This document shows, piece after piece, positions 1 through 64,000 of a stretch of DNA of 64,000 nt (positions are counted from its first letter, which is position 1; each line of letters opens with the position of its first letter). The position numbers and the translations under genes are program-made. This DNA comes from Caldicellulosiruptor acetigenus (GTDB lineage: Bacteria; Bacillota; Thermoanaerobacteria; Caldicellulosiruptorales; Caldicellulosiruptoraceae). The stretch covers positions 585,501-649,500 of the forward strand of contig NZ_CP113866.1 of NCBI RefSeq assembly GCF_026914305.1. The letters run 5' to 3'. Below the pieces are notes generated by a model, which did not search any database, had not been told where the DNA came from, and was given only the letters and a program-made list of their open reading frames with translations.

Positions 1-209
1 GGTTCAAATGAGTGAATCTCCGCACCGTCCTTTACAAGCTTTTCAACTGTTATCTTCTGTCCTGCTATAAGTTTTGTAATAGAATACAAAGGATAGATGG
101 TAGTGTAGACTGTGCCTTTGGTGGTAGTTAAAACTTCATTTTTGCATCCACTCAAGAAAACTATAATGCTAACAAGCAGAACTATAAATAGTAGCTTTAT
201 CCTCTTCAT
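1..209 (-). CDS. ZnuA/AdcA-like metal ABC transporter substrate-binding lipoprotein, 5' part only
   Basis: Leftward gene cut by the window edge; about 69 codons are visible. The N-terminus has a basic start, a hydrophobic stretch and a lipobox (F-L-S-G-C, Cys near residue 22), so the product should be a lipoprotein outside the membrane. The mature start reads V-Y-T-T-I-Y-P-L-Y and ends H-S-F-E-P, matching the first strand and the metal-ligand His of the cluster A-I (ZnuA, AdcA, MntA) binding proteins that deliver Zn or Mn to an ABC importer. Its ATG shares one base with the stop of the upstream fur-family gene (TAATG), so the two are translationally coupled. Zn versus Mn cannot be decided from this fragment. 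Confidence 0.8.
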   Translation of the reverse strand, partial: MKRIKLLFIVLLVSIIVFLSGCKNEVLTTTKGTVYTTIYPLYSITKLIAGQKITVEKLVKDGAEIHSFE

Positions 210-631
210 TATTCTTCCCTCCCACAACATTTATCGCATATTCCATACACTTCTAAATTATGTTCTAGAATTTTAAAGTTCATTTTGTTTAGTTCCTCTT
301 CAATTAAATTTATCTTACAGTCTACAATTTCGGCTTTTGTATTGCACTTTATACATACAAAATAGTGATGATGGCTACTTTTCTTTATCTCAAAAAAATG
401 CTTTCTGTTGATAGTAGATTTTACTGCTATACCATTTTGAACAAAAAGTTCAAGGTTTCTGTAAACCGTTGCAAGGTCAATTTTCAAGTTTTGAGCTTCA
501 AGAGCTTGCAGTATCTCATCGGCAGATAAACACTGCTGTGCCTTTTGCAAAACCTTATATATTTCAACTCTCTGCCGCGTGGCTTTTATATTGTGCGAGT
601 TTAGAATTGACTTTACATCTTGATGCTTCAT
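209..631 (-). CDS. Fur-family metalloregulator (Zur-like by context)
   Basis: A 140-residue protein with the Fur fold: an N-terminal winged helix (A-T-R-Q-R-V-E-I-Y, then D-L-A-T-V-Y-R-N-L recognition helix) and a C-terminal metal domain with a His cluster (S-H-H-H-Y-F) and two Cys pairs (C-I-K-C and C-D-K-C), the usual structural zinc site. The start is set at ATG 631, with AGGTGG five bases upstream; an in-frame GTG at 640 lies inside that ribosome site. The gene is coupled to the ZnuA-like lipoprotein by a one-base overlap, which favours a zinc-sensing role, but Fur, Zur, Mur and PerR cannot be separated by sequence alone. A perfect inverted repeat lies just upstream, so autoregulation is likely. 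Confidence 0.85.
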   Translation of the reverse strand: MKHQDVKSILNSHNIKATRQRVEIYKVLQKAQQCLSADEILQALEAQNLKIDLATVYRNLELFVQNGIAVKSTINRKHFFEIKKSSHHHYFVCIKCNTKAEIVDCKINLIEEELNKMNFKILEHNLEVYGICDKCCGREE

Positions 632-644
632 CCTTTCCACCTAC

Positions 645-661
645 TTGCAAATAATTTGCAA
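645..661. promoter_or_regulatory. 8-1-8 inverted repeat, probable Fur-family operator
   Basis: TTGCAAATAATTTGCAA is a perfect palindrome with arms of 8 and a one-base centre. The spacing matches the 7-1-7 rule of Fur, Zur and PerR boxes. It lies between the -10 box and the start of the fur-family gene, where a bound repressor would block transcription. The recognition by this regulator is inferred. Confidence 0.75.
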
Positions 662-676
662 CAACCTATGTTTAAC

Positions 677-705
677 ATTATAGAGTCTGTGGATAAAAAA
701 ATCAA
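677..705 (-). promoter_or_regulatory. Sigma-A type promoter of the fur-znuA-like unit
   Basis: On the - strand, TTGATT (705-700) and a perfect TATAAT (682-677) are separated by 17 bases. The predicted transcription start falls just before the 645-661 palindrome. Confidence 0.75.
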
Positions 706-712
706 GATGTAC

Positions 713-762
713 AAAAAATAAAAAAGACCTCCTTTTAGACATTTTTGCAAGGAGGCCTCTTT
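713..762 (-). terminator. Rho-independent terminator of the ArsR gene
   Basis: On the - strand, arms at 762-751 and 732-721 can form a 12-bp stem with two G-U pairs, followed by a T-rich tract (720-713). It ends the ArsR transcript and insulates the fur promoter immediately beyond it. Confidence 0.8.
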
Positions 763-785
763 GTTGTTTTATTTAGGCACAGTTT

Positions 786-1103
786 TTAAGTAAGAGAGGA
801 CAAAAGTCTCAAATCATTCGCAAATATATCTACTTTCGCAAGGTCTTGAATGAGAGCTTTTAAAAATGGGTATTTTTCAAAAACATCCTCTTTTATTGAA
901 TAAATTCTTTTTTGCGCATGGTTTCTGGCTTCTATGAGCCCAACATTTTTAAGATAAGCAAGGTGACGAGACACTTTTGGCTGACTTTCCTGAATCAACT
1001 GAACAAGACTGCTTACATTTTGTTCGCGGTGGGCCAATATATTTAAAATTCTGAGCCTTGTTGTGTCTGAAAGAGCATACAGTATTTCATTCAGCCTTGT
1101 CAT
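786..1103 (-). CDS. ArsR-family winged-helix repressor
   Basis: A 105-residue protein with the ArsR fold: A-L-S-D-T-T-R-L-R-I-L-N-I-L, then the helix-turn-helix Q-P-K-V-S-R-H-L-A-Y-L and the wing K-R-I-Y-S-I. ATG 1103 is chosen because AAGGGGA lies seven bases upstream; a TTG at 1124 overlaps that site. The protein has no cysteine, and the classical E-L-C-V-C-D-L metal box is replaced by V-S-S-L-V-Q-L, so thiol metal sensing as in ArsR or CadC is excluded; His-based sensing or another signal is possible. The gene is divergent from the radical SAM gene at 1271, an obvious candidate target. Confidence 0.85.
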   Translation of the reverse strand: MTRLNEILYALSDTTRLRILNILAHREQNVSSLVQLIQESQPKVSRHLAYLKNVGLIEARNHAQKRIYSIKEDVFEKYPFLKALIQDLAKVDIFANDLRLLSSLT

Positions 1104-1206
1104 TTTTCGCTCCCCTTCGCTCAAGAAGTAATTATGACAAGTATCATTATATCACGTTTTTGAAAAAAAATAAACATATTTATATACACATATGCATATA
1201 TAACTA
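1104..1206. promoter_or_regulatory. Divergent regulatory region with AT palindromes, arsR / radical SAM
   Basis: On the - strand a TATAAT (1151-1146) fits the arsR -10 box, though the -35 is poor. On the + side, 1181-1202 reads TATATA, ten bases, TATATA, and contains the perfect palindrome ATATGCATAT (1190-1199), directly upstream of the forward -35 box. Symmetric AT-rich sites of this kind are typical ArsR-family operators. That this regulator binds here is inference. Confidence 0.5.
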
Positions 1207-1236
1207 TTGACACATTGAAAGCTAAAGAGTTATAAT
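1207..1236 (+). promoter_or_regulatory. Promoter of the radical SAM gene
   Basis: TTGACA (1207-1212) and TATAAT (1231-1236), both consensus, are separated by 18 bases. The leader to ATG 1271 is short and holds AAGGGGTGAG as ribosome site. Confidence 0.8.
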
Positions 1237-1270
1237 TAATGTCAAGCAAGAAAGAAGGGGTGAGAAGTAT

Positions 1271-2668
1271 ATGGAACTTCCAAAGAAGATAATAGGTGAA
1301 GCTGTGTTAAAGCAGGTAATTAGATATCTTTCGAATAATCCGGAGGAGAACATAGGCAAGATTTTGGACCTTACAGAGAAAATAGTAAGGCGTGAGAGGG
1401 ACAAGTGGTATATTCAAAACGCAAAGAAATATTTGCTTGACCCGAACAGTTCTTGGCATCACTATGCAATGAGGATTATTAAGGAGACAAATCCAAGAGT
1501 GCGAGAGAGGATTCTTATCAATTTCTTCCTGAATGCTGGTTTTATTGGTGTTCCAAAACAGCTTGAGCTTATCAAGAAATATGACATAAATATTCCATAT
1601 GCAATTTTGATTGACCCGACAGCCGCTTGTAACCTGCATTGCAAAGGATGCTGGGCAGGAGAGTATCACAAGGCTGCAAAACTTGACTATGAAATACTTG
1701 ACAGAGTTGTAAAAGAGGCTCAGGAGCTTGGAATTTACTTTATAATCTTCTCAGGTGGAGAGCCGCTTCTCAGGAAGGACGATATTCTAAAGCTTTGTGA
1801 AAAGTACGAAGACACAGTATTCCTGTCATTTACGAATGCTACTTTGATTGACGATGAGTTCATTGAAAAGGTTGCAAAAGTGGGCAACTTGGCATTTGCA
1901 ATTAGTATAGACGGATTTGAAAAGTCAACAGACGAAAGACGCGGCCAAGGTGTATTCAAGAAGGTTGTAACTGCAATGGAAAAGCTCAAAGAAGCAGGCG
2001 TTGTGTTTGGATTTTCAACAACATATCACAGATACAATGTAGAAGAGGTATCTTCTGATGAATATGTGGACTTCTTGATAGAAAAAGGTGCAAAGTTTGG
2101 ATGGTACTTTACTTATGTTCCTGTTGGAAAAGATGCAGACATCTCTTACATGGCAACACCAGAGCAAAGAGCTTACATGTACAAGAGAATAGAAGAGATA
2201 AGATGGTCAAAACCGATATTTGTGCTTGATTTCTGGAACGATGGTGAGCCTGCTGGTGGGTGCATTGCAGGCGGAAGAAGATACCTTCATATCAACGCAA
2301 ACGGTGATGTTGAACCTTGCGCATTTATCCATTTTTCAAATGTCAATATAAAAGAATGTTCGCTTTTGGAGGCTTTAAAATCTCCACTGTTTATGGCATA
2401 CAGAAAGAATATTCCATTTAATGAAAATCATCTACGACCATGTCCTATGATAGACAATCCACTCAAACTCAAAAAGATTGTTGAAGAATCGGGTGCACGT
2501 CCAACTCAGATTGGTGGTGAGACAGAGACAGCTGAAGAACTTGCAAACAAACTTATTGAATATTCAGAAGCTTGGGGCAAGGTTGCAGATAAGCTTTGGG
2601 AGCAAAGAAAACAAGGTATTCCTCAGAACAAAGTTGATTTATCTGTGATTCAAGAGATCAAAAGTTAA
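1271..2668 (+). CDS. Radical SAM protein with SPASM-like C-terminal cysteine region
   Basis: A 465-residue enzyme. The radical SAM motif C-N-L-H-C-K-G-C (CxxxCxxC) sits near residue 120 and binds a [4Fe-4S] cluster that cleaves S-adenosylmethionine; F-S-G-G-E-P-L-L follows as the SAM-contact GGE motif. Further C-terminal cysteines (G-G-C-I-A-G-G, E-P-C-A-F-I, R-P-C-P-M) suggest a second cluster as in SPASM/twitch enzymes. About 110 residues precede the barrel. It stands alone between its own promoter and a terminator and faces a divergent ArsR regulator. No precursor peptide gene is beside it, so a peptide-maturase role is unsupported and the substrate is unknown. Confidence 0.8.
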   Translation: MELPKKIIGEAVLKQVIRYLSNNPEENIGKILDLTEKIVRRERDKWYIQNAKKYLLDPNSSWHHYAMRIIKETNPRVRERILINFFLNAGFIGVPKQLELIKKYDINIPYAILIDPTAACNLHCKGCWAGEYHKAAKLDYEILDRVVKEAQELGIYFIIFSGGEPLLRKDDILKLCEKYEDTVFLSFTNATLIDDEFIEKVAKVGNLAFAISIDGFEKSTDERRGQGVFKKVVTAMEKLKEAGVVFGFSTTYHRYNVEEVSSDEYVDFLIEKGAKFGWYFTYVPVGKDADISYMATPEQRAYMYKRIEEIRWSKPIFVLDFWNDGEPAGGCIAGGRRYLHINANGDVEPCAFIHFSNVNIKECSLLEALKSPLFMAYRKNIPFNENHLRPCPMIDNPLKLKKIVEESGARPTQIGGETETAEELANKLIEYSEAWGKVADKLWEQRKQGIPQNKVDLSVIQEIKS

Positions 2669-2691
2669 AGTTGGCGAAAGAATTGTAACTT

Positions 2692-2735
2692 AAAGCAAGC
2701 TATTTCCCAAGAAAGGGATGGCTTGCTTTTTTTAT
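2692..2735 (+). terminator. Terminator of the radical SAM gene
   Basis: AAAGCAAGC (2692-2700) pairs perfectly with GCTTGCTTT (2721-2729), with an inner CCC/GGG pairing, followed by a T-rich tail to 2735. Confidence 0.85.
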
Positions 2736-2958
2736 TCCTTGATGTTCTGAATGCATTTGTGGCACCTGGGTTTTTGTCATAAAAATGGGTAATATCTTTA
2801 TTGAAGAACTTCTTTGTGATAATATACGAAAAAGGAATGCTTCCTTGTTTTTTCATTTTCAAAAGATTGGTTTCCTTAGCATGGTATTTAATAATATTTT
2901 AATGCAATATGAGCTATTTATAAAGATTAAAAAAACAAAACCGGTGGTGAAGTTTTTT
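2736..2958 (+). other. Leader before rtcB; open reading frame but probably untranslated
   Basis: This stretch is open in the rtcB frame from ATG 2785 and would add 58 residues. They are rich in Phe, Ile and Asn and look unlike RtcB or its usual N-terminus. The only good ribosome site, GGTGGTGAAG, lies before ATG 2959. A promoter probably lies here; the AT-rich boxes around 2865-2900 are too ambiguous to assign. Confidence 0.45.
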
Positions 2959-4314
2959 ATGAAAAAGATAAGAGATGGTGTTTATACAAACGACTATGCG
3001 ATATTCTTCATGACAGAAGAAATTTTAAAAGACCTTGACGAAGGGGTACTCCAGCAGGCAAAAAACGCATCCCAGATTCCAAATGTAGAGTTTTTGGGCT
3101 ACACACCAGATGCACACATAGGCAAAGGGACCTCAATTGGCACAATAATTGTCTGGGACATGTCAAAGGCATGGATTTCACCAACAATTGTTGGTGTTGA
3201 CATAGGTTGTGGTATGAGATTGATACTCACAGACAAGTTTGCAGATGATATAGATAAAGCGCTTTTGAAGAGAATAATGGATGAGGTAGAAGATTTGATT
3301 CCAACAGGTGTTGGAAAGAAAAACAAAAAGATTGCACTTTCCAAGACAAAGTATGAAGAGTATCTACAAAATACAGAGATTGACAAGGATATTTCGGACA
3401 AGATGGTTCTCATTCATGAGTTTGACCTTGATACGATACCGGATGAGGCTTATGAGATTGGCAAAGAGCAGTTTGCAACCTTGGGTGGAGGAAACCACTT
3501 TATAGAGTTTCAAAAACTTCATGTTATAGATAAAATTATTGCAGAAAAGTGGGGGCTTTTTGATGGGCAGTTTGTTGTGATGATACATTCTGGTTCGCGA
3601 AGGTTTGGAGCGGTCATTGGCGATTATTATCAGAAGAAATTTAAAGACGTCATGAAATCCAAAGGTATCACAACACCCGACCCGCAGCTTACCTTTTTGC
3701 CAATTGACAACAAGGTTGCAAAAGATTATATTAAAGCTATGCAGTCAGCAGCTATATATGCAAAGATAAATAGACACTATATGAGCAATTTCATAATATC
3801 AGTCTTAGAAAAACACTCAATTGACGCTTGGGTTTTGTATGACGTTGCTCATAACATTGCGTACATGGAGAGATTTGCAAACAGAGAAAAGCTTGTTATA
3901 AGAAAAGGGGCAACAAGAGCACTCCCACCAAACCATTATTTGATTCCAAATCCTAAATTTGCTGATACAGGACATCCTGTAATCTTGCCGGGCAGCATGG
4001 GTTCAAGTTCATACCTGATGAGAGGAATTGAGGACAACATAATAAGCTATCACACAGTAAACCATGGTGCAGGCAGGGTTTTATCGCGCACAAAGGCAAA
4101 AAAGACAATCTCTATAGAGGAGTTTTCAAAGGCATTGAAACAGGGTCAGGATGGAGAGATTCTTATAAACACCAAAAACCTCAAAGACTTTTTAGACGAA
4201 AGTCCACAGAGTTACAAAGACATAGAAGTGGTGATAAATTCAGTAATTACATCGCGGCTGGCACTTCCTGTTGCCAAAATGGAGCCGCTTGGGGTCATAA
4301 AGGGAAAAGATTAA
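2959..4314 (+). CDS. rtcB: RtcB-family RNA-splicing ligase
   Basis: A 451-residue protein when started at ATG 2959, preceded by GGTGGTGAAG. RtcB joins a 2',3'-cyclic phosphate (or 3'-phosphate) RNA end to a 5'-OH end using GTP and Mn2+. Visible motifs are V-D-I-G-C-G-M (metal-bridging Cys84), G-G-G-N-H-F, H-S-G-S-R-R, Y-D-V-A-H-N and H-T-V-N-H-G-A-G-R, whose His369 is the expected guanylylation site; all are intact. No archease or RtcA gene lies nearby. The gene sits 31 bases before dprA and may be cotranscribed with it. In bacteria this family is linked to repair of damaged tRNA and rRNA; the target here is unknown. Confidence 0.93.
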   Translation: MKKIRDGVYTNDYAIFFMTEEILKDLDEGVLQQAKNASQIPNVEFLGYTPDAHIGKGTSIGTIIVWDMSKAWISPTIVGVDIGCGMRLILTDKFADDIDKALLKRIMDEVEDLIPTGVGKKNKKIALSKTKYEEYLQNTEIDKDISDKMVLIHEFDLDTIPDEAYEIGKEQFATLGGGNHFIEFQKLHVIDKIIAEKWGLFDGQFVVMIHSGSRRFGAVIGDYYQKKFKDVMKSKGITTPDPQLTFLPIDNKVAKDYIKAMQSAAIYAKINRHYMSNFIISVLEKHSIDAWVLYDVAHNIAYMERFANREKLVIRKGATRALPPNHYLIPNPKFADTGHPVILPGSMGSSSYLMRGIEDNIISYHTVNHGAGRVLSRTKAKKTISIEEFSKALKQGQDGEILINTKNLKDFLDESPQSYKDIEVVINSVITSRLALPVAKMEPLGVIKGKD

Positions 4315-4345
4315 TAATATTACATGGTGTAGGATGAGGTAGAAA

Positions 4346-5443
4346 ATGAACAGAGAAGAACTAATTTATTCTTTGTGGCTTTACAGCATAAAAGGGATAG
4401 GTCCTAAAAAGTTTAGGCAGATAAAAAATAAATACAAAAGTCTAAAAGAGGCTTATTTTAACAGAAAAGAATTAGAAGTAGAAGGTGTTTTTGGACATCT
4501 TAAAGATGAGATAAAAAACTCTGATACTGCAGAGGCTGAAAAAATTCTTGAATTTTGTGAGAAAAATAGTATAAATATAATACTTGAAGACGATAGGCTT
4601 TATCCTGATGAGTTCAAAGTTTTTGACCATGCACCAGTTATGCTCTTTGTAAAAGGGGATTCAAAGCTTTTAAAGTCCCCATATAAAATATCAATGGTTG
4701 GCACACGAGAACCTACTTACTATGGCAAGAAAGTTGCAAAAGAGCTGGCAAGTCTGCTGGCTTCCTTAGGAATTGTGGTTGTTAGCGGAATGGCAAGGGG
4801 GATTGACAGTTTTTGTCATACAGGAGCACTTGAAAACGGGAAGACAATAGCTGTTTTGGGCTGTGGAGTTGACATTGTGTATCCAAAAGAGAACTTGAAA
4901 CTCTACCGTCAGATTATAGAAAATGGGTGTGTTGTGTCTGAGTTTTTGCCAGGTACTCTGCCCGAGAAAATGAATTTTCCACAGAGAAACAGGATTGTTG
5001 CAATGTTTTCACCGTGTTTGGTTGTGATTGAAGCTTCAACCAAGAGCGGTACTTTTTCGACAGTTGACTTTGCTCTGGAGCAGGGAAAAGAGGTATTTGC
5101 GGTGCCTGGCAACATCTTTTCGCAAAAGAGTAGTGGCACAAACAGGCTCATAAAAGAAGGTGCAAGGATTATATGTTCGTATGAGGATTTTCTTGAGGAC
5201 ATAAAGGAGATTTATTCTTTAAAACCTGCCCAGCTAAGCTTTGATACAAAAGAAGAGGAAGAAGAGTTGACAGATGATGAGAAAAGATTGATAAAGCTTT
5301 TAGATGAAAATGGTGAGATGCATGTGGAAAGTTTGATTGCGCTTACAGGGTGGAACCCTGGCAAGATTGCAAGTTTAATTACTTCGCTTGAGATAAAGTC
5401 AAAGGTTGTAAGAACACGAGGAAATATAATTTCTAAACTTTAA
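4346..5443 (+). CDS. dprA: DNA processing protein DprA/Smf
   Basis: A 365-residue protein with an N-terminal helix-hairpin-helix-like region (S-I-K-G-I-G-P-K-K-F near residue 11), the Rossmann core (M-V-G-T-R-E-P-T-Y-Y-G, V-V-S-G-M-A-R-G-I-D, A-V-L-G-C-G-V-D, F-P-Q-R-N-R) and a C-terminal winged-helix domain that begins near residue 300. DprA binds incoming single-stranded DNA during transformation and loads RecA. It lies directly before topA, the common Firmicutes order. The start ATG 4346 follows GATGAGGTAG. Confidence 0.93.
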   Translation: MNREELIYSLWLYSIKGIGPKKFRQIKNKYKSLKEAYFNRKELEVEGVFGHLKDEIKNSDTAEAEKILEFCEKNSINIILEDDRLYPDEFKVFDHAPVMLFVKGDSKLLKSPYKISMVGTREPTYYGKKVAKELASLLASLGIVVVSGMARGIDSFCHTGALENGKTIAVLGCGVDIVYPKENLKLYRQIIENGCVVSEFLPGTLPEKMNFPQRNRIVAMFSPCLVVIEASTKSGTFSTVDFALEQGKEVFAVPGNIFSQKSSGTNRLIKEGARIICSYEDFLEDIKEIYSLKPAQLSFDTKEEEEELTDDEKRLIKLLDENGEMHVESLIALTGWNPGKIASLITSLEIKSKVVRTRGNIISKL

Positions 5444-5473
5444 AAAAATCTACTTACAGGGGGTAAAATTCTG

Positions 5474-7555
5474 TTGAAGAAACTTGTCATTGTAGAGTCA
5501 CCTGCAAAGGCAAAAACAATTGCAAAGTATCTTGGCAAAGAGTTTAAGGTAGAAGCTTCAATGGGACATGTCAGAGACCTTCCCAAGAGCGATTTGGGAG
5601 TTGACATAGAGAATGGTTTTGCGCCCAAGTATATCAACATCAGAGGTAAGGCAGATGTAATAAACAGGCTAAAAAAATCTGCAGAAAGTGCAGAAAAGGT
5701 CTACCTTGCAACAGACCCCGACAGGGAAGGCGAGGCAATCTCATGGCATTTGGCAACTATTTTGGGGCTTGATGTAAATGACAATGTGAGAATTACATTC
5801 AATGAGATAACAAAAAAGGCTGTCCAGGAATCTTTGAAAAATGCAAGGCCAATTGACCAGAACTTAGTTAATGCCCAGCAGGCACGAAGAGTGTTGGACA
5901 GGCTTGTGGGGTACAAGCTCAGCCCGTTTTTGTGGGAAAAGGTCAAAGGTGGACTTTCTGCAGGAAGGGTGCAGTCTGTTGCGACAAGGCTTGTGGTTGA
6001 AAGGGAAGAGGAGATAGAAAATTTTAAGCCTGAAGAGTACTGGACGTTAGAAGCGGTATTTAAAAAAGATGCCCAAGAGTTTAAAGCAAAGTTTTATGGA
6101 GATAAGAAAGGGAAGATTGAGCTTAAAAACCAAGGTCAGGTCCAAAGAATTGAAGAAAAGATAAAAAACAAGGAGTTCAAGGTTGTAAAGATAAAGGTAT
6201 CGGAGAAAAAGAAAAATCCGCCACCACCATTTATCACAAGTACACTTCAGCAGGAGGCGTCAAGAAAGCTGAGGTTTACTCCTGCAAAGACAATGGCTGT
6301 TGCCCAGATGCTGTATGAAGGTGTTGAGATAAAAGGTGAAGGTAGTGTTGGTCTTATAACATACATGAGAACAGATTCAACAAGAATTTCTGAGGAAGCA
6401 CAGCAGGCGGCAAGAAACCTCATCCTACAGAAGTTCGGTAGAGAATATCTTCCCGAAAAGCCGAGAGTTTACAAAACAAAAAAAGATGCGCAGGATGCTC
6501 ACGAGGCTATAAGACCCACCTATTTAGAGATGGACCCTGAGAGCATAAAAGATTCTTTGACTCTTGATCAGTACAAGCTGTACAAACTCATTTATGACAG
6601 GTTTTTAGCGTCGCAGATGGAAAGCAGCATATATGAGGTTCTTTCAGCCGAGCTTGAAGTGGAAGGCTATATTTTTAAGCTCACAGGGTCAAAGCTCAAG
6701 TTTGCAGGGTTTATGGAAGTATATGTTGAAGGTAAAGACACAGAAGATGAAGAAGAGGAAAATCAGCTTCCAGAAATTAGAGAAGGAGAAATTTTAAAGC
6801 CTATAAAACTTGATAGCAAACAGCATTTTACCCAGCCGCCTTCGCGCTACACAGAAGCTACCTTAATAAAAGCTTTGGAAGAAAAGGGCATAGGAAGACC
6901 AAGCACATACGCTCCAACAATTCAGACAATTCTGGAGAGAGGATATGTTGTCAAAGAAGACAGGTTTTTAAAACCAACAGAGCTGGGCAAACTTGTGACA
7001 AATATACTTAAAGAATATTTCAAAGACATAATTGACATTGAATTTACTGCAGAGCTCGAGGAAAACCTTGACAAGATTGAGGAAGGAAAGCTTGAGTGGA
7101 CTGAAGTTGTCAGAAAATACTACCAGCCGCTTGAAAAGGAACTTGAAATAGCAAGAAATACCATGCTAAAGGTTAAGGTTGAGGATGAGGAGACAGACAT
7201 TGTATGCGAAAACTGTGGAAGAAAGATGGTTATAAAAAAAGGCAGGTACGGGAAGTTTTTGGCATGTCCAGGATATCCTGAATGCAAAAACACAAAACCT
7301 TATTACGACTACCTTGATGTGTTGTGTCCGAAGTGTGGCAAGAGGATAATAGAAAAGAAGTCCAAAAAGGGCAAGAGATATTACACGTGCGAAGGGTATC
7401 CTGACTGTGACCTCATTTTGTGGGAAAAGCCGGCCAAAAACTGTCCAGAGTGTGGCAATCTCATGTTTGAAAAGGGCAGGAAAGGGAATAAAAAGCTTGT
7501 ATGTTCAAATGAAAACTGTGCTTACGAAGAAAAAATAGGGGAAAAAGGTGAGTAA
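5474..7555 (+). CDS. topA: DNA topoisomerase I (type IA)
   Basis: A 693-residue enzyme that relaxes negative supercoils through a 5'-phosphotyrosyl link. It starts at TTG after an AGGGGG ribosome site. The Toprim domain is N-terminal ([10 protein letters not shown], then [12 protein letters not shown]). The active Tyr is residue 297 in I-T-Y-M-R-T-D-S. Three C-terminal zinc ribbons follow (C-E-N-C...C-P-G-Y-P-E-C, C-P-K-C...C-E-G-Y-P-D-C, C-P-E-C...C-S-N-E-N-C). It lies 30 bases after dprA and 5 bases before trmFO, so the block is one operon. Confidence 0.96.
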
Positions 7556-7560
7556 TTGAT

Positions 7561-8871
7561 ATGGAAATTGTAGTGATTGGAGCTGGCCTTGCAGGTGTTG
7601 AAGCAGCAAATGCAATCGCAAAGTTTGGAATAAAGGTAAAGCTTTTTGAGATGAAACCAAAAAAGTTTTCGCCAGCGCACAAAATAGATACCTTTGCAGA
7701 GCTTGTGTGCAGCAACTCTTTAAAATCCAAGCTTTTGACAAACGCCTCCGGGCTTTTAAAAGAAGAGATGAAGGTGTTCGGTTCGCTTGTGATGGAAGCA
7801 GCAGAGGCAACTTCAGTTGAGGCAGGACAAGCTTTGGCAGTTGACAGGTACAAGTTTTCGGAGTATATAACCCAGAAAATAAGACAAAATGAGCTTATTG
7901 AGGTCATTCATGAAGAGGTGACAGAAGTTCCAAGGGACAAGGTTGTGGTGGTCTGCACAGGACCGCTTACAACAGAAAGTCTTCTTTCTGATATTTCAAA
8001 GCTCTGTGAGAGCAAAAACCTTTATTTTTTTGACGCAGCAGCCCCAATTGTACTCAAAGACTCCATAGACTTTTCAAAGGCGTTTTTTGCCTCACGCTAT
8101 AACAAAGGTTCAAATGACTATATAAACTGTCCAATGACAAAAGAGGAATATGAAAAGTTTTACTGGGAACTTGTTAATGCAGAGGTTATTGAGGTTAAAG
8201 ACTTTGAAAAGGACCTGCTGTTTGAAGGCTGTATGCCCATTGAAGAGATGGCAAGACGTGGTATTGATACGATGAGGTTTGGTCCGCTAAAGCCTGTTGG
8301 TATTATTGACCCAAGGACTGGCAAGATGCCGTATGCTGTTGTACAGCTCAGAAAAGACACGCAGGATGGAAAGCTATATAACATGGTAGGGTTTCAGACA
8401 AGGCTCAAATGGGGTGAACAAAAAAGGGTTTTCAGGCTCATTCCCGGCCTTGAGAATGCTGAGTTTGTAAGATATGGTGTGATGCACAAAAATTCTTATA
8501 TTAACTCACCTGAAGTGCTGACCAAGTACCTTTTTCTTAAAAAATATCCAAACATATTCTTTGCAGGTCAAATAACAGGTGTTGAAGGGTATTTAGAGTC
8601 TGCATCAACTGGTATCATTGCAGGGATTAATGCAGCAAGGCAGGTTTTGGGAAAAGAGCCTGTGAGTTTGCCGTCGAGCACTTGCATTGGAGCTCTGATA
8701 GAGTATATTACAACTCCCAAAAAAGATTTTCAGCCCATGAACGCTAACTATGGTATAATATCAATTGATGATGAAATTGCAAAGATTAAAGACAAGGAAA
8801 AGAGAAAACTCTTGATTGCACAAAAATCTTTGGACATTTGCAAACAGGTTGCAAGCAAAATTTTCGAATAA
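7561..8871 (+). CDS. trmFO: Folate/FAD-dependent tRNA (uracil-54) methyltransferase TrmFO
   Basis: A 436-residue flavoprotein that makes ribothymidine-54 in the tRNA T-loop with methylene-tetrahydrofolate as carbon donor. The N-terminal FAD-binding glycine motif reads [11 protein letters not shown]. Family landmarks include the G-A-L-I-E-Y-I-T region near residue 380 and C-S-N-S-L-K-S. It follows topA by 5 bases and precedes hslV, the conserved Firmicutes order that gave it the older name gid. Confidence 0.95.
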
Positions 8872-8896
8872 TTAAAAATTTAAGTGGAGGTTTGCT

Positions 8897-9427
8897 ATGT
8901 TTCATGCAACAACAATAGTGGCTGTGAAAAAAGGCGAAAGTGTTGCTATAGCTGGAGATGGGCAGGTCACATTTTCACAGAACATGATAATGAAATCGAC
9001 AGCCAAAAAGGTTAGAAAACTTTACAATGGCAGGGTCTTGGTTGGTTTTGCAGGTTCTGTTGCAGACGCAATAACTCTTTGTGAAAAGTTTGAAGAAAAG
9101 CTTGAACAAAACAGTGGCAATTTGCAGAAGAGCGTTGTTGAGCTTGCAAAGGAGTGGCGACAGGACAAAGTCCTAAGACGCTTGGAAGCGCTCATGGTTG
9201 TGGCAGACAAAGAACACCTTTTTGTTGTATCAGGAAGCGGCGAGGTTGTCGAACCGGATGACAACATTGCTGCGATTGGTTCTGGCGGACCGTATGCCTT
9301 GGCAGCTGCAAGGGCACTTTTGCAGAACACAGACCTTTCTGCCGCTGAGATTGCCAAAAAGGCTTTGGAGATAGCGGCGTCTATTTGTGTATATACAAAC
9401 AACAACATTACAGTTTTGGAATTGTAG
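8897..9427 (+). CDS. hslV: ATP-dependent protease peptidase subunit HslV (ClpQ)
   Basis: A 176-residue N-terminal nucleophile hydrolase that forms the proteolytic core of HslUV. The sequence begins [10 protein letters not shown], and the T-T pair with G-D-G-Q-V-T-F marks the HslV active site. Processing must remove a four-residue leader to expose Thr; the Ser present at the mature N-terminus in Bacillus ClpQ is absent. GGAGG lies before the ATG. hslU follows after 10 bases. Confidence 0.95.
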
Positions 9428-9437
9428 GTGATAAGAT

Positions 9438-10835
9438 ATGATGGAGTTAACTCCTCAGGAGATTGTAAGAGAGCTTGACAAGTATATAGTTGGGCAAGAT
9501 AGGGCAAAAAAGTGTGTTGCCATTGCTCTTCGAAATAGGTATAGGCGTGCAAAGCTCCCAAAGGAGCTTCAGGATGAGATAACGCCAAAGAACATCTTGA
9601 TGGTAGGGCCAACAGGTGTTGGTAAAACAGAGATTGCAAGAAGACTTGCAAAGCTTGTGAATGCCCCGTTTGTAAAAGTTGAAGCAACAAAGTTTACTGA
9701 GGTTGGATATGTTGGAAGAGATGTAGATTCAATGGTTCGAGACCTTGTTGAAAATGCAATTTCTTTAGTTAAGAGCGAGTACATGGAAAGGATGAAAGAA
9801 AGAGCAAAAGCTCTTGTTGAGGACAGAATTTTGGAGATATTAATTCCTGAACCTCAGTCAAGAAAAGCAGGGTTTAAAAATCCGTTTGAAGCACTTTTTG
9901 GTGCCACCTCACAAGAACCAGAGCAGAGTTATCAGACAACAGATGACTATATCAGAACGCAAAGAGAGATTTTGCGCGAAAAACTTCGCTCTGGTGAGCT
10001 TGAGGACAAGGTGATTGAGGTTGAGGTTGAAGATACTGTAAAGCCACCGTTTGAGATGATTATGGGAACAATTTCTGACGAGATGGGGATTTCTTTCCAG
10101 GACGTTTTTGGGTCGCTATTTCCAAAGAAAAAGAAAAAGAAAAAGATGACAATAAAGGAAGCACGCGAGGTTTTAGAGCAGGAAGAGTACAACAAGCTCA
10201 TTGACATGGATGAGGTTATAAAGGAAGCAATTCAGAGAGCTGAGCAACATGGAATCATCTTTATTGACGAGATAGACAAGATTGCAGGAAAAGGTTCAAG
10301 TGTTGGTCCTGATGTGTCAAGAGAAGGTGTGCAAAGAGATATTCTTCCCATTGTTGAGGGAAGTACTGTTATGACAAAATACGGTCCTGTAAAGACAGAC
10401 CACATTCTGTTTATTGCAGCTGGAGCTTTCCATGTTGCAAAGGTTTCTGACCTGATACCAGAACTTCAGGGAAGGTTCCCGGTTGTTGTGGAGCTAAATC
10501 CTTTGACAGAAGAGGATTTCAAAAAGATACTTACACAGCCGAAGAATGCAATTATAAAGCAGTATATTGAGCTTATGAAGACAGAGGGTGTGAACATTAC
10601 CTTTACAGACGATGCAATAGAGGCAATTGCAAAGGTTGCTGTGAAGATAAATGAACAGAGCGAGAATATCGGTGCGCGTAGACTTCACACTGTTGTTGAA
10701 AAGATAATGGAGGATATTTCGTTTGAATATGCAAATGTTGAAAAACCAATTGACCTTGTGATTGACAAGGATTATGTATATTCAAAGGTTTCGGATATTA
10801 TAAAGGACAAAGATTTGAGCAGGTTCATAATATAA
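9438..10835 (+). CDS. hslU: ATP-dependent protease ATPase subunit HslU (ClpY)
   Basis: A 465-residue AAA+ unfoldase that feeds HslV. It has the Walker A motif G-P-T-G-V-G-K-T, the G-Y-V-G-R-D pore loop, an intermediate domain with a lysine run around residues 230-237, Walker B I-I-F-I-D-E-I-D, and a C-terminal sensor-2 G-A-R-R-L. Two ATG codons stand in tandem at 9438 and 9441; AGGTGATAAG precedes the first. Confidence 0.95.
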
Positions 10836-10885
10836 CTTTATGAGTGTCTTCCATCAGGAATTGGTGAAGGGAGATAAATACGCGA

Positions 10886-11680
10886 ATGCAGCAGAGTCTT
10901 CTTGAAAAAATTAGGAAACTCAACAGGGTAATTCAAAGCAAAGACAAAGAAGTCTTGGATTTTGAAAGGCTGTGCTCTGTTGTTGGTGATGTGACAGATT
11001 CGAGTGTATTTTTTATTGACAAGGATGGCAAAGTCATTTGCAAATACATCATGCCTTTTGTGAATGTGGATATAAAGCTTTCTGAAGAGAAAAAGATAGG
11101 TGATAACCTTCAAAAATTTTTCTGGTGGTTTGTGGATACAAGAGCCAATATGAGGTTTTCAGACATCACCAGGATTGCTGAAATCGAGAGCAAAGTTGGT
11201 AGCGAAAAAGAGCTGCTTTGCACATCTGTCCCTGTGATTGGCGGGGGCAGGAGATTCGGCACAGTTTTGGCATTCAAAAGTTTTTCCGCTTTTACAGAAG
11301 AGGATATAATTGTACTTGAATATGCCTCAACTGTGATTGGACTTGAACTTTTAAATCTTTCAAAGGAAGAAGATGAAGAGGAAAAGAAAAAAAGAGAGAT
11401 GATTAAATCTGCAATTGAGACACTTTCTGTATCTGAGCTTGAAGCGCTTGTGCATATTTTTGATGAACTGAAAGGCAATGAAGGACTTTTAGTTGCAAGC
11501 AGAGTTGCTGACAAGGTTGGAATTACACGGTCTGTCATTGTAAATGCGCTCAGAAAGTTTGAAAGTGCAGGACTTATAGAGACAAGGTCGCTTGGTCTCA
11601 AAGGCACATATATAAAGGTGTTAAATGAAATGGTGAGGGATGAGATAGAAAAGCAAAAAGAGAAGCTAAAGTTAAAGTGA
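10886..11680 (+). CDS. codY: GTP-sensing transcriptional repressor CodY
   Basis: A 264-residue CodY: an N-terminal GAF domain that senses branched-chain amino acids, a linker, and a C-terminal winged helix-turn-helix (A-S-R-V-A-D-K-V-G-I-T-R-S-V-I-V-N-A-L-R) close to the invariant family signature. It represses amino-acid uptake and biosynthesis and, in Bacillus, motility. It closes the dprA-codY block and is followed by a strong terminator, so the fla/che operon downstream is probably a separate unit. Confidence 0.94.
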   Translation: MQQSLLEKIRKLNRVIQSKDKEVLDFERLCSVVGDVTDSSVFFIDKDGKVICKYIMPFVNVDIKLSEEKKIGDNLQKFFWWFVDTRANMRFSDITRIAEIESKVGSEKELLCTSVPVIGGGRRFGTVLAFKSFSAFTEEDIIVLEYASTVIGLELLNLSKEEDEEEKKKREMIKSAIETLSVSELEALVHIFDELKGNEGLLVASRVADKVGITRSVIVNALRKFESAGLIETRSLGLKGTYIKVLNEMVRDEIEKQKEKLKLK

Positions 11681-11690
11681 GGGGAAAGAT

Positions 11691-11740
11691 GAGGATAGCA
11701 GGGGGTATTATAATGCGTGCCTCTTGCTATCCTCTTTTTT
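11691..11740 (+). terminator. Terminator between codY and the flagellar operon
   Basis: GAGGATAGCA (11691-11700) and TGCTATCCTC (11725-11734) form a perfect 10-bp stem followed by six T. Confidence 0.92.
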
Positions 11741-11835
11741 AATGTAATTTTCAGTCTAAAAAATTTTGTATGGTATTTTTATCAAAAATTTTGTAAAATA
11801 AAATAAAAGATTGTCGAAAAATAGAGGGGTAAAAA
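11741..11835 (+). promoter_or_regulatory. Probable promoter region of the fla/che operon
   Basis: This AT-rich segment between the codY terminator and flgB should hold the operon promoter. A TAAAAT (11794-11799) could be a -10 box, but no -35 of matching spacing is clear and no sigma-D type box was found. The ribosome site is GAGGGG near 11825. No CodY box was recognised by eye. Confidence 0.4.
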
Positions 11836-12237
11836 ATGATAAATATGTTTGATAAAATTGACCTTTACAAAAAGGCACTTGACTGGGCGTGGAAGAGAAA
11901 CGAAATAATCTCAAACAACATAGCAAATGCAGACACGCCTGGCTATAAGGCAAAAGATTTAAATTTTGAAGCATTCTTACAAAAAAGTTTGAACCAAGAA
12001 GAGAATTTAGAACTTGTGACAACCGATGAAAGACATATAAAAGAAAGCAGTAGCAGCCAAGACAATTCCATAGAAGTGCTTGACAGCAGTCTGCAGATGA
12101 GACTTGACCAGAACACTGTGGACATAGAACAGGAGATGGGGAAACTGCTGCAAAATTCGCTGTATTTTGACGGTGTTTCACTTCAGCTTTCAAGAGAGAT
12201 AAACAAGTGGAAGACGGTTATCAAGGAAGGAAGGTGA
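11836..12237 (+). CDS. flgB: Flagellar basal-body rod protein FlgB
   Basis: A 133-residue proximal rod protein and first gene of the operon. The N-terminal rod motif N-I-A-N-A-D-T-P-G-Y-K-A-K-D is diagnostic. FlgB is secreted by the flagellar export gate and builds the rod above the MS ring with FlgC and FliE. It lies 6 bases before flgC. Confidence 0.95.
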   Translation: MINMFDKIDLYKKALDWAWKRNEIISNNIANADTPGYKAKDLNFEAFLQKSLNQEENLELVTTDERHIKESSSSQDNSIEVLDSSLQMRLDQNTVDIEQEMGKLLQNSLYFDGVSLQLSREINKWKTVIKEGR

Positions 12238-12243
12238 TAAAGA

Positions 12244-12687
12244 ATGGGAATGTTTGATGCAATAAATATTTCTTCTTCGGCTTTGGCTGCACAGCGTGTC
12301 AGAATGGATGTAATTGCTCAAAACATCGCAAACGCAAACACTACAAGAACAGAAAATGGTCAGCCCTACAGAAGAAAGGTTGTCGTTTTTGAAGAAAGAA
12401 AACAGAGCTTTTCTGACATATTAAATCAGAAGATTGGTCAGGCTCAATCTTCATCTTATGGCGGTGTGAGAGTAAAGGCCATTTTAGAAGACCCAAGTCC
12501 GTTTAAAAAGGTATATGACCCTACCCATCCCGATGCTGACCAAAATGGGTATGTAAATTATCCTAATGTGGACATTGTCACAGAGATGGTTAACATGATT
12601 GAAGCATCACGTTCGTATGAGGCAAATGTCACTGCTCTTAACATTACAAAGTCTATGATAACAAGAACATTTGAGATAGGTAAATAA
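12244..12687 (+). CDS. flgC: Flagellar basal-body rod protein FlgC
   Basis: A 147-residue rod protein. The N-terminal motif Q-N-I-A-N-A-N-T-T-R and C-terminal flg_bbr_C segment (V-N-M-I-E-A-S-R-S-Y-E-A-N) show the rod/hook fold. It lies between flgB and fliE, the standard order. Confidence 0.95.
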   Translation: MGMFDAINISSSALAAQRVRMDVIAQNIANANTTRTENGQPYRRKVVVFEERKQSFSDILNQKIGQAQSSSYGGVRVKAILEDPSPFKKVYDPTHPDADQNGYVNYPNVDIVTEMVNMIEASRSYEANVTALNITKSMITRTFEIGK

Positions 12688-12708
12688 ACGAGGGGGATTT
12701 TGTAGACA

Positions 12709-13023
12709 ATGGTTGGCAATGTAAATTTTGATAATATTTCAAATGTTTTTGAGAAGCAGTTCTCAAGCATAAATACAAACAGCGCAAGTACTCAAAATTC
12801 CCAGGTTTCGTTTGTCGATTTTCTCTACAAGGCATTAGAAGGTGTAGATGGGCTTCAAAAAGAAGCAGATTATCAGAACAACCTATTTTTGCTGGGACTT
12901 TCTGCAAACCCGCAAGATGCGATAGTAGCCTCTGAAAAAGCTTCTATAGCTTTGCAGCTGACCTTGCAGATTCGAAACAAGATTTTAGATGCATACAATG
13001 AGATTATGCGCATGCAGGTGTAA
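12709..13023 (+). CDS. fliE: Flagellar hook-basal body protein FliE
   Basis: A 104-residue protein that joins the MS ring to the rod. Visible family features are F-V-D-F-L-Y-K-A-L near residue 40 and the C-terminal L-T-L-Q-I-R-N-K-I-L-D-A-Y-N-E-I-M-R-M. The ribosome site AGGGGG is about 12 bases from the ATG, longer than usual. Confidence 0.93.
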   Translation: MVGNVNFDNISNVFEKQFSSINTNSASTQNSQVSFVDFLYKALEGVDGLQKEADYQNNLFLLGLSANPQDAIVASEKASIALQLTLQIRNKILDAYNEIMRMQV

Positions 13024-13055
13024 CTTTTTTATTTCTTTGCGGGGAGGTATTATAG

Positions 13056-14738
13056 TTGCCTCAGTTTTTAAATGATTTTTTGAAAAATATAAAAGAAAAA
13101 TGGAGTAGCTTATCCAAATCGCAGAAGATTATGTTTGTTGTATCTTCTTCTATAATACTATTATCGGTCATTGCAGCCATTTACATTACAACAAGACCTC
13201 ACTATGTCACAATCTTTTCTGGTCTTGACCCGAAAGAGGCAGCAGAGATTCAAAACATTTTAAGCGAGCAAAAGATTGATTCAAAAGCTGCAAACGGTGG
13301 TACAACTATATTGGTAAGAGATACTGATGTTGACAGGGCAAAGATGGCAGCAGCTCAAGCAGGGTATCCTAAAAACAGCAGTATCACATTTGAAGATGCG
13401 CTAAAGCTTTCAAGTTCTATGACGGCAACAGAAGCTGATAAAAGAAGGACGTTTATAAAACTCAAAGAAAGTGAAATTCAAGAGGCTCTAAAACAGATGT
13501 CAGATTACATAGAGGATGCGGTTGTAAATCTGAGCGTACCTGAGGACTACACTTTTGCGCTAAAAAGCGAGGCAACAAAACCCACAGCGAGTGTAAAACT
13601 TACTTTGAAAAAGAGCTTAAGCTCAGACCAGATAGAGGGTATTCAGAGGTTTGTTGCAGCCTCTGTTGAAGGACTTTTGCCAGAAAATGTAGTTATAATA
13701 GACAACAAAGGCAATTATCTTTCAGAAAATTCATCCGATTCAACAGAGGGACTTTCGAGCAAGCAGCTTCAGCTCAAGATTGCTACTAAAAATGAGATAG
13801 AGAAAAAAGTAAAAGAGCTTCTGGGAAGCTATGTAAGTTCTCCTGAAGATGTGAAGGTTTCAGTAAATTTAGATATGAATTTTGATATGCAAAAGATAAG
13901 CGAAACAAAATACTCACCTGTTTTAGAAGATAGTGGAATAGTTGTGTCTAAAAAGACTACAAAAGAGGAAGCTCAGAGCACAAATTCTTCATCCAACGGG
14001 GTTCCTGGTACTGATACAAATCCTACACAGAATACAACACAGTATCCCATTTCATCTCAGGGAGGGCAGTCTACATATATAAAAACTGATGAGACTGTAA
14101 ATTACCAGAATAATGAAAAAAAGATTGAGACTATAAAAGCACCTGGTACCATCAACTATGACAAGTCTTCAATAGCAGTTGTGCTATACAGATATGTTAC
14201 ATATACTCAGGAAGATTTTGAAAAATCTGACCAGGCAAAAAACATGAGCTGGGCGCAGTTCAAGCTCCAAAACCAGAACAATAAAAGGTCGTTTTTGACA
14301 GACCAAAAAGAGGTAGAAACCATTGTGAATCTTATAAAGAGCGCAACAGGCATACAAAATGTAACGGTGGAAGGGTATGAAATCCCCACCTTTGTTGACA
14401 AGCCGCAAAGACAAATTCCTGTTGATTACATCTATATTGCGCTTGCGTTTTTGCTTTTGATGGCATTTGCTGCAAGCCTCTTGATAAAGGCAACAAGGAG
14501 CAAACCTCGTAGGCTTGAGCTTGCGGGTGTTGGACCTGTAGAGATTTCAGAGGAAAAACCCACAGCTGAGGAGATTTTGCACGAGGCCGAAAAGAGAAAA
14601 GAAGCAGAAGTTGAAGAGATAAATGTCGAGGAATTTGGTGTTAGCCAGTATGAAAAACAGATTGACAAGCTTTTAAAAGAAAAGCCTGAAATAGTTGCAC
14701 AGCTTCTCAGAAACTGGCTCAACGAAGATTGGGAGTGA
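13056..14738 (+). CDS. fliF: Flagellar MS-ring protein FliF
   Basis: A 560-residue membrane protein starting at TTG with GGGGAGGT upstream. Transmembrane segments lie near residues 25-45 and 455-475, flanking the periplasmic ring-building domains (F-S-G-L-D-P-K-E-A at the start of the first). A Ser/Thr/Asn/Gln-rich stretch around residues 305-345 is the usual variable loop. The cytoplasmic C-terminus (Q-L-L-R-N-W-L-N) is the FliG-binding tail. fliG follows after 9 bases. Confidence 0.95.
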   Translation: MPQFLNDFLKNIKEKWSSLSKSQKIMFVVSSSIILLSVIAAIYITTRPHYVTIFSGLDPKEAAEIQNILSEQKIDSKAANGGTTILVRDTDVDRAKMAAAQAGYPKNSSITFEDALKLSSSMTATEADKRRTFIKLKESEIQEALKQMSDYIEDAVVNLSVPEDYTFALKSEATKPTASVKLTLKKSLSSDQIEGIQRFVAASVEGLLPENVVIIDNKGNYLSENSSDSTEGLSSKQLQLKIATKNEIEKKVKELLGSYVSSPEDVKVSVNLDMNFDMQKISETKYSPVLEDSGIVVSKKTTKEEAQSTNSSSNGVPGTDTNPTQNTTQYPISSQGGQSTYIKTDETVNYQNNEKKIETIKAPGTINYDKSSIAVVLYRYVTYTQEDFEKSDQAKNMSWAQFKLQNQNNKRSFLTDQKEVETIVNLIKSATGIQNVTVEGYEIPTFVDKPQRQIPVDYIYIALAFLLLMAFAASLLIKATRSKPRRLELAGVGPVEISEEKPTAEEILHEAEKRKEAEVEEINVEEFGVSQYEKQIDKLLKEKPEIVAQLLRNWLNEDWE

Positions 14739-14747
14739 TAAATTGCA

Positions 14748-15755
14748 ATGCCAAGAAGTGAGATTTCTGGAAAACAAAAAGCTGCTATGCTTTTAATTGC
14801 GCTCGGGCCTGAGAGGTCAGCAAAGATTTTTAAGCACTTAAAAGAAGAGGAGATTGAAGAGCTGACATTAGAGATAGCCAATATAAGAACAGTATCACCG
14901 GAACAGAAGCAAGCTATCTTAGAAGAATTTTACAATTTATGCCTTGCACAGGAGTACATTGCAGAGGGTGGTATTGACTATGCAAAAGAGGTTTTGGAAA
15001 AGGCGCTCGGTCCAGAAAAGGCCAAAGAGGTCATAGAAAAGCTCACGGTATCACTTCAGGTAAGACCTTTTGACTTTATTAGGAAAGCTGATGCATCACA
15101 AATTCTCAACTTTATTCAGAACGAACATCCACAGACAATAGCGCTTGTTATATCGTATTTAAAACCACAGCAGGCTGCTCAGGTTTTGGCATCCCTGCCA
15201 CAGGAAAAACAGGCTGATGTTGCGCGAAGAATTGCGCTTATGGACAGGACCTCACCGGATGTCATACGAGAGGTTGAAAAGGTACTGGAGAAAAAGCTCT
15301 CATCTGTTGTCATGCAAGATTACACGGTAGTGGGTGGTATTCAGGCTATTGTTGATATATTGAATGCTGTTGACAGGGGTACAGAAAAGAGGATTTTGGA
15401 AGCTCTTGAGCTTGAAGATGTTGAACTTGTTGAAGAGATTAGAAAGCGCATGTTTGTATTTGAAGACATTGTCAAGCTTGACAACAGGTCTATCCAGAGG
15501 ATTTTGCGTGAGGTTGAGAACAACACACTGGCAATTGCTCTCAAAGGTACAACTGAAGAGGTCCGAAAAGTTATCTTTAGCAACATGTCAAAACGTATGG
15601 CAGAGATGATTCAAGAAGATATGGAGTATATGGGACCTGTTAGAATACGTGATGTTGAAGAAGCACAGCAAAAGATTGTTAACATTATAAGGAAGCTTGA
15701 AGATGCCGGCGAGATTGTAATTTCTCGTGGCGGGGGAGATGAGATAATTGTCTAA
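14748..15755 (+). CDS. fliG: Flagellar motor switch protein FliG
   Basis: A 335-residue rotor protein linking FliF to FliM/FliY and to the stator. Armadillo motifs include N-E-H-P-Q-T-I-A in the middle domain, and the C-terminal torque helix carries charged residues (L-D-N-R-S-I-Q-R-I-L-R-E-V). Its last 8 bases overlap the fliH start. Confidence 0.95.
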   Translation: MPRSEISGKQKAAMLLIALGPERSAKIFKHLKEEEIEELTLEIANIRTVSPEQKQAILEEFYNLCLAQEYIAEGGIDYAKEVLEKALGPEKAKEVIEKLTVSLQVRPFDFIRKADASQILNFIQNEHPQTIALVISYLKPQQAAQVLASLPQEKQADVARRIALMDRTSPDVIREVEKVLEKKLSSVVMQDYTVVGGIQAIVDILNAVDRGTEKRILEALELEDVELVEEIRKRMFVFEDIVKLDNRSIQRILREVENNTLAIALKGTTEEVRKVIFSNMSKRMAEMIQEDMEYMGPVRIRDVEEAQQKIVNIIRKLEDAGEIVISRGGGDEIIV

Positions 15756-16503
15756 TGTTATCAGAAATAACCAGGTACTAATTCAAAATCCAGTTGAGAC
15801 AAACTACAAAGTGCTTCTTGAAAAGCTTATAAAGGCAAGGGCTGAGATTGAGCACTATGAAAGAAGGTTAAAAGAGCAAGAAGAAGAGTTTGAAAAACAA
15901 AAAAATAGAGCCGAGGTTCTTCAAAAAGAAGCTGAGGAGATCTTGAGTAAGGCAAAGGAAGAGGCGCAGAAGATAGTAGATGAAGCAAACGTCCGCGCCC
16001 AGACAATTTTACAGCAGGCACAGGAAGATGGCTACAGAGAAGGATTTGAGAAGGGTTTGCTTGATGCTCAAAAAGAATATGAAAAGATGCTTGAAAATAT
16101 AGAAGTTCAAAAGGCAATGATACTCAAAGAAAGAGAATATATTCTTAAAGACCTTGAAAACAAGGTTTTGCTCCTTGTACCTCAGATTCTAGAGAAGGTT
16201 TTGGAGAGGGAGATAAAAGACAAAAGCTTTTTAGAGCAGTACATTAAAAACGCCATTTTGCAGCTTTCAATTCGAAGCAGTTTGGCTATAAGAGTGAGTG
16301 AAGAAGATTTTGAGTATGTAAATAGCAAGCTTGATGAGATTTTGCGTGGGATTGATGGAATTGACAAAGTAGATGTAAAAATTGATAAAGCCTTGAGAAG
16401 CGGTGATGTGGTGATTGAAACCCCATACGGTTTTGTTGAAACAGGTGTGAGGATGCGACTTGAGAAGATTCAGGAAATAGTTTTGTCTTTGCTTGGTGAT
16501 TGA
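15748..16503 (+). CDS. fliH: Flagellar export regulator FliH
   Basis: A 251-residue stator of the export ATPase. It starts at TTG 15748 inside the end of fliG, with GGGGGAGAT upstream. Residues about 25-100 form a long charged coiled coil with a G-Y-R-E-G-F-E-K-G segment; the C-terminal half resembles V-ATPase subunit E. fliI follows directly. Confidence 0.92.
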   Translation: MSNVIRNNQVLIQNPVETNYKVLLEKLIKARAEIEHYERRLKEQEEEFEKQKNRAEVLQKEAEEILSKAKEEAQKIVDEANVRAQTILQQAQEDGYREGFEKGLLDAQKEYEKMLENIEVQKAMILKEREYILKDLENKVLLLVPQILEKVLEREIKDKSFLEQYIKNAILQLSIRSSLAIRVSEEDFEYVNSKLDEILRGIDGIDKVDVKIDKALRSGDVVIETPYGFVETGVRMRLEKIQEIVLSLLGD

Positions 16504-16504
16504 A

Positions 16505-17800
16505 ATGATTGAAAAATTAAAATCAAAGGTTGAAAATGCAAACTTTTACCAGTTCACCGGGTTTGTTAACCAGGTGATAGGTCTTACAATAGAATCGCAG
16601 GGTCCGGCTGTTAGCATAGGCACACTTTGCCGGATAAAAGCTGCAAAGACAGAGACCTTAGCAGAGGTTGTAGGGTTTAAAGAGAACAAAGTGCTTTTAA
16701 TGCCGTACTCTGACCTTGTTGGCGTGTTTCCCGGCTGCAAGGTGATTGCACAGGACAGCATATTTGAGGTGAAAGTGGGAAAAGAGCTTTTAGGCAGAAT
16801 CCTTGACGGTCTAGGTCAGCCAATTGACGGCAAAGGGGAGATAAAGTCAAAGATAAAATACCCTGTTGAAAACAGGGCGCCAAACCCGCTCGAAAGACCC
16901 AGGATAGACACCATAATGCCGCTTGGAATAAAGGCTATAGACACTCTTTTGACCATTGGCAAGGGACAGAGAGTTGGCATATTTGCAGGAAGCGGCGTTG
17001 GCAAAAGTACCCTTCTTGGCATGATTGCCCGAAATGCAAAGGCGGATGTAAATGTTCTTGCGTTGATTGGTGAAAGAGGAAGAGAGCTCAAAGAGTTTTT
17101 AGAAAAGGATTTGAAGGAAGAAGGGCTTAAAAGGTCTGTTGTGGTTGTGGCAACATCTGATGAGTCGGCACTAAAAAGAGTCAAGGCGGCATACGTTGCA
17201 ATGGCAATTGCAGAGTATTTTCGCGACCAGGGGCTTGATGTTCTTTTCTTAATGGACTCGCTTACAAGGTTTGCCATGGCTCAAAGAGAGATAGGTCTTG
17301 CGGTTGGTGAGCCGCCAGTATCAAGAGGCTATACACCGTCTGTGTTTTCTATCATGCCAAAGCTCTTGGAGCGTGCTGGGAAAAATAGAAAAGGGTCTAT
17401 CACGGCACTTTTCACTGTGCTTGTTGACGGTGATGATTTTAACGAGCCTATTACTGACACAGCACGGGGTATTTTGGATGGTCACATTGTCCTGTCAAGG
17501 GCGATAGCCAATAAAAACCATTATCCGGCAATTGATGTGCTTGCAAGCATTAGTAGGGTGATGAACGATATTGTTGAGCCTTCTCACAGGGAGCTTGCGA
17601 ACGAGACAAAACGAGTTTTAGCTGTGTACAGGGAAGCAGAGGATTTGATAAACATCGGTGCATATACGAAAGGGTCAAACCCGGAGATTGACAGGGCGAT
17701 TGAACTTTTGCCACGGATAAACCAGTTTTTAAGACAGGATGTTGACGAGAGATTTGAGTTTGAAGAGGAGATTGAGATGCTAAAGGCTATAATTTCATAA
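16505..17800 (+). CDS. fliI: Flagellar export ATPase FliI
   Basis: A 431-residue F1-beta-like ATPase that energises flagellar protein export. Walker A is G-S-G-V-G-K-S-T and Walker B is V-L-F-L-M-D-S-L; R-E-I-G-L-A-V-G-E-P-P is a family signature. In-frame TTG 16493 and GTG 16496 overlap fliH; ATG 16505 is preferred because the protein then begins M-I-E-K-L, though no choice has a strong ribosome site. Confidence 0.94.
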   Translation: MIEKLKSKVENANFYQFTGFVNQVIGLTIESQGPAVSIGTLCRIKAAKTETLAEVVGFKENKVLLMPYSDLVGVFPGCKVIAQDSIFEVKVGKELLGRILDGLGQPIDGKGEIKSKIKYPVENRAPNPLERPRIDTIMPLGIKAIDTLLTIGKGQRVGIFAGSGVGKSTLLGMIARNAKADVNVLALIGERGRELKEFLEKDLKEEGLKRSVVVVATSDESALKRVKAAYVAMAIAEYFRDQGLDVLFLMDSLTRFAMAQREIGLAVGEPPVSRGYTPSVFSIMPKLLERAGKNRKGSITALFTVLVDGDDFNEPITDTARGILDGHIVLSRAIANKNHYPAIDVLASISRVMNDIVEPSHRELANETKRVLAVYREAEDLINIGAYTKGSNPEIDRAIELLPRINQFLRQDVDERFEFEEEIEMLKAIIS

Positions 17801-17827
17801 AACGCTTTTTGAAAGGTTGAAAAGAAA

Positions 17828-18286
17828 ATGGAAAGGTTCAGGTTTGAACAGCTTTTGAGAATAAAAACGCAGTTTGAAGAGATAAAAAAGAGTGAGCTTG
17901 CTAAGCAAAATCAGATTTTGAAAGAGTACATTGCACGAAAACTTGAACTGGAAAAGAATATGAATAAAGTCAAAGAGGATTTAAAAACTCTTTGCCTGAA
18001 TGGTTTTTCGCCTCAGCAGTTAAAACTTTATTCTCAGTTTCTCGCCGTGTTAAAAAAAAGAAGGGATGTTCAAGACCAGCTGATTTACTATCAACAACTC
18101 AGGGTTGATGAAAAGAAAAAAGAGGTAATAGAAAGCATGATCGAAAAGAAAAAGTTTGAAAAGCTAAAGGAAAGGTATTTATTAAATTTGATGAATGAAA
18201 TAAAACAGCTTGAGAACAAGGAACTTGACAGAGTGATGTCATACAAAATCTACAAAGGTATAGGTGATAGAAGTGGCAGAGACTAA
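17828..18286 (+). CDS. fliJ: Flagellar export chaperone FliJ
   Basis: A 152-residue, almost wholly helical, charged coiled-coil protein in the invariant place after fliI. FliJ sits in the centre of the FliI ring and binds FlhA. The sequence is weakly conserved, so the call relies on M-E-R-F-R-F-E-Q-L-L at the start, coiled-coil character and position. The next gene overlaps its end. Confidence 0.88.
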   Translation: MERFRFEQLLRIKTQFEEIKKSELAKQNQILKEYIARKLELEKNMNKVKEDLKTLCLNGFSPQQLKLYSQFLAVLKKRRDVQDQLIYYQQLRVDEKKKEVIESMIEKKKFEKLKERYLLNLMNEIKQLENKELDRVMSYKIYKGIGDRSGRD

Positions 18287-19094
18287 GCTTGCAGAAGCTT
18301 TATCAGCTGAAAATAAGCCAAAAAAGAAAGAGAAGAAAAAGAGAAAGGGTTTATTAATATTTTTAGTAGTATTTCTAATTGTTGCCGGAGCGTCGTTTGC
18401 CGCTGTGTACTTTAATCTTTTTGGTGCAAAAAATGTTTTAGATGGACTTATAAAGAAAACACCATTTGCAAAAAGTACAAGTAAGACACAGAGCATTGAT
18501 TTGCAAAAGGTCTATGAAAAGCAGATTGCAGACCTTCAAAAACAAAAAGAGGCTCTGCAGTCAAAACTTTCTTTACTGGAAAAGCAAAATGCTAATTTGC
18601 AAAAGCAGATAGAAGATTTGACTATGAAAATAACCGACCTTACTTCAAAGCAGCTAGAGGCTCAAAACAAAACAAAATATTTTGCAAGTTTGCTTCAGAA
18701 TATGGACTCAAAAAAAGCTGCAAAGATAGTTGAGAACTTGCTGGATACAGATATTCAAGTAGCAAACAGCGTGCTTGAAGCGATACCATCCGAAATTGCA
18801 TCAGAGATACTATCAAATATTGCGCCTGAGAAGACGATAAAATTATTAGGGATTTCAAACGCAAATCAAAAGACAAATTCTGAAGATATTTCTATTTTGA
18901 TAGACATCTATAAAAACATTGACCCCAAAATTGCAGCATCAATATTTGAAAATATGATGAGTGATAATACAAAATACGGATTGGTGATTAGAATATTGAA
19001 ATCACTTGATACAAAAACATCTTCGCAAATAATAAGTAACATGAGTGCTGAAAATGCTGCAAAGGTTACCTCAAGCCTTTCAGCATTGAGATAA
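18273..19094 (+). CDS. YlxF/MotE-like membrane protein with MgtE N-terminal-like domain
   Basis: A 273-residue protein occupying the ylxF position between fliJ and fliK. A Lys-rich cytoplasmic start is followed by one transmembrane segment (about residues 25-45), a coiled coil (about 75-135) and a C-terminal helical repeat (S-K-K-A-A-K-I-V-E-N-L, P-K-I-A-A-S-I-F-E-N-M) like the MgtE intracellular N domain. GTG 18273 is preferred, with AGGTGAT five bases upstream; GTG 18264 overlaps that site. MotE-type proteins help stator assembly in other bacteria; the exact role here is inferred. Confidence 0.75.
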   Translation: MAETKLAEALSAENKPKKKEKKKRKGLLIFLVVFLIVAGASFAAVYFNLFGAKNVLDGLIKKTPFAKSTSKTQSIDLQKVYEKQIADLQKQKEALQSKLSLLEKQNANLQKQIEDLTMKITDLTSKQLEAQNKTKYFASLLQNMDSKKAAKIVENLLDTDIQVANSVLEAIPSEIASEILSNIAPEKTIKLLGISNANQKTNSEDISILIDIYKNIDPKIAASIFENMMSDNTKYGLVIRILKSLDTKTSSQIISNMSAENAAKVTSSLSALR

Positions 19095-19137
19095 TCTAAA
19101 TTTAAACTTTTAAAAAGAAAGGGGGGAAAAGGAGAAG

Positions 19138-20682
19138 GTGGGCACGCAGAGCGTTGTGAATGCCAGCATGCTGTTACTTAAAATACCTTCTGCAACATCT
19201 AAAACAAAAGATAGGCAGGGAAGCACCATATCATTTAAAGATGCTCTCAAAAATGCAACTGACAATGCAAAAGATTTAAATAAGAAAGACAATATTTTAC
19301 CAAGAAAGGTCTTGGCAGGAGGCTATAGAGCAGCTATTGTATCTTCTCAAGGACAAGCTCAAAAGGATAAAGCTAATTTCCAAGAAGACAAACTTTTTTC
19401 TCAAGAGTTTCCAGACAGTGCAAGTTTAGAGTCAGAAAACCAGGTTCAATCTCAAGTATTGCAAGCACAGATGATAGAATTTTTGCAGCTAATTTTTAAT
19501 TTGCTTCAAAGTGGTGAGAGTCTGGACAAGCTGAACTTAGAACAGCTTTTTCAGAATAGCATCCGAGGGAAAGACTTTTTAGATTTGCAGCTAAGCTCTG
19601 GGCAGATAGACATGAATTTGGTTCAGTATTTAAATTTAAACGGCAAGCTAAGCGATAAAATAGCAATTTCTGAGCTTTTACAAAACATTGTGCAGAAAAT
19701 AGAGCAGAAAACTCAAAACCAGCAAGTTCTTGGCTTTAGCTTTGTCCAAGGCAATGGGGTTAATACAGAAAATATTTTTAAGTTGTTAGAAGAGCTCATA
19801 TTTGGAAAAGAGGGTCAAAAGTCGTTTTTTGAAGTTAAATCGGATGATAATTCATTGCTTAAAAGTTTGAGAAATCTTTTTGCACAGGAAGGTCGAAACT
19901 TCAAAGTCTTGTCTGAAGCTGATGATGGAGCACAGTTTTTAAAGCAGGTTTTAAAAGAGCTTGAGAATATTGTTAAAAAATCAAATGACCAAAAAATAGT
20001 AAATAGTTTTAATCTGGAGAATTCAGAGAAAGTAGAAATAGGCGAAAAAGTTACCAGCAATTTTAATAGTATAGGTTCAAATGACAATAATTTTAACAAA
20101 GTTTTTTCAACCTTGCTGAGCAAAGGGGATAGCCCAAGTGTAAATGACAAAAAAGGTGAAGCTAAAACAGAGATTTTAGATTTGAGACAACATGCTTTTT
20201 CGCTTCAGAACAAGGTAGAGGATATAGAGAATACTATGTCTTTCCAAGATGACAAAAGAGTAAAAGAACTCAGAATGTTTATAATTAGCCAACTTGCAGA
20301 GAAAGTCTCTATGATTCATAAACAGAATTTAACAACATTACAGGTTAGTATAAAACCAGAATGGCTTGGAAGTGTTGTGATTGAACTGAGCAAAGATAGC
20401 AGTGGGAAGATTTTTGGAAATCTCATTGTAACATCGCCGCAGGTGAAAGAAATCATAGAAGGGTCTTTGGGTAGTCTTCTTACCATACTCAAAGACCAGG
20501 GCATAAACATATCACAGCTAAATGTGAGCTTAGGAGGAAATTCTACTGGTCAGCAGTATCAAGAACAGCAGAGGTTTTCACAAAGAAGAAATATGGTTGT
20601 TCAAGGTAATGAGGATAGTAGTAGAAGCATAGAGAGTTTGATTTATGAAATGAGCGAGGGCATTCTTAATTTAAGAGCTTGA
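19138..20682 (+). CDS. fliK: Flagellar hook-length control protein FliK
   Basis: A 514-residue protein starting at GTG behind GGGGGGAAAAGGAG. The N-terminal 380 residues are low-complexity, rich in Gln, Asn, Ser and Lys, as expected for the molecular ruler. The C-terminal Flg_hook domain (about 385-460: L-Q-V-S-I-K-P-E-W-L-G-S-V-V-I-E) makes the export specificity switch through FlhB. flgD follows after 11 bases. Confidence 0.9.
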   Translation: MGTQSVVNASMLLLKIPSATSKTKDRQGSTISFKDALKNATDNAKDLNKKDNILPRKVLAGGYRAAIVSSQGQAQKDKANFQEDKLFSQEFPDSASLESENQVQSQVLQAQMIEFLQLIFNLLQSGESLDKLNLEQLFQNSIRGKDFLDLQLSSGQIDMNLVQYLNLNGKLSDKIAISELLQNIVQKIEQKTQNQQVLGFSFVQGNGVNTENIFKLLEELIFGKEGQKSFFEVKSDDNSLLKSLRNLFAQEGRNFKVLSEADDGAQFLKQVLKELENIVKKSNDQKIVNSFNLENSEKVEIGEKVTSNFNSIGSNDNNFNKVFSTLLSKGDSPSVNDKKGEAKTEILDLRQHAFSLQNKVEDIENTMSFQDDKRVKELRMFIISQLAEKVSMIHKQNLTTLQVSIKPEWLGSVVIELSKDSSGKIFGNLIVTSPQVKEIIEGSLGSLLTILKDQGINISQLNVSLGGNSTGQQYQEQQRFSQRRNMVVQGNEDSSRSIESLIYEMSEGILNLRA

Positions 20683-20693
20683 GGTGAAAAAAG

Positions 20694-21188
20694 ATGGCAG
20701 ACATGATGGTAAGTAGTAGCACAAACGTATCAAGTTCTACCCAAGGTTTAGCTACTTCATCTACCAAAAATGTGCTTGGCAAACAGGAGTTTTTAAATCT
20801 TTTGGTTACACAGCTAAGGTACCAGGACCCGTTAAAACCAATGGAAGACAAAGAGTTTGTTGCTCAGCTTGCCCAGTTTTCTGCGCTTGAACAGATGCAA
20901 AACTTAAATGAGTCGTTTGAACTTTTAAAAGCCCAGAGCATGATAGGAAGATATGTTGTGGCAACGAATCCACAGGATTCTTCAAAACAGATTGAAGGAA
21001 GAGTTGAAAGTGTTAAAGTAGATGGCAGCAAAGTATATCTAAAGGTGAACAATACAGAAATATCTTCTGAGAATGTGAAAGAGATTTATTACGCATACTC
21101 TGAAGAGGTTTTATCAGATATTCTCAGCAAAGTACCATCAAAAGAAGAACTGCTTGAAATATTAAGCTCCTTACAAAAAGGAGAATGA
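20694..21188 (+). CDS. flgD: Hook capping protein FlgD
   Basis: A 164-residue scaffold that caps the growing hook. The conserved N-terminal core is K-Q-E-F-L-N-L-L-V-T-Q-L-R-Y-Q-D-P-L-K-P and then E-F-V-A-Q-L-A-Q-F-S. It is short, lacking the larger FlgD C-terminal Ig-like region, as is common in Firmicutes. Its stop overlaps the next start (ATGA). Confidence 0.93.
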   Translation: MADMMVSSSTNVSSSTQGLATSSTKNVLGKQEFLNLLVTQLRYQDPLKPMEDKEFVAQLAQFSALEQMQNLNESFELLKAQSMIGRYVVATNPQDSSKQIEGRVESVKVDGSKVYLKVNNTEISSENVKEIYYAYSEEVLSDILSKVPSKEELLEILSSLQKGE

Positions 21189-21553
21189 GGAATATGGCAA
21201 TTGATAATGTTAGAAGAATCATTACTGGTGGTCAAAGTGGTTATATATCAAATGTAACTAAGCAAGCTACAGAAAATTTTGCAAGTATTCTTTCTCAAAC
21301 TCTTAAAATTTCAAAACACGCAAACGAAAGGCTGAAACTTCAGAATATAGATTTAGATGAAGCTACTTTGGACAAACTTGAACAGGCTGTGAAGAAAGCA
21401 GAACAAAAAGGTCTTAAGAACGATGTACTTGTTTTAAATGGAAATAAGGCGTATATAGTAAATATTAAAAACAAGGTTGTTGTGACTGTAAAAGATGTGT
21501 CAGGCTTGAAAGATAACATATTCACAAACATTGATGGTGTGCTGATGATTTAA
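21185..21553 (+). CDS. Flagellar operon protein of the TIGR02530 type
   Basis: A 122-residue protein between flgD and flgE, coupled to flgD by a four-base ATGA overlap. Family features are G-Y-I-S-N-V near residue 20, F-A-S-I-L-S-Q-T-L, S-K-H-A-N-E-R-L, and the C-terminal Y-I-V-N-I-K-N-K-V-V-V-T-V. The family is found in flagellar operons of Firmicutes and spirochaetes, and its function is not established to my knowledge. A second ATG at 21194 is possible. Confidence 0.85.
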   Translation: MRNMAIDNVRRIITGGQSGYISNVTKQATENFASILSQTLKISKHANERLKLQNIDLDEATLDKLEQAVKKAEQKGLKNDVLVLNGNKAYIVNIKNKVVVTVKDVSGLKDNIFTNIDGVLMI

Positions 21554-21560
21554 ACTAATT

Positions 21561-21667
21561 GGGGGATGGACCCGCAAGATGGGAGGTCCCCCGAAGAAGG
21601 ACCTTTCTGACTGACAGAGGAAAGGTCCAAAAAAGAGAGAGATACCATGTCAACGAAAAAGGGGGAT
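21561..21667 (+). promoter_or_regulatory. Structured flgE leader with competing pairings and an anti-ribosome-site element
   Basis: This 115-base gap holds four alternating segments: GGACC (568-572), GGTCC (585-589), GGACC (599-603) and GGTCC (624-628), read as 21568 and so on. Segments 3 and 4 belong to a perfect 9-bp hairpin (21599-21607 with 21620-21628), but segment 2 can pair with either 1 or 3. The C-run TCCCCC (21587-21592) can pair with GGGGGA at 21561-21566 or with the flgE ribosome site GGGGGA at 21661-21666. No T-run follows, so it is not an intrinsic terminator. It resembles no riboswitch I know. Function is inferred from pairing only. Confidence 0.55.
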
Positions 21668-21668
21668 T

Positions 21669-23147
21669 TTGTCAAAGATGATGAGGTCAATGTTTTCATC
21701 TATCTCTGCGCTTCGCGCTCACCAGACCAGGATGGATGTGATTGGTGATAACATCGCCAATGTAAATACAGTGGGGTTCAAGTCAAGCAGGGTGACATTT
21801 GCATCTGTTTTTGCCTCTGTGTTAAAATCAGCATCAGCTCCTGATACAGCCTCTGGAAGAGGCGGATCAAATCCTATGCAGATAGGACTTGGTGTGTCTG
21901 TTGCCTCTGTTGATATGAACATGACAAGAGGAAGTCTTCAGCGAACCGATAATCCCACAGACCTTGCAATTGAAGGCGACGGATTTTTTGTGGTGGGTGG
22001 GGATGGAAAAGCTCCGCGCTTCACAAGGGCAGGAAATTTCAGCTTAGACAAAATGGGAAATTTAGTGACAGCAACAGGCTTAAATGTGCTGGGGTGGATG
22101 TATGACCCTGTAAACAATCAGATTGACACCACAAAATCACCTTCAAAGATAAACATACTTGCATTTCCCACTCTGCCTCCCAAGGCAACAGATAAGATTA
22201 GTTTTGATGGTAATTTGAGCGCTGATACAAAGATATATTCAGGACAGATAACAAATTACGAGGACTTATTAAATGTACCCGCTGACAGCAAGTATTCAAC
22301 AAGTTTTAAAATTTATGATTCGCAAGGAAAAGAACACACATTGCAGCTTACGTTTGTAAAAACAGGCGATAACACATGGGAATGGTTTGTGGATGCTCCG
22401 AGGGTAAAGAAAAATCTTGGTACTGCTCAAAATCCGGACGAGAAATATGTGTATGTTGATGAAATGCTGGATGCTAACAATGCTTATGACAACTTCATCG
22501 CAAGAGGAACAATTACTTTTGGGCAAGCTGGTAAAGTTTTTGATAATGAAGATACAGCTAATGTGGTTGAAGGTATTACTATTACAGGGGGAAGATTTAT
22601 AAATAGTGGGGATGGAACTTTCACAATAAAATTTAAGAACGATGTTGTAAATCCTATCACATTAAAAGTTAACAGTGCTGAGTTTGATGTAAATGACAAT
22701 ACAAATATTGCATTTTTCCTCAAAAATATAACACAGTTTGGTAATATGGAAAGCTCGATAAGAGTTGCGCAAATGACAGGATATGCCGCAGGGAGTCTTC
22801 AGGGATTTAACGTTGATGCATCAGGCAAGATTACAGGTGTTTACTCAAATGGTTTGAACCAGCTGATAGGACAGATTGCAATTGCTACATTTGCAAACCC
22901 TGCAGGACTTCAGCGAATTGGAGATAACCTTTATATAAACACCGTAAACTCAGGTGACCCAGAGATTGGAACACCTGGTTCTGGTTCGAGAGGTACAATA
23001 TCTCAGGGAACGCTTGAGATGTCAAATGTTGATTTGGCAAAAGAGTTTACAGACATGATAGTTACCCAAAGAGGGTATCAGGCAAACGCAAGAGTGATAA
23101 CAGCATCAGATGAGCTTTTGCAGGATTTGGTAAATATTAAGAGGTAA
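21669..23147 (+). CDS. flgE: Flagellar hook protein FlgE
   Basis: A 492-residue hook subunit. The N-terminus M-M-R-S-M-F-S-S-I-S-A-L and N-I-A-N-V-N-T-V-G-F-K are classic, as is the C-terminal Q-R-G-Y-Q-A-N-A-R-V-I. The start is uncertain: TTG 21669 is well spaced from GGGGGATT, while ATG 21678 or 21681 would give the family's usual M-M-R-S-M. The leader upstream is structured and a strong double hairpin follows, suggesting that expression of this abundant protein is tuned after transcription. Confidence 0.94.
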   Translation: MSKMMRSMFSSISALRAHQTRMDVIGDNIANVNTVGFKSSRVTFASVFASVLKSASAPDTASGRGGSNPMQIGLGVSVASVDMNMTRGSLQRTDNPTDLAIEGDGFFVVGGDGKAPRFTRAGNFSLDKMGNLVTATGLNVLGWMYDPVNNQIDTTKSPSKINILAFPTLPPKATDKISFDGNLSADTKIYSGQITNYEDLLNVPADSKYSTSFKIYDSQGKEHTLQLTFVKTGDNTWEWFVDAPRVKKNLGTAQNPDEKYVYVDEMLDANNAYDNFIARGTITFGQAGKVFDNEDTANVVEGITITGGRFINSGDGTFTIKFKNDVVNPITLKVNSAEFDVNDNTNIAFFLKNITQFGNMESSIRVAQMTGYAAGSLQGFNVDASGKITGVYSNGLNQLIGQIAIATFANPAGLQRIGDNLYINTVNSGDPEIGTPGSGSRGTISQGTLEMSNVDLAKEFTDMIVTQRGYQANARVITASDELLQDLVNIKR

Positions 23148-23167
23148 AAGTGTAGGTAAATAGTCGG

Positions 23168-23240
23168 GGGAGGGAGAAAAAGGTGTGCTGTGTGAGTCTT
23201 TTTCTCCTTCCCTTGAAAAAGAACTGATAATCCTTTTTCA
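23168..23240 (+). other. Tandem stem-loops after flgE
   Basis: The first stem pairs 23168-23182 with 23198-23212, fifteen base pairs with one G-U and a 15-base loop. The second pairs TGAAAAAG (23214-23221) with CTTTTTCA (23233-23240), eight perfect pairs. Neither is followed by a T-run, and the operon continues into flbD. They look like an mRNA processing or 3'-end stabilising element rather than a full terminator; partial attenuation is possible. Confidence 0.6.
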
Positions 23241-23269
23241 TTTCAATATCTTCAAGAGGTTGATTGTAT

Positions 23270-23497
23270 ATGATAAAATTGAGAAGGATAAACAACAAAG
23301 AGTTTGTGGTAAATGCAGATTTCATAGAGTTTGTGGAATCCACACCAGACACTGTTATAACCCTCACAAACGGTGTAAAACTTGTTGTGAAAGAGTCTGT
23401 GGATGAGGTTATTGAAAAGGTCATTGAATATAAAAAGAGGATTTTTGAGGGTATTATATTTAATATACAACCTTTACAAAAGGAGCATGAACAATGA
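23270..23497 (+). CDS. flbD: FlbD-family flagellar protein
   Basis: A 75-residue protein of the small FlbD family: M-I-K-L-R-R-I-N-N-K-E-F-V-V-N-A-D at the start and V-K-E-S-V-D-E-V-I-E-K-V-I-E-Y near the end. ATG 23270 gives the family's usual M-I-K-L; a TTG at 23264 is in frame. In many clostridia motA and motB follow; here fliL follows with an ATGA overlap. It should not be confused with the unrelated Caulobacter regulator of the same name. Function unknown. Confidence 0.88.
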   Translation: MIKLRRINNKEFVVNADFIEFVESTPDTVITLTNGVKLVVKESVDEVIEKVIEYKKRIFEGIIFNIQPLQKEHEQ

Positions 23498-23964
23498 AAG
23501 GCGAAAAGTTAAATTCAATCATTCTCATTTTACTTGTTTTGCTTCTTCTAATGATGGTGGGGATGGGAATAGGGTTTTTGACAGTTGTAAAAAATCTATC
23601 ACCTACTTCATCAGCTGCAAAAACTACTTCAGTAGAGAAAAAACCAGAAAAGCTTTATACATACGACGTAAATGATGGTAAAGCTCTTATGAGCAACCTG
23701 CAGGATACTCAAACAAATGCAGGAAGAATTATCAGAGTGACAGTTCAGCTTGAGGTAACAGACAAAAAGCTTCCTGAGACCATGAAAGAGAAAAATATAG
23801 TTATTGCTGATATAATCGACAGTGTTTTGAGAAGCAAGACAGCAGATGAGCTTTTAAAGCCCGAGGGGAAAGAAAAGGTCAGAAAAGAGATTAAAGATAG
23901 GTTAAATGAGATATTTGAGAATAAAGTGTACAACGTCAATTTCGGTGAGTTTATCATCCAGTAA
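23494..23964 (+). CDS. fliL: Flagellar basal body-associated protein FliL
   Basis: A 156-residue single-pass membrane protein: transmembrane segment about residues 10-32, short Ser/Thr/Lys linker, then the periplasmic FliL domain (R-V-T-V-Q-L-E-V-T-D near 80 and V-Y-N-V-N-F-G-E-F-I-I-Q at the end). FliL rings surround and help activate stators. It starts within the flbD stop. Confidence 0.93.
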   Translation: MKGEKLNSIILILLVLLLLMMVGMGIGFLTVVKNLSPTSSAAKTTSVEKKPEKLYTYDVNDGKALMSNLQDTQTNAGRIIRVTVQLEVTDKKLPETMKEKNIVIADIIDSVLRSKTADELLKPEGKEKVRKEIKDRLNEIFENKVYNVNFGEFIIQ

Positions 23965-23987
23965 AAAAAGGTGGTGAAAGTAAGAAT

Positions 23988-24977
23988 ATGGGCGATATAC
24001 TGTCGCAGAGTGAAATAGATGAGCTTTTGCGTTCACTTACATCTGGCGAGCTTTCAATAGAGGAGATTCAAAAGCCAAAACAAGAAAAGAACATAAGGGT
24101 ATATGATTTTAAAAGGCCGAGTAAGTTTGCAAAAGACCATTTGAGAACCCTTCAGATGATATTTGAAAATTATGCCCGGATTGTCACCACCTTTTTATCT
24201 GGGTATTTGAGAACAGTTGTGCAGATGGACGTTTTATCTGTTGAACAGCTAACATATTATGAATTTAGCAATTCTCTTTCAAACCCGGTTGTAATGGGCG
24301 TTGTAAATTTTTCACCGCTCAAAGGAAGTATTGTGTTTGAGATGGCACCTGAGCTTGCGTTTGCCATGATTGATAGAGTCCTTGGAGGATTTGGCAAAGG
24401 AATAGACAAGGTGAGGACTTTTACTGAAATTGAGCTTGCACTGATAGAAAGGCTGCTTCAACAGCTTATTAACTATTTCCAGGAGGCATGGGAGAATATT
24501 ATCCAGCTTCGGCCACGGCTTGAAAAGATAGAGACAAACCCTCAGTTTACCCAGATTGTATCGCCTAATGAGACAGTTGCGCTTGTGACCATTGCCATGA
24601 AGGTTGGCGAGGCAGAAGGTATGGCAAATATTTGCCTTCCGCATATGGTGATAGAGCCTATAATGCCGAGGCTATCAACAAAGTTCTGGTTTTCAACTTC
24701 TGCAAAGGAAACATCAGAGGAGACAAAAGAGTATTTGCAGAAAAAAATTGAGAGAACAAGGGTTACAGTGAAAGCAGTACTTGGTAGAACACAAGTTACG
24801 GTTCGGGAATTTTTAGAGCTTCAGGTGGGTGATGTGCTGAGGCTTGACAGGAGAAAGAATCAGGAGATAGAAGTTTTTGTCGGGAACAAGTTAAAGTTTT
24901 ATGGTGTTCCAGGACGAAAAGAAGGCAGGATTGCAGTAAAGATTACACGAGTAGAAGAGGGGGAGGATTTTAGATGA
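23988..24977 (+). CDS. fliM: Flagellar motor switch protein FliM
   Basis: A 329-residue switch protein. The N-terminal CheY-P binding motif is L-S-Q-S-E-I-D-E-L-L; the CheC-like middle domain follows and a SpoA (FliN-like) domain ends the protein (G-D-V-L-R-L-D, P-G-R-K-E-G-R-I-A-V-K-I). It overlaps fliY by four bases (ATGA). Confidence 0.95.
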   Translation: MGDILSQSEIDELLRSLTSGELSIEEIQKPKQEKNIRVYDFKRPSKFAKDHLRTLQMIFENYARIVTTFLSGYLRTVVQMDVLSVEQLTYYEFSNSLSNPVVMGVVNFSPLKGSIVFEMAPELAFAMIDRVLGGFGKGIDKVRTFTEIELALIERLLQQLINYFQEAWENIIQLRPRLEKIETNPQFTQIVSPNETVALVTIAMKVGEAEGMANICLPHMVIEPIMPRLSTKFWFSTSAKETSEETKEYLQKKIERTRVTVKAVLGRTQVTVREFLELQVGDVLRLDRRKNQEIEVFVGNKLKFYGVPGRKEGRIAVKITRVEEGEDFR

Positions 24978-26101
24978 GCGATTTGCTCTCTCAGGACGAA
25001 ATAGACGCTCTTTTGCGGGGGATGAGCGAGACATCATCATCACCTACAATATCTGACCAGGACAAAGATGTTTTGGGTGAAATCGGAAACATATCAATGG
25101 GCACGGCAGCCACCACCTTGAGCATTTTACTGAACCAGAAAGTAAACATCACAACGCCAATTGTGAGCATTTTGAAATGGGAAGAGCTTCCCAAAGAGTT
25201 TCCCGTACCATATGTTGCAATTAAAGTGGTGTACAAAGAAGGGCTTGACGGTGTTAATCTTCTCATACTCAAGAAAGAGGATGTTGAAATCATTGCAGAC
25301 CTTATGATGGGCGGTACAGGTCAGATTGAGTTTACCGAAGAGCTGACAGAACTTCAGCTTTCGGCAATACAGGAAGCAATGAACCAGATGGTGGGTTCTG
25401 CTTCCACGTCGCTTTCTTCCATGTTAAATCTAAAGATTGACATAAATCCGCCTGAAGCCTTTGTGATTGACTTTGCCCAGAATGCTGAAGAGATGATTCC
25501 TGAGCTCAGAAGAGCCGATGAAATTGTCAAGGTAGCTTTCCGAATGACCATAGGAGATTTAATAGATAGCCAGATTATGCAGCTGATACCTGTTGACTTT
25601 GCAAAACAGCTTGTGGATGCCATGCTCAAAAACACACTTGGTACACCTGCGCAGATAGAAGCATCAGCACAAAAACAGCAAGGAGCTTCAAAAGAAGAGG
25701 TGCCAAAACAGTCTTCTTCTCAGTCAACTAAAACCCAGAAGGCAGCACCCCAGCCTTCTTATACACCGCCTAAGAAGGAGCAACCACAACAGGTCTACAA
25801 TGTTTCACCTGTTCAGTTTGAAAGTTTTGATGAAGAAGAAGAGAGAAGGTATCCTGAGAACATTGAGCTCATTTTAGATGTGCCGCTTGAAATTACTGTT
25901 GAGCTTGGAAGGACACAGAAGCTTGTAAAAGAAATTTTGGAATTTTCAACAGGGTCAATTATCGAGCTTGAAAAGCTTGCAGGTGAACCTGTTGACATTC
26001 TTGTAAACGGCAAGGTTATAGCAAAAGGCGAGGTTGTGGTCATTGACGAGAATTTTGGTGTGAGGATAACTGATATTGTCAACCCATCAAATAGATTATA
26101 A
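24974..26101 (+). CDS. fliY: Flagellar motor switch phosphatase FliY
   Basis: A 375-residue CheC-FliN fusion typical of Firmicutes. It has its own N-terminal CheY-binding motif (L-S-Q-D-E-I-D-A-L-L), two CheC-type phosphatase motifs (E-I-G-N near residue 36 and E-A-M-N near 135), a Gln/Pro/Ser linker (about 230-275), and a C-terminal FliN domain (L-D-V-P-L-E-I-T-V-E-L-G-R-T). It both builds the C ring and removes phosphate from CheY-P. Both E-x-x-N motifs are intact. Confidence 0.94.
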   Translation: MSDLLSQDEIDALLRGMSETSSSPTISDQDKDVLGEIGNISMGTAATTLSILLNQKVNITTPIVSILKWEELPKEFPVPYVAIKVVYKEGLDGVNLLILKKEDVEIIADLMMGGTGQIEFTEELTELQLSAIQEAMNQMVGSASTSLSSMLNLKIDINPPEAFVIDFAQNAEEMIPELRRADEIVKVAFRMTIGDLIDSQIMQLIPVDFAKQLVDAMLKNTLGTPAQIEASAQKQQGASKEEVPKQSSSQSTKTQKAAPQPSYTPPKKEQPQQVYNVSPVQFESFDEEEERRYPENIELILDVPLEITVELGRTQKLVKEILEFSTGSIIELEKLAGEPVDILVNGKVIAKGEVVVIDENFGVRITDIVNPSNRL

Positions 26102-26186
26102 AATATATATAAGTTATTTTTTCGTTAGCAAAAACAAGTTTTTAAATTCAATTAAAAAAGAACTACATTGAAAAGGAGAGAGATTG

Positions 26187-26549
26187 ATGGCAAAAAGGAT
26201 TCTGATAGTTGATGATGCAGCTTTTATGAGAATGATGTTAAAAGATATTATCACAAAAAACGGGTACGAAGTTGCGGGTGAGGCAGAAAACGGGGCTAAG
26301 GCTGTGGAGATGTACAAAGAACTAAAACCTGACCTTGTCATGATGGATATTACAATGCCTGAGATGGATGGAATTCAAGCAGTAAGAGAAATAAAAAAGA
26401 TAGACCCACAGGCAAAGATAATCATGTGTTCTGCTATGGGTCAACAGGCAATGGTTATAGAATCTATTCAGGCAGGTGCACGCGATTTTATAGTAAAACC
26501 GTTCCAAGCAGAAAGAATTGTTGAAGCAATCAAAAAGGTGCTGGGATAA
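26187..26549 (+). CDS. cheY: Chemotaxis response regulator CheY
   Basis: A 120-residue single receiver domain. The acid pair D-D (residues 9-10), phospho-acceptor Asp54 in V-M-M-D-I-T-M-P, the S-A-M-G switch region and Lys near 102 (V-K-P-F) are present. Start at ATG 26187 with AAAGGAGAG upstream. It lies between fliY and fliO as in Bacillus. The 85-base gap upstream is AT-rich with no clear promoter. Confidence 0.94.
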   Translation: MAKRILIVDDAAFMRMMLKDIITKNGYEVAGEAENGAKAVEMYKELKPDLVMMDITMPEMDGIQAVREIKKIDPQAKIIMCSAMGQQAMVIESIQAGARDFIVKPFQAERIVEAIKKVLG

Positions 26550-26581
26550 AAATAGATTTTTGAGGAGAAAAAGATTTAAAA

Positions 26582-26977
26582 ATGGAACTTGGATTTAGGA
26601 TAGTTTTAGCGCTTGTAGCCATATGCTTTCTCATATACATTACCTATTATGTACTTAGGATTGTGAACAAAAAGATGTTTGGCAGGAAAGGGGAGTTTTT
26701 GAAGGTAATTGACCTGCTTCCCCTTTCTCAAGATAGTATGCTTGTGCTTGTTGAGGTTGGAGGAAAAATCCTTCTGCTTGGAAAGACACAAAAGAGCATA
26801 ACATTTTTGAAAGAGTTTACCAAAGACCAGCTGTTCAATTTTGAAGAGCAAGAACATAGCTTCAAAAAGATAATTGATAACCAAATAAACTCTTCTTTTG
26901 ACCTGAAAGATAAAGTATTAAACCTTTACAACCTAATTAAAGACAGTGAAGGTAAAGAGGATGATGAAAAAAAATAA
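26582..26977 (+). CDS. fliO: Flagellar biosynthetic protein FliO (FliZ in Bacillus)
   Basis: A 131-residue protein with an N-terminal transmembrane segment (about residues 5-26) and the FliO domain (L-K-V-I-D-L-L-P-L-S and I-L-L-L-G-K-T). FliO helps assemble the FliP pore. The product is short and lacks a Bacillus-style secreted extension. Its end overlaps the fliP start. Confidence 0.88.
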   Translation: MELGFRIVLALVAICFLIYITYYVLRIVNKKMFGRKGEFLKVIDLLPLSQDSMLVLVEVGGKILLLGKTQKSITFLKEFTKDQLFNFEEQEHSFKKIIDNQINSSFDLKDKVLNLYNLIKDSEGKEDDEKK

Positions 26978-27722
26978 GTCTCTTTATATTATATCGACAC
27001 TATTTTTAATTTTAATAACTACATGTGCAAAAAAAGAAATAGCCTTTGCATCGGCAAGCATTAATATAAATCTTGGCAGTCCGCAAAATCCAAAGGATGT
27101 GTCGTCTGCCCTGCAACTTATTATATTTCTCACCATCCTGACGTTAGCACCATCTATCCTGATAATGATGACATCATTTACAAGGATACTTATTGTCCTT
27201 GGATTTGTTCGAAATGCGCTCGGTACCCAGCAGATGCCGCCAAACCAGATTTTGATTGGGCTTGCACTCTTTTTGACCTTTTTTGTAATGGCGCCTGTGA
27301 CTGACAAGATTTATACCCAGGCTTATCAGCCATACATAAATGGGAGAATAACATCCCAGGAAGCTCTCAAAAGAGCAGAAGAGCCTTTAAAAGAGTTTAT
27401 GTTGAAAAATACTCGCAAAAAAGACCTTGACCTTTTTGTAAAGCTTAGCAATGTAAATCCAAACACGAATGTAAAAGACCTTCCACTAAGAGTTGTTGTT
27501 CCTGCTTTTATAATAAGCGAGCTCAGAAGCGCTTTTGAGATGGGGTTTTTAATATATGTGCCATTTTTAATAATTGACATGGTTGTTGCAAGTATTCTGA
27601 TGTCAATGGGAATGCTGATGATTCCGCCTGTTATGATATCACTACCTTTCAAAATTTTGCTGTTTATTTTGGTTGATGGTTGGAATTTAGTTGTAGAGTC
27701 GCTTGTGAGAAGTTTTAAATAA
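26961..27722 (+). CDS. fliP: Flagellar export gate protein FliP
   Basis: A 253-residue membrane protein from ATG 26961, with an N-terminal signal-like segment and four predicted membrane segments. Family motifs are M-M-T-S-F-T-R-I-L-I-V-L, G-T-Q-Q-M-P-P-N-Q and M-G-M-L-M-I-P-P. FliP, FliQ and FliR form the export pore. GTG 26946 is in frame, but the GAAGG ribosome site fits the ATG better. Confidence 0.94.
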   Translation: MMKKNKSLYIISTLFLILITTCAKKEIAFASASININLGSPQNPKDVSSALQLIIFLTILTLAPSILIMMTSFTRILIVLGFVRNALGTQQMPPNQILIGLALFLTFFVMAPVTDKIYTQAYQPYINGRITSQEALKRAEEPLKEFMLKNTRKKDLDLFVKLSNVNPNTNVKDLPLRVVVPAFIISELRSAFEMGFLIYVPFLIIDMVVASILMSMGMLMIPPVMISLPFKILLFILVDGWNLVVESLVRSFK

Positions 27723-27745
27723 AAGAAAAGTGAGAAGATGTAAAG

Positions 27746-28015
27746 ATGGATACAGCGTTGGTGCTTGAGATTGCAAGACAGGCAATCTTGACAGCATTTT
27801 ATGTTGCAGGGCCCATTTTGCTTGTGTCAATGGTGGTGGGAATAGTTATATCAATTTTGCAGGCAACTACTCAGATAAACGAGCAGACTCTCACTTTTGT
27901 GCCAAAACTGATTGCAATTGCACTTTCGCTTTTGATTTTCGGGCAGTGGATGCTCACAAAGGTGATAGAATTTACGAGGTATTTGTGGACCAATATCAAC
28001 CAGTTTGTAAAGTAA
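27746..28015 (+). CDS. fliQ: Flagellar export gate protein FliQ
   Basis: An 89-residue protein with two transmembrane helices (about residues 15-40 and 52-72). The middle motif Q-A-T-T-Q-I-N-E-Q-T-L-T-F-V-P-K is the FliQ signature. It lies between fliP and fliR. Confidence 0.94.
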   Translation: MDTALVLEIARQAILTAFYVAGPILLVSMVVGIVISILQATTQINEQTLTFVPKLIAIALSLLIFGQWMLTKVIEFTRYLWTNINQFVK

Positions 28016-28035
28016 ATTTTTGAGGAAGAACTCTT

Positions 28036-28818
28036 ATGACAGATATCATCAATACATTTTTAAACAGCTCATACATATTTTTTCTTGTGCTTGCAAGAAT
28101 GAGCGGTCTTTTTATAGCCTCACCAATATTCGGTAGAAGAAACATTCCTGCATATTTTAAAATTGGTTTTGCCTTTTTTTTGAGCTTGCTTGTTGTCACA
28201 ACTTACAGATTTTCTTATAGTGTAACTGCCAATTTGCTGGAGTATATCTTTGTAGTGATTAAAGAGTTCATTGTTGGGCTTTTGATAGGGTATATATCAT
28301 ACATGATATTTTCTGCTATACTTTTGGCGGGTCAAATTATTGACAATGCAATAGGTTTTGGTATGGCAAACGTCATTGACCCTATGAGCGAGATTCAGGT
28401 ACCTCTTTTAGGAAACTTTTTGTACCTTTACATGCTTGTTGTGTTTTTTGGAACAGATGCTCATCACCTTCTTATAAGAGCTGTGGTTTATAGCTACAAG
28501 CTTGTACCGATTGGATATGAGAGTGTAAAAAGAGAAGCGGCTTTGAGTTTTTTGAAGTTTTTTTCAGAACTTTTTTTGATAGGGGTTGAGATAAGCCTGC
28601 CAATTTTGATGAGCATGCTTATTGTAGACATAATTTTAGCTGTGCTTTCAAGAGCTGTGCCACAGATGAATGTGTTCATGGTAGGGCTTCCTATAAAGAT
28701 TGCAATTGGTTTTTTGGTGCTTGTTATCATTCTTCCTTTCATGAACAAGATGATATTTGTACTGATTGACAAGATAGCTGTGTACACTTTTGAATTCTTG
28801 AGAGGGGGCGTCAAGTGA
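28036..28818 (+). CDS. fliR: Flagellar export gate protein FliR
   Basis: A 260-residue membrane protein with about six membrane segments, R-M-S-G-L-F-I-A-S-P-I-F-G near the start and the P-Q-M-N-V-F loop near residue 215. It completes the FliPQR pore and overlaps flhB by four bases (GTGA). Confidence 0.94.
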   Translation: MTDIINTFLNSSYIFFLVLARMSGLFIASPIFGRRNIPAYFKIGFAFFLSLLVVTTYRFSYSVTANLLEYIFVVIKEFIVGLLIGYISYMIFSAILLAGQIIDNAIGFGMANVIDPMSEIQVPLLGNFLYLYMLVVFFGTDAHHLLIRAVVYSYKLVPIGYESVKREAALSFLKFFSELFLIGVEISLPILMSMLIVDIILAVLSRAVPQMNVFMVGLPIKIAIGFLVLVIILPFMNKMIFVLIDKIAVYTFEFLRGGVK

Positions 28819-29915
28819 AGTTAAAATTTGATATTCAGCTGTTTTCAGAAGCAAGTACCAAAACCGAAAAAGCAACCCTCCGCAAACGCCAGGAAGCAAG
28901 AAAACGTGGTATGGTAGCAAAAAGCAGAGAGGTTACCTCTGCTTTTGCTTTATTGATAAGTGTTCTTTTTTTAAAGTTTGCTTATTCTTCAATTGTTGAA
29001 CCGTTGCAGCAAGGAAGCAAATATTTTTTTAGCAATTTGAATTATAATTTAGAAGATGTGCGCGATGCAAGCAGGCTTTTGAGTTTTATAATTACAACCT
29101 CTTTAAAAGTGATTCTTCCTTTCTGCCTTACAATTATGCTTGTTGCAGCAATTGTAGAGTGGGCACAGAGCAGTTTTCTTATTACAGGACAGTCGCTTAA
29201 AATGAGTTTTCAAAAGATTAATCCTGTTGAAGGGTTTAAAAGAATATTTTCGATTAATTCTGTTGTTGAACTTATAAAGTCCATACTGAAAGTGCTGATA
29301 ATCGGATATACAGGATACAGCTACACACAGAGCTTTGCAAAAAAGCTTTTAGAAATGTACGAGATGAATGTACTTACAATTGTCAAGTTTTCCTTTGATT
29401 CTGCTATTAATATGATTTTATGGATGTCAGTGATGTTTTTTGGAATAGCTGTGATAGATTTTATCTTTCAGCGCCAGCAGTATGAAAAAAAGCTTATGAT
29501 GACAAAGGAAGAGGTAAAGGAAGAGTTCAAACAGACAGAAGGAAATCCACAGATAAAGTCCAAGATAAGGGAAAGACAGAGAAGGATTTCTCTTCAAAGG
29601 ATGTTCCAGCAGCTTCCCAAGGCAGATGTTGTCATAACCAACCCGACACACTATGCAGTGGCTCTTTTGTATGAACCAGAAAAGTTTGACGCGCCAAGGG
29701 TGATTGCAAAGGGTAAAGATTACATAGCACTAAAGATAAAACAGGAGGCAATTAAGCACAGGATTGAAATTGTTGAAAATAGAGAGCTTGCAAGAGCTCT
29801 TTACAATATGTGTGAGATTGGCGATTTCATTCCGCCAGAGCTTTACCAGGCAGTTGCAGAGGTTTTAGCATACGTGTACAGCCTTAAAAATTACCAGAAG
29901 GTGAATATAAGATGA
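28815..29915 (+). CDS. flhB: Flagellar export switch protein FlhB
   Basis: A 366-residue protein starting at GTG in a GTGA overlap. After a cytoplasmic start rich in E-K-A-T-x-R-K-R-x-E-A-R come four membrane helices and a cytoplasmic domain with the autocleavage site N-P-T-H (V-V-I-T-N-P-T-H-Y-A-V-A-L). Cleavage between Asn and Pro switches export from rod/hook to filament substrates. Confidence 0.95.
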   Translation: MKLKFDIQLFSEASTKTEKATLRKRQEARKRGMVAKSREVTSAFALLISVLFLKFAYSSIVEPLQQGSKYFFSNLNYNLEDVRDASRLLSFIITTSLKVILPFCLTIMLVAAIVEWAQSSFLITGQSLKMSFQKINPVEGFKRIFSINSVVELIKSILKVLIIGYTGYSYTQSFAKKLLEMYEMNVLTIVKFSFDSAINMILWMSVMFFGIAVIDFIFQRQQYEKKLMMTKEEVKEEFKQTEGNPQIKSKIRERQRRISLQRMFQQLPKADVVITNPTHYAVALLYEPEKFDAPRVIAKGKDYIALKIKQEAIKHRIEIVENRELARALYNMCEIGDFIPPELYQAVAEVLAYVYSLKNYQKVNIR

Positions 29916-31948
29916 ACTTGAAAGGTGCGACTTTTTCTGTATTTGCAATAGTAATAGTGTTATCGATGATACTTCCCATACCACCGAGCTTGCTTGACGT
30001 TTTGATTGCTATCAACCTTTCACTTGCACTTGTTATATTCTTAAACAGCATAAACATAAAAGAAGCTTTGGATTTTTCGGTATTTCCATCACTTCTTCTG
30101 TTTACAACATTGCTCAGGCTTGCTTTGAATATCTCAACAACAAGACAGATATTAACAGGTCAAGGTGAAAATGTTAGGATAGTCTATACTTTTGGAAATT
30201 TTGTTATAGGTAGCAACATCGTTGTTGGTGTGATAATATTCTTTATCATAATCATTATCCAGTTTATAGTAATAACCAGAGGTGCTGAGAGGGTATCAGA
30301 GGTTGCTGCAAGATTTACACTTGATGCAATGCCGGGCAAGCAAATGGCGGTGGATGCCGACCTCAATGCAGGAATAATAACAGAAGAGGAGGCAAGAGAG
30401 AGAAGAAAAAAGATTCAAAAAGAAGCAGACTTTTATGGTGCAATGGACGGTGCGAGCAAGTTTGTCAAGGGCGATGCTATTGCGGCCATATTGATTACCT
30501 TTATCAACGCGCTTGGTGGACTTATAATAGGTGTTGCCATGAGAGGCGAAGATGTCACGGAAGCAATCCAAAAATATCTCCTTTTATCTGTAGGGGATGG
30601 TATTGCAGCTCAGATACCTGCGCTTCTTATTTCAACTGCCACGGGAATTGTTGTGACAAAAGCAGCAGATGAAAGTAAGCTTTCAGAAAGTCTCATAAAA
30701 CAGTTGTTTGAGTTTCACCCGAAAGTACTCTACACGGTCGGGGGTATTCTGGCAGCACTTGCTCTAATTCCCACAATGCCAAAGCTTTCATTGTTTTTCT
30801 TATCTGGGGCTATGTTTGCCATGGGGTTTAGAATGGATAGCAGTCTCAAAAAGATAGAGAGTATTGAAGAAAAACAGGTTGAACAAAAAGAGGTTGAAGA
30901 GCTAAAGAAGCCTGAAAATGTTGTAAATCTCCTATATGTTGACCCTATTGAGGTTGAGTTTGGATATGGGATAATTCCTCTTGCTGACAAAGACCAGGGC
31001 GGAGACCTTTTAGAAAGGGTTGTGATGATAAGAAGACAGCTTGCGCTTGAACTTGGGATTATTGTTCCTACAATCAGGCTCAGGGACAACATGGCACTCA
31101 GGCCTTACGAGTACAGGATAAACATAAAAGGTGTTGAGGTTGCAAGAGCAGAGCTTATGAGCGACAGTCTTCTTGCAATAAATCCTGGTTTTGTCACAGA
31201 GCAGATAGAAGGTATACCAACAAAAGAGCCTGCGTTCGGGCTTGACGCGCTTTGGATTTCATCTTCAATGAAAGAAAGGGCTGAGATGGCAGGATACACT
31301 GTGGTTGACCTTCCATCTGTCATAGCAACTCACCTCACAGAGATAATAAGACGGCATGCTCATGAGCTTTTGACACGGCAGGATGTACAGAAGCTGATTG
31401 ATAATGTCAAGGAGACAAATCCTGTGCTTGTAGATGAGCTCATTCCAAAACTTATGACAGTAGGAGAAGTTCAAAAGGTTTTAGCAAACCTTTTAAAAGA
31501 GCGGATTTCAATAAGGGATATGGTTACCATATTAGAGACGCTTGCTGACTGGGCACCTACTACAAAAGATACTGATGTTTTGACAGAATATGTACGCCAG
31601 GCAATGGCAAGGTACATCACCAAAAAGTATGTGTCTGGCAATGTGCTTGAAGCGGTTACTCTTTCTCCTGAGGTTGAAGAGATGATAATGAATTCTATTC
31701 AAAAAACTGAACAGGGAAGTTTTTTAAATCTTCCGCCTGATTATGTTCAAAAACTTATAAACAATCTCAGCAATATTTTAGAAAAATTACTAAGTACATC
31801 AGCTCAGCCAATAGTCATTTGTTCGCCGATAGTTAGGATATATTTTAGAAGGCTCATTGAAAACATCTTTCCTGACGTTGTGGTACTTTCGTACAATGAG
31901 ATACTGCCGAATGTGCAGATTAAAACAGTTGGGATGGTGGAAGTTTAA
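29912..31948 (+). CDS. flhA: Flagellar export protein FlhA
   Basis: A 678-residue protein with about eight N-terminal membrane helices, the FHIPEP signature region (A-A-R-F-T-L-D-A-M-P-G-K-Q-M-A-V-D-A-D) near residue 140, and a large C-terminal cytoplasmic domain that docks export chaperones. It is coupled to flhB by an ATGA overlap. Confidence 0.95.
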   Translation: MNLKGATFSVFAIVIVLSMILPIPPSLLDVLIAINLSLALVIFLNSINIKEALDFSVFPSLLLFTTLLRLALNISTTRQILTGQGENVRIVYTFGNFVIGSNIVVGVIIFFIIIIIQFIVITRGAERVSEVAARFTLDAMPGKQMAVDADLNAGIITEEEARERRKKIQKEADFYGAMDGASKFVKGDAIAAILITFINALGGLIIGVAMRGEDVTEAIQKYLLLSVGDGIAAQIPALLISTATGIVVTKAADESKLSESLIKQLFEFHPKVLYTVGGILAALALIPTMPKLSLFFLSGAMFAMGFRMDSSLKKIESIEEKQVEQKEVEELKKPENVVNLLYVDPIEVEFGYGIIPLADKDQGGDLLERVVMIRRQLALELGIIVPTIRLRDNMALRPYEYRINIKGVEVARAELMSDSLLAINPGFVTEQIEGIPTKEPAFGLDALWISSSMKERAEMAGYTVVDLPSVIATHLTEIIRRHAHELLTRQDVQKLIDNVKETNPVLVDELIPKLMTVGEVQKVLANLLKERISIRDMVTILETLADWAPTTKDTDVLTEYVRQAMARYITKKYVSGNVLEAVTLSPEVEEMIMNSIQKTEQGSFLNLPPDYVQKLINNLSNILEKLLSTSAQPIVICSPIVRIYFRRLIENIFPDVVVLSYNEILPNVQIKTVGMVEV

Positions 31949-31950
31949 AG

Positions 31951-33069
31951 ATGAGAATTAAGAGGTATTTGGCACATGATATGCAGGAGGCGTTAATAAG
32001 AATAAAAGCAGATTTGGGCAAGGATGCGGTAATACTTTCGACCAAAAAGGTAAGGCAAAAAGGTTTGTTAGGATTTTTCAAAAAGCCTCTGATAGAAGTT
32101 ACAGCCGCATGCGAGGATGAGAAGATAGTCAAAAAAGAGGAAGAGGCTATAAGACAAGAAAGTTTGGCTTTGAGTCTTCAGATGACCCAGATAAAAGAAC
32201 TTGAAAAAAAGATTGACTCTCTTGAAAAAACTTTGAAAGAGGTTATAAAGAAAGAGCAAGAAGAAGGTATTAGCCAGACAAAAGAGCTGAGCAAGAAAAA
32301 TTTTCTTGATGTTATGAGAGAGATTTTAATAAAAAACGGTGTGGAAAATGAAATTGTAGATATGTTACTTTCAAATGTCAGTGGAGAGGCTTCGATTAAT
32401 GGTGTTGTAAACTTTATGTACAAGGAAATAAAGAATATGTTAGGGGCAGCAGCGCCGCTTTCGTTTAATTCAAAGCTTCCAAAGATTGTGTTTTTTGTAG
32501 GTCCAACAGGTGTTGGAAAGACAACCACAATTGCCAAGATTGCTGCTAAGCTCATGTTTGAAGATGGGAAAAAGGTAGGATTTATCACAGCAGATACATA
32601 CAGAATTGCTGCGGTTGAGCAGCTTAAAACCTATGCCGAGATTATGAATATCAAGACAAAGGTGTGGTATGAGGTTGACGAGTATGATAGAATAATTGAA
32701 AGTTTTGCTGACTCAGATGTTGTTCTTGTTGACACTGCGGGTAGGAGTCACAAGAACCAGGAACACATGGACGAACTCAAAGCGTTTGTAGCCAAGGCAA
32801 ATCCAGATGAGGTGTTTTTGCTTCTTAGTGCCACAACCCAACCGTCGGTGTTTAAAGAGGTGGTTAATACCTATTCGTTTTTAGAGGATTACAAGGTTAT
32901 CATCACCAAAGTAGATGAAGTATCAACTTATGGGAATATATTAAATATACGCTACTTTACACAAAAGCCAATTGCGTATATAACAACTGGTCAGAATGTA
33001 CCTGATGATATTGAACAGTTTAACCCTGAACAATTTGCAAAACTCATCATAGGGAGTAAGGTTTTATGA
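31951..33069 (+). CDS. flhF: Flagellar SRP-like GTPase FlhF
   Basis: A 372-residue GTPase with an N-terminal basic and coiled region (about residues 1-110) and an NG domain: P-loop [16 protein letters not shown] and T-K-V-D. FlhF sets flagellum position and number with FlhG. The flhG start lies in its stop. Confidence 0.94.
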   Translation: MRIKRYLAHDMQEALIRIKADLGKDAVILSTKKVRQKGLLGFFKKPLIEVTAACEDEKIVKKEEEAIRQESLALSLQMTQIKELEKKIDSLEKTLKEVIKKEQEEGISQTKELSKKNFLDVMREILIKNGVENEIVDMLLSNVSGEASINGVVNFMYKEIKNMLGAAAPLSFNSKLPKIVFFVGPTGVGKTTTIAKIAAKLMFEDGKKVGFITADTYRIAAVEQLKTYAEIMNIKTKVWYEVDEYDRIIESFADSDVVLVDTAGRSHKNQEHMDELKAFVAKANPDEVFLLLSATTQPSVFKEVVNTYSFLEDYKVIITKVDEVSTYGNILNIRYFTQKPIAYITTGQNVPDDIEQFNPEQFAKLIIGSKVL

Positions 33070-33962
33070 GAGACCAGGCACAGGGGTTAAGAAATCTTGT
33101 GAGAAAAGCTGGCATTGAGGCAAATATTCCTGTCTATCAAGGTGCGCCATCAAAAGTTGTGACAATTACAAGTGGTAAAGGCGGTGTTGGCAAGACAAAT
33201 CTTACTGTAAACTTGGCAATTGCTTTAAAAAAGATAGGTAAAAGAGTGCTCATAATTGACGCTGATTTAGGACTTTCAAATGTAGAGGTGCTACTTGGAA
33301 CATCGCCAAAATATAATGTAAAAGATGTCTTGGAAGGCAAGAAAGACATATTTTCAATTGTTGAAGAAGGGCCGCTGGGTATCAAATTTATATCAGGTGG
33401 GTCTGGGATAGTTGACCTTGCAAATTTGGATGAGGAAAGACTTTTGAGGTTAATTGAATGTGCCCAGCTGATAAATAGATCTTTTGATATTGTTCTTATT
33501 GACACAGGGGCTGGGATTTCAAGAAATGTTATGGAGTTTGTTATGATGTCAGATGAGGTGATTGTAATTACAACTCCAGAGCCTACCTCTATCACCGATG
33601 CTTATGCTATAATAAAGGCAATTGTTGCGAGAGATTTTGACCACAAGATAAACCTTTTGATAAACAGGGTAAACGGCATAAAAGAAGCAGAGGAGATTTT
33701 TTTCAGGCTAAATGGTGTGATTAAAAGGTTTTTGCAAAGAGAAGTAGAATATATAGGGTATATAGAAGAGAATAGTATTGTTTCAAAATCAGTTATCAAA
33801 CAGGTACCATTTATGATATCATATGAAAAGAGCAACATTTCACGACAGGTTGAAAATGTGGCAATGAAACTTGTAATGTCTTCTGAGAGTGTTGAGGAAA
33901 AAAATCGGGGTGGTTTTTCACGGTTTATTGACTCAATTATTAAAAGGCTTCGTGAAAGGTAG
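33066..33962 (+). CDS. flhG: MinD-like ATPase FlhG (FleN/YlxH)
   Basis: A 298-residue ParA/MinD ATPase with an N-terminal Q-A-x-x-L-R-x-L-V motif that activates the FlhF GTPase, deviant Walker A G-K-G-G-V-G-K-T-N, and I-D-A-D-L-G-L-S-N. It limits flagellar number. Overlap with flhF is four bases (ATGA). Confidence 0.94.
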   Translation: MRDQAQGLRNLVRKAGIEANIPVYQGAPSKVVTITSGKGGVGKTNLTVNLAIALKKIGKRVLIIDADLGLSNVEVLLGTSPKYNVKDVLEGKKDIFSIVEEGPLGIKFISGGSGIVDLANLDEERLLRLIECAQLINRSFDIVLIDTGAGISRNVMEFVMMSDEVIVITTPEPTSITDAYAIIKAIVARDFDHKINLLINRVNGIKEAEEIFFRLNGVIKRFLQREVEYIGYIEENSIVSKSVIKQVPFMISYEKSNISRQVENVAMKLVMSSESVEEKNRGGFSRFIDSIIKRLRER

Positions 33963-33977
33963 AAGAGGGGGCTTTTT

Positions 33978-34676
33978 ATGCGCAAGATTTTCAGAGTAGG
34001 TGATAAGATTGAAATTGTCAGAATAGACAGGCGAACATGGGAAGAAAAGGACGTGCAGTATATTTCCAAAATTGCCGATATAAAAGATGAGTATTTTTAT
34101 ATCTTCACACCAATAAAAGAAGGAGTTTATGTGACATTTTACATTGATGAGATTTTAAGGGTGTACAAGGTTTCAAGCGACGGTGTGTGGGTGTTTGATG
34201 GAGTTGTTGAGGAGAGGTTTAAAGAACCAGAATACATGATAAAAGTCAAGCAGATATCTGACGTTCGAAAAATCCAGAGAAGAATGTTTTTCAGGCTTCC
34301 AATAAACTTAGATATATTTGTAAAACTTTTAAATTCTGGTCTAATGTCAAGAGAGAATACACCAGAAGAAGCAGCAGATGACTTTTCAGAAGGAAAGATT
34401 GTAAAAGCCCTCACAAAGGATATCAGCGGTGGAGGTGTTTGTTTTATAACTCAAGAAGAGTTTGAAATAGGTGACCTAATCTTGACCAAGATACCAATTG
34501 AACAAGAAGAGCTTATCTTAAAAGCCCAGATACTTCGAAAAGAGAGGGTTCAGCACCCGACGTACAGGTTTATGTACGGTTGCAAGTTTGTTGAGGCAAG
34601 ACAGAATGAAATAGACAAAATAGTGAGGTTTATTTTTGCTCAGCAACAAAAGATGAGACAAAAAGGTTTGCTGTAG
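33978..34676 (+). CDS. PilZ-domain c-di-GMP-binding flagellar brake protein (YcgR-like)
   Basis: A 232-residue protein with an N-terminal YcgR-type beta domain and a C-terminal PilZ domain. Both c-di-GMP motifs are present: R-R-M-F-F-R near residue 97 and D-I-S-G-G-G near 150. A motility brake controlled by cyclic di-GMP is the expected role. It lies between flhG and cheA, where Bacillus has cheB. Confidence 0.87.
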   Translation: MRKIFRVGDKIEIVRIDRRTWEEKDVQYISKIADIKDEYFYIFTPIKEGVYVTFYIDEILRVYKVSSDGVWVFDGVVEERFKEPEYMIKVKQISDVRKIQRRMFFRLPINLDIFVKLLNSGLMSRENTPEEAADDFSEGKIVKALTKDISGGGVCFITQEEFEIGDLILTKIPIEQEELILKAQILRKERVQHPTYRFMYGCKFVEARQNEIDKIVRFIFAQQQKMRQKGLL

Positions 34677-34726
34677 AGAATAACCCAAAAAAGCCTTTTG
34701 TGCGAAAGAAGGAGAGTGATGAAAAA

Positions 34727-36727
34727 ATGGATATGTCTCAGTACCTTGGAATGTTTATAGAAGAAGCAAGAGACCACATTCAAAGTCTTAACGACAATAT
34801 GTTAAAACTTGAAGAAAACCCGGAGGACTTGCAACTTGTAAATGAGATTTTCAGGTCAGCTCACACTTTAAAAGGCATGGCTGGTACCATGGGATTTGTC
34901 AACATGCAAAAACTCACTCATGCGATGGAAAATGTTCTTGCTGCTGCACGCGATGGAAAGTTAAAAGTAAATCCTAATATCATGGATGTCCTTTTCAAGA
35001 CAGTTGATGCGCTTGAAGCATACTTAGATGTTATAGTTGCAACAGGCACAGAAGGGCAAGAAGCAAATAGCCACCTTGTCAACGCTTTGAATGCCATTTT
35101 GGGAAAACCTGCCGAAGATATGGCGCTACCATCTACATCAAAAGCAGGTAAGAAATATGAGTACGACGAATTTGTTGTAAGAGCAATAGAGCGGGCGTGG
35201 AGCCAAGGTTTTAACGTTTACAAATTTGATGTTGAGCTTGACCAGAACTGTCTTTTAAAATCTGCGCGTGCGTACCTTGTTTTCAGAGCTGTTGAGGAGT
35301 TTGGCGAGATTATTCATTCAAAACCCTCTGTTCAGGACATTGAAGATGAAAAGTTTGACTTTGAATTTTCTATAACTGTGATAAGCAAGCAGCCGATTGA
35401 AAAGATAAGAGAGAGAATTCTTTCAATTTCAGAGATAAGAGAAGTAAAAGCACTTGAGATAAAGTCTGGCGAGGTTGGCAGAGCAGAAGAAAAAGAAGAA
35501 ATTGAAGAGGTGCAGCAAGAGTCTCAAGTACAGGAAACTGTAAAGGTTGTAAGGCAGCAAAAACAGGAAGCACCTCAGAAGACAAGCAAGACAGTTAGAG
35601 TCGACATTGAAAGATTAGACGTTCTCATGAACCTGGTAAGCGAGCTTATAATTATCAAAAGCCGAATAGAAGGACTTGCTAAAAAGTATAATGATAGACA
35701 GTACGAAGAGTCTATTGAGTATTTGGAGAGAATCACAACAAGTTTGCACGATGCTGTTATGAAAGTCCGAATGGTGCCGGTTGAAAGGGTATTTTCACGT
35801 TTTCCGAGGATGATGAGAGATTTAGCAAGAGAGCTTGGAAAGGAATTTGAACTTGTAATGTCTGGTGAGGATACAGAGGTTGACAGGACAATTGTGGACG
35901 AGCTTGGCGACCCGCTCATTCATCTTCTGAGAAACGCTGCCGACCATGGAATAGAAGACCCCGAGGAGAGGGTCAAAAACGGCAAGTCAAGAAGCGGGCT
36001 TATAAAACTTTCAGCTTATCATGACGGGAACAATGTTGTCATTGAGGTTGAAGATGATGGCAAAGGTATTGATTTGGAAAAGGTAAAGCAGAAAGCGATA
36101 GAAAAAGGACTTTTAAAAGAGGACCAAATAGATTTATCAGACCAGGAAATAATAGATTTTCTGTTTATGCCGAGCTTTTCAACCAAAGACAAGGTTACAA
36201 ACCTGTCTGGACGTGGTGTTGGGCTTGATGTTGTAAAGACCAAGATTGAACAGCTTGGTGGGATGGTTGAGGTAAAGACCCAGAAAGGCAAAGGAACCAA
36301 GTTTGTGATAAGACTTCCGCTAACTCTTGCTATTATTCAGGCACTGCTTGTCACTGTACATGATGAGATATATGCAATCCCTGTTGCATCAATCAGAGAG
36401 ATTGTGGATGTTGCAAAAGAGGATATAAAGGTTGTGCAAAAAGGAAAAGAGATAATCATGCTAAGAAACCAGGTAATTCCAATAAAGCACTTACATTCTA
36501 TTGTGGGTTTAGAGCCAGTCCTTGACAAGAAGAAATTTACAGTTGTAATAGTAAGGCGTGGCGAAAAGCTGACAGGAATCATTGTTGACAGGCTTTTAGG
36601 GCAGCAGGATATTGTTATAAAATCGCTTGGAAAGTATTTAGAGGGAATTAGACTCATATCAGGCGCAACAATACTTGGTGATGGGTCTGTTGCAATGATA
36701 CTTGACCCTAATATGCTCACTGTGTAA
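34727..36727 (+). CDS. cheA: Chemotaxis histidine kinase CheA
   Basis: A 666-residue kinase with the five CheA domains: HPt with phospho-His46 in R-S-A-H-T-L-K-G, a CheY-binding P2 (about 135-225), a Gln/Glu linker, dimerisation helices, the HATPase core (N-A-A-D-H-G-I, D-D-G-K-G-I-D, G-R-G-V-G-L-D-V-V) and a CheW-like regulatory end. ATG 34727 follows AAGGAGAG; an in-frame GTG at 34700 lies upstream of that site. Confidence 0.95.
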   Translation: MDMSQYLGMFIEEARDHIQSLNDNMLKLEENPEDLQLVNEIFRSAHTLKGMAGTMGFVNMQKLTHAMENVLAAARDGKLKVNPNIMDVLFKTVDALEAYLDVIVATGTEGQEANSHLVNALNAILGKPAEDMALPSTSKAGKKYEYDEFVVRAIERAWSQGFNVYKFDVELDQNCLLKSARAYLVFRAVEEFGEIIHSKPSVQDIEDEKFDFEFSITVISKQPIEKIRERILSISEIREVKALEIKSGEVGRAEEKEEIEEVQQESQVQETVKVVRQQKQEAPQKTSKTVRVDIERLDVLMNLVSELIIIKSRIEGLAKKYNDRQYEESIEYLERITTSLHDAVMKVRMVPVERVFSRFPRMMRDLARELGKEFELVMSGEDTEVDRTIVDELGDPLIHLLRNAADHGIEDPEERVKNGKSRSGLIKLSAYHDGNNVVIEVEDDGKGIDLEKVKQKAIEKGLLKEDQIDLSDQEIIDFLFMPSFSTKDKVTNLSGRGVGLDVVKTKIEQLGGMVEVKTQKGKGTKFVIRLPLTLAIIQALLVTVHDEIYAIPVASIREIVDVAKEDIKVVQKGKEIIMLRNQVIPIKHLHSIVGLEPVLDKKKFTVVIVRRGEKLTGIIVDRLLGQQDIVIKSLGKYLEGIRLISGATILGDGSVAMILDPNMLTV

Positions 36728-36756
36728 CAAAAAAGTTATAGAGGTGGAAAGAGAAG

Positions 36757-37179
36757 ATGGAACAGTACTTAGTTTTCAGGCTTGCGGATGAGCATTATGG
36801 TTTGAATGTGAATAATATAGAGAACATAGAAAAACTTATGCCAATAACCAGAGTACCTCACACAAAAGAGTATGTAAAAGGAGTTATAAATCTTCGAGGC
36901 GAGATTGTACCAGTTATTGACCTTCGTGAAAAGATTGGGGTTGAAAAAAAGGAGTTTGGTGAAGAGACAAGGATTTTGATTGTCAACTGGAAAGGCGAGT
37001 TCAAGGTAGGACTGATAATTGACGAGGTTCTGGATGTGGTATATCTTTCTAAAGAAGATTTTGACCAAGCAACAAGGGATAGGAACGAGTTTAAGTTTTC
37101 GATTGCAAAGTATAATGGCATGCTCATAAATGTAATAAACCTTGAAGATGTGCTTTTTGAAAAAGCCGAGGAGGGTTAA
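36757..37179 (+). CDS. cheW: Chemotaxis coupling protein CheW
   Basis: A 140-residue CheW fold linking receptors to CheA. The motif G-V-I-N-L-R-G-E-I-V-P-V-I-D-L-R is typical. It lies 30 bases after cheA and 5 before cheC. Confidence 0.94.
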   Translation: MEQYLVFRLADEHYGLNVNNIENIEKLMPITRVPHTKEYVKGVINLRGEIVPVIDLREKIGVEKKEFGEETRILIVNWKGEFKVGLIIDEVLDVVYLSKEDFDQATRDRNEFKFSIAKYNGMLINVINLEDVLFEKAEEG

Positions 37180-37184
37180 ATTTT

Positions 37185-37802
37185 ATGAATTTTTCAAACA
37201 GTGAAATAAATGAAATGTATTTAGATGTCTTGAAAGAGCTTGGGAACATAGGAACAGGCAATGCAGTGTCAGCTCTTGCTATGATGATTGGCAGGAAAAT
37301 AAACATGAAAGTCCCTGTTGTAAAGATGGTTAAACTCCAAGAAGTTCCAGAGATACTTGGCGGGGCAGAGATTCCTGTAGTTGGAATTTTATTGAACGTG
37401 GAAGGCGACATCGAAGGATTTATCATGTTTGTCATGTCTCAAGCTTCTGCCCACCTTCTTGTAAACATGTTAATGGGCACAGCTTTAAATGGATACAGCG
37501 AATTTACAGACATAGAAAAGTCTGCCTTGATGGAGATTGGGAACATCTTGGCAGGAGCGTATTTAACAGCACTTTCAAGTCTGACAGGTTTTAAGATGAT
37601 TCAATCTGTTCCGCAGCTTGCTGAAGACATGGCAGGCGCGATTTTAAGTTTTCCTGCCATTCAGTTTGGCGAGACAGGTGACACTGCACTTTATATCGAA
37701 ACCGAGATTTTTGAAGAAAGCAGCAGGATTGTTGCTGATTTTTTCCTTATACCAACAATAGAGTCATATCAAAAAATGTTAAAAGCACTGGGAGTAGCAT
37801 AA
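37185..37802 (+). CDS. cheC: CheY-P phosphatase CheC
   Basis: A 205-residue protein with two CheC/FliY phosphatase motifs: E-L-G-N near residue 18 and E-I-G-N near 117, each followed by a Pro about 25 residues later. CheC removes phosphate from CheY-P and is stimulated by CheD, encoded just downstream. Confidence 0.94.
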   Translation: MNFSNSEINEMYLDVLKELGNIGTGNAVSALAMMIGRKINMKVPVVKMVKLQEVPEILGGAEIPVVGILLNVEGDIEGFIMFVMSQASAHLLVNMLMGTALNGYSEFTDIEKSALMEIGNILAGAYLTALSSLTGFKMIQSVPQLAEDMAGAILSFPAIQFGETGDTALYIETEIFEESSRIVADFFLIPTIESYQKMLKALGVA

Positions 37803-37805
37803 AAG

Positions 37806-38288
37806 ATGATGGAGATTATAAAGGTAGGCATGGCAGATTTGAATGTCACAAGCTATCCGAACGCTCTTACCACCCTTGGACTTGGTTCTTGCGTTGGGGT
37901 GTGTATATACGATACAAAGACAAAGATAATAGGGATGATACATATTATGCTTCCTTACAGCTGGGGTGTAAAAAATAATACTAACCCTGCAAAGTTTGCA
38001 GATACAGGTATTCCATTGCTCATAGAGAAGATGGAGCAGCTTGGTGCTGCAAAGAAGAACATGGTTGCCAAGCTTGCAGGCGGCGCTCAGATGTTTGAGG
38101 TTACAAGAAGCGAGTTTATGAACATTGGAAAAAGAAATGTTGATGCTGCGAAAAAGGTTTTACAGGATTTTGATATATCCATTGTAGCAGAAGACACTGG
38201 AGGAAATTATGGTAGAACAATTATATTTTATTCGGAAGATGGCAGGCTTGAGATAAAGACAATTGGCAAGGGAACAAAAACAATTTAA
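37806..38288 (+). CDS. cheD: Chemoreceptor glutamine deamidase CheD
   Basis: A 160-residue enzyme with the catalytic Cys in G-L-G-S-C-V-G-V and His in G-M-I-H-I-M-L-P. It deamidates receptor Gln residues and binds CheC. Two ATG codons (37806, 37809) are possible. Confidence 0.94.
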   Translation: MMEIIKVGMADLNVTSYPNALTTLGLGSCVGVCIYDTKTKIIGMIHIMLPYSWGVKNNTNPAKFADTGIPLLIEKMEQLGAAKKNMVAKLAGGAQMFEVTRSEFMNIGKRNVDAAKKVLQDFDISIVAEDTGGNYGRTIIFYSEDGRLEIKTIGKGTKTI

Positions 38289-38305
38289 AGGAGAAGACTT
38301 AAGAA

Positions 38306-38497
38306 TTGAAAGGGGAGCAACTATTACCTGAGATTTTAGCAATTGTGGGAGGAAGTATTGTCCTTATTGCATGTCTTGTTACAAGGAAATCTGGAGAGTA
38401 CACCTTTTTTGCAACTGCTGTGGTGTCGATTATAGGTTATGTGTTTGGAAGTTTAGTTAAGAATATACTGAATGACAGCAATGACCATAATCCTTAA
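38306..38497 (+). CDS. Small membrane protein between cheD and sigD, unknown function
   Basis: A 63-residue protein starting at TTG behind AAAGGAGAAG. Two hydrophobic segments (about residues 8-25 and 33-53) are separated by a short charged turn, T-R-K-S-G-E, so a hairpin membrane protein is likely. The end is polar (N-D-S-N-D-H-N-P). It is packed between cheD and the sigma factor with short gaps, which supports a real gene. I do not recognise the family. Confidence 0.7.
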   Translation: MKGEQLLPEILAIVGGSIVLIACLVTRKSGEYTFFATAVVSIIGYVFGSLVKNILNDSNDHNP

Positions 38498-38520
38498 ATA
38501 GCTGAGAGGTACGAATAGGT

Positions 38521-39261
38521 ATGGATGATGCGTTTTTGTGGGAAAAGTTTATAAAGACCAAAGACCCGAAGATAAAAGAACAGCTCATAATAAAATACAT
38601 GCCGCTTGTAAAGCTTGTGGCTGGCAGGATGGCTATTTATTTTGGCGGGAACGTTGAGTATGATGACTTGGTAAGTTATGGTTCAATTGGTCTTCTTGAT
38701 GCAATTGAAAAATTTGACAGTCAAAAAGGAGTCAAGTTTGAGACATATGCATATACGAGGATAAAAGGTGCGATAATTGACTGTGTGAGAAGCCAGGATT
38801 TTTTGCCACGAAGCATACGACAGAAAGCAAAAGAGATAGAAAAAGCTTACGTGGAGATAGAAAGAGAAGGCAAAACCCCGACAGACCAGGAAGTGGCAAA
38901 AAGGGTTGGGATTTCAGTAGATGAACTTCAAAAACTGAAGGAGAGAATATCGAGCGGCATGATTATTTCGCTGGATAGTTTTTTAGAGCAGAACTACGAA
39001 AGCAAGATTGGCGGGCTTGAAGATTTTGTGTCCCAGCCAGAACATTTTATAGAGAATGAAGAACTTAAAGAAGTGTTGAGACAGCAGATAGATAATCTTA
39101 TGGAAAATGAAAGGATGGTGATAGTGCTTTATTACTATGAAGAGCTGAGCATAAAAGAGATAGCAAAAGTTCTGGGCGTGTCTGAGTCGCGAGTAAGTCA
39201 GCTTCATACACGAGCGCTTTTAAAGCTTAAGGCTGCTTTGCAAAAGTATTTAGAAAAATAG
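38521..39261 (+). CDS. sigD: Flagellar sigma factor SigD (FliA/WhiG family)
   Basis: A 246-residue sigma-28 factor with regions 2 (V-E-Y-D-D-L-V-S-Y-G-S-I-G-L, then F-E-T-Y-A-Y-T-R-I-K-G-A-I), 3 and 4 (L-S-I-K-E-I-A-K-V-L-G-V-S-E-S-R-V-S-Q). It drives late flagellar genes such as flagellin, which are not in this window. No sigma-D promoter with good spacing was recognised here. Confidence 0.95.
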   Translation: MDDAFLWEKFIKTKDPKIKEQLIIKYMPLVKLVAGRMAIYFGGNVEYDDLVSYGSIGLLDAIEKFDSQKGVKFETYAYTRIKGAIIDCVRSQDFLPRSIRQKAKEIEKAYVEIEREGKTPTDQEVAKRVGISVDELQKLKERISSGMIISLDSFLEQNYESKIGGLEDFVSQPEHFIENEELKEVLRQQIDNLMENERMVIVLYYYEELSIKEIAKVLGVSESRVSQLHTRALLKLKAALQKYLEK

Positions 39262-39298
39262 GATTTTATTCTTTTGCGGGGAAAGGGGAAAGATTGAG

Positions 39299-40684
39299 AT
39301 GTCAAGTGAACAAAAGGTTGATATAAAGGTGATGGTGACATCAGATAGATTAAAAGCAAGCTTAGTGCTTGTACAAAATCAAAATGGTGTGGATTTGACA
39401 TTTGAAAATGTAATGAACAAACTGAGAGAAAATAAAATTGCATTTGGGATAGATGAAGAAGCTATAAAAAAGCTTATTGAAAATCCTACTTTTGGAACAC
39501 CTGTTGTAGTTGCACAGGGAAAGCCTCCTGGCAAACCTGTTGATGGAAAGCTCATATATCATTTTGATATCAAGCGTGAGATAAGACCCAAAGAACTTCC
39601 TGATGGAAGAGTTGATTACAAGGACTTAGGAATTGTCCAGAATGTTCGAAAAGATGATGTTCTTGTTACTATGATAGACCCTGTTGACGGGGAAGATGGT
39701 AGGGATGTTTTTGGAGGGGTGATAAGAGGTCAAAAAGGAAGAAAGGTAAATCTTCCGAGAGGCAAAAATACATACATAGATGCTGACGGGCATACATTAA
39801 AAGCTGCGTGCGATGGTCAGGTGTGCATCATTGAAGGCAAGGTCACAGTTCTAAACACATTGGAAATTGACTCTGACATAGACAATTCAACAGGCAATAT
39901 AAACTTTGTGGGCAATGTCCATATAAAGGGAAGTGTGCTTTCTGGGTTTAAAGTTGTTGCTGAAGGAAATGTAGAGGTTGATGGAATAGTTGAGGCTGCT
40001 GAGATTGAGGCAAAAGGCAACGTTGTGCTGCACAAAGGAATTACAGGTATGGGCAAGGGCAAGGTTGTTGCAGGCAAGAGCGTTTTTGCAAAGTTCATTG
40101 AAAACGCTACTGTTGTTGCTGGTGAGGATGTTCAAGCAGAGGCAATTGTTCACAGCGATGTAAAGTGCGGAAATAAGCTTATTCTTGTTGGAAGAAGAGC
40201 TTCCATTGTCGGTGGGTCTTGTAAGGTTGGCAAAGAGGTTGAAGCAAAAGTGATAGGTTCATATCTTTCCACAACTACTGAGATAGAGGTTGGGGTTGAC
40301 CCTCTCATGGTGGAAAGATACAGAGAAATAAGAAAAGAGATGGCAGAGCTGAAAGAGAATATAAAAAAATGTGACCAAGGGATTGAAGTTTTAAAAAGGG
40401 TTGAGGCAGCAGGTCTTTTGACAGACGAGAAAAGAGAGATGCTTCAAAAGTTTACAAGGTCAAAGATTATGGCATCAGAAAGATTAAAGGTTTTGCAGAG
40501 CGAATTTGAAGAGATTGAAAAAAGACTTGAGGAGAGAAATGAGGGAGTTGTCAAGGTTCAGGATACCATTTACCCTGGGGTTAAGATAACCATAGGAAAT
40601 GTGTGCAAGCTCATAAAAGAGCCGGTAAAATACTGCAGGATTTACCGGGAGGATGCTGACATCAAGATAGCACCGTATGCTTGA
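39299..40684 (+). CDS. FapA/DUF342-family protein
   Basis: A 461-residue protein. The N-terminal half has mixed alpha/beta character with D-P-V-D-G-E-D-G-R-D-V-F-G-G and G-K-P-V-D-G-K. The middle (about 190-320) has repeats of I-x-G-x-V-x-x-G-x-x-V, a beta-helix that is the DUF342 hallmark (E-G-N-V-E-V-D-G-I-V-E-A-A). A coiled coil follows (about 340-420). FapA-type proteins affect flagellar assembly or polarity in other bacteria; the biochemical role is not known. It follows sigD by 37 bases. Confidence 0.8.
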   Translation: MSSEQKVDIKVMVTSDRLKASLVLVQNQNGVDLTFENVMNKLRENKIAFGIDEEAIKKLIENPTFGTPVVVAQGKPPGKPVDGKLIYHFDIKREIRPKELPDGRVDYKDLGIVQNVRKDDVLVTMIDPVDGEDGRDVFGGVIRGQKGRKVNLPRGKNTYIDADGHTLKAACDGQVCIIEGKVTVLNTLEIDSDIDNSTGNINFVGNVHIKGSVLSGFKVVAEGNVEVDGIVEAAEIEAKGNVVLHKGITGMGKGKVVAGKSVFAKFIENATVVAGEDVQAEAIVHSDVKCGNKLILVGRRASIVGGSCKVGKEVEAKVIGSYLSTTTEIEVGVDPLMVERYREIRKEMAELKENIKKCDQGIEVLKRVEAAGLLTDEKREMLQKFTRSKIMASERLKVLQSEFEEIEKRLEERNEGVVKVQDTIYPGVKITIGNVCKLIKEPVKYCRIYREDADIKIAPYA

Positions 40685-40732
40685 AGCTAAGGATTTTTAT
40701 TGCTTTTGTAGATAAGAGGGAGATGGTGGAAG

Positions 40733-40996
40733 ATGAATATAAGACCAATTGATGTAAAGATTTTGTATCCCAAATCGACAGAGGTGTCGCAGGTTGTGCT
40801 TGGTGAGCAGCAAAAAGAGAATATGCTAAGGCATATAAATAGCCAGAAAAACCAGGCAAAAGTAGATGAGGATTTGAGAAGAGTAAGGGAAAAGGACAAT
40901 GCATCTGAGATTAGACTTTCTCAAAAACAAGAAAGAGAAAAACAGGAACCAAAAAAATCTAAAAAGCAACAGAAAGGGTTTGATATTAGAATATAA
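40733..40996 (+). CDS. Small highly charged protein in the post-sigD module, unknown
   Basis: An 87-residue protein beginning M-N-I-R-P-I-D-V-K-I-L-Y-P, which looks like a conserved docking segment, followed by a Gln/Lys/Glu/Arg-rich region (about residues 25-80) predicted to be a charged helix, and a terminal G-F-D-I-R-I. There are no Cys residues and no membrane segments. It has a good ribosome site (GAGGGAGATGG) and sits 48 bases after the DUF342 gene. Similar small genes occur at this place in clostridial operons as I recall, but no function is assigned. Confidence 0.7.
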   Translation: MNIRPIDVKILYPKSTEVSQVVLGEQQKENMLRHINSQKNQAKVDEDLRRVREKDNASEIRLSQKQEREKQEPKKSKKQQKGFDIRI

Positions 40997-41025
40997 AGTT
41001 CTGTAGAGGAGAAGATAAGAAGAAA

Positions 41026-41556
41026 ATGGATGCCTATGTAATTTTGTTTATATTTTTTGGACTAATTTTAATATTGTGGGTATTCAGGTCGATAAAAAGG
41101 GATATAGAAAGAGGCGAGAAGATTTTACATGAGGCAGAAAAGGCTCAAAAAACTCTTTCACAGCTTTTGAATGGAGCCATTGAGACAATTGAGGAATTGG
41201 ATAGCTTTGGAGAATATATTATTGAAAGAATCGAAAACAAGGTAAAATGGGCAAAAAGTGAGATTTTAGATATTGAAGCATCGCCAGTTAAGGGAAATAC
41301 TGAACATCTAAAGACTGAGGAAAAAGTTGAAAAGACAGCTGAGACAAAATCTTATGCAGGAAAAGAAGATTATATTGAACCTGGCAAGGATATGCAGAAA
41401 GATGAGAACAAAAAACGTTCTAAAGAAGAACTTTATAAGAAAGCGGTTGAGCTTTACAAACAGGGATATACAGTAGAACAGATTGCATCGAGCTTAAATA
41501 TTGGCAAGGGTGAGGCAAAGCTTGCTATAAGGATAGTTGGGAGGGAGAGCATCTGA
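41026..41556 (+). CDS. SwrB/DUF6115-like membrane-anchored coiled-coil protein with C-terminal HTH
   Basis: A 176-residue protein with an N-terminal transmembrane segment (about residues 4-23), a coiled coil (about 25-80), an acidic/basic linker, and a C-terminal helix-turn-helix-like segment (L-Y-K-Q-G-Y-T-V-E-Q-I-A-S-S-L-N-I-G-K-G-E-A-K-L-A). Layout and position shortly downstream of sigD match Bacillus SwrB (YlxL), which promotes basal body maturation. Homology is suggested by architecture, not proven. Its TGA shares bases with the next start (CTGA). Confidence 0.72.
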   Translation: MDAYVILFIFFGLILILWVFRSIKRDIERGEKILHEAEKAQKTLSQLLNGAIETIEELDSFGEYIIERIENKVKWAKSEILDIEASPVKGNTEHLKTEEKVEKTAETKSYAGKEDYIEPGKDMQKDENKKRSKEELYKKAVELYKQGYTVEQIASSLNIGKGEAKLAIRIVGRESI

Positions 41557-41873
41557 AGTGGTACAAGTTTTTTCTGCTGGGGATAGGAGTTGGATGGGTA
41601 CTTGGTGTGTGCGCGATGTATTTTGTCACCATTTCAAGTGCTAAAGACGTTTTACCAAATTTCAATAATACGGTGGACATTTATATTGACAGTATTGATA
41701 ACCTTGCAGATGTTCTTTACCAAAATGGAGTTGTCCAGGACAGAGAGTCGTTTAAAAGGTTTCTCAAGAACAAAAATTTGGCTTCTGACTTTTGGGTAGG
41801 CAAAAAGGTAACATTTTCAAGAGCAATGTCATATGAGGAGATTTTTGAGGCAGTATATAAGAGCCATAAGTAA
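41553..41873 (+). CDS. MltG/YceG LysM-like mini-protein, probable CTG start
   Basis: A 106-residue protein when read from CTG 41553. In this frame there is no ATG, GTG or TTG between the upstream stop (41511-41513) and GTG 41607, which would cut the membrane helix in half. CTG is 4 bases after GGGAGGGAG and overlaps the preceding stop as CTGA, just like the operon's ATGA and GTGA junctions. The product begins K-W-Y-K-F-F-L-L-G, gives one membrane helix (residues 4-27), then a domain like the LysM-like part of MltG (L-A-D-V-L-Y-Q-N-G-V-V near residue 50, F-W-V-G-K-K-V-T-F). No lytic transglycosylase domain is present. Confidence 0.62.
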   Translation: MKWYKFFLLGIGVGWVLGVCAMYFVTISSAKDVLPNFNNTVDIYIDSIDNLADVLYQNGVVQDRESFKRFLKNKNLASDFWVGKKVTFSRAMSYEEIFEAVYKSHK

Positions 41874-41891
41874 AACAAGCGGGGTTGGAAG

Positions 41892-42740
41892 ATGATAGAA
41901 GCAATTAATAAAATTCTGCCCGTAATTGTAAAGACGCTTGAGAGAGTTCATGATAATAGCTGGAAGATGGATTACAATGTCCATGACAGCTACGAACTTA
42001 TATTTGTAAAAAAAGGAAACATTGATTTTTGGGTAGAAAGGGAAAAAATAGAACTAAAAGCTGGTGACCTTTTGATAATAAAACCTTTTACAAAGCACAA
42101 GTTTGAGGTTGCAAGCTCAAGCAAGGCTGAGTTTGTTGTAATGGGATTTTATTTAAAACCAGAGAGTAAAGCAAAGGTAGATGAACTAAAGGAGATTTAT
42201 GGGTTTTTGAAAGTTTTAGAAGGAATAACAAATAGATTTTATTTTTTCCATGTTAGAAAAAGAAGCAGTATTTTCTTTTGTTTAGAATCTATTCTTCATG
42301 AGGCAAAAGAAAACAAAAATAGTATTCTTCTTTATATAAAGTGTTTAGAGCTCTTCATATATATTACCCGAGAAATTGACAGTCTTGAGATGATAAAAAA
42401 TTACGACTATTCATTGATTGCAAAACATATTAAAGAGTACATTGACAATAACTACATGGAAGATATAAAAATGGGTGATGTTGCAAAGAGGTTTTTCATG
42501 TCTGAAAGTAGTCTCTCGAGAATATTCAAGAATCATTTTGGGGTTTTGCCAAAAGAGTACCTGCTTTCAAAGAGGATAGAAAAGGCAAAAGAATATCTTT
42601 CCATCTCAAATCTAAAGATTAGCAATATTGCTATGATGTGTGGGTTTTCATCACTTCAGCGGTTTAACGACATTTTCAAAAAGTACACAGGTCTGAGTCC
42701 CACCCAGTATCGTAAGCTGATTTTGCAGGATTTTGAGTAA
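41892..42740 (+). CDS. AraC-family transcriptional regulator
   Basis: A 282-residue regulator with an N-terminal cupin-like sensor (V-H-D-S-Y-E-L-I-F-V-K-K-G, then L-L-I-I-K-P-F-T-K-H) and two C-terminal helix-turn-helix motifs (M-G-D-V-A-K-R-F-F-M-S-E-S-S-L-S-R-I-F, I-S-N-I-A-M-M-C-G-F-S-S-L-Q-R-F). It starts 18 bases after the flagellar operon's last gene, so it may be read with it. Such cupin-AraC proteins often sense sugars, but no sugar gene is adjacent. The target is unknown. Confidence 0.88.
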   Translation: MIEAINKILPVIVKTLERVHDNSWKMDYNVHDSYELIFVKKGNIDFWVEREKIELKAGDLLIIKPFTKHKFEVASSSKAEFVVMGFYLKPESKAKVDELKEIYGFLKVLEGITNRFYFFHVRKRSSIFFCLESILHEAKENKNSILLYIKCLELFIYITREIDSLEMIKNYDYSLIAKHIKEYIDNNYMEDIKMGDVAKRFFMSESSLSRIFKNHFGVLPKEYLLSKRIEKAKEYLSISNLKISNIAMMCGFSSLQRFNDIFKKYTGLSPTQYRKLILQDFE

Positions 42741-42864
42741 GCTATGTGACGTAAAAAAATGAGCAATAAAGAGAAAATGAGAGTTTGAAGAAGATATTTT
42801 ATTCTTTTCCCATCAAATTCAGTGAAAATTGAATATAGTACGCTTTTTTTGGGCAAAATCAAAC

Positions 42865-42894
42865 TTGATTAGAAAAGGAAGAATATACTATAGT
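42865..42894 (+). promoter_or_regulatory. Promoter of groESL
   Basis: TTGATT (42865-42870) and TATAGT (42889-42894) are separated by 18 bases. The predicted start lies just before CIRCE. The 120 bases between the AraC gene and this promoter hold only a weak ATTCA/TGAAT hairpin and a T-run near 42850, possibly a poor terminator. Confidence 0.65.
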
Positions 42895-42905
42895 ATTTAT
42901 TGTGA

Positions 42906-42932
42906 TTAGCACTCATCGAAAGTGAGTGCTAA
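42906..42932 (+). promoter_or_regulatory. CIRCE operator (HrcA binding site)
   Basis: TTAGCACTC (42906-42914), nine bases, GAGTGCTAA (42924-42932): an exact match to the CIRCE consensus. HrcA bound here represses groESL until heat or misfolded protein removes it. It lies between promoter and groES. Confidence 0.98.
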
Positions 42933-42960
42933 CAAACTTGAAAAAGGAGGGGAAAGCTCA

Positions 42961-43248
42961 ATGAAAATCAGACCAATTGGTGATAGAATACTCATCAAGT
43001 TCAAGGAAAGAGAAGAGGTAACAAAGAGCGGTATAGTTCTTCCAGACACTGTGAAGGAAAAACCACAGATTGCTGAGGTAATTGAGGTTGGTCCTGGTGG
43101 AATTGTTGATGGTGAGAAGGTTGAAATGGTTGTAAAGAAAGGTGATAAGGTAATTGTAAGCAAATATGCTGGTACAGAAATCAAGATTGATGGTGAAGAA
43201 TACACAATAATCAGACAAGATGACGTCTTGGCAATCATTGAAGACTAA
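42961..43248 (+). CDS. groES: Co-chaperonin GroES
   Basis: A 95-residue lid of the GroEL chamber. ATG 42961 follows AAAGGAGGGG and gives M-K-I-R-P-I-G-D-R-I; the frame is open further upstream into CIRCE but is not used. The mobile loop (K-E-R-E-E-V-T-K-S-G-I-V-L-P) and the V-S-K-Y-A-G-T-E motif are present. Confidence 0.97.
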   Translation: MKIRPIGDRILIKFKEREEVTKSGIVLPDTVKEKPQIAEVIEVGPGGIVDGEKVEMVVKKGDKVIVSKYAGTEIKIDGEEYTIIRQDDVLAIIED

Positions 43249-43254
43249 TTTTGA

Positions 43255-44898
<1,644 letters not shown>

Positions 44899-44905
44899 TT
44901 CCGAA

Positions 44906-44942
44906 AATAAAGGCTGCCATGATTGGCAGCCTTTATTTTTTT
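44906..44942 (+). terminator. Terminator of groESL
   Basis: AATAAAGGCTGCC (44906-44918) and GGCAGCCTTTATT (44925-44937) form a perfect 13-bp stem with a 6-base loop, running into a T-tract. Confidence 0.95.
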
Positions 44943-44952
44943 TTGATATAAT
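44923..44952 (+). promoter_or_regulatory. Candidate promoter overlapping the groESL terminator
   Basis: TTGGCA (44923-44928) lies in the terminator's right arm, and a consensus TATAAT (44947-44952) follows after 18 bases. It would serve the HAD gene at 45004. Confidence 0.5.
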
Positions 44953-45003
44953 AAATTGTAACAAAATCTTTTTAAAATCTATTAAAAAAGGTGAAAGCGA
45001 AAG

Positions 45004-45843
45004 ATGTACAAACTTATTGCAATTGACCTTGACATGACGCTTTTGGACAGAAACAAAAATATCTCTTTAAGGAACAAAAAAGCTATTGAGCTTGCAAAGG
45101 AAAAAGGTGTGAAGATTGTTCTGTGCTCAGGAAGAATCCTCAAAGGCGTGATGTATTTTGCAAAGATTTTGGGTCTTTGCGACCAGGTGGTTGTTGCCTG
45201 CAACGGAGCAATAGTAAGAGACCTCAAGAAAGATAAAGATGTCTATTATGTTGGGCTTGAAAACCAAAAAAGTCTGGAAATTACCAGAATTTGCGAAGAG
45301 AATGACATCTATTATCATTACTATTTTCAAGACACAATGATAGCAAGAAAGCTTGATTATTCATCTAAATTTTACTATGAAAAGAATAAGGAGCTTCCTG
45401 AAGAAGAGAGAATTAATATCATAATTGACAATTCTGAAAATACCCTTAAAGCTTGTGGTGATTTGATAACTAAATTTGTTATTATTGACAAAGATGTAGA
45501 AAAGGTAGACCGTGTGAGAAAAATAATAGAAAGAGAGATTCCAGGTGTTGAGACCACAAAGTCAGACATCAACATTTTGGAAGTTATGAAAGAAGGTGTT
45601 AACAAAAAGAGAGCGCTTGAATTTGTTTGTTCTTATTTGGGGATAGCGCCAGAGGAAGTGATGGCAATAGGTGACAATGAAAACGACCTACAGATGATAG
45701 AGTTTGCCGGGCTTGGTGTTGCAATGGAGAATGCCATTGAAGAGCTTAAAGAGATAGCAGATTATGTGACAAAGTCTCATGAAGATGACGGGGTGGCAAG
45801 AGCGATAGAAAAGTTTGTTCTGGGGGAAGCGGTAAATGTGTAA
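45004..45843 (+). CDS. HAD-superfamily Cof-type phosphatase
   Basis: A 279-residue HAD IIB hydrolase. Motif I is D-L-D-M-T-L-L (the usual Gly replaced by Met), motif II C-S-G-R, and motif IV G-D-N-E-N-D-L. Such enzymes dephosphorylate sugar phosphates, FMN or PLP; the substrate here cannot be told. The next gene overlaps its end by 8 bases, suggesting a functional pair. A paralogue lies at 58772. Confidence 0.88.
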   Translation: MYKLIAIDLDMTLLDRNKNISLRNKKAIELAKEKGVKIVLCSGRILKGVMYFAKILGLCDQVVVACNGAIVRDLKKDKDVYYVGLENQKSLEITRICEENDIYYHYYFQDTMIARKLDYSSKFYYEKNKELPEEERINIIIDNSENTLKACGDLITKFVIIDKDVEKVDRVRKIIEREIPGVETTKSDINILEVMKEGVNKKRALEFVCSYLGIAPEEVMAIGDNENDLQMIEFAGLGVAMENAIEELKEIADYVTKSHEDDGVARAIEKFVLGEAVNV

Positions 45844-46963
45844 AGTAGCAATTGTAAAGTGTGATACATATGAAGTGCAGGATGTGAAAGAGGCAATTTT
45901 GAAGGGTATTAATCTAATAGGGTATGAAATTCCAAAAAAAGAATGCGTGCTTGTAAAACCTAATCTTCTTATGAAAAAAAGACCTGAGGATGCTGTTACC
46001 ACCCACCCTGCTGTTGTTCAGGGGACAGTGGAAATCATAAAAGAAAAGGCAAACAAGGTTATAATAGCCGACAGCCCAGGAGGTCCGTACACTAAAAAGA
46101 GGCTTGAGAGTATATACCATGCTGCAGGAATAAAAGTGCTTGAAAAGCTTGAAAATGTTTTTTTGAACTATGATACATCTTACAAAGACCTTAATGTTGA
46201 AAGTGCAACTTTTAAGAAACTTTCATTGATATCCCCATACTTTGAAAGTCAGGGAATTATAAATCTTCCAAAGCTCAAAACTCATCAGATGGCAGTGTAC
46301 ACAGGTGCTGTGAAGAATCTATTTGGGCTTGTCCCTGGTGGGCAGAAAGCCGAGATGCATTTTAGGTTCCAGGATGTCAGAAGGTTTATGGAGATGTTGC
46401 TTGAAATTTTAAAGGTAGCAAAACCAATGCTAAACATTATGGATGGAATTGTTGCAATGGAGGGGGAAGGACCGTCGGCGGGAAGACCCAAAAAGCTTGG
46501 GATTTTGCTAATATCTGAAGATGCTCTTGCGTTAGATTATGTTGCCTGCAAAATTATTGGTCTTGATATAAAAGATGTTCCTCTTTTGGAGGTGGCAAAG
46601 GAGAAAGGGCTTTTAAATCCTGATAAGATTGAGATTGTTGGTGAGAGGATTGAAGATGTTGCTCCATCGAGTTTTGAACTTGTCTTAAGGCCAGAGATAT
46701 CTTTTGTGAAAGGAAGGCTTCCTCATTTTTTGGCAAGTTTTTTGGATGGTTTTCTTTCACCAAAACCAGTTTTTGATAGAAATATCTGTATAGGCTGTGC
46801 AGAGTGTTTCAATGCTTGTCCTGCTCAGGCTATTGAGATGAAGAGCAGAAAAGCTTATGTTGATTTGAAAAAGTGTATAAGGTGTTATTGCTGTCACGAA
46901 CTTTGTCCTGCAAAGGCTATAAAAATCAAAAGGTCAGTTTTGTTCGAAAAGATACTAAAATGA
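45836..46963 (+). CDS. DUF362 protein with two C-terminal 4Fe-4S clusters
   Basis: A 375-residue protein. The N-terminal DUF362 domain (V-K-P-N-L-L near 40, L-P-K-L-K-T-H near 143, the A-M-E-G-E-G-P motif near 205) is followed by a bacterial ferredoxin module: C-I-G-C-A-E-C-F-N-A-C-P and C-I-R-C-Y-C-C-H-E-L-C-P, eight cluster Cys in all. It starts in the end of the HAD gene (ATG 45836). A redox role is likely, but no substrate is known. It is followed by cheX. Confidence 0.85.
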   Translation: MCKVAIVKCDTYEVQDVKEAILKGINLIGYEIPKKECVLVKPNLLMKKRPEDAVTTHPAVVQGTVEIIKEKANKVIIADSPGGPYTKKRLESIYHAAGIKVLEKLENVFLNYDTSYKDLNVESATFKKLSLISPYFESQGIINLPKLKTHQMAVYTGAVKNLFGLVPGGQKAEMHFRFQDVRRFMEMLLEILKVAKPMLNIMDGIVAMEGEGPSAGRPKKLGILLISEDALALDYVACKIIGLDIKDVPLLEVAKEKGLLNPDKIEIVGERIEDVAPSSFELVLRPEISFVKGRLPHFLASFLDGFLSPKPVFDRNICIGCAECFNACPAQAIEMKSRKAYVDLKKCIRCYCCHELCPAKAIKIKRSVLFEKILK

Positions 46964-46965
46964 TG

Positions 46966-47012
46966 AAAGGAGGAAAGTCTTGTATTCTGCCAAGAATAAT
47001 GCGGCAGGGTGA
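46966..47012 (+). other. Strong ribosome site with a 10-codon minigene ahead of cheX
   Basis: AAAGGAGG (46966-46973) is six bases before TTG 46980, which opens a reading frame of ten codons (M-Y-S-A-K-N-N-A-A-G) ending at TGA 47010-47012. That stop overlaps a GTG (47009) in the cheX frame as GTGA. This may be a leader peptide coupling translation to cheX, or a decayed start. Confidence 0.4.
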
Positions 47013-47020
47013 CAAGACAA

Positions 47021-47503
47021 ATGGCAATGACAAGTGTAAATGTTGAGTACATCAATCCATTTATCCAGGCAAGCCAGCAGGTATTAAAACAGGTTGCAAA
47101 CATTGATTTTAAGCTTGGGAAAGTATACATTAAAGATCCCACATATAAGGTTGACCAGGTTGTTGTTATAATTGGCATGACGGGCAATATAAAGGGTCAG
47201 GTCAACTTTTGCATGTCAATTGAGACGGCAAAAAACATTGCGTCAATGATGATGGGAGGTTTTCCTGTATCAGACTTTGATGAGCTTGCAAAAAGTGCGA
47301 TTGGAGAGATGGCAAACATGATTATGGGAAATACATCAACACTGTTTTCACAAAAAGGCCTAAAGGTTGAGATAACACCCCCTTCAATTTTGATTGGCGA
47401 GAACATGACCCTCAGTACATCAAAGATGATCAACATATGTGTGCCGCTTTTACTTGACAACGGTGATAAAATTGATATGGATGTTGCGTTCATGGAAAAC
47501 TAA
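47021..47503 (+). CDS. cheX: CheX-family CheY-P phosphatase
   Basis: A 160-residue protein if started at ATG 47021; GTG 47009 and ATG 47027 are also in frame. V-E-Y-I-N-P-F at the start and the phosphatase motif E-M-A-N-M-I-M-G-N (E-x-x-N) near residue 100, with E-I-T-P-P about 25 residues later, identify CheX. It dephosphorylates CheY-P. It is 5 kb beyond the fla/che operon and may be cotranscribed with the HAD-DUF362 pair. Confidence 0.88.
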   Translation: MAMTSVNVEYINPFIQASQQVLKQVANIDFKLGKVYIKDPTYKVDQVVVIIGMTGNIKGQVNFCMSIETAKNIASMMMGGFPVSDFDELAKSAIGEMANMIMGNTSTLFSQKGLKVEITPPSILIGENMTLSTSKMINICVPLLLDNGDKIDMDVAFMEN

Positions 47504-47533
47504 ACAGCGAAAGGGGGATTTGTTCCTCACAGC

Positions 47534-47998
47534 ATGCCAATAAACATAGTACTTCATGAACCTGAAATTCCATACAACACAGGAAACATTGCAAGAACGT
47601 GCGCTTGCACAGGAAGCAAGCTCCATCTTATAGAACCTCTGGGTTTTTCATTAGAAGACAAGTACTTAAAAAGAGCAGGTCTTGACTACTGGCAGTATTT
47701 AGACGTAAAAATATACAAAGATTTAAACGACTTTTTTGAAAAGAACAGAGGAGCAAACATTTTCTATTTTTCTACCAAAGGAAAACAATATTATACCCAG
47801 GCACCTTATGAAGACAATTGCTATCTTATGTTCGGAAAAGAAACAGCCGGTCTTCCCCAGTGGTTGATTGAGCAGAACATACACAGAACTTACAGAATAC
47901 CTATGATAAGTGATGTGAGGTCTTTAAATCTTTCAAATTCGGTTGCCATTGTTCTTTATGAGGCATTAAGACAGCTTGGTTTTCCAAACTTGGTGTAG
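47534..47998 (+). CDS. trmL: tRNA (cytidine/uridine-34 2'-O)-methyltransferase TrmL
   Basis: A 154-residue SPOUT methyltransferase: P-Y-N-T-G-N-I-A-R-T-C near the start, M-F-G-K-E-T-A-G-L-P, and the knot loop S-D-V-R-S-L-N-L-S-N-S-V-A-I-V. It methylates the wobble ribose of tRNA-Leu in other bacteria. The AAGGGGG ribosome site is about 15 bases from the ATG, which is long; no other in-frame start is available. Confidence 0.93.
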   Translation: MPINIVLHEPEIPYNTGNIARTCACTGSKLHLIEPLGFSLEDKYLKRAGLDYWQYLDVKIYKDLNDFFEKNRGANIFYFSTKGKQYYTQAPYEDNCYLMFGKETAGLPQWLIEQNIHRTYRIPMISDVRSLNLSNSVAIVLYEALRQLGFPNLV

Positions 47999-48026
47999 TA
48001 TTGGGAAATAAAAGGGGGATTTTTGA

Positions 48027-48869
48027 ATGGGTGTCACGATAGTTACAGACTCAACCTGCGATTTGAGTCCTCAGATGCTCAAGAAGTTTGGCATCAAAAT
48101 GGTGCCGCTGAACGTGTATTTTGGAGAAGAGGTATACAAGGACTGGGTTGAGCTTGACCCTGTAACTTTTTATCAAAAGCTTACTCAAGCTACAGAGCTT
48201 CCTCGAACTTCTCAGCCAAGCCCTGAAGAGTTTGCAAATGTCTTCAAACAAGAGCTTGAGAATGGTAACGAGGTTGTATCAATTCATCTTTCATCAAAGC
48301 TGTCAGGAACTTTTAACTCGGCATGTCTTGCAAGGGATATGCTTGACAGCAGCAAGATTTTTGTTGTTGATGGGAAAACAGCGTCAATTGGAACTGGAAT
48401 TTTGGCAATTTTGGCAAAAAGATTAGCAGATGAAGGCAAAAGCGCAAAAGAGATAGCAGAAAGAATTACAAAAAAGACAGATACCATAAGGCATCTTTTT
48501 GCTGTTGAGACTTTGGAATATCTCAAAAAAGGTGGCAGAATTTCACCTGCAAAAGCTACCATAGGAAATATTCTGAATATAAAGCCGATACTTCATCTTG
48601 TTGATGGAGTTGTTGAGCCTTTTGATAAGGTAAGAGGTATGAAAAGAGCACTGCCGCGGATAATAGAAGAGGTTAAGAAAAAAGGACTTGACCTTAAAAA
48701 TCAGCTTTGCGGACTTTCGTATGCAGGGTCTCTTGATGAAGCAAGCGAGTATGCAAATATGGTCAAGCAAGAGCTTTCACCAGGCGAGCTTATTGTCACT
48801 CAGATTGGAAGTGTGATTGGCACATATGTGGGACCTGGCACGGTTGCATTTATATTCTTTGAGGAATAA
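48027..48869 (+). CDS. DegV-family fatty-acid-binding protein
   Basis: A 280-residue protein with T-D-S-T-C-D-L near the start, T-S-Q-P-S-P near 62, and S-G-T-F-N-S-A near 93. DegV proteins bind fatty acids and, as FakB, hand them to the kinase FakA; FakA is not in this window. AGGGGGATT precedes the ATG. Confidence 0.9.
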   Translation: MGVTIVTDSTCDLSPQMLKKFGIKMVPLNVYFGEEVYKDWVELDPVTFYQKLTQATELPRTSQPSPEEFANVFKQELENGNEVVSIHLSSKLSGTFNSACLARDMLDSSKIFVVDGKTASIGTGILAILAKRLADEGKSAKEIAERITKKTDTIRHLFAVETLEYLKKGGRISPAKATIGNILNIKPILHLVDGVVEPFDKVRGMKRALPRIIEEVKKKGLDLKNQLCGLSYAGSLDEASEYANMVKQELSPGELIVTQIGSVIGTYVGPGTVAFIFFEE

Positions 48870-48895
48870 TAAAATTTGAGGGTTTAAACTCTTTC

Positions 48896-48927
48896 AGCTA
48901 CAGGGTAGCCTGTAGCTTATTGTATTT
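48896..48927 (+). terminator. Probable terminator after the degV-like gene
   Basis: AGCTACAGG (48896-48904) and CCTGTAGCT (48909-48917) form a 9-bp stem with a 4-base loop. The T-rich tail is interrupted, so termination may be partial. Confidence 0.6.
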
Positions 48928-48954
48928 TTAAAGAGACGAGGTGAGAATACAAAA

Positions 48955-50796
48955 GTGTGTGTAAAAGATAAGGTGTTCAAACTGCTTTATGGTGTTGAAA
49001 AACCGGGAAGATATATCGGCAACGAGATAAATATGGTAAAAAAAGACCCTGCAAAGGTAGATGTTAGATTTGCATTTTGTTTTCCAGACGTTTATGAAAT
49101 TGGCATGTCTAACCTGGGACTGAAAATTCTGTATCATCTTTTGAACGAAAGAGAAGATGTGTACTGCGAAAGAGCTTTTATGCCATGGGTTGATATGCAG
49201 CAGCAAATGAAAAAAGAGGGAATAAAACTTTTTTCACTCGAGACTTTTACCGAGCTTGACAAGTTTGACATAATAGGTTTTTCTCTTTCATATGAGATGA
49301 GCTATACAAATCTTCTCAAAATGCTTGAGCTTTGTGGACTTCCTCTTGAAAGTAAAAAGAGAGAAAAAGGTATGCCTATTATAATTGCAGGTGGTCCATG
49401 CACTTATAATCCTGAACCTCTCTGGGAGTTTGTGGATGTGTTTGTGATTGGTGAAGGCGAAGAGGTTATTTTGGAATTTATAGACCTTTATAAAAAATAT
49501 AAGTTTTCCAGTATGACAAAAGATGAGTTTTTATTTGAATGTGCATCTATTCAAGGGTGTTATGTTCCTTCTCTTTACAATGTTAAATACAATCAAGATG
49601 GCACTATAAAATCTATAGTACCTGTATCAGAAAGTGTACCAGCAAAAGTAAAAAAGAGAATTGTAAAAAATCTGGATACAAGTTATTTTCCAACAAGAAT
49701 GATAACTCCTCTTATAGAAGTTGTACATGACAGAATAACCTTGGAGATTTTCAGGGGATGCGCAAGAGGGTGCAGGTTTTGCCAGGCAGGTGTGATATAC
49801 AGACCTGTCAGGTTCAGAAGTAGCAAAAAGGTTTTGCAGTATGCAAAAGAGCTTGTTGAAAATTGTGGTTGCAATGAGATATCGCTTGTGTCCCTTAGCA
49901 CAAGCGATTATCCGAATATAGATGAGCTTGCAAGGGAAATTTTGAAGTTTGCAGAGAACAAAAAAGTAAACATTTCTCTTCCATCGTTGAGACTTGACTC
50001 AACATCTTTAGACCTTTTAAAGGAGGTTGAAAAGGTAAGAAAACCTACACTGACGTTTGCGCCCGAGGCAGGAACGCAGAGGCTCAGAGATGTTATAAAC
50101 AAGAATATAAAAGAAGAGGATATATACTCTACAGTCAAGCTTGCGTTTGAAAGAGGGTTTCAGAATATAAAACTCTATTTCATGCTTGGTCTTCCTCTTG
50201 AAGAAGATGAGGATGTTCTGGGGATATATACAATAGCAAAGAATATAAGAGAAATTTACAAAGAGCTTGGACTTAAAAAGAGGGTCAGAATACCAGTATC
50301 AACTTCATTTTTTGTGCCAAAACCACACACGCCGTTTCAGTGGGAGGCACAGGATAGCATTGAAAACATGCAAAGAAAGATGAAACTTTTAAAGGAGAAT
50401 CTCAAAAAGGTAAAGGATGTTGAGTATAGCTGGCATGACTTTTATCTTAGCAAACTTGAAGCGGTACTTTCGCGAGGTGACAGAAGACTTTCAAAGGTAA
50501 TTAAAAGAGCTGTTGAGCTTGGCTGTCAATTTGACGACTGGAGCGAGTTTTTTGACTTTTCGAAATGGGAAAGAGCATTCCAGCAAGAAAACATCGATTG
50601 GAGGTTTTACTCTGACCGAAAAAGAAGTTTTGACGAGATTTTGCCATGGGACATTATTGACACAGGCGTGACCAAGGAGTTTTTGAAAAAAGAATGTCTT
50701 TTGGCATATGAAGCAAAAACCACAAGTTCGTGTTTTGAAAGATGCACAGGTTGCGGTGTAGCTTCTTTTCGAGGGGGAATTTGTGTTGGCAAATAG
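48955..50796 (+). CDS. B12-binding-domain radical SAM protein, TIGR03960 family
   Basis: A 613-residue protein starting at GTG. The N-terminus (F-P-D-V-Y-E-I-G-M-S-N-L-G) and a cobalamin-binding-like fold precede the radical SAM motif C-A-R-G-C-R-F-C near residue 270. A C-terminal Cys set (S-C-F-E-R-C-T-G-C-G-V) could bind another cluster. The reaction is unknown to me. The next gene, its usual partner TIGR03936, overlaps it by 14 bases. Confidence 0.9.
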   Translation: MCVKDKVFKLLYGVEKPGRYIGNEINMVKKDPAKVDVRFAFCFPDVYEIGMSNLGLKILYHLLNEREDVYCERAFMPWVDMQQQMKKEGIKLFSLETFTELDKFDIIGFSLSYEMSYTNLLKMLELCGLPLESKKREKGMPIIIAGGPCTYNPEPLWEFVDVFVIGEGEEVILEFIDLYKKYKFSSMTKDEFLFECASIQGCYVPSLYNVKYNQDGTIKSIVPVSESVPAKVKKRIVKNLDTSYFPTRMITPLIEVVHDRITLEIFRGCARGCRFCQAGVIYRPVRFRSSKKVLQYAKELVENCGCNEISLVSLSTSDYPNIDELAREILKFAENKKVNISLPSLRLDSTSLDLLKEVEKVRKPTLTFAPEAGTQRLRDVINKNIKEEDIYSTVKLAFERGFQNIKLYFMLGLPLEEDEDVLGIYTIAKNIREIYKELGLKKRVRIPVSTSFFVPKPHTPFQWEAQDSIENMQRKMKLLKENLKKVKDVEYSWHDFYLSKLEAVLSRGDRRLSKVIKRAVELGCQFDDWSEFFDFSKWERAFQQENIDWRFYSDRKRSFDEILPWDIIDTGVTKEFLKKECLLAYEAKTTSSCFERCTGCGVASFRGGICVGK

Positions 50797-51418
50797 GTAC
50801 AGGTTTTACTTTTCGCGTGATTTGCCTGCAGCGTTTATATCCCATCTTGACATGACAAGGTTATTTGAAAGGTTATTCAGGAGGCTGGATGTAAAGCTCA
50901 AGTTCACCCAGGGGTTCAACCCACATCCCAAGATAGTTTTTATTCTTCCAATGCCAGTTGGACTTTGTTCGAAAGAAGAGATATTTGAAGTTGAATGCGA
51001 GCAGGAACTTGAAAGCAGTATCATTGAGAATCTCAATAAAATCTTGCCAGAAGGATTAAAAATGTTGAAAGTTGAGCTGGCTACTGATAAAATACAAGTA
51101 AGTGATATGTATTATCAATGTTTTGTTGAAGCTGAGGAAGAATTTTGCAAGTACTTTGATGAGTTTATGAAAAAAAGTCCTGCTATAAAGAAAGAGAAGG
51201 AAGGCAAGGTAACAGTCAAGAAAATTTATGATTTTCTTTTGAGCTATGAATGTGAAAAAGTGGATGGGAATATAAAAATAAGTTTTCATATAAATGTTGT
51301 GAATGGAAGTTATATAAAACCAGAAGATATATTAAGAGAATTTTGTCAGGAGTATAATATTGAATGTAGGATTGTGAGGGTTGAAAGGGTAAAAGTTAAC
51401 TATAAAAGGGTGATATAA
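50783..51418 (+). CDS. TIGR03936-family radical SAM-associated protein (DUF2344)
   Basis: A 211-residue protein starting at GTG behind GAGGGGGAATTT. The N-terminal R-F-Y-F-S-R-D-L and A-F-I-S-H-L-D-M-T-R-L-F, with Q-G-F-N-P-H-P-K, are diagnostic. It is always found next to or fused with the TIGR03960 radical SAM protein, which suggests a shared reaction. Its stop overlaps the RNase G start by one base (TAATG). Confidence 0.9.
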   Translation: MLANRYRFYFSRDLPAAFISHLDMTRLFERLFRRLDVKLKFTQGFNPHPKIVFILPMPVGLCSKEEIFEVECEQELESSIIENLNKILPEGLKMLKVELATDKIQVSDMYYQCFVEAEEEFCKYFDEFMKKSPAIKKEKEGKVTVKKIYDFLLSYECEKVDGNIKISFHINVVNGSYIKPEDILREFCQEYNIECRIVRVERVKVNYKRVI

Positions 51419-53133
51419 TGCAAAGTGAGATTATAGTGGATGTAAGTTTTAACCAAACCCGGGTTGCTGTTTTGGAAGACAAAGAACTTGTCGAGATTTA
51501 CATCGAAAGGGAAGACAGCCAAAGTATAGTAGGAAATATCTACAAAGGGGTTGTTGAAAACATCCTGCCTGGTATGGATGCAGCTTTTGTCAATATTGGT
51601 CAGGAGAAAAACGCTTTTTTGTACCTTGGAGACGTGAACAGGCTTGAGTTTGGTGATACCGACGAGTATTATGAGATAAAAACAAATCCGCTTGCCCTAA
51701 GGTGTGGCCAGGAAATAGTTGTGCAGGTAATAAAGGAAGGGTATGACCAGAAAGGCCCACGGGTTACCACAAATATAACGTTGCCGGGAAGGTACTTGGT
51801 TCTCTTGCCGAGCACAGAATATGTTGGCGTATCAAAGAGGATTGAGAGTGAAGAAGAAAGACAGAGACTCAAAGAGATAGCATGCAGGCTAAAACCAGAG
51901 GGAATGGGACTTATTGTCAGGACTGCAGCAGAAGGCAAGAGCGAGGAGATTTTGAAAAGTGAGCTTGAGTTTTTAAAAAATATGTGGGGGAGAATAAAAC
52001 AGAAAAGCTGCCAGAGCGCACCAGTACTTCTTTACAAGGACTATGACCTTGTGTTCAAAGCTGTCAGAGACATGTTCACCAACCAGGTTGACAGGTTTGT
52101 AATAAATGATAGGAAAAAATATAACAAAATAATGGAATTTTTATCATCTTATGCTCCAAGCCTCAAGAGTAAAGTTGAGTATTTTAACCTTGCAACAAAT
52201 ATATTCGAATATTTTCAGATAGAGCAAAAGCTTGCAAAGGCTCTTTCTAAAAGAGTGTGGCTAAAAAGCGGTGGGTATATAGTAATAGACGAGACAGAGG
52301 CTTTAACTGTCATTGATGTTAACACAGGAAAATATGTTGGCAAGACAGATGTTGCAGAGACAATTTTAAAGACAAACCTTGAAGCTGCACATGAGATTGC
52401 AAGGCAGCTAAGACTCAGAGACATTGGTGGAATAATTATAATCGACTTTATCGACATGAAAAATCCAGAGCATCAGAAAATAGTTTTAGATGCTTTGAAA
52501 GAGGCTCTCAAGAGAGACAAGACAAAAACAGTGGTTGTTGACATAACGCCTCTTGGGCTTGTTGAGATGACAAGGAAAAAGATAAGACAAAGACTTTCGT
52601 GTGTGATGCAGTCAAGCTGTCCTTACTGTGAGGGCACAGGCAAGATTTTATCTCCAGAAAGTGTTGCGTTTAAGGTGCTGAAAGAAATTGAGTGGTATTG
52701 CAAAAACAAGGTAGAAGACAAGTTCTTTGTTGAGATACACACAAAAGTATGTGAGATTTTGAGAAAGGGTGAAATTGACAGGATAAAAGAGCTTGAGCAG
52801 AAGTACAAAAAGAAAATCTATGTAAAAGCATCTTCAAATATTCACATAAATAAGTTTACCATATGCCCTGTCAAGGATGAGGACCATTACATGGCGCTGT
52901 GTGGTTGGCTTTGTGAAGGGGACGAGGTTTTGGCGTTTGTTGAGGAGGAAGACAGGTTCAATCCAAAAAATGCGGTTGGGTATGTGAACCAGAACAAGAT
53001 AGAGCTTGATGATGCATCTGACCTTGTTGGCAAGTACATCTATGCAAAGGTTGAAAAGGTGTATGGAACACTTTCAAAAGGAAAGATTTTGGATGTGTAT
53101 GAGGTTGATAAAGAGGATGTGAAAGAGTGTTAA
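51418..53133 (+). CDS. rng: Ribonuclease G/E family endoribonuclease
   Basis: A 571-residue RNase G-type protein: N-terminal S1 domain (G-N-I-Y-K-G-V-V-E-N-I-L-P-G-M-D-A-A-F-V-N-I-G), catalytic Asp residues in I-D-V-N-T-G and I-I-I-D-F-I-D-M, and the zinc-link C-P-Y-C-E-G-T-G. It has no RNase E C-terminal scaffold. In many Firmicutes rplU and rpmA follow; here efp follows. Confidence 0.94.
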   Translation: MQSEIIVDVSFNQTRVAVLEDKELVEIYIEREDSQSIVGNIYKGVVENILPGMDAAFVNIGQEKNAFLYLGDVNRLEFGDTDEYYEIKTNPLALRCGQEIVVQVIKEGYDQKGPRVTTNITLPGRYLVLLPSTEYVGVSKRIESEEERQRLKEIACRLKPEGMGLIVRTAAEGKSEEILKSELEFLKNMWGRIKQKSCQSAPVLLYKDYDLVFKAVRDMFTNQVDRFVINDRKKYNKIMEFLSSYAPSLKSKVEYFNLATNIFEYFQIEQKLAKALSKRVWLKSGGYIVIDETEALTVIDVNTGKYVGKTDVAETILKTNLEAAHEIARQLRLRDIGGIIIIDFIDMKNPEHQKIVLDALKEALKRDKTKTVVVDITPLGLVEMTRKKIRQRLSCVMQSSCPYCEGTGKILSPESVAFKVLKEIEWYCKNKVEDKFFVEIHTKVCEILRKGEIDRIKELEQKYKKKIYVKASSNIHINKFTICPVKDEDHYMALCGWLCEGDEVLAFVEEEDRFNPKNAVGYVNQNKIELDDASDLVGKYIYAKVEKVYGTLSKGKILDVYEVDKEDVKEC

Positions 53134-53138
53134 TTTGG

Positions 53139-53168
53139 TTGAAAAAAATATGTTTTTTTTGATAAAAT
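53139..53168 (+). promoter_or_regulatory. Candidate efp promoter
   Basis: TTGAAA (53139-53144) and TAAAAT (53163-53168) are separated by 18 bases in the 68-base gap before efp. Confidence 0.5.
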
Positions 53169-53201
53169 AGAAGAGCAAAATTTTAAATCGGAGGGAAGCT
53201 G

Positions 53202-53759
53202 ATGGTTGAGGCAGGCGATTTTCGAAGAGGATTAACAATAGAGTATGATGGTCAGATATTTCAGGTAATTGAATTTTTGCACGTAAAACCTGGCAAGGGC
53301 GCAGCTTTTGTTAGAACAAAACTTAAAAATATAAAGACAGGTGCTGTGATTGAAAAGACGTTTAGACCGGATGAGAGAATGCCTCTTGCTCACATTGAAA
53401 GAAGAGAGATGCAGTATCTTTACAACGACGGCGAGCTTTACTATTTCATGGACACACAGACATACGAGCAAATTGCGCTAAATCAAGAGATGGTTGGCGA
53501 TGCTCTAAAGTTTGTGAAAGAGAACATGACAGTGACTGTACTTTCGCACAATGGTAGCGTGTTCGGTGTCGAGCCGCCAAGATTTGTTGAACTTGAGGTA
53601 ATTGACACAGAACCAGGCTTTAAAGGTGATACTCAGACAGGTGCAACCAAACCCGCAAAGGTTGAAACAGGCGCTGTAATTCAAGTGCCTCTTTTCATCA
53701 ATATTGGTGACAAGATAAAGATTGACACATCAACAGAAGAGTATCTGTCGCGAGTGTAA
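53202..53759 (+). CDS. efp: Translation elongation factor P
   Basis: A 185-residue EF-P that rescues ribosomes stalled at polyproline. The tip loop [10 protein letters not shown] carries a Lys near residue 32, the residue modified in other species. The C-terminal OB signature is [12 protein letters not shown]. No EpmA/EpmB or YmfI-like gene is nearby. Confidence 0.97.
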
Positions 53760-53863
53760 TTGATTTGACATTTTTTCAATTATATGCTTTGTGTATAAAC
53801 TATTTTTTATGGGTAAATATTATGTATAGACAAGGTTATTCTGTTTTTTAGGAGGATACTTTA

Positions 53864-54334
53864 ATGGAAAATTTGTATGAAAAGGTTGCATATTTGAGAG
53901 GGCTTGCAGAGGGTCTGGGCATAAATGAGGATTCAAAAGAAGGCAGGCTGCTTCTGAGCATCATTGATGTGCTTGACGAGTTTGCAGATGCGATAAACGA
54001 ACTTGATGTCAAGCAAGCAGAGCTTGAAGATGTTGTTGACTCAATTGATGAGGATTTGGAAAAGTTAGAAGATGAAGTGTATGAAAACTATGATGAGGAC
54101 TATGATGACTACTATGATGAGGAAGATGACGAGGACTTGGTGGAAGTGACCTGTCCAAACTGTAAAGTGACGTTTTATTTAGAAGAAGACGAGTACTTAA
54201 ACGAGGACGAGATTGAATGCCCGAACTGCAACGAAGTGATATATCTTGACGAACTTGAAGAAGAGTTTGACGATGAAGAGTACGATGAGGAATATGAAGA
54301 TGAAGAGGACGATGAGAACAAAAAAGATAAATAG
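53864..54334 (+). CDS. CD1247-like acidic zinc-ribbon protein
   Basis: A 156-residue protein. The N-terminal part (Y-E-K-V-A-Y-L-R-G-L-A-E-G-L and L-D-E-F-A-D-A-I-N-E-L) is helical, then an Asp/Glu/Tyr run leads to a zinc ribbon C-P-N-C...C-P-N-C (about residues 96-121), and another acidic tail ends the protein. The very low pI and metal-binding core suggest a nucleic-acid-machinery or protein interactor, but no role is known. It has an AGGAGG ribosome site; promoter boxes in the 105-base gap before it are unclear. Confidence 0.75.
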   Translation: MENLYEKVAYLRGLAEGLGINEDSKEGRLLLSIIDVLDEFADAINELDVKQAELEDVVDSIDEDLEKLEDEVYENYDEDYDDYYDEEDDEDLVEVTCPNCKVTFYLEEDEYLNEDEIECPNCNEVIYLDELEEEFDDEEYDEEYEDEEDDENKKDK

Positions 54335-54356
54335 AGATTCTGCAAAAGAAGGTTTT

Positions 54357-54382
54357 GGCCGGTGCTTCTTGCCGGCTTTTTG
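54357..54382 (+). terminator. Terminator after the acidic zinc-ribbon gene
   Basis: GCCGG (54358-54362) pairs with CCGGC (54372-54376), plus a G-U pair, followed by five T. Confidence 0.7.
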
Positions 54383-54481
54383 TTTATATTACAAGTTTTT
54401 GCCATGAGAAGTTGTTTTAAATAGACAAAAATATTCTATTTTTATGTGTTCAAAATGTATAATAATAAGATTGTCAAATTA

Positions 54482-54510
54482 TTGACATTGTCTGATACAT
54501 TGGATATAAT
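54482..54510 (+). promoter_or_regulatory. Consensus promoter of the aminotransferase-serA unit
   Basis: TTGACA (54482-54487), 17 bases, TATAAT (54505-54510): an ideal sigma-A promoter. The leader is about 40 bases, too short for a T-box. Confidence 0.93.
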
Positions 54511-54556
54511 CAACTTAAAACACATTGAGTTTGCTTGAAAGGGGTAGAGTTTAAAT

Positions 54557-55720
54557 ATGAGAAAACCAAAGCTTTTGATGACACCTGGTCCAACTCCGCT
54601 TCCACCTGAGGTTATTGCTGCCATGTCACAGCAGATTATTCACCATCGCACAAAAGAGTTTGGGGAAATCTTTTCAAGAGTGAATGAAAATTTAAAAAAG
54701 GTGTTCCAGACAAAGAACAATGTTCTTACATTTGCTGCGTCTGGGACAGGTGCGATGGAGGCAAGCGCTGTCAACTTCTTTTCTGAAGGCGACACTGTTT
54801 TAGTTGTGTCAGTGGGGGTTTTTGGGGATAGGTTTATAAATATATGCAAGACATTTGGCCTAAATGTAATTGAAAAGAAATATCCTTATGGTGATGTAGC
54901 AAATATTGATGAGGTAATTGAAATTATTGAATCTAACAAGGATATAAAAGGTGTGTTTATAACACACAACGAGACATCAACAGGTGTTACAAATCCTATT
55001 GAAAAGCTTGCAAGGTATCTCAAAAATACAGACAAGATTTTAATTGTTGATGCAGTAAGCTCACTTGGTGCAATTGATTTAAAGACTGATGAGTGGGGCG
55101 TTGATGTTGTTGTTACAGGCTCTCAGAAAGCTTTGATGTCCCCGCCAGGACTTGCTTTTGTCTCTGTATCAGAAAAGGCATGGGAGTTTTACAAAAAGTC
55201 TCAGCTAAGAAAATTTTACTGGGACTTTAAAAAGTATCAGGACAACCTCTTAAAAGAGAGCCAGGACACTCCGTTCACGCCTGCAGTTACTTTAATTAGG
55301 GCTGTTGATGTGGGACTAAAACTTATTCTGGACTATGGACTTGAGAACAATTTCAAAAGACACACAAGACTTGCACATCTTACCCAGCTTGCAGCTGAAA
55401 AACTAAACTTAGAGCTTCTGCCAAAGAAAGAATACTCATCTGCAGTCATCACTGCAATCAAGTCACCAGAGGGTGTGGATATAGAAAAGGTAAGAAAGAT
55501 AATGAATCAGAAATATGATATAATGGTAACAGGAGGACAGGCAACACTCAAAGGAAAGATTATAAGAATAGGTCACATGGGATATGTTGACGAGTTTGAC
55601 CTTCTGAAGACCATTGAGTGCTTTGAGCTTGCACTCTTGGAATGCGGCTATAAAAACTTTGAGGTTGGAGAGGCTACAAAAGCTGTGCTTCAGGAAATTG
55701 CTAAGGGGGTAAACAGTTAA
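54557..55720 (+). CDS. Class V aminotransferase (alanine-glyoxylate / SerC-like)
   Basis: A 387-residue PLP enzyme: M-T-P-G-P-T-P-L-P near the start, catalytic Lys191 in G-S-Q-K-A-L-M-S-P-P-G, and G-H-M-G-Y near the end. Sequence places it with alanine-glyoxylate/serine-pyruvate aminotransferases. Because serA follows after one base, it most likely acts as phosphoserine aminotransferase in serine synthesis, as known for this subgroup in some bacteria and archaea; that is inference. Confidence 0.9.
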   Translation: MRKPKLLMTPGPTPLPPEVIAAMSQQIIHHRTKEFGEIFSRVNENLKKVFQTKNNVLTFAASGTGAMEASAVNFFSEGDTVLVVSVGVFGDRFINICKTFGLNVIEKKYPYGDVANIDEVIEIIESNKDIKGVFITHNETSTGVTNPIEKLARYLKNTDKILIVDAVSSLGAIDLKTDEWGVDVVVTGSQKALMSPPGLAFVSVSEKAWEFYKKSQLRKFYWDFKKYQDNLLKESQDTPFTPAVTLIRAVDVGLKLILDYGLENNFKRHTRLAHLTQLAAEKLNLELLPKKEYSSAVITAIKSPEGVDIEKVRKIMNQKYDIMVTGGQATLKGKIIRIGHMGYVDEFDLLKTIECFELALLECGYKNFEVGEATKAVLQEIAKGVNS

Positions 55721-55721
55721 A

Positions 55722-57317
55722 ATGAAGGTTTTGGTGACTGAGAGGATTGCAAAAGAAGGTATAGAGATTTTGAGAAATGAAGGAATTGAGGTTGATGAAA
55801 GGCTTGGGCTTTCGCATGAGGAGATTTGCAATATAATCGGCGAGTATGATGCTCTGATTGTCAGAAGTGCAACAAAAGTAAACGAAGAGATGATAAAATG
55901 TGGCAAGAACTTAAAAGTGATTGCGAGAGCCGGTGTTGGTATTGACAATGTGGATGTAGAGGCAGCAACAAAACAGGGGATTATTGTTGTGAATGCTCCA
56001 GATGGCAACATTATGGCAGCTGCCGAGCTCACAATTGGTCTTATATTTAGCATATTCAGGTACATCCCACAGGCGTACATGTCTTGTAAGCAGGGTGATT
56101 TTAGAAGAAACAAGTTCAAAGGTGTTGAGCTTTATGAAAAGACAGCGGGAATTATCGGGTTTGGCAAGATAGGAGCGCTTGTTGCAGAGCGTCTCAAAGC
56201 TTGCGGGATGAGGGTTATTGCATACGACCCATACGTTTCTGACGAAAAGTTTAAAAAATACGGTGTTGAAAAGGTTGACTTTGACACGCTCTTGAAGGAG
56301 TCTGACCTTATTACCATTCACACACCAAAGACAAAAGAGACGTACAACCTCATTTCAGAAAAAGAGTTCAAAAAGATGAAAAAAGGTGTCAGGATTGTAA
56401 ACTGTGCGCGCGGCGGTGTTATAAACGAAAATGACCTTTACAATGCGATAAAAGAGGGTATAGTCGCAGCAGCAGCACTTGACGTCCTTGAAAAAGAACC
56501 TAATTTTGAGCTTGAAAAGCAAGACTACTACAACCCGCTTTTAGAGCTTGACAATGTGGTAATCACACCTCATCTTGGAGCATCGACACAGGAAGCTCAG
56601 GTAAATGTGGCTGTATCTGTTGCAAAAGAGGTTGCAGCGGTGTTAAAAGGCGGCATTGCTAAAAATGCTGTCAATCTTCCTGCATTTGAAAAGGAAAAGC
56701 TTGAAGAGATTATGCCATATTTGGAGCTTGCTGAGGCAATGGGCAAGATTTTTATCCAGGCAGAAAGAACTTTTGCCAATAAAATAGAAATTGTGTACAG
56801 CGGTCAGATAGATGAGAAAGCAACAACATGGCTCACACGTGCACTTTTAAAAGGCTATCTTGAATTTTCGGTACAGGACACTGTCAACTATGTAAATTCC
56901 CAGCTTTTGGCAAAAGAACAGGGAATTGAAGTTATTGAGAGCAAAAAAGAAGAAAGCGGAAAGTTCAAGAACATGATAACCGCAAGGTTTACAACCAGCG
57001 AGAAAGTTTTAGAGCTTTCTGGAACAGTTTACAACAATGAAGGTAGAATCATAGATTTCTTTGGTTACAAGGTTGATTTCAAGCCAGAAAAGTACATGCT
57101 CCTTATCCAGAACATAGACAAACCAGGTATGATTGGCAGAATTGGTACTATTGTTGGAGAGTATGGAATTAACATTGCTACAATGCAGGTTTCGCGCAAC
57201 AAAAAAGGTGAAAAAGCTGTTATGGTATGCGAGATAGACGGTGCTTTGCCTGATGAGGCTGTGGAAAAACTTAAAAATACAGATGGAATTTTGAGAGTTA
57301 CGATGGCAAAACTGTAA
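55722..57317 (+). CDS. serA: D-3-phosphoglycerate dehydrogenase
   Basis: A 531-residue long-form SerA. It oxidises 3-phosphoglycerate with NAD+, the first step of serine synthesis. Substrate and nucleotide domains (N-A-P-D-G-N, G-F-G-K-I-G, C-A-R-G-G-V-I-N-E, H-L-G-A-S-T) are followed by an intervening domain and a C-terminal ACT domain (I-D-K-P-G-M-I-G-R-I-G), which usually gives feedback by serine. Confidence 0.96.
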   Translation: MKVLVTERIAKEGIEILRNEGIEVDERLGLSHEEICNIIGEYDALIVRSATKVNEEMIKCGKNLKVIARAGVGIDNVDVEAATKQGIIVVNAPDGNIMAAAELTIGLIFSIFRYIPQAYMSCKQGDFRRNKFKGVELYEKTAGIIGFGKIGALVAERLKACGMRVIAYDPYVSDEKFKKYGVEKVDFDTLLKESDLITIHTPKTKETYNLISEKEFKKMKKGVRIVNCARGGVINENDLYNAIKEGIVAAAALDVLEKEPNFELEKQDYYNPLLELDNVVITPHLGASTQEAQVNVAVSVAKEVAAVLKGGIAKNAVNLPAFEKEKLEEIMPYLELAEAMGKIFIQAERTFANKIEIVYSGQIDEKATTWLTRALLKGYLEFSVQDTVNYVNSQLLAKEQGIEVIESKKEESGKFKNMITARFTTSEKVLELSGTVYNNEGRIIDFFGYKVDFKPEKYMLLIQNIDKPGMIGRIGTIVGEYGINIATMQVSRNKKGEKAVMVCEIDGALPDEAVEKLKNTDGILRVTMAKL

Positions 57318-57371
57318 GAGTTGCATTTTAAAAAGCCAAAAATTACAAAATAGAAAGGATTATGGTATAAG

Positions 57372-58646
57372 ATGGCTAACATCAAAGGTTTTAGAGGTTT
57401 GAGATATTCAGAAGAAGTTGAGCTTGACAGATGTATATGTCCGCCTTATGACATAATTTCTGAGGATGAGAGAGAAGAGCTTTATAAAAGATGCGAATAT
57501 AACATCGTAAGAGTGGAGTTTGGAAAAGAGTTTGAAGGTGATGATGAAGCTAACAACAAGTTTACACGTGCAAAAGAGTATCTAAGTAGCTGGATTCAGA
57601 ATGGTATATTGAAATTTGACCCTCAAGAGAGCGTATATGTTATTGAACAGGAGTTTGAAGTTGAGGGAAAGAAGTATAAAAGAACAGGTTTGATAGTACT
57701 TCTTGAGCTTGTCGAGTTTGAAAAGGGAATTGTAATTCCCCACGAGTTTACACTTTCAAAGCCAAAACAGGAAAGACTTGAACTTTTGAGGCACACAAGA
57801 GCAAATATAAGCAGCATATTTGGGCTTTATGAGGACAAGACAAAAGATGTAAAGAGCATTTTGGATTCAATAAAATCTAAAAAAGAAGATGTTGCTTACA
57901 ATGGTATTGGCACATATGAAAGAATGTGGGTTGTTTCTGATGAGGATATCATAGATAATTTGAAAAAACTATTTAGCGACAAGAAGATATTCATCGCAGA
58001 TGGTCATCACAGGTATGAAACTGCACTTGAGTTCAAAAAAGAGATGCAGCAAAAGGAAGGCATAAGACAGGATGCAGATTACAACTACATAATGATAACA
58101 CTCACTGCCTTGGAAGATGAGGGAATTGTGATTTTACCGACGCACAGGATTGTGCTTTCCTCAAGCATTGAAGAGGATATTTTTGTTGAAAAGCTAAAAG
58201 TGGATTTTGATATCGAAACGGGAGAGTACGAGGTTCTGAAAAAAAAGTTAGAAGAGAAAAAGAAATATGCGTTTGTAGTGTACACATACAACAAAAACTT
58301 TTATTTGATAACACTAAAAGACCCTGAAAATGCTCTAAAGGATGTGGAAGGGAGTAGGGCTTACAAGAACCTTGATGTTGTTGTTCTGCAGAAGCTCATT
58401 TTAAATAAAGTACTTGAGATTACAGATGAAGATATACTGCATCAGAGAAATCTAAAATACACAAAGTCGGACAGAGAATTGATTGAAATTGTAAATAAAG
58501 GAGCTAAATACGGATTTATTCTAAACCCAACACTTGTTGAAGAGTTAAAAGAAGTGTCTTTGAGTGGCGAAAAAATGCCACAAAAGTCAACCTACTTTTA
58601 TCCAAAGCTCATGACAGGAAATGTTATATTTGTTCATCAAAAGTGA
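57372..58646 (+). CDS. DUF1015-family protein
   Basis: A 424-residue protein beginning with R-G-L-R-Y-S and C-P-P-Y-D-I-I and containing the hallmark A-D-G-H-H-R-Y-E-T-A-L near residue 212. The family clusters with serA and serC across bacteria, and archaea; some members have been described as free-serine kinases (SerK-like), though this is from memory. In this place a role in serine or phosphoserine metabolism is plausible. Confidence 0.85.
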   Translation: MANIKGFRGLRYSEEVELDRCICPPYDIISEDEREELYKRCEYNIVRVEFGKEFEGDDEANNKFTRAKEYLSSWIQNGILKFDPQESVYVIEQEFEVEGKKYKRTGLIVLLELVEFEKGIVIPHEFTLSKPKQERLELLRHTRANISSIFGLYEDKTKDVKSILDSIKSKKEDVAYNGIGTYERMWVVSDEDIIDNLKKLFSDKKIFIADGHHRYETALEFKKEMQQKEGIRQDADYNYIMITLTALEDEGIVILPTHRIVLSSSIEEDIFVEKLKVDFDIETGEYEVLKKKLEEKKKYAFVVYTYNKNFYLITLKDPENALKDVEGSRAYKNLDVVVLQKLILNKVLEITDEDILHQRNLKYTKSDRELIEIVNKGAKYGFILNPTLVEELKEVSLSGEKMPQKSTYFYPKLMTGNVIFVHQK

Positions 58647-58670
58647 ACAATAGCTTTTAAAAATGTCAGT

Positions 58671-58730
58671 GGTTTGGATATTGATACCTGGGCATATTAG
58701 TTTAGGTTTCAATGTCCAAACCGTTTTTTG
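58671..58730 (+). terminator. Terminator of the serine operon
   Basis: Arms 58671-58688 and 58705-58722 pair over 18 positions with one mismatch and one G-U, followed by GTTTTTTG. Confidence 0.92.
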
Positions 58731-58771
58731 TATTTTATGTTCAAAAAAAGAGAAAGGAGAAAGCGTAAAAG

Positions 58772-59572
58772 ATGATAAAGCTTGTTGCAACAGACCTTGA
58801 CGATACACTTTTATCAAAGGATTTGACGGTAACCGAGAAAAATCTCAAGGCTATAGAATTTTTAAAGCAAAACAGCATAATTTTGATTTTAGCTTCAGGA
58901 AGGCCCTATCCATCTGTGAAAAAGGTGGCATATGACCTTCAAAATTTTTACCCAATGATAACATACCAGGGCGCACTTGTTTATGACCCGAAAAATGACA
59001 AAAAGCTTTATGGCTGTGAAATTAAGCCAGAGGACGCAAAAGAACTTGTAAGGCTTGCCAAAGATGAAGGAATTCATGTTCACATTTACATTGACAATAT
59101 ATGGTATGTTGAAGTGATGAACGAAAAGACAGAGTATTACAAAAACCTTACTAAGCTTGAACCCCACAGGGTTGAGAACTTTCTTGAATTTATAGACAGG
59201 CCTGTCACAAAGGTTTTGTTTTTTGATGAGCATGAAAGATTGAAAGCTTTAAAAGAAAGGCTTCCCAAGGATTTTTCAAAGAAGTTTAACATAATGTTTT
59301 CAAAGCCCTTCTTTTTGGAATTTACAGATATCAATGTTTCAAAAGGGAATGCTCTTAAGTTTTTGACAGAGTACTACGATTTAAAAAGAGAAGAGGTCAT
59401 GGCAATTGGAGATGGTGACAATGACATTTCAATGATTGAATATGCAGGCGTGGGCGTTGCCGTTGGAAATGCCACAGAAAGCTTGAAAAGTGCTGCTAAT
59501 TTTGTAGTAGCAAGCTGTGATGAGAGCGGGTTTGCTGAGGCAATTGAAAAAGTATTCAATGTCCATTTTTAA
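58772..59572 (+). CDS. HAD-superfamily Cof-type phosphatase
   Basis: A 266-residue HAD IIB hydrolase with D-L-D-D-T-L-L, A-S-G-R-P and G-D-G-D-N-D-I-S-M motifs. It lies just beyond the serine operon's terminator with AGAAAGGAG before the ATG. Sugar phosphatase is the usual class activity. A missing-SerB role is conceivable because no SerB gene is in the cluster, but nothing in the sequence shows it. Confidence 0.87.
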   Translation: MIKLVATDLDDTLLSKDLTVTEKNLKAIEFLKQNSIILILASGRPYPSVKKVAYDLQNFYPMITYQGALVYDPKNDKKLYGCEIKPEDAKELVRLAKDEGIHVHIYIDNIWYVEVMNEKTEYYKNLTKLEPHRVENFLEFIDRPVTKVLFFDEHERLKALKERLPKDFSKKFNIMFSKPFFLEFTDINVSKGNALKFLTEYYDLKREEVMAIGDGDNDISMIEYAGVGVAVGNATESLKSAANFVVASCDESGFAEAIEKVFNVHF

Positions 59573-59680
59573 GTTTTCACTCATATAATAGCATAAGAAA
59601 GAGAAAAACCGATAAGTTGATAAGAAAACGAGGGCTAATTTAAAAATTTAAAGGAAAATGATATTTTTTAAAAAAATATA

Positions 59681-59708
59681 TTGACTTTTGAGACAAATCT
59701 GCTAAAAT
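59681..59708 (+). promoter_or_regulatory. Candidate speD promoter
   Basis: TTGACT (59681-59686) and TAAAAT (59703-59708), spacer 16. The 110 bases between the HAD gene and this promoter are AT-rich and show nothing else I can support. Confidence 0.65.
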
Positions 59709-59756
59709 AAATTCTGTTATTTGAAAAGAGTAAATTCCAAGAAGGAGGTAGAGAAG

Positions 59757-60131
59757 ATGCACGCATTGGGCAGGCACATAATAGCAGAGCTGTACGGGTG
59801 TGACAAAGAAGTGCTCAACAATCGCGAGCTGATTGAGAAGATAATGGTAGAGTCAGCGCTCAAAGCAGGTGCAGAGGTAAGAGAGGTTGCGTTTCATAAG
59901 TTTTCACCACAGGGTGTAAGTGGCGTGGTTGTGATTTCTGAGTCACACCTGACAATTCACACATGGCCAGAGCTTGGCTATGCAGCAGTTGACGTATTTA
60001 CATGCGGCGAGAGAGTTGACCCATGGCAAGCTTGCAACTACATCACAGAGATGCTCAAAGCAAGCCACATGACAACTACAGAGGTAAAAAGAGGTTTGTT
60101 CGAACAACCTGTCAAGGTAGCAAACCTGTAA
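59757..60131 (+). CDS. speD: S-adenosylmethionine decarboxylase proenzyme SpeD
   Basis: A 124-residue class 1B AdoMet decarboxylase. ATG 59757 lies behind AAGGAGG; the open frame upstream is not used. Self-cleavage should occur at Glu62-Ser63 in [12 protein letters not shown], making the pyruvoyl group; the Cys in F-T-C-G is also conserved. It makes the aminopropyl donor for spermidine. No spermidine synthase or arginine decarboxylase gene is adjacent. Confidence 0.96.
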
Positions 60132-60319
60132 TAATACCTCCTTTTTGTTGATGGTATAGAAGGTAGTGTTAAAGTTTTGAAGGGATGTGGAACTGGGAAC
60201 TCTATAAGGAGGATATGCCTTTTTAAATTGTATTACATTTTGAGGTTTTTGATGTATGAAAGAATACAAAAAGGGAAAAATATTTAACAGAAAGACCCCC
60301 TTTACTTAAATAAAAATAT
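60132..60319 (+). other. Intergenic region after speD
   Basis: No credible gene is here. CCTCCTT near 60139 is complementary to AAGGAGG near 60209. An ATG at 60184 opens 13 codons (M-W-N-W-E-L-Y-K-E-D-M-P-F) and then stops, with further stops beyond; this could be the remnant of a lost polyamine gene or chance. Confidence 0.35.
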
Positions 60320-60361
60320 TTTTGGTGCACAGACAACTTTTCTGTGCACCAATTTTTTTAT
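60314..60361. terminator. Bidirectional terminator between speD and the Fic gene
   Basis: TTGGTGCACAGA (60322-60333) and TCTGTGCACCAA (60341-60352) form a perfect 12-bp stem with a 7-base loop, with T-runs to the right and A-runs to the left, so it can serve both strands. Confidence 0.92.
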
Positions 60362-60373
60362 TGTTCAGTTCTC

Positions 60374-61135
60374 TCAAGCCTCTCTTAAGAGACCAAAGTA
60401 CAGATCAAAGGTTTTGTTTATTCTTTCGCATACCAGAATTATAAAGTCATCATAAACTTCTTCGCTGCAAGCTTTATCTAATGCTTGATAATAATATGCA
60501 CGTATTTCTTTTGGTATTATTGCAATAGGATATCCATTCCTCATAAGCTCTAAGTTCATCAAAAGTCTTGCTGTCCGCCCGTTCCCGTCAATAAAAGGAT
60601 GTATTTTTACAAAGTCTGCATGAAGAATAGAAGCTTTTACTACCGGGTGTGCTTCGAGATTATTTATTCTTTCAACCAACTGGCTCATCAAATAAGGTAC
60701 TTGTGTGTAGTCAGGAGGGGTGAAACTTGCTCCAGATATATATACATTCTCTTTTCTATAGACGCCAGCATTTTTGTCGTCAATTCCTTTGAGAATTAAC
60801 TTGTGCAAACTCTTTATTTCCCATTCTGAAAGAGATGTGTTGTTTTTTATCAGCTCTTCTAAATATAAAATTGCTTCCTTATGATTAATAACTTCTAAGT
60901 GTTCTTTTAATGTTTTTCCAGCAACTGTTATGCCATTTTCCAGAACAACTTTTGTTTCATAAATTGTTAATGTATTTCCTTCTATTGCATTGGAATGGTA
61001 TGTCCAGTCAAGAATAAGTTTTTCTTTCAAACTCTTTATGGAATTTTCAGGAAGAGGTCTTAAGGAGTCCAATTTTTCTTTTTTTTGACTAAGGATATCT
61101 AAAAATAGCTGAACATCTCTATTAAGTTCAAACAT
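60374..61135 (-). CDS. Fic/DOC-family protein, class II self-inhibited
   Basis: A 253-residue protein on the - strand. The Fic motif H-P-F-I-D-G-N-G-R-T-A-R (His179) is complete, so AMP transfer from ATP to a target hydroxyl is expected. The N-terminal inhibitory motif S-N-A-I-E-G-N (residues 48-54, Glu52) places it in class II, where the Glu blocks the ATP site. No small antitoxin gene flanks it and no C-terminal winged helix is clear. It is the only leftward gene after 1103 and is divergent from the sugar kinase. Target unknown. Confidence 0.9.
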   Translation of the reverse strand: MFELNRDVQLFLDILSQKKEKLDSLRPLPENSIKSLKEKLILDWTYHSNAIEGNTLTIYETKVVLENGITVAGKTLKEHLEVINHKEAILYLEELIKNNTSLSEWEIKSLHKLILKGIDDKNAGVYRKENVYISGASFTPPDYTQVPYLMSQLVERINNLEAHPVVKASILHADFVKIHPFIDGNGRTARLLMNLELMRNGYPIAIIPKEIRAYYYQALDKACSEEVYDDFIILVCERINKTFDLYFGLLREA

Positions 61136-61192
61136 TTGTTTATCCCTCTATTCTAAAGAGTAGATGATATATTATATTTTACCCTATTCTTC

Positions 61193-61222
61193 TTCACTTC
61201 TGAATATTAAATGTTCTATAAT
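61193..61222 (+). promoter_or_regulatory. Candidate promoter of the sugar kinase gene
   Basis: TTCACT (61193-61198) and TATAAT (61217-61222) with an 18-base spacer. A - strand TATAAT near 61178-61173 may serve the fic gene, but its -35 is weak. Confidence 0.55.
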
Positions 61223-61256
61223 AATGTTATACCCGAAAAAAGGAGGTTATTGGTCT

Positions 61257-62180
61257 TTGAAAGTTGTCTGCTATGGTGAGGTTTTGATAGATTTTTTGAA
61301 TGTAAAAGATAACCTGTTTGAAGCAAACCCGGGCGGTGCTCCTGCAAATGTAGCAGCAGCAGTTGCAAAGTTTGGAGGAAAATCCTATTTAATCTCACAG
61401 GTTGGGAATGACATGTTTGGAAAAATGATTATAGATAGCCTTTCTGTCTGTGGTGTTGATATTTCAAATGTTAAAATGACAGATGAGTATTTTACAACAC
61501 TTGCGTTTGTAAAACTTGATAGCAGGGGCGAGAGGTCTTTTTCGTTCTCAAGAAAATATGGTGCAGATGTTTACCTGAGAGTGGAAGATATTGATATGAA
61601 TATCGTAAAGTCAGCTGATATATTTCACTTTGGCTCACTTACAATGACATATGAACAAAACAAAAGAACCACCTTAGAGCTTTTAAAGATTGCAAGACAA
61701 AGTGGCAGCGTCATCTCATATGACCCAAATTACAGAAGTAGCCTTTGGGAAAGCCAAAAAAAGGCTTTGGATACCATGATTGAACCTGTTGAGAGTGGGT
61801 TTGTTGATATTCTGAAGATGTCTGAGGAAGAGGTTTTGCTATATGAAAAGGACGTAAATAACTTTTATAATAGAATAAAAGATAAGGTAAAGATTTTTCT
61901 TGTGACATTTGGCGAAAAAGGTAGTATGGTTTTCTTTAAGGAGAAGTCATATTTTGTTGATACAATAAAAGTTGATGTGGTTGACACAACAGGATGTGGA
62001 GACTGCTTTGTCGGCATGGTTTTGTACGAAATTTCAAAGTTTTTGCCAGTTGAAAATCTTTCAGAAGATGAAATTATTAAAATTGTAAGAAAGGCAAACA
62101 TAGCAGGGGCTCTCTGTGCAACCAAAAAAGGTGCTATTCCTGCAATTCCTGAGTACACTCAAGTTTTAGAAAGGCTTTGA
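61257..62180 (+). CDS. PfkB-family sugar kinase, fructokinase-like
   Basis: A 307-residue kinase if started at TTG 61257, ten bases after AAGGAGG; the open frame back to 61164 is in the promoter. N-P-G-G-A-P-A-N-V-A near residue 23 and D-T-T-G-C-G-D-C-F-V-G near 245 are the two PfkB signatures; the second has Cys where Ala is normal (G-A-G-D-A-F), while the catalytic Asp is kept. Fructokinase is the closest guess; other sugars are possible. A 30-base gap separates it from the ACT gene. Confidence 0.88.
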   Translation: MKVVCYGEVLIDFLNVKDNLFEANPGGAPANVAAAVAKFGGKSYLISQVGNDMFGKMIIDSLSVCGVDISNVKMTDEYFTTLAFVKLDSRGERSFSFSRKYGADVYLRVEDIDMNIVKSADIFHFGSLTMTYEQNKRTTLELLKIARQSGSVISYDPNYRSSLWESQKKALDTMIEPVESGFVDILKMSEEEVLLYEKDVNNFYNRIKDKVKIFLVTFGEKGSMVFFKEKSYFVDTIKVDVVDTTGCGDCFVGMVLYEISKFLPVENLSEDEIIKIVRKANIAGALCATKKGAIPAIPEYTQVLERL

Positions 62181-62225
62181 AGTTCAAAAAGCCCTTTATT
62201 AAAAAATTTTTTGGGGGAAAGAATT

Positions 62226-62495
62226 ATGAGAGCAATAATAACGGTTGTGGGTAAAGATAAAGTTGGCATAATTGCGGCAATCTCGAGCTTACTTGCCCAG
62301 AACAATGTAAATATTCTTGATATAAGCCAGACAATTATGCAGGGATTTTTTACAATGATAATGCTTGTTGACCTTCAAGATTGCAAATTGAAGTTTTCTG
62401 AACTGAAAGATCTTCTCATAAAAAAAGGGCAGGAAATAGGCGTTGATGTAAATATGCAGCACGAAGACCTTTTCAATAGCATAAACAGGATATAG
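62226..62495 (+). CDS. ACT-domain protein (UPF0237 family)
   Basis: An 89-residue single ACT domain starting at ATG 62226 with GGGGGAAAG upstream. V-V-G-K-D-K-V-G-I-I-A and N-N-V-N-I-L-D-I-S-Q-T are typical. It is the standard partner of the UPF0210 gene that follows, and probably binds an amino acid. Function unknown. Confidence 0.9.
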   Translation: MRAIITVVGKDKVGIIAAISSLLAQNNVNILDISQTIMQGFFTMIMLVDLQDCKLKFSELKDLLIKKGQEIGVDVNMQHEDLFNSINRI

Positions 62496-62527
62496 TAATT
62501 TTACTTTTTTGAGGAGATGAAAGCAGA

Positions 62528-63886
62528 ATGTTTACATCGCAGGAGATAATTGAAACCATCAATATGGTGAAGCAAAGCAATTTAGATATTCGAACAATCA
62601 CAGTGGGGATAAGCCTTTTTGATTGTAGCTCTGACATTCCCCAAAGGTTTATTGATAACATGAGAAAAAAGATTATAAAATATGCGGGGAATCTCAAAAA
62701 TGTGGCAAATGAGATTGAGGATATGTTTGGACTTCCAATTGTCAACAGAAGGGTTGCGCTAACACCTATTTCTCTTTTGACCTTTTCTTATTCATATGAA
62801 GACCTCATAAAGGTTGCAACTGCCATTGATGATATTGCCAAAGAACTTGAGGTTGACCTGATAGGTGGTTACTCTGCTGCTGTTCACAAAAACTATGATG
62901 AAAATACAAGGAAATTTATATCTTCTATCCCAGATGCGTTGGCATCAACAGATAGGCTGTGTTCTTCGGTTGATGTTGGGACAACAAGGTCGGGTATTAA
63001 CCTTGATGTGATTGCCCATCTTGGGTTTATAATAAAAGAGATTGCACAAAAAACTAAAGACAAAGACAGTTTCGGATGTGCAAGGTTTGTTGTGTTTGCA
63101 AACGCACCAGATGACAATCCATTTATGGCAGGTGCGTTTCATGGGACAGGCGAGGGAGATTGCAGCATCAATGTTGGAATCTCAGGCCCTGGTGTTGTGA
63201 AAAGAGCATTGGAAGAGAAGAAAGACGCTTCAATTGATGAGATTTATGAGACAATAAAAAAGATGGCATTTAAAATAACAAGGGCCGGTCAGCTTGTTTT
63301 GCAGTATGCAAGCAAAAAGCTTAAAATTCCAGCCGGGATTGTAGACCTGTCTTTAGCGCCAACACCAAAAGTTGGTGATAGCATTGCAGAGATACTTGAA
63401 GAGATAGGAGTTGAGAAGGTAGGCGGGTATGGCACCACATTTGCTTTAGCGCTTTTGAATGATGCTGTAAAAAAGGGTGGAGCAATGGCAGCAAGTTTCA
63501 CAGGTGGACTTTCAGGCGCGTTTATACCTGTATCAGAAGACTCTGGGATGGTAAGAGCTGTCGAGGCAGGAGCACTTTCTTTAGGAAAACTTGAGGCAAT
63601 GACAAGTGTGTGTTCTGTCGGGCTTGACATGATAGTTGTGCCGGGCGATGTAGAAGCTGAAGTTATCTCTGCTATGATTGCAGATGAGATTGCAATTGGT
63701 GTTTACAACAACAAAACAACAGCTGTGCGTGTGATTCCTGCATACGGCAAAAAGGAAGGCGACGAGGTTAACTTTGGTGGGCTTTTGGGAGGTTCAAAAG
63801 TGATGAAAATAAATAGAAGCTCACCAAAAAGGTTGATTGAACGTGGAGGAAGAGTTCCACCACCTATAATTTCGCTTAGAAACTAA
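62528..63886 (+). CDS. UPF0210 / DUF711 (PFL-like) family protein
   Basis: A 452-residue protein starting [13 protein letters not shown] and containing [22 protein letters not shown] and [11 protein letters not shown]. The family resembles pyruvate formate-lyase folds but lacks an obvious glycyl-radical motif. It nearly always sits beside the ACT protein. Reaction unknown. Confidence 0.9.
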
Positions 63887-63911
63887 AAATTTTGAAAAGG
63901 AGGTACAAAAA

Positions 63912-64000
63912 ATGCTTTTTTCCAAGATGCACGGACTTGGTAATGACTTTATTGTAATAGATGCAAGAGGCAAAGAGGATATTGATTACAACTCTCTTGC
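63912..64000 (+). CDS. dapF: Diaminopimelate epimerase DapF, 5' part
   Basis: The first 29 codons are visible: F-S-K-M-H-G-L-G-N-D-F-I-V-I-D-A-R is the invariant DapF start. It follows AAAGGAGGT and is cut by the window end. DapF makes meso-diaminopimelate for lysine and peptidoglycan. Confidence 0.93.
   Translation, partial: MLFSKMHGLGNDFIVIDARGKEDIDYNSL

Follow-up and report, generated by a model that had tools for sequence, protein, structure and literature searches.

The flgE leader and its hairpins

The sequence analyzed here is a 64-kb stretch of DNA, referred to below as the window, from the 2.74-Mb genome of a Caldicellulosiruptor-like bacterium. It encodes the hook protein downstream of the hook cap protein and a flagellar protein of the TIGR02530 family, with a structured RNA between the latter gene and flgE (local order: flgD, TIGR02530-family gene, RNA, flgE). 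The features of this locus are as follows.

20694..21188, + strand: flgD, hook cap (PF03963)
21185 or 21194 (alternative ATG starts) to 21553, + strand: TIGR02530-family flagellar gene (PF12611, Flagellar_put), whose product is a candidate RNA-binding partner, judging by its co-occurrence with the RNA and its RelE/ParE-like predicted fold
21561..21592, + strand: hairpin H1 (P2 of the wider family), recognized from its fold, from its conservation in 12 genus members, with a C-G pair doubly changed to U-A, and from the sister genus
21561-21567 (GGGGGAU) with 21586-21592 (GUCCCCC), + strand: outer stem of H1
21568-21570 (GGA) opposite 21584-21585 (AG), + strand: internal loop of H1
21571-21574 with 21580-21583, + strand: inner stem of H1
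21599..21628, + strand: hairpin H2 (P3 of the wider family), recognized from compensatory changes and as the best match of the family model R3 (see below) in the whole window
21599-21608 with 21619-21628, + strand: stem of H2, 10 pairs
21609-21618, + strand: conserved loop of H2, GACUGACAGA
21661..21666, + strand: GGGGGA, core of the flgE ribosome-binding site, within AAAAAGGGGG, invariant in 12 genus genomes and in the sister genus
21678..23147, + strand: flgE, hook protein, with the ATG at 21678 assigned by homology (NF004241 and TIGR03506 matches)

The sequence-only reading of this region correctly placed a candidate cis-regulatory RNA in the flgE leader but took flgD for the adjoining upstream gene, overlooking the TIGR02530-family gene that intervenes. 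The 11-base gap between the flgE ribosome site and its ATG (21661-21678) is unusually long; this spacing is common to most of the genus and increases to 13 in some members. A short overlapping frame (21647-21750) crosses the flgE start in another frame, and its ATG at 21647 is not conserved in the aligned relatives.

All sequence motifs of the proposed switch are found exactly where that reading had put them: GGACC at 21568-21572 and 21599-21603 (segments 1 and 3), GGTCC at 21585-21589 and 21624-21628 (segments 2 and 4), GGGGGA at 21561-21566 and again as the ribosome site at 21661-21666, and TCCCCC at 21587-21592. No other part of the 64-kb window holds two GGACC and two GGTCC within 107 bases, and only 1 in 20,000 local shuffles contained such a set. 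The leader also folds better than its dinucleotide shuffles (z = -2.5, with 2 of 200 folding as well).

When 41 genomes were searched, each of the 12 from the genus proved to carry the leader, and the sister genus had part of it. Two hairpins stand out in the genus alignment, with loops that do not vary and with compensatory changes: the C13-G21 pair becomes U-A in H1, and in H2 three pairs have changed on both sides. H1 contains segments 1 and 2, both conserved, with the GGA of segment 1 in the internal loop, and H2 has segment 3 as one strand and segment 4 as the other. Segment 3 varies in 6 of the 12 genus members and segment 4 mostly tracks it (GGACC/GGUCC, GGGCC/GGCCC), while segment 2 stays GGTCC, so that the alternative pairing of segments 2 and 3 is left without compensatory change. 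Covariation among relatives, by which the switch was to be judged, is thus seen for the hairpin pairs, including 3-4, and not for 2-3; the alternation of the four segments is itself peculiar to the genus. TCCCCC, which had been expected to capture either GGGGGA, is not retained outside the genus: its position in the sister-genus copy reads GGCCCC, and its counterpart in Thermoanaerobacter, where the ribosome site is an ordinary GGAGG, is GGGGGCUU. None of the 12 genus members shows variation in TCCCCC or GGGGGA, and a TCCCCC-GGGGGA pairing may therefore exist as a genus-specific feature.

A leader RNA family in flagellar operons

Comparison with Rfam 15 at the gathering (curated) thresholds returned no match for the window stretch or for five relatives, in agreement with the earlier assertion that the element belongs to no known riboswitch class; the c-di-GMP riboswitches were included in that search. 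Five further relatives gave no match at E ≤ 1, and the window produced only chance-level matches, the best one (E = 1.6) being far below the thresholds. A known family from Rfam could thus be ruled out. The same applies to a terminator, as no GC-rich stem leading into a T run, as expected of an intrinsic terminator or attenuator, was found in 21400-21800, and to a repeat or mobile element, since R1, the covariance model built from the window's genus, matched once per genome and in the flgE leader alone.

With subthreshold scores, R1 also found five Thermoanaerobacter-like leaders, located exactly at flgE. These fold as a clean three-way junction, in which the last codons of the upstream gene pair with the strand before the ribosome site (P1), P2 carries the GGA internal loop, and the P3 loop is of the GANNGACNGA kind. 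A model built from these leaders (R2) matched at flgE in 74 of the 398 Bacillota genomes searched; it also uncovered second copies in front of flgG. The third model (R3), built from 77 diverse copies, found the RNA in 269 of the 398 Bacillota genomes, or about two-thirds of those sampled, representing 192 of 266 genera. As a control, 200 genomes from the phylum of an alphaproteobacterium gave only 6 weak matches, none below E = 0.014. The RNA is also present in Thermobacillus and in Coprothermobacter, which we take to represent a phylum different from Bacillota.

In most Bacillota, the family has the P1-P2-P3 three-way junction architecture, with a conserved internal loop in P2 (GC-Y-GGA-CC / GG-RR-GC) and a P3 loop with the consensus GANYGAYNGA. 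The conserved unpaired positions are G-G-A in P2 (97 to 100%) and G-A-N-Y-G-A-Y-N-G-A in P3; the P3 loop could be closed by tandem G-A pairs. The covariation score was 0.554 for 77 sequences (0.200 ± 0.008 when shuffled and at most 0.114 when slid), 0.558 for 69 copies that a pattern scan had picked up in named genomes (0.169 when shuffled), and 0.579 for 45 copies, nearly all of them flgG leaders (0.222 when shuffled); these alignments were fitted to the model and are biased towards it, and early MAFFT alignments give the same pairs. P1 covaries in all three of these sets from other Bacillota. It is nearly certain that the structured RNA is real, and the family it represents is widespread and apparently undescribed.

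The window copy belongs to this family by its P2 and P3 hairpins, with their conserved loops, in front of flgE. The best R3 match in the whole window is a weak one (21601-21626, P3 only, E = 0.013); other copies from the genus score from 3e-4 to 0.03, and the sister-genus copy (L013) scores 1.4e-10. Through R1, the window is linked with the sister genus (E = 3.4e-4 per genome for L013/L043), where the RNA has the same gene neighbors. Flank pairing that could form P1 in the window's genus is mostly no better than in shuffles, and no second copy was found in the flgG leader of the window genome. Lacking a supported P1 and an flgG copy, the window member is a reduced variant of the family.

The confident matches are located before flgE or flgG, with three exceptions. 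An Oscillospiraceae metagenome-assembled genome (MAG; L312, 1501-1577) has a copy before the hook-associated axial gene flgK, in addition to the one at flgE. In Clostridium sp. KNHs205 (L313, 1501-1559), the copy precedes a gene for MAIAGVETGYSYQSSF..., by eye neither a rod nor a hook protein; in L352, it follows flgF, and the next frame has no assigned identity. In the pattern scan, 68 of the 69 model matches precede flgE, flgG, or flgK (in 4 of these, the contig or locus ends before flgE, with a TIGR02530 gene upstream), and the remaining weak match is due to chance. Among 40 extra copies, 32 were found before flgG, six after TIGR02530 at flgE, and one after flgF; one was a chance match. The weak off-target matches L145, L173, L201, L315, L316, and L355 were also taken as chance. 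On one contig of a Selenomonadales MAG, two identical copies of the RNA (L317 and L318), with a divergent paralogue of flgE, are separated by ∼47 kb and point in opposite directions, which reflects either duplication or an assembly effect.

The upstream gene extends ∼16 bases into the RNA and has its stop codon where P2 begins. In 153 relatives, the ribosome site starts at a median distance of 11 bases past the RNA and overlaps it in only 6.5%; accordingly, a fold that hides this site, as envisaged in the sequence-only reading, is not a general mode of action for the family.

Association with the TIGR02530 protein

The distribution of the RNA follows that of the TIGR02530 gene. In a sample of 149 Bacillota genomes, 130 were flagellated and 114 of these encoded TIGR02530; the RNA was present in all 114 and in none of the 16 flagellated genomes without this gene (Fisher's test, 8e-21, uncorrected for shared descent). 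The standard search had recovered it in 112 genomes, the other two being the one with the window's own variant and G175, an apparent exception that was removed by an unfiltered search of its leader (E = 1.9e-9). The same unfiltered search of seven flgE leaders from genomes without TIGR02530, and of that from G065, detected nothing below E = 0.29. The 16 genomes span 10 families, and the split runs within single families and, once, within a single genus, in which G020 has both the RNA and TIGR02530 and G014 and G015 have neither. The flgE copy of the RNA could vanish passively together with the TIGR02530 gene, since P1 and this gene overlap. The flgG copies, which are distant from the TIGR02530 gene, are likewise missing wherever it is missing. 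Sampling for TIGR02530 covered Bacillota and Coprothermobacter; the gene also occurs in genomes of Geobacter and Bdellovibrio.

Alignment of 60 members of the TIGR02530 family revealed invariant Ser, His, Arg, Lys, and Thr residues. Two AlphaFold models of the protein (mean pLDDT of 80 and 79) gave best PDB matches with Z scores of 6.0 and 6.3 over 67 aligned residues (rmsd of ∼3), which is below Z = 8, and a match at Z of ∼6 is below the safe level. In both separate models, nearly all the matches at Z of 5 to 6.3 were to the RelE, ParE, HigB, and YafQ proteins. The Pfam domain DUF4258 weakly matches 34 of the 60 members, a possible link to the RelE-like toxins. Foldseek alone gave no E value below 0.02, and a profile search against PDB sequences yielded nothing useful. 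The predicted RelE/ParE-like fold of TIGR02530 is thus suggestive only. FlgV, another conserved flagellar gene once called RNA-binding, encodes a distinct protein (PMC11607428). Given the strict co-occurrence and the predicted fold, the best explanation of both is that TIGR02530 is likely the reader of the RNA.

Possible mode of action and alternatives

Sequence comparison establishes the RNA, its structure, its place, and the strict link between its occurrence and that of TIGR02530. What we infer from it is that TIGR02530 binds the RNA directly, along with the sign of its effect and the step (translation or processing) at which it exerts control. With slightly better than even chances, the element is a cis-acting leader RNA, rather than a self-contained switch, that is read by TIGR02530 and sets the synthesis of the hook and rod proteins. 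In most Bacillota, the 5' strand of P1 is supplied by the last codons of the upstream gene, and the RNA ends ∼11 bases before the flgE or flgG ribosome site. The TIGR02530 protein, encoded directly upstream of flgE, would recognize the P2 and P3 loops and, once bound there, control translation or cleavage of the mRNA, so that production of the hook and distal-rod proteins would be correct in amount or in timing. A bolder version of this proposal, whose chances fall a little short of even, is that a RelE-like protein, whose annotation has long gone no further than that of a flagellar operon protein, has turned into a sequence-specific reader or cutter of a three-way-junction RNA that precedes the axial genes flgE and flgG and, in some cases, flgK, so that hook and rod synthesis is coupled to assembly, and that the two form a new RNA-protein regulatory pair conserved across Bacillota and Coprothermobacter.

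Such an arrangement would resemble several known systems. In ribosomal protein leaders, which are leader RNAs that bind a protein of their own operon, a protein encoded beside the element similarly binds a structured leader, as TIGR02530 probably does; in contrast to these, TIGR02530 is not ribosomal and is proposed to act also at a distant locus, flgG. The Salmonella flgE gene is under posttranscriptional control, as proposed here for the hook gene of Bacillota; R3 had no match below E = 0.014 in the 200 control-phylum genomes. The c-di-GMP riboswitches (GEMM) are likewise compact folded RNAs before motility genes but differ in the junction and loops, in line with the lack of an Rfam match to any class. 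A further parallel is found in Bacillus subtilis, in which the leader of the flagellin gene (hag) is under FliW-CsrA control (PMC6529632) and the mRNA of a flagellar structural gene is likewise read by a dedicated protein system that matches synthesis to assembly. The present system would differ in its targets (flgE and flgG), in its larger and different RNA, in the candidate protein, and in the presence of csrA, which does not track that of the RNA.

The alternatives to a TIGR02530-read leader are less probable to varying degrees. An mRNA processing or stability element, whose fold would set a cleavage point or protect the processed 5' end of flgE or flgG without TIGR02530 as a direct partner, is doubtful, although it deserves the most attention among them. 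It would allow these high-copy genes to be expressed above their operon neighbors and would suit both the intraoperon position, which is confined to genes with products required in large numbers, and a ribosome site that is mostly outside the fold. However, it does not predict the all-or-none association with TIGR02530, and the conserved unpaired loops point to recognition rather than to a plain stabilizer. Those same loops, set in a three-way junction before motility genes, are typical of ligand-binding RNAs and could be taken for a riboswitch that binds a small molecule, such as a second messenger, and alters access to the ribosome site. The lack of an Rfam riboswitch match, the location at internal genes rather than operon starts, the strict tie to one protein, and the absence of a visible conserved expression platform, with the ribosome site mostly outside the RNA, make this improbable.

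Nearly all the targets are axial proteins exported by the flagellar type III system, as would be expected if the RNA were a signal directing hook and rod mRNAs to the export gate, to be translated locally. In the sampled loci, however, no copy was seen in front of other exported genes, and such a role appears quite improbable. A CsrA target of the FliW-CsrA-flagellin kind is hardly more than a slim prospect: the GGA in P2 is almost invariant and csrA is present in the window genome, but a csrA match over the cutoff is missing in 22 of the 114 RNA-bearing genomes and present in 9 of the 16 RNA-less flagellated ones, and the GGA lies in an internal loop, in a YGGACC context, with the ribosome site outside. 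The self-contained switch built on alternating GGACC/GGTCC pairings fares worst, given that segments 3 and 4 covary as a single hairpin, even though its sequences are present as described.

If TIGR02530 does read this RNA, assembly of the flagellum, which requires hook and rod proteins in set numbers and order, would involve a posttranscriptional layer common to most of the flagellated Bacillota sampled, including gut Lachnospiraceae and industrial thermophiles. Rfam has no entry for this RNA layer, nor did the literature searched mention it or contain any functional study of the RNA or of TIGR02530. TIGR02530 is widespread among flagellar genes and has had no role assigned to it; the proposed pairing provides a first testable function and may be an example of a toxin-like fold converted to a specific mRNA regulator.
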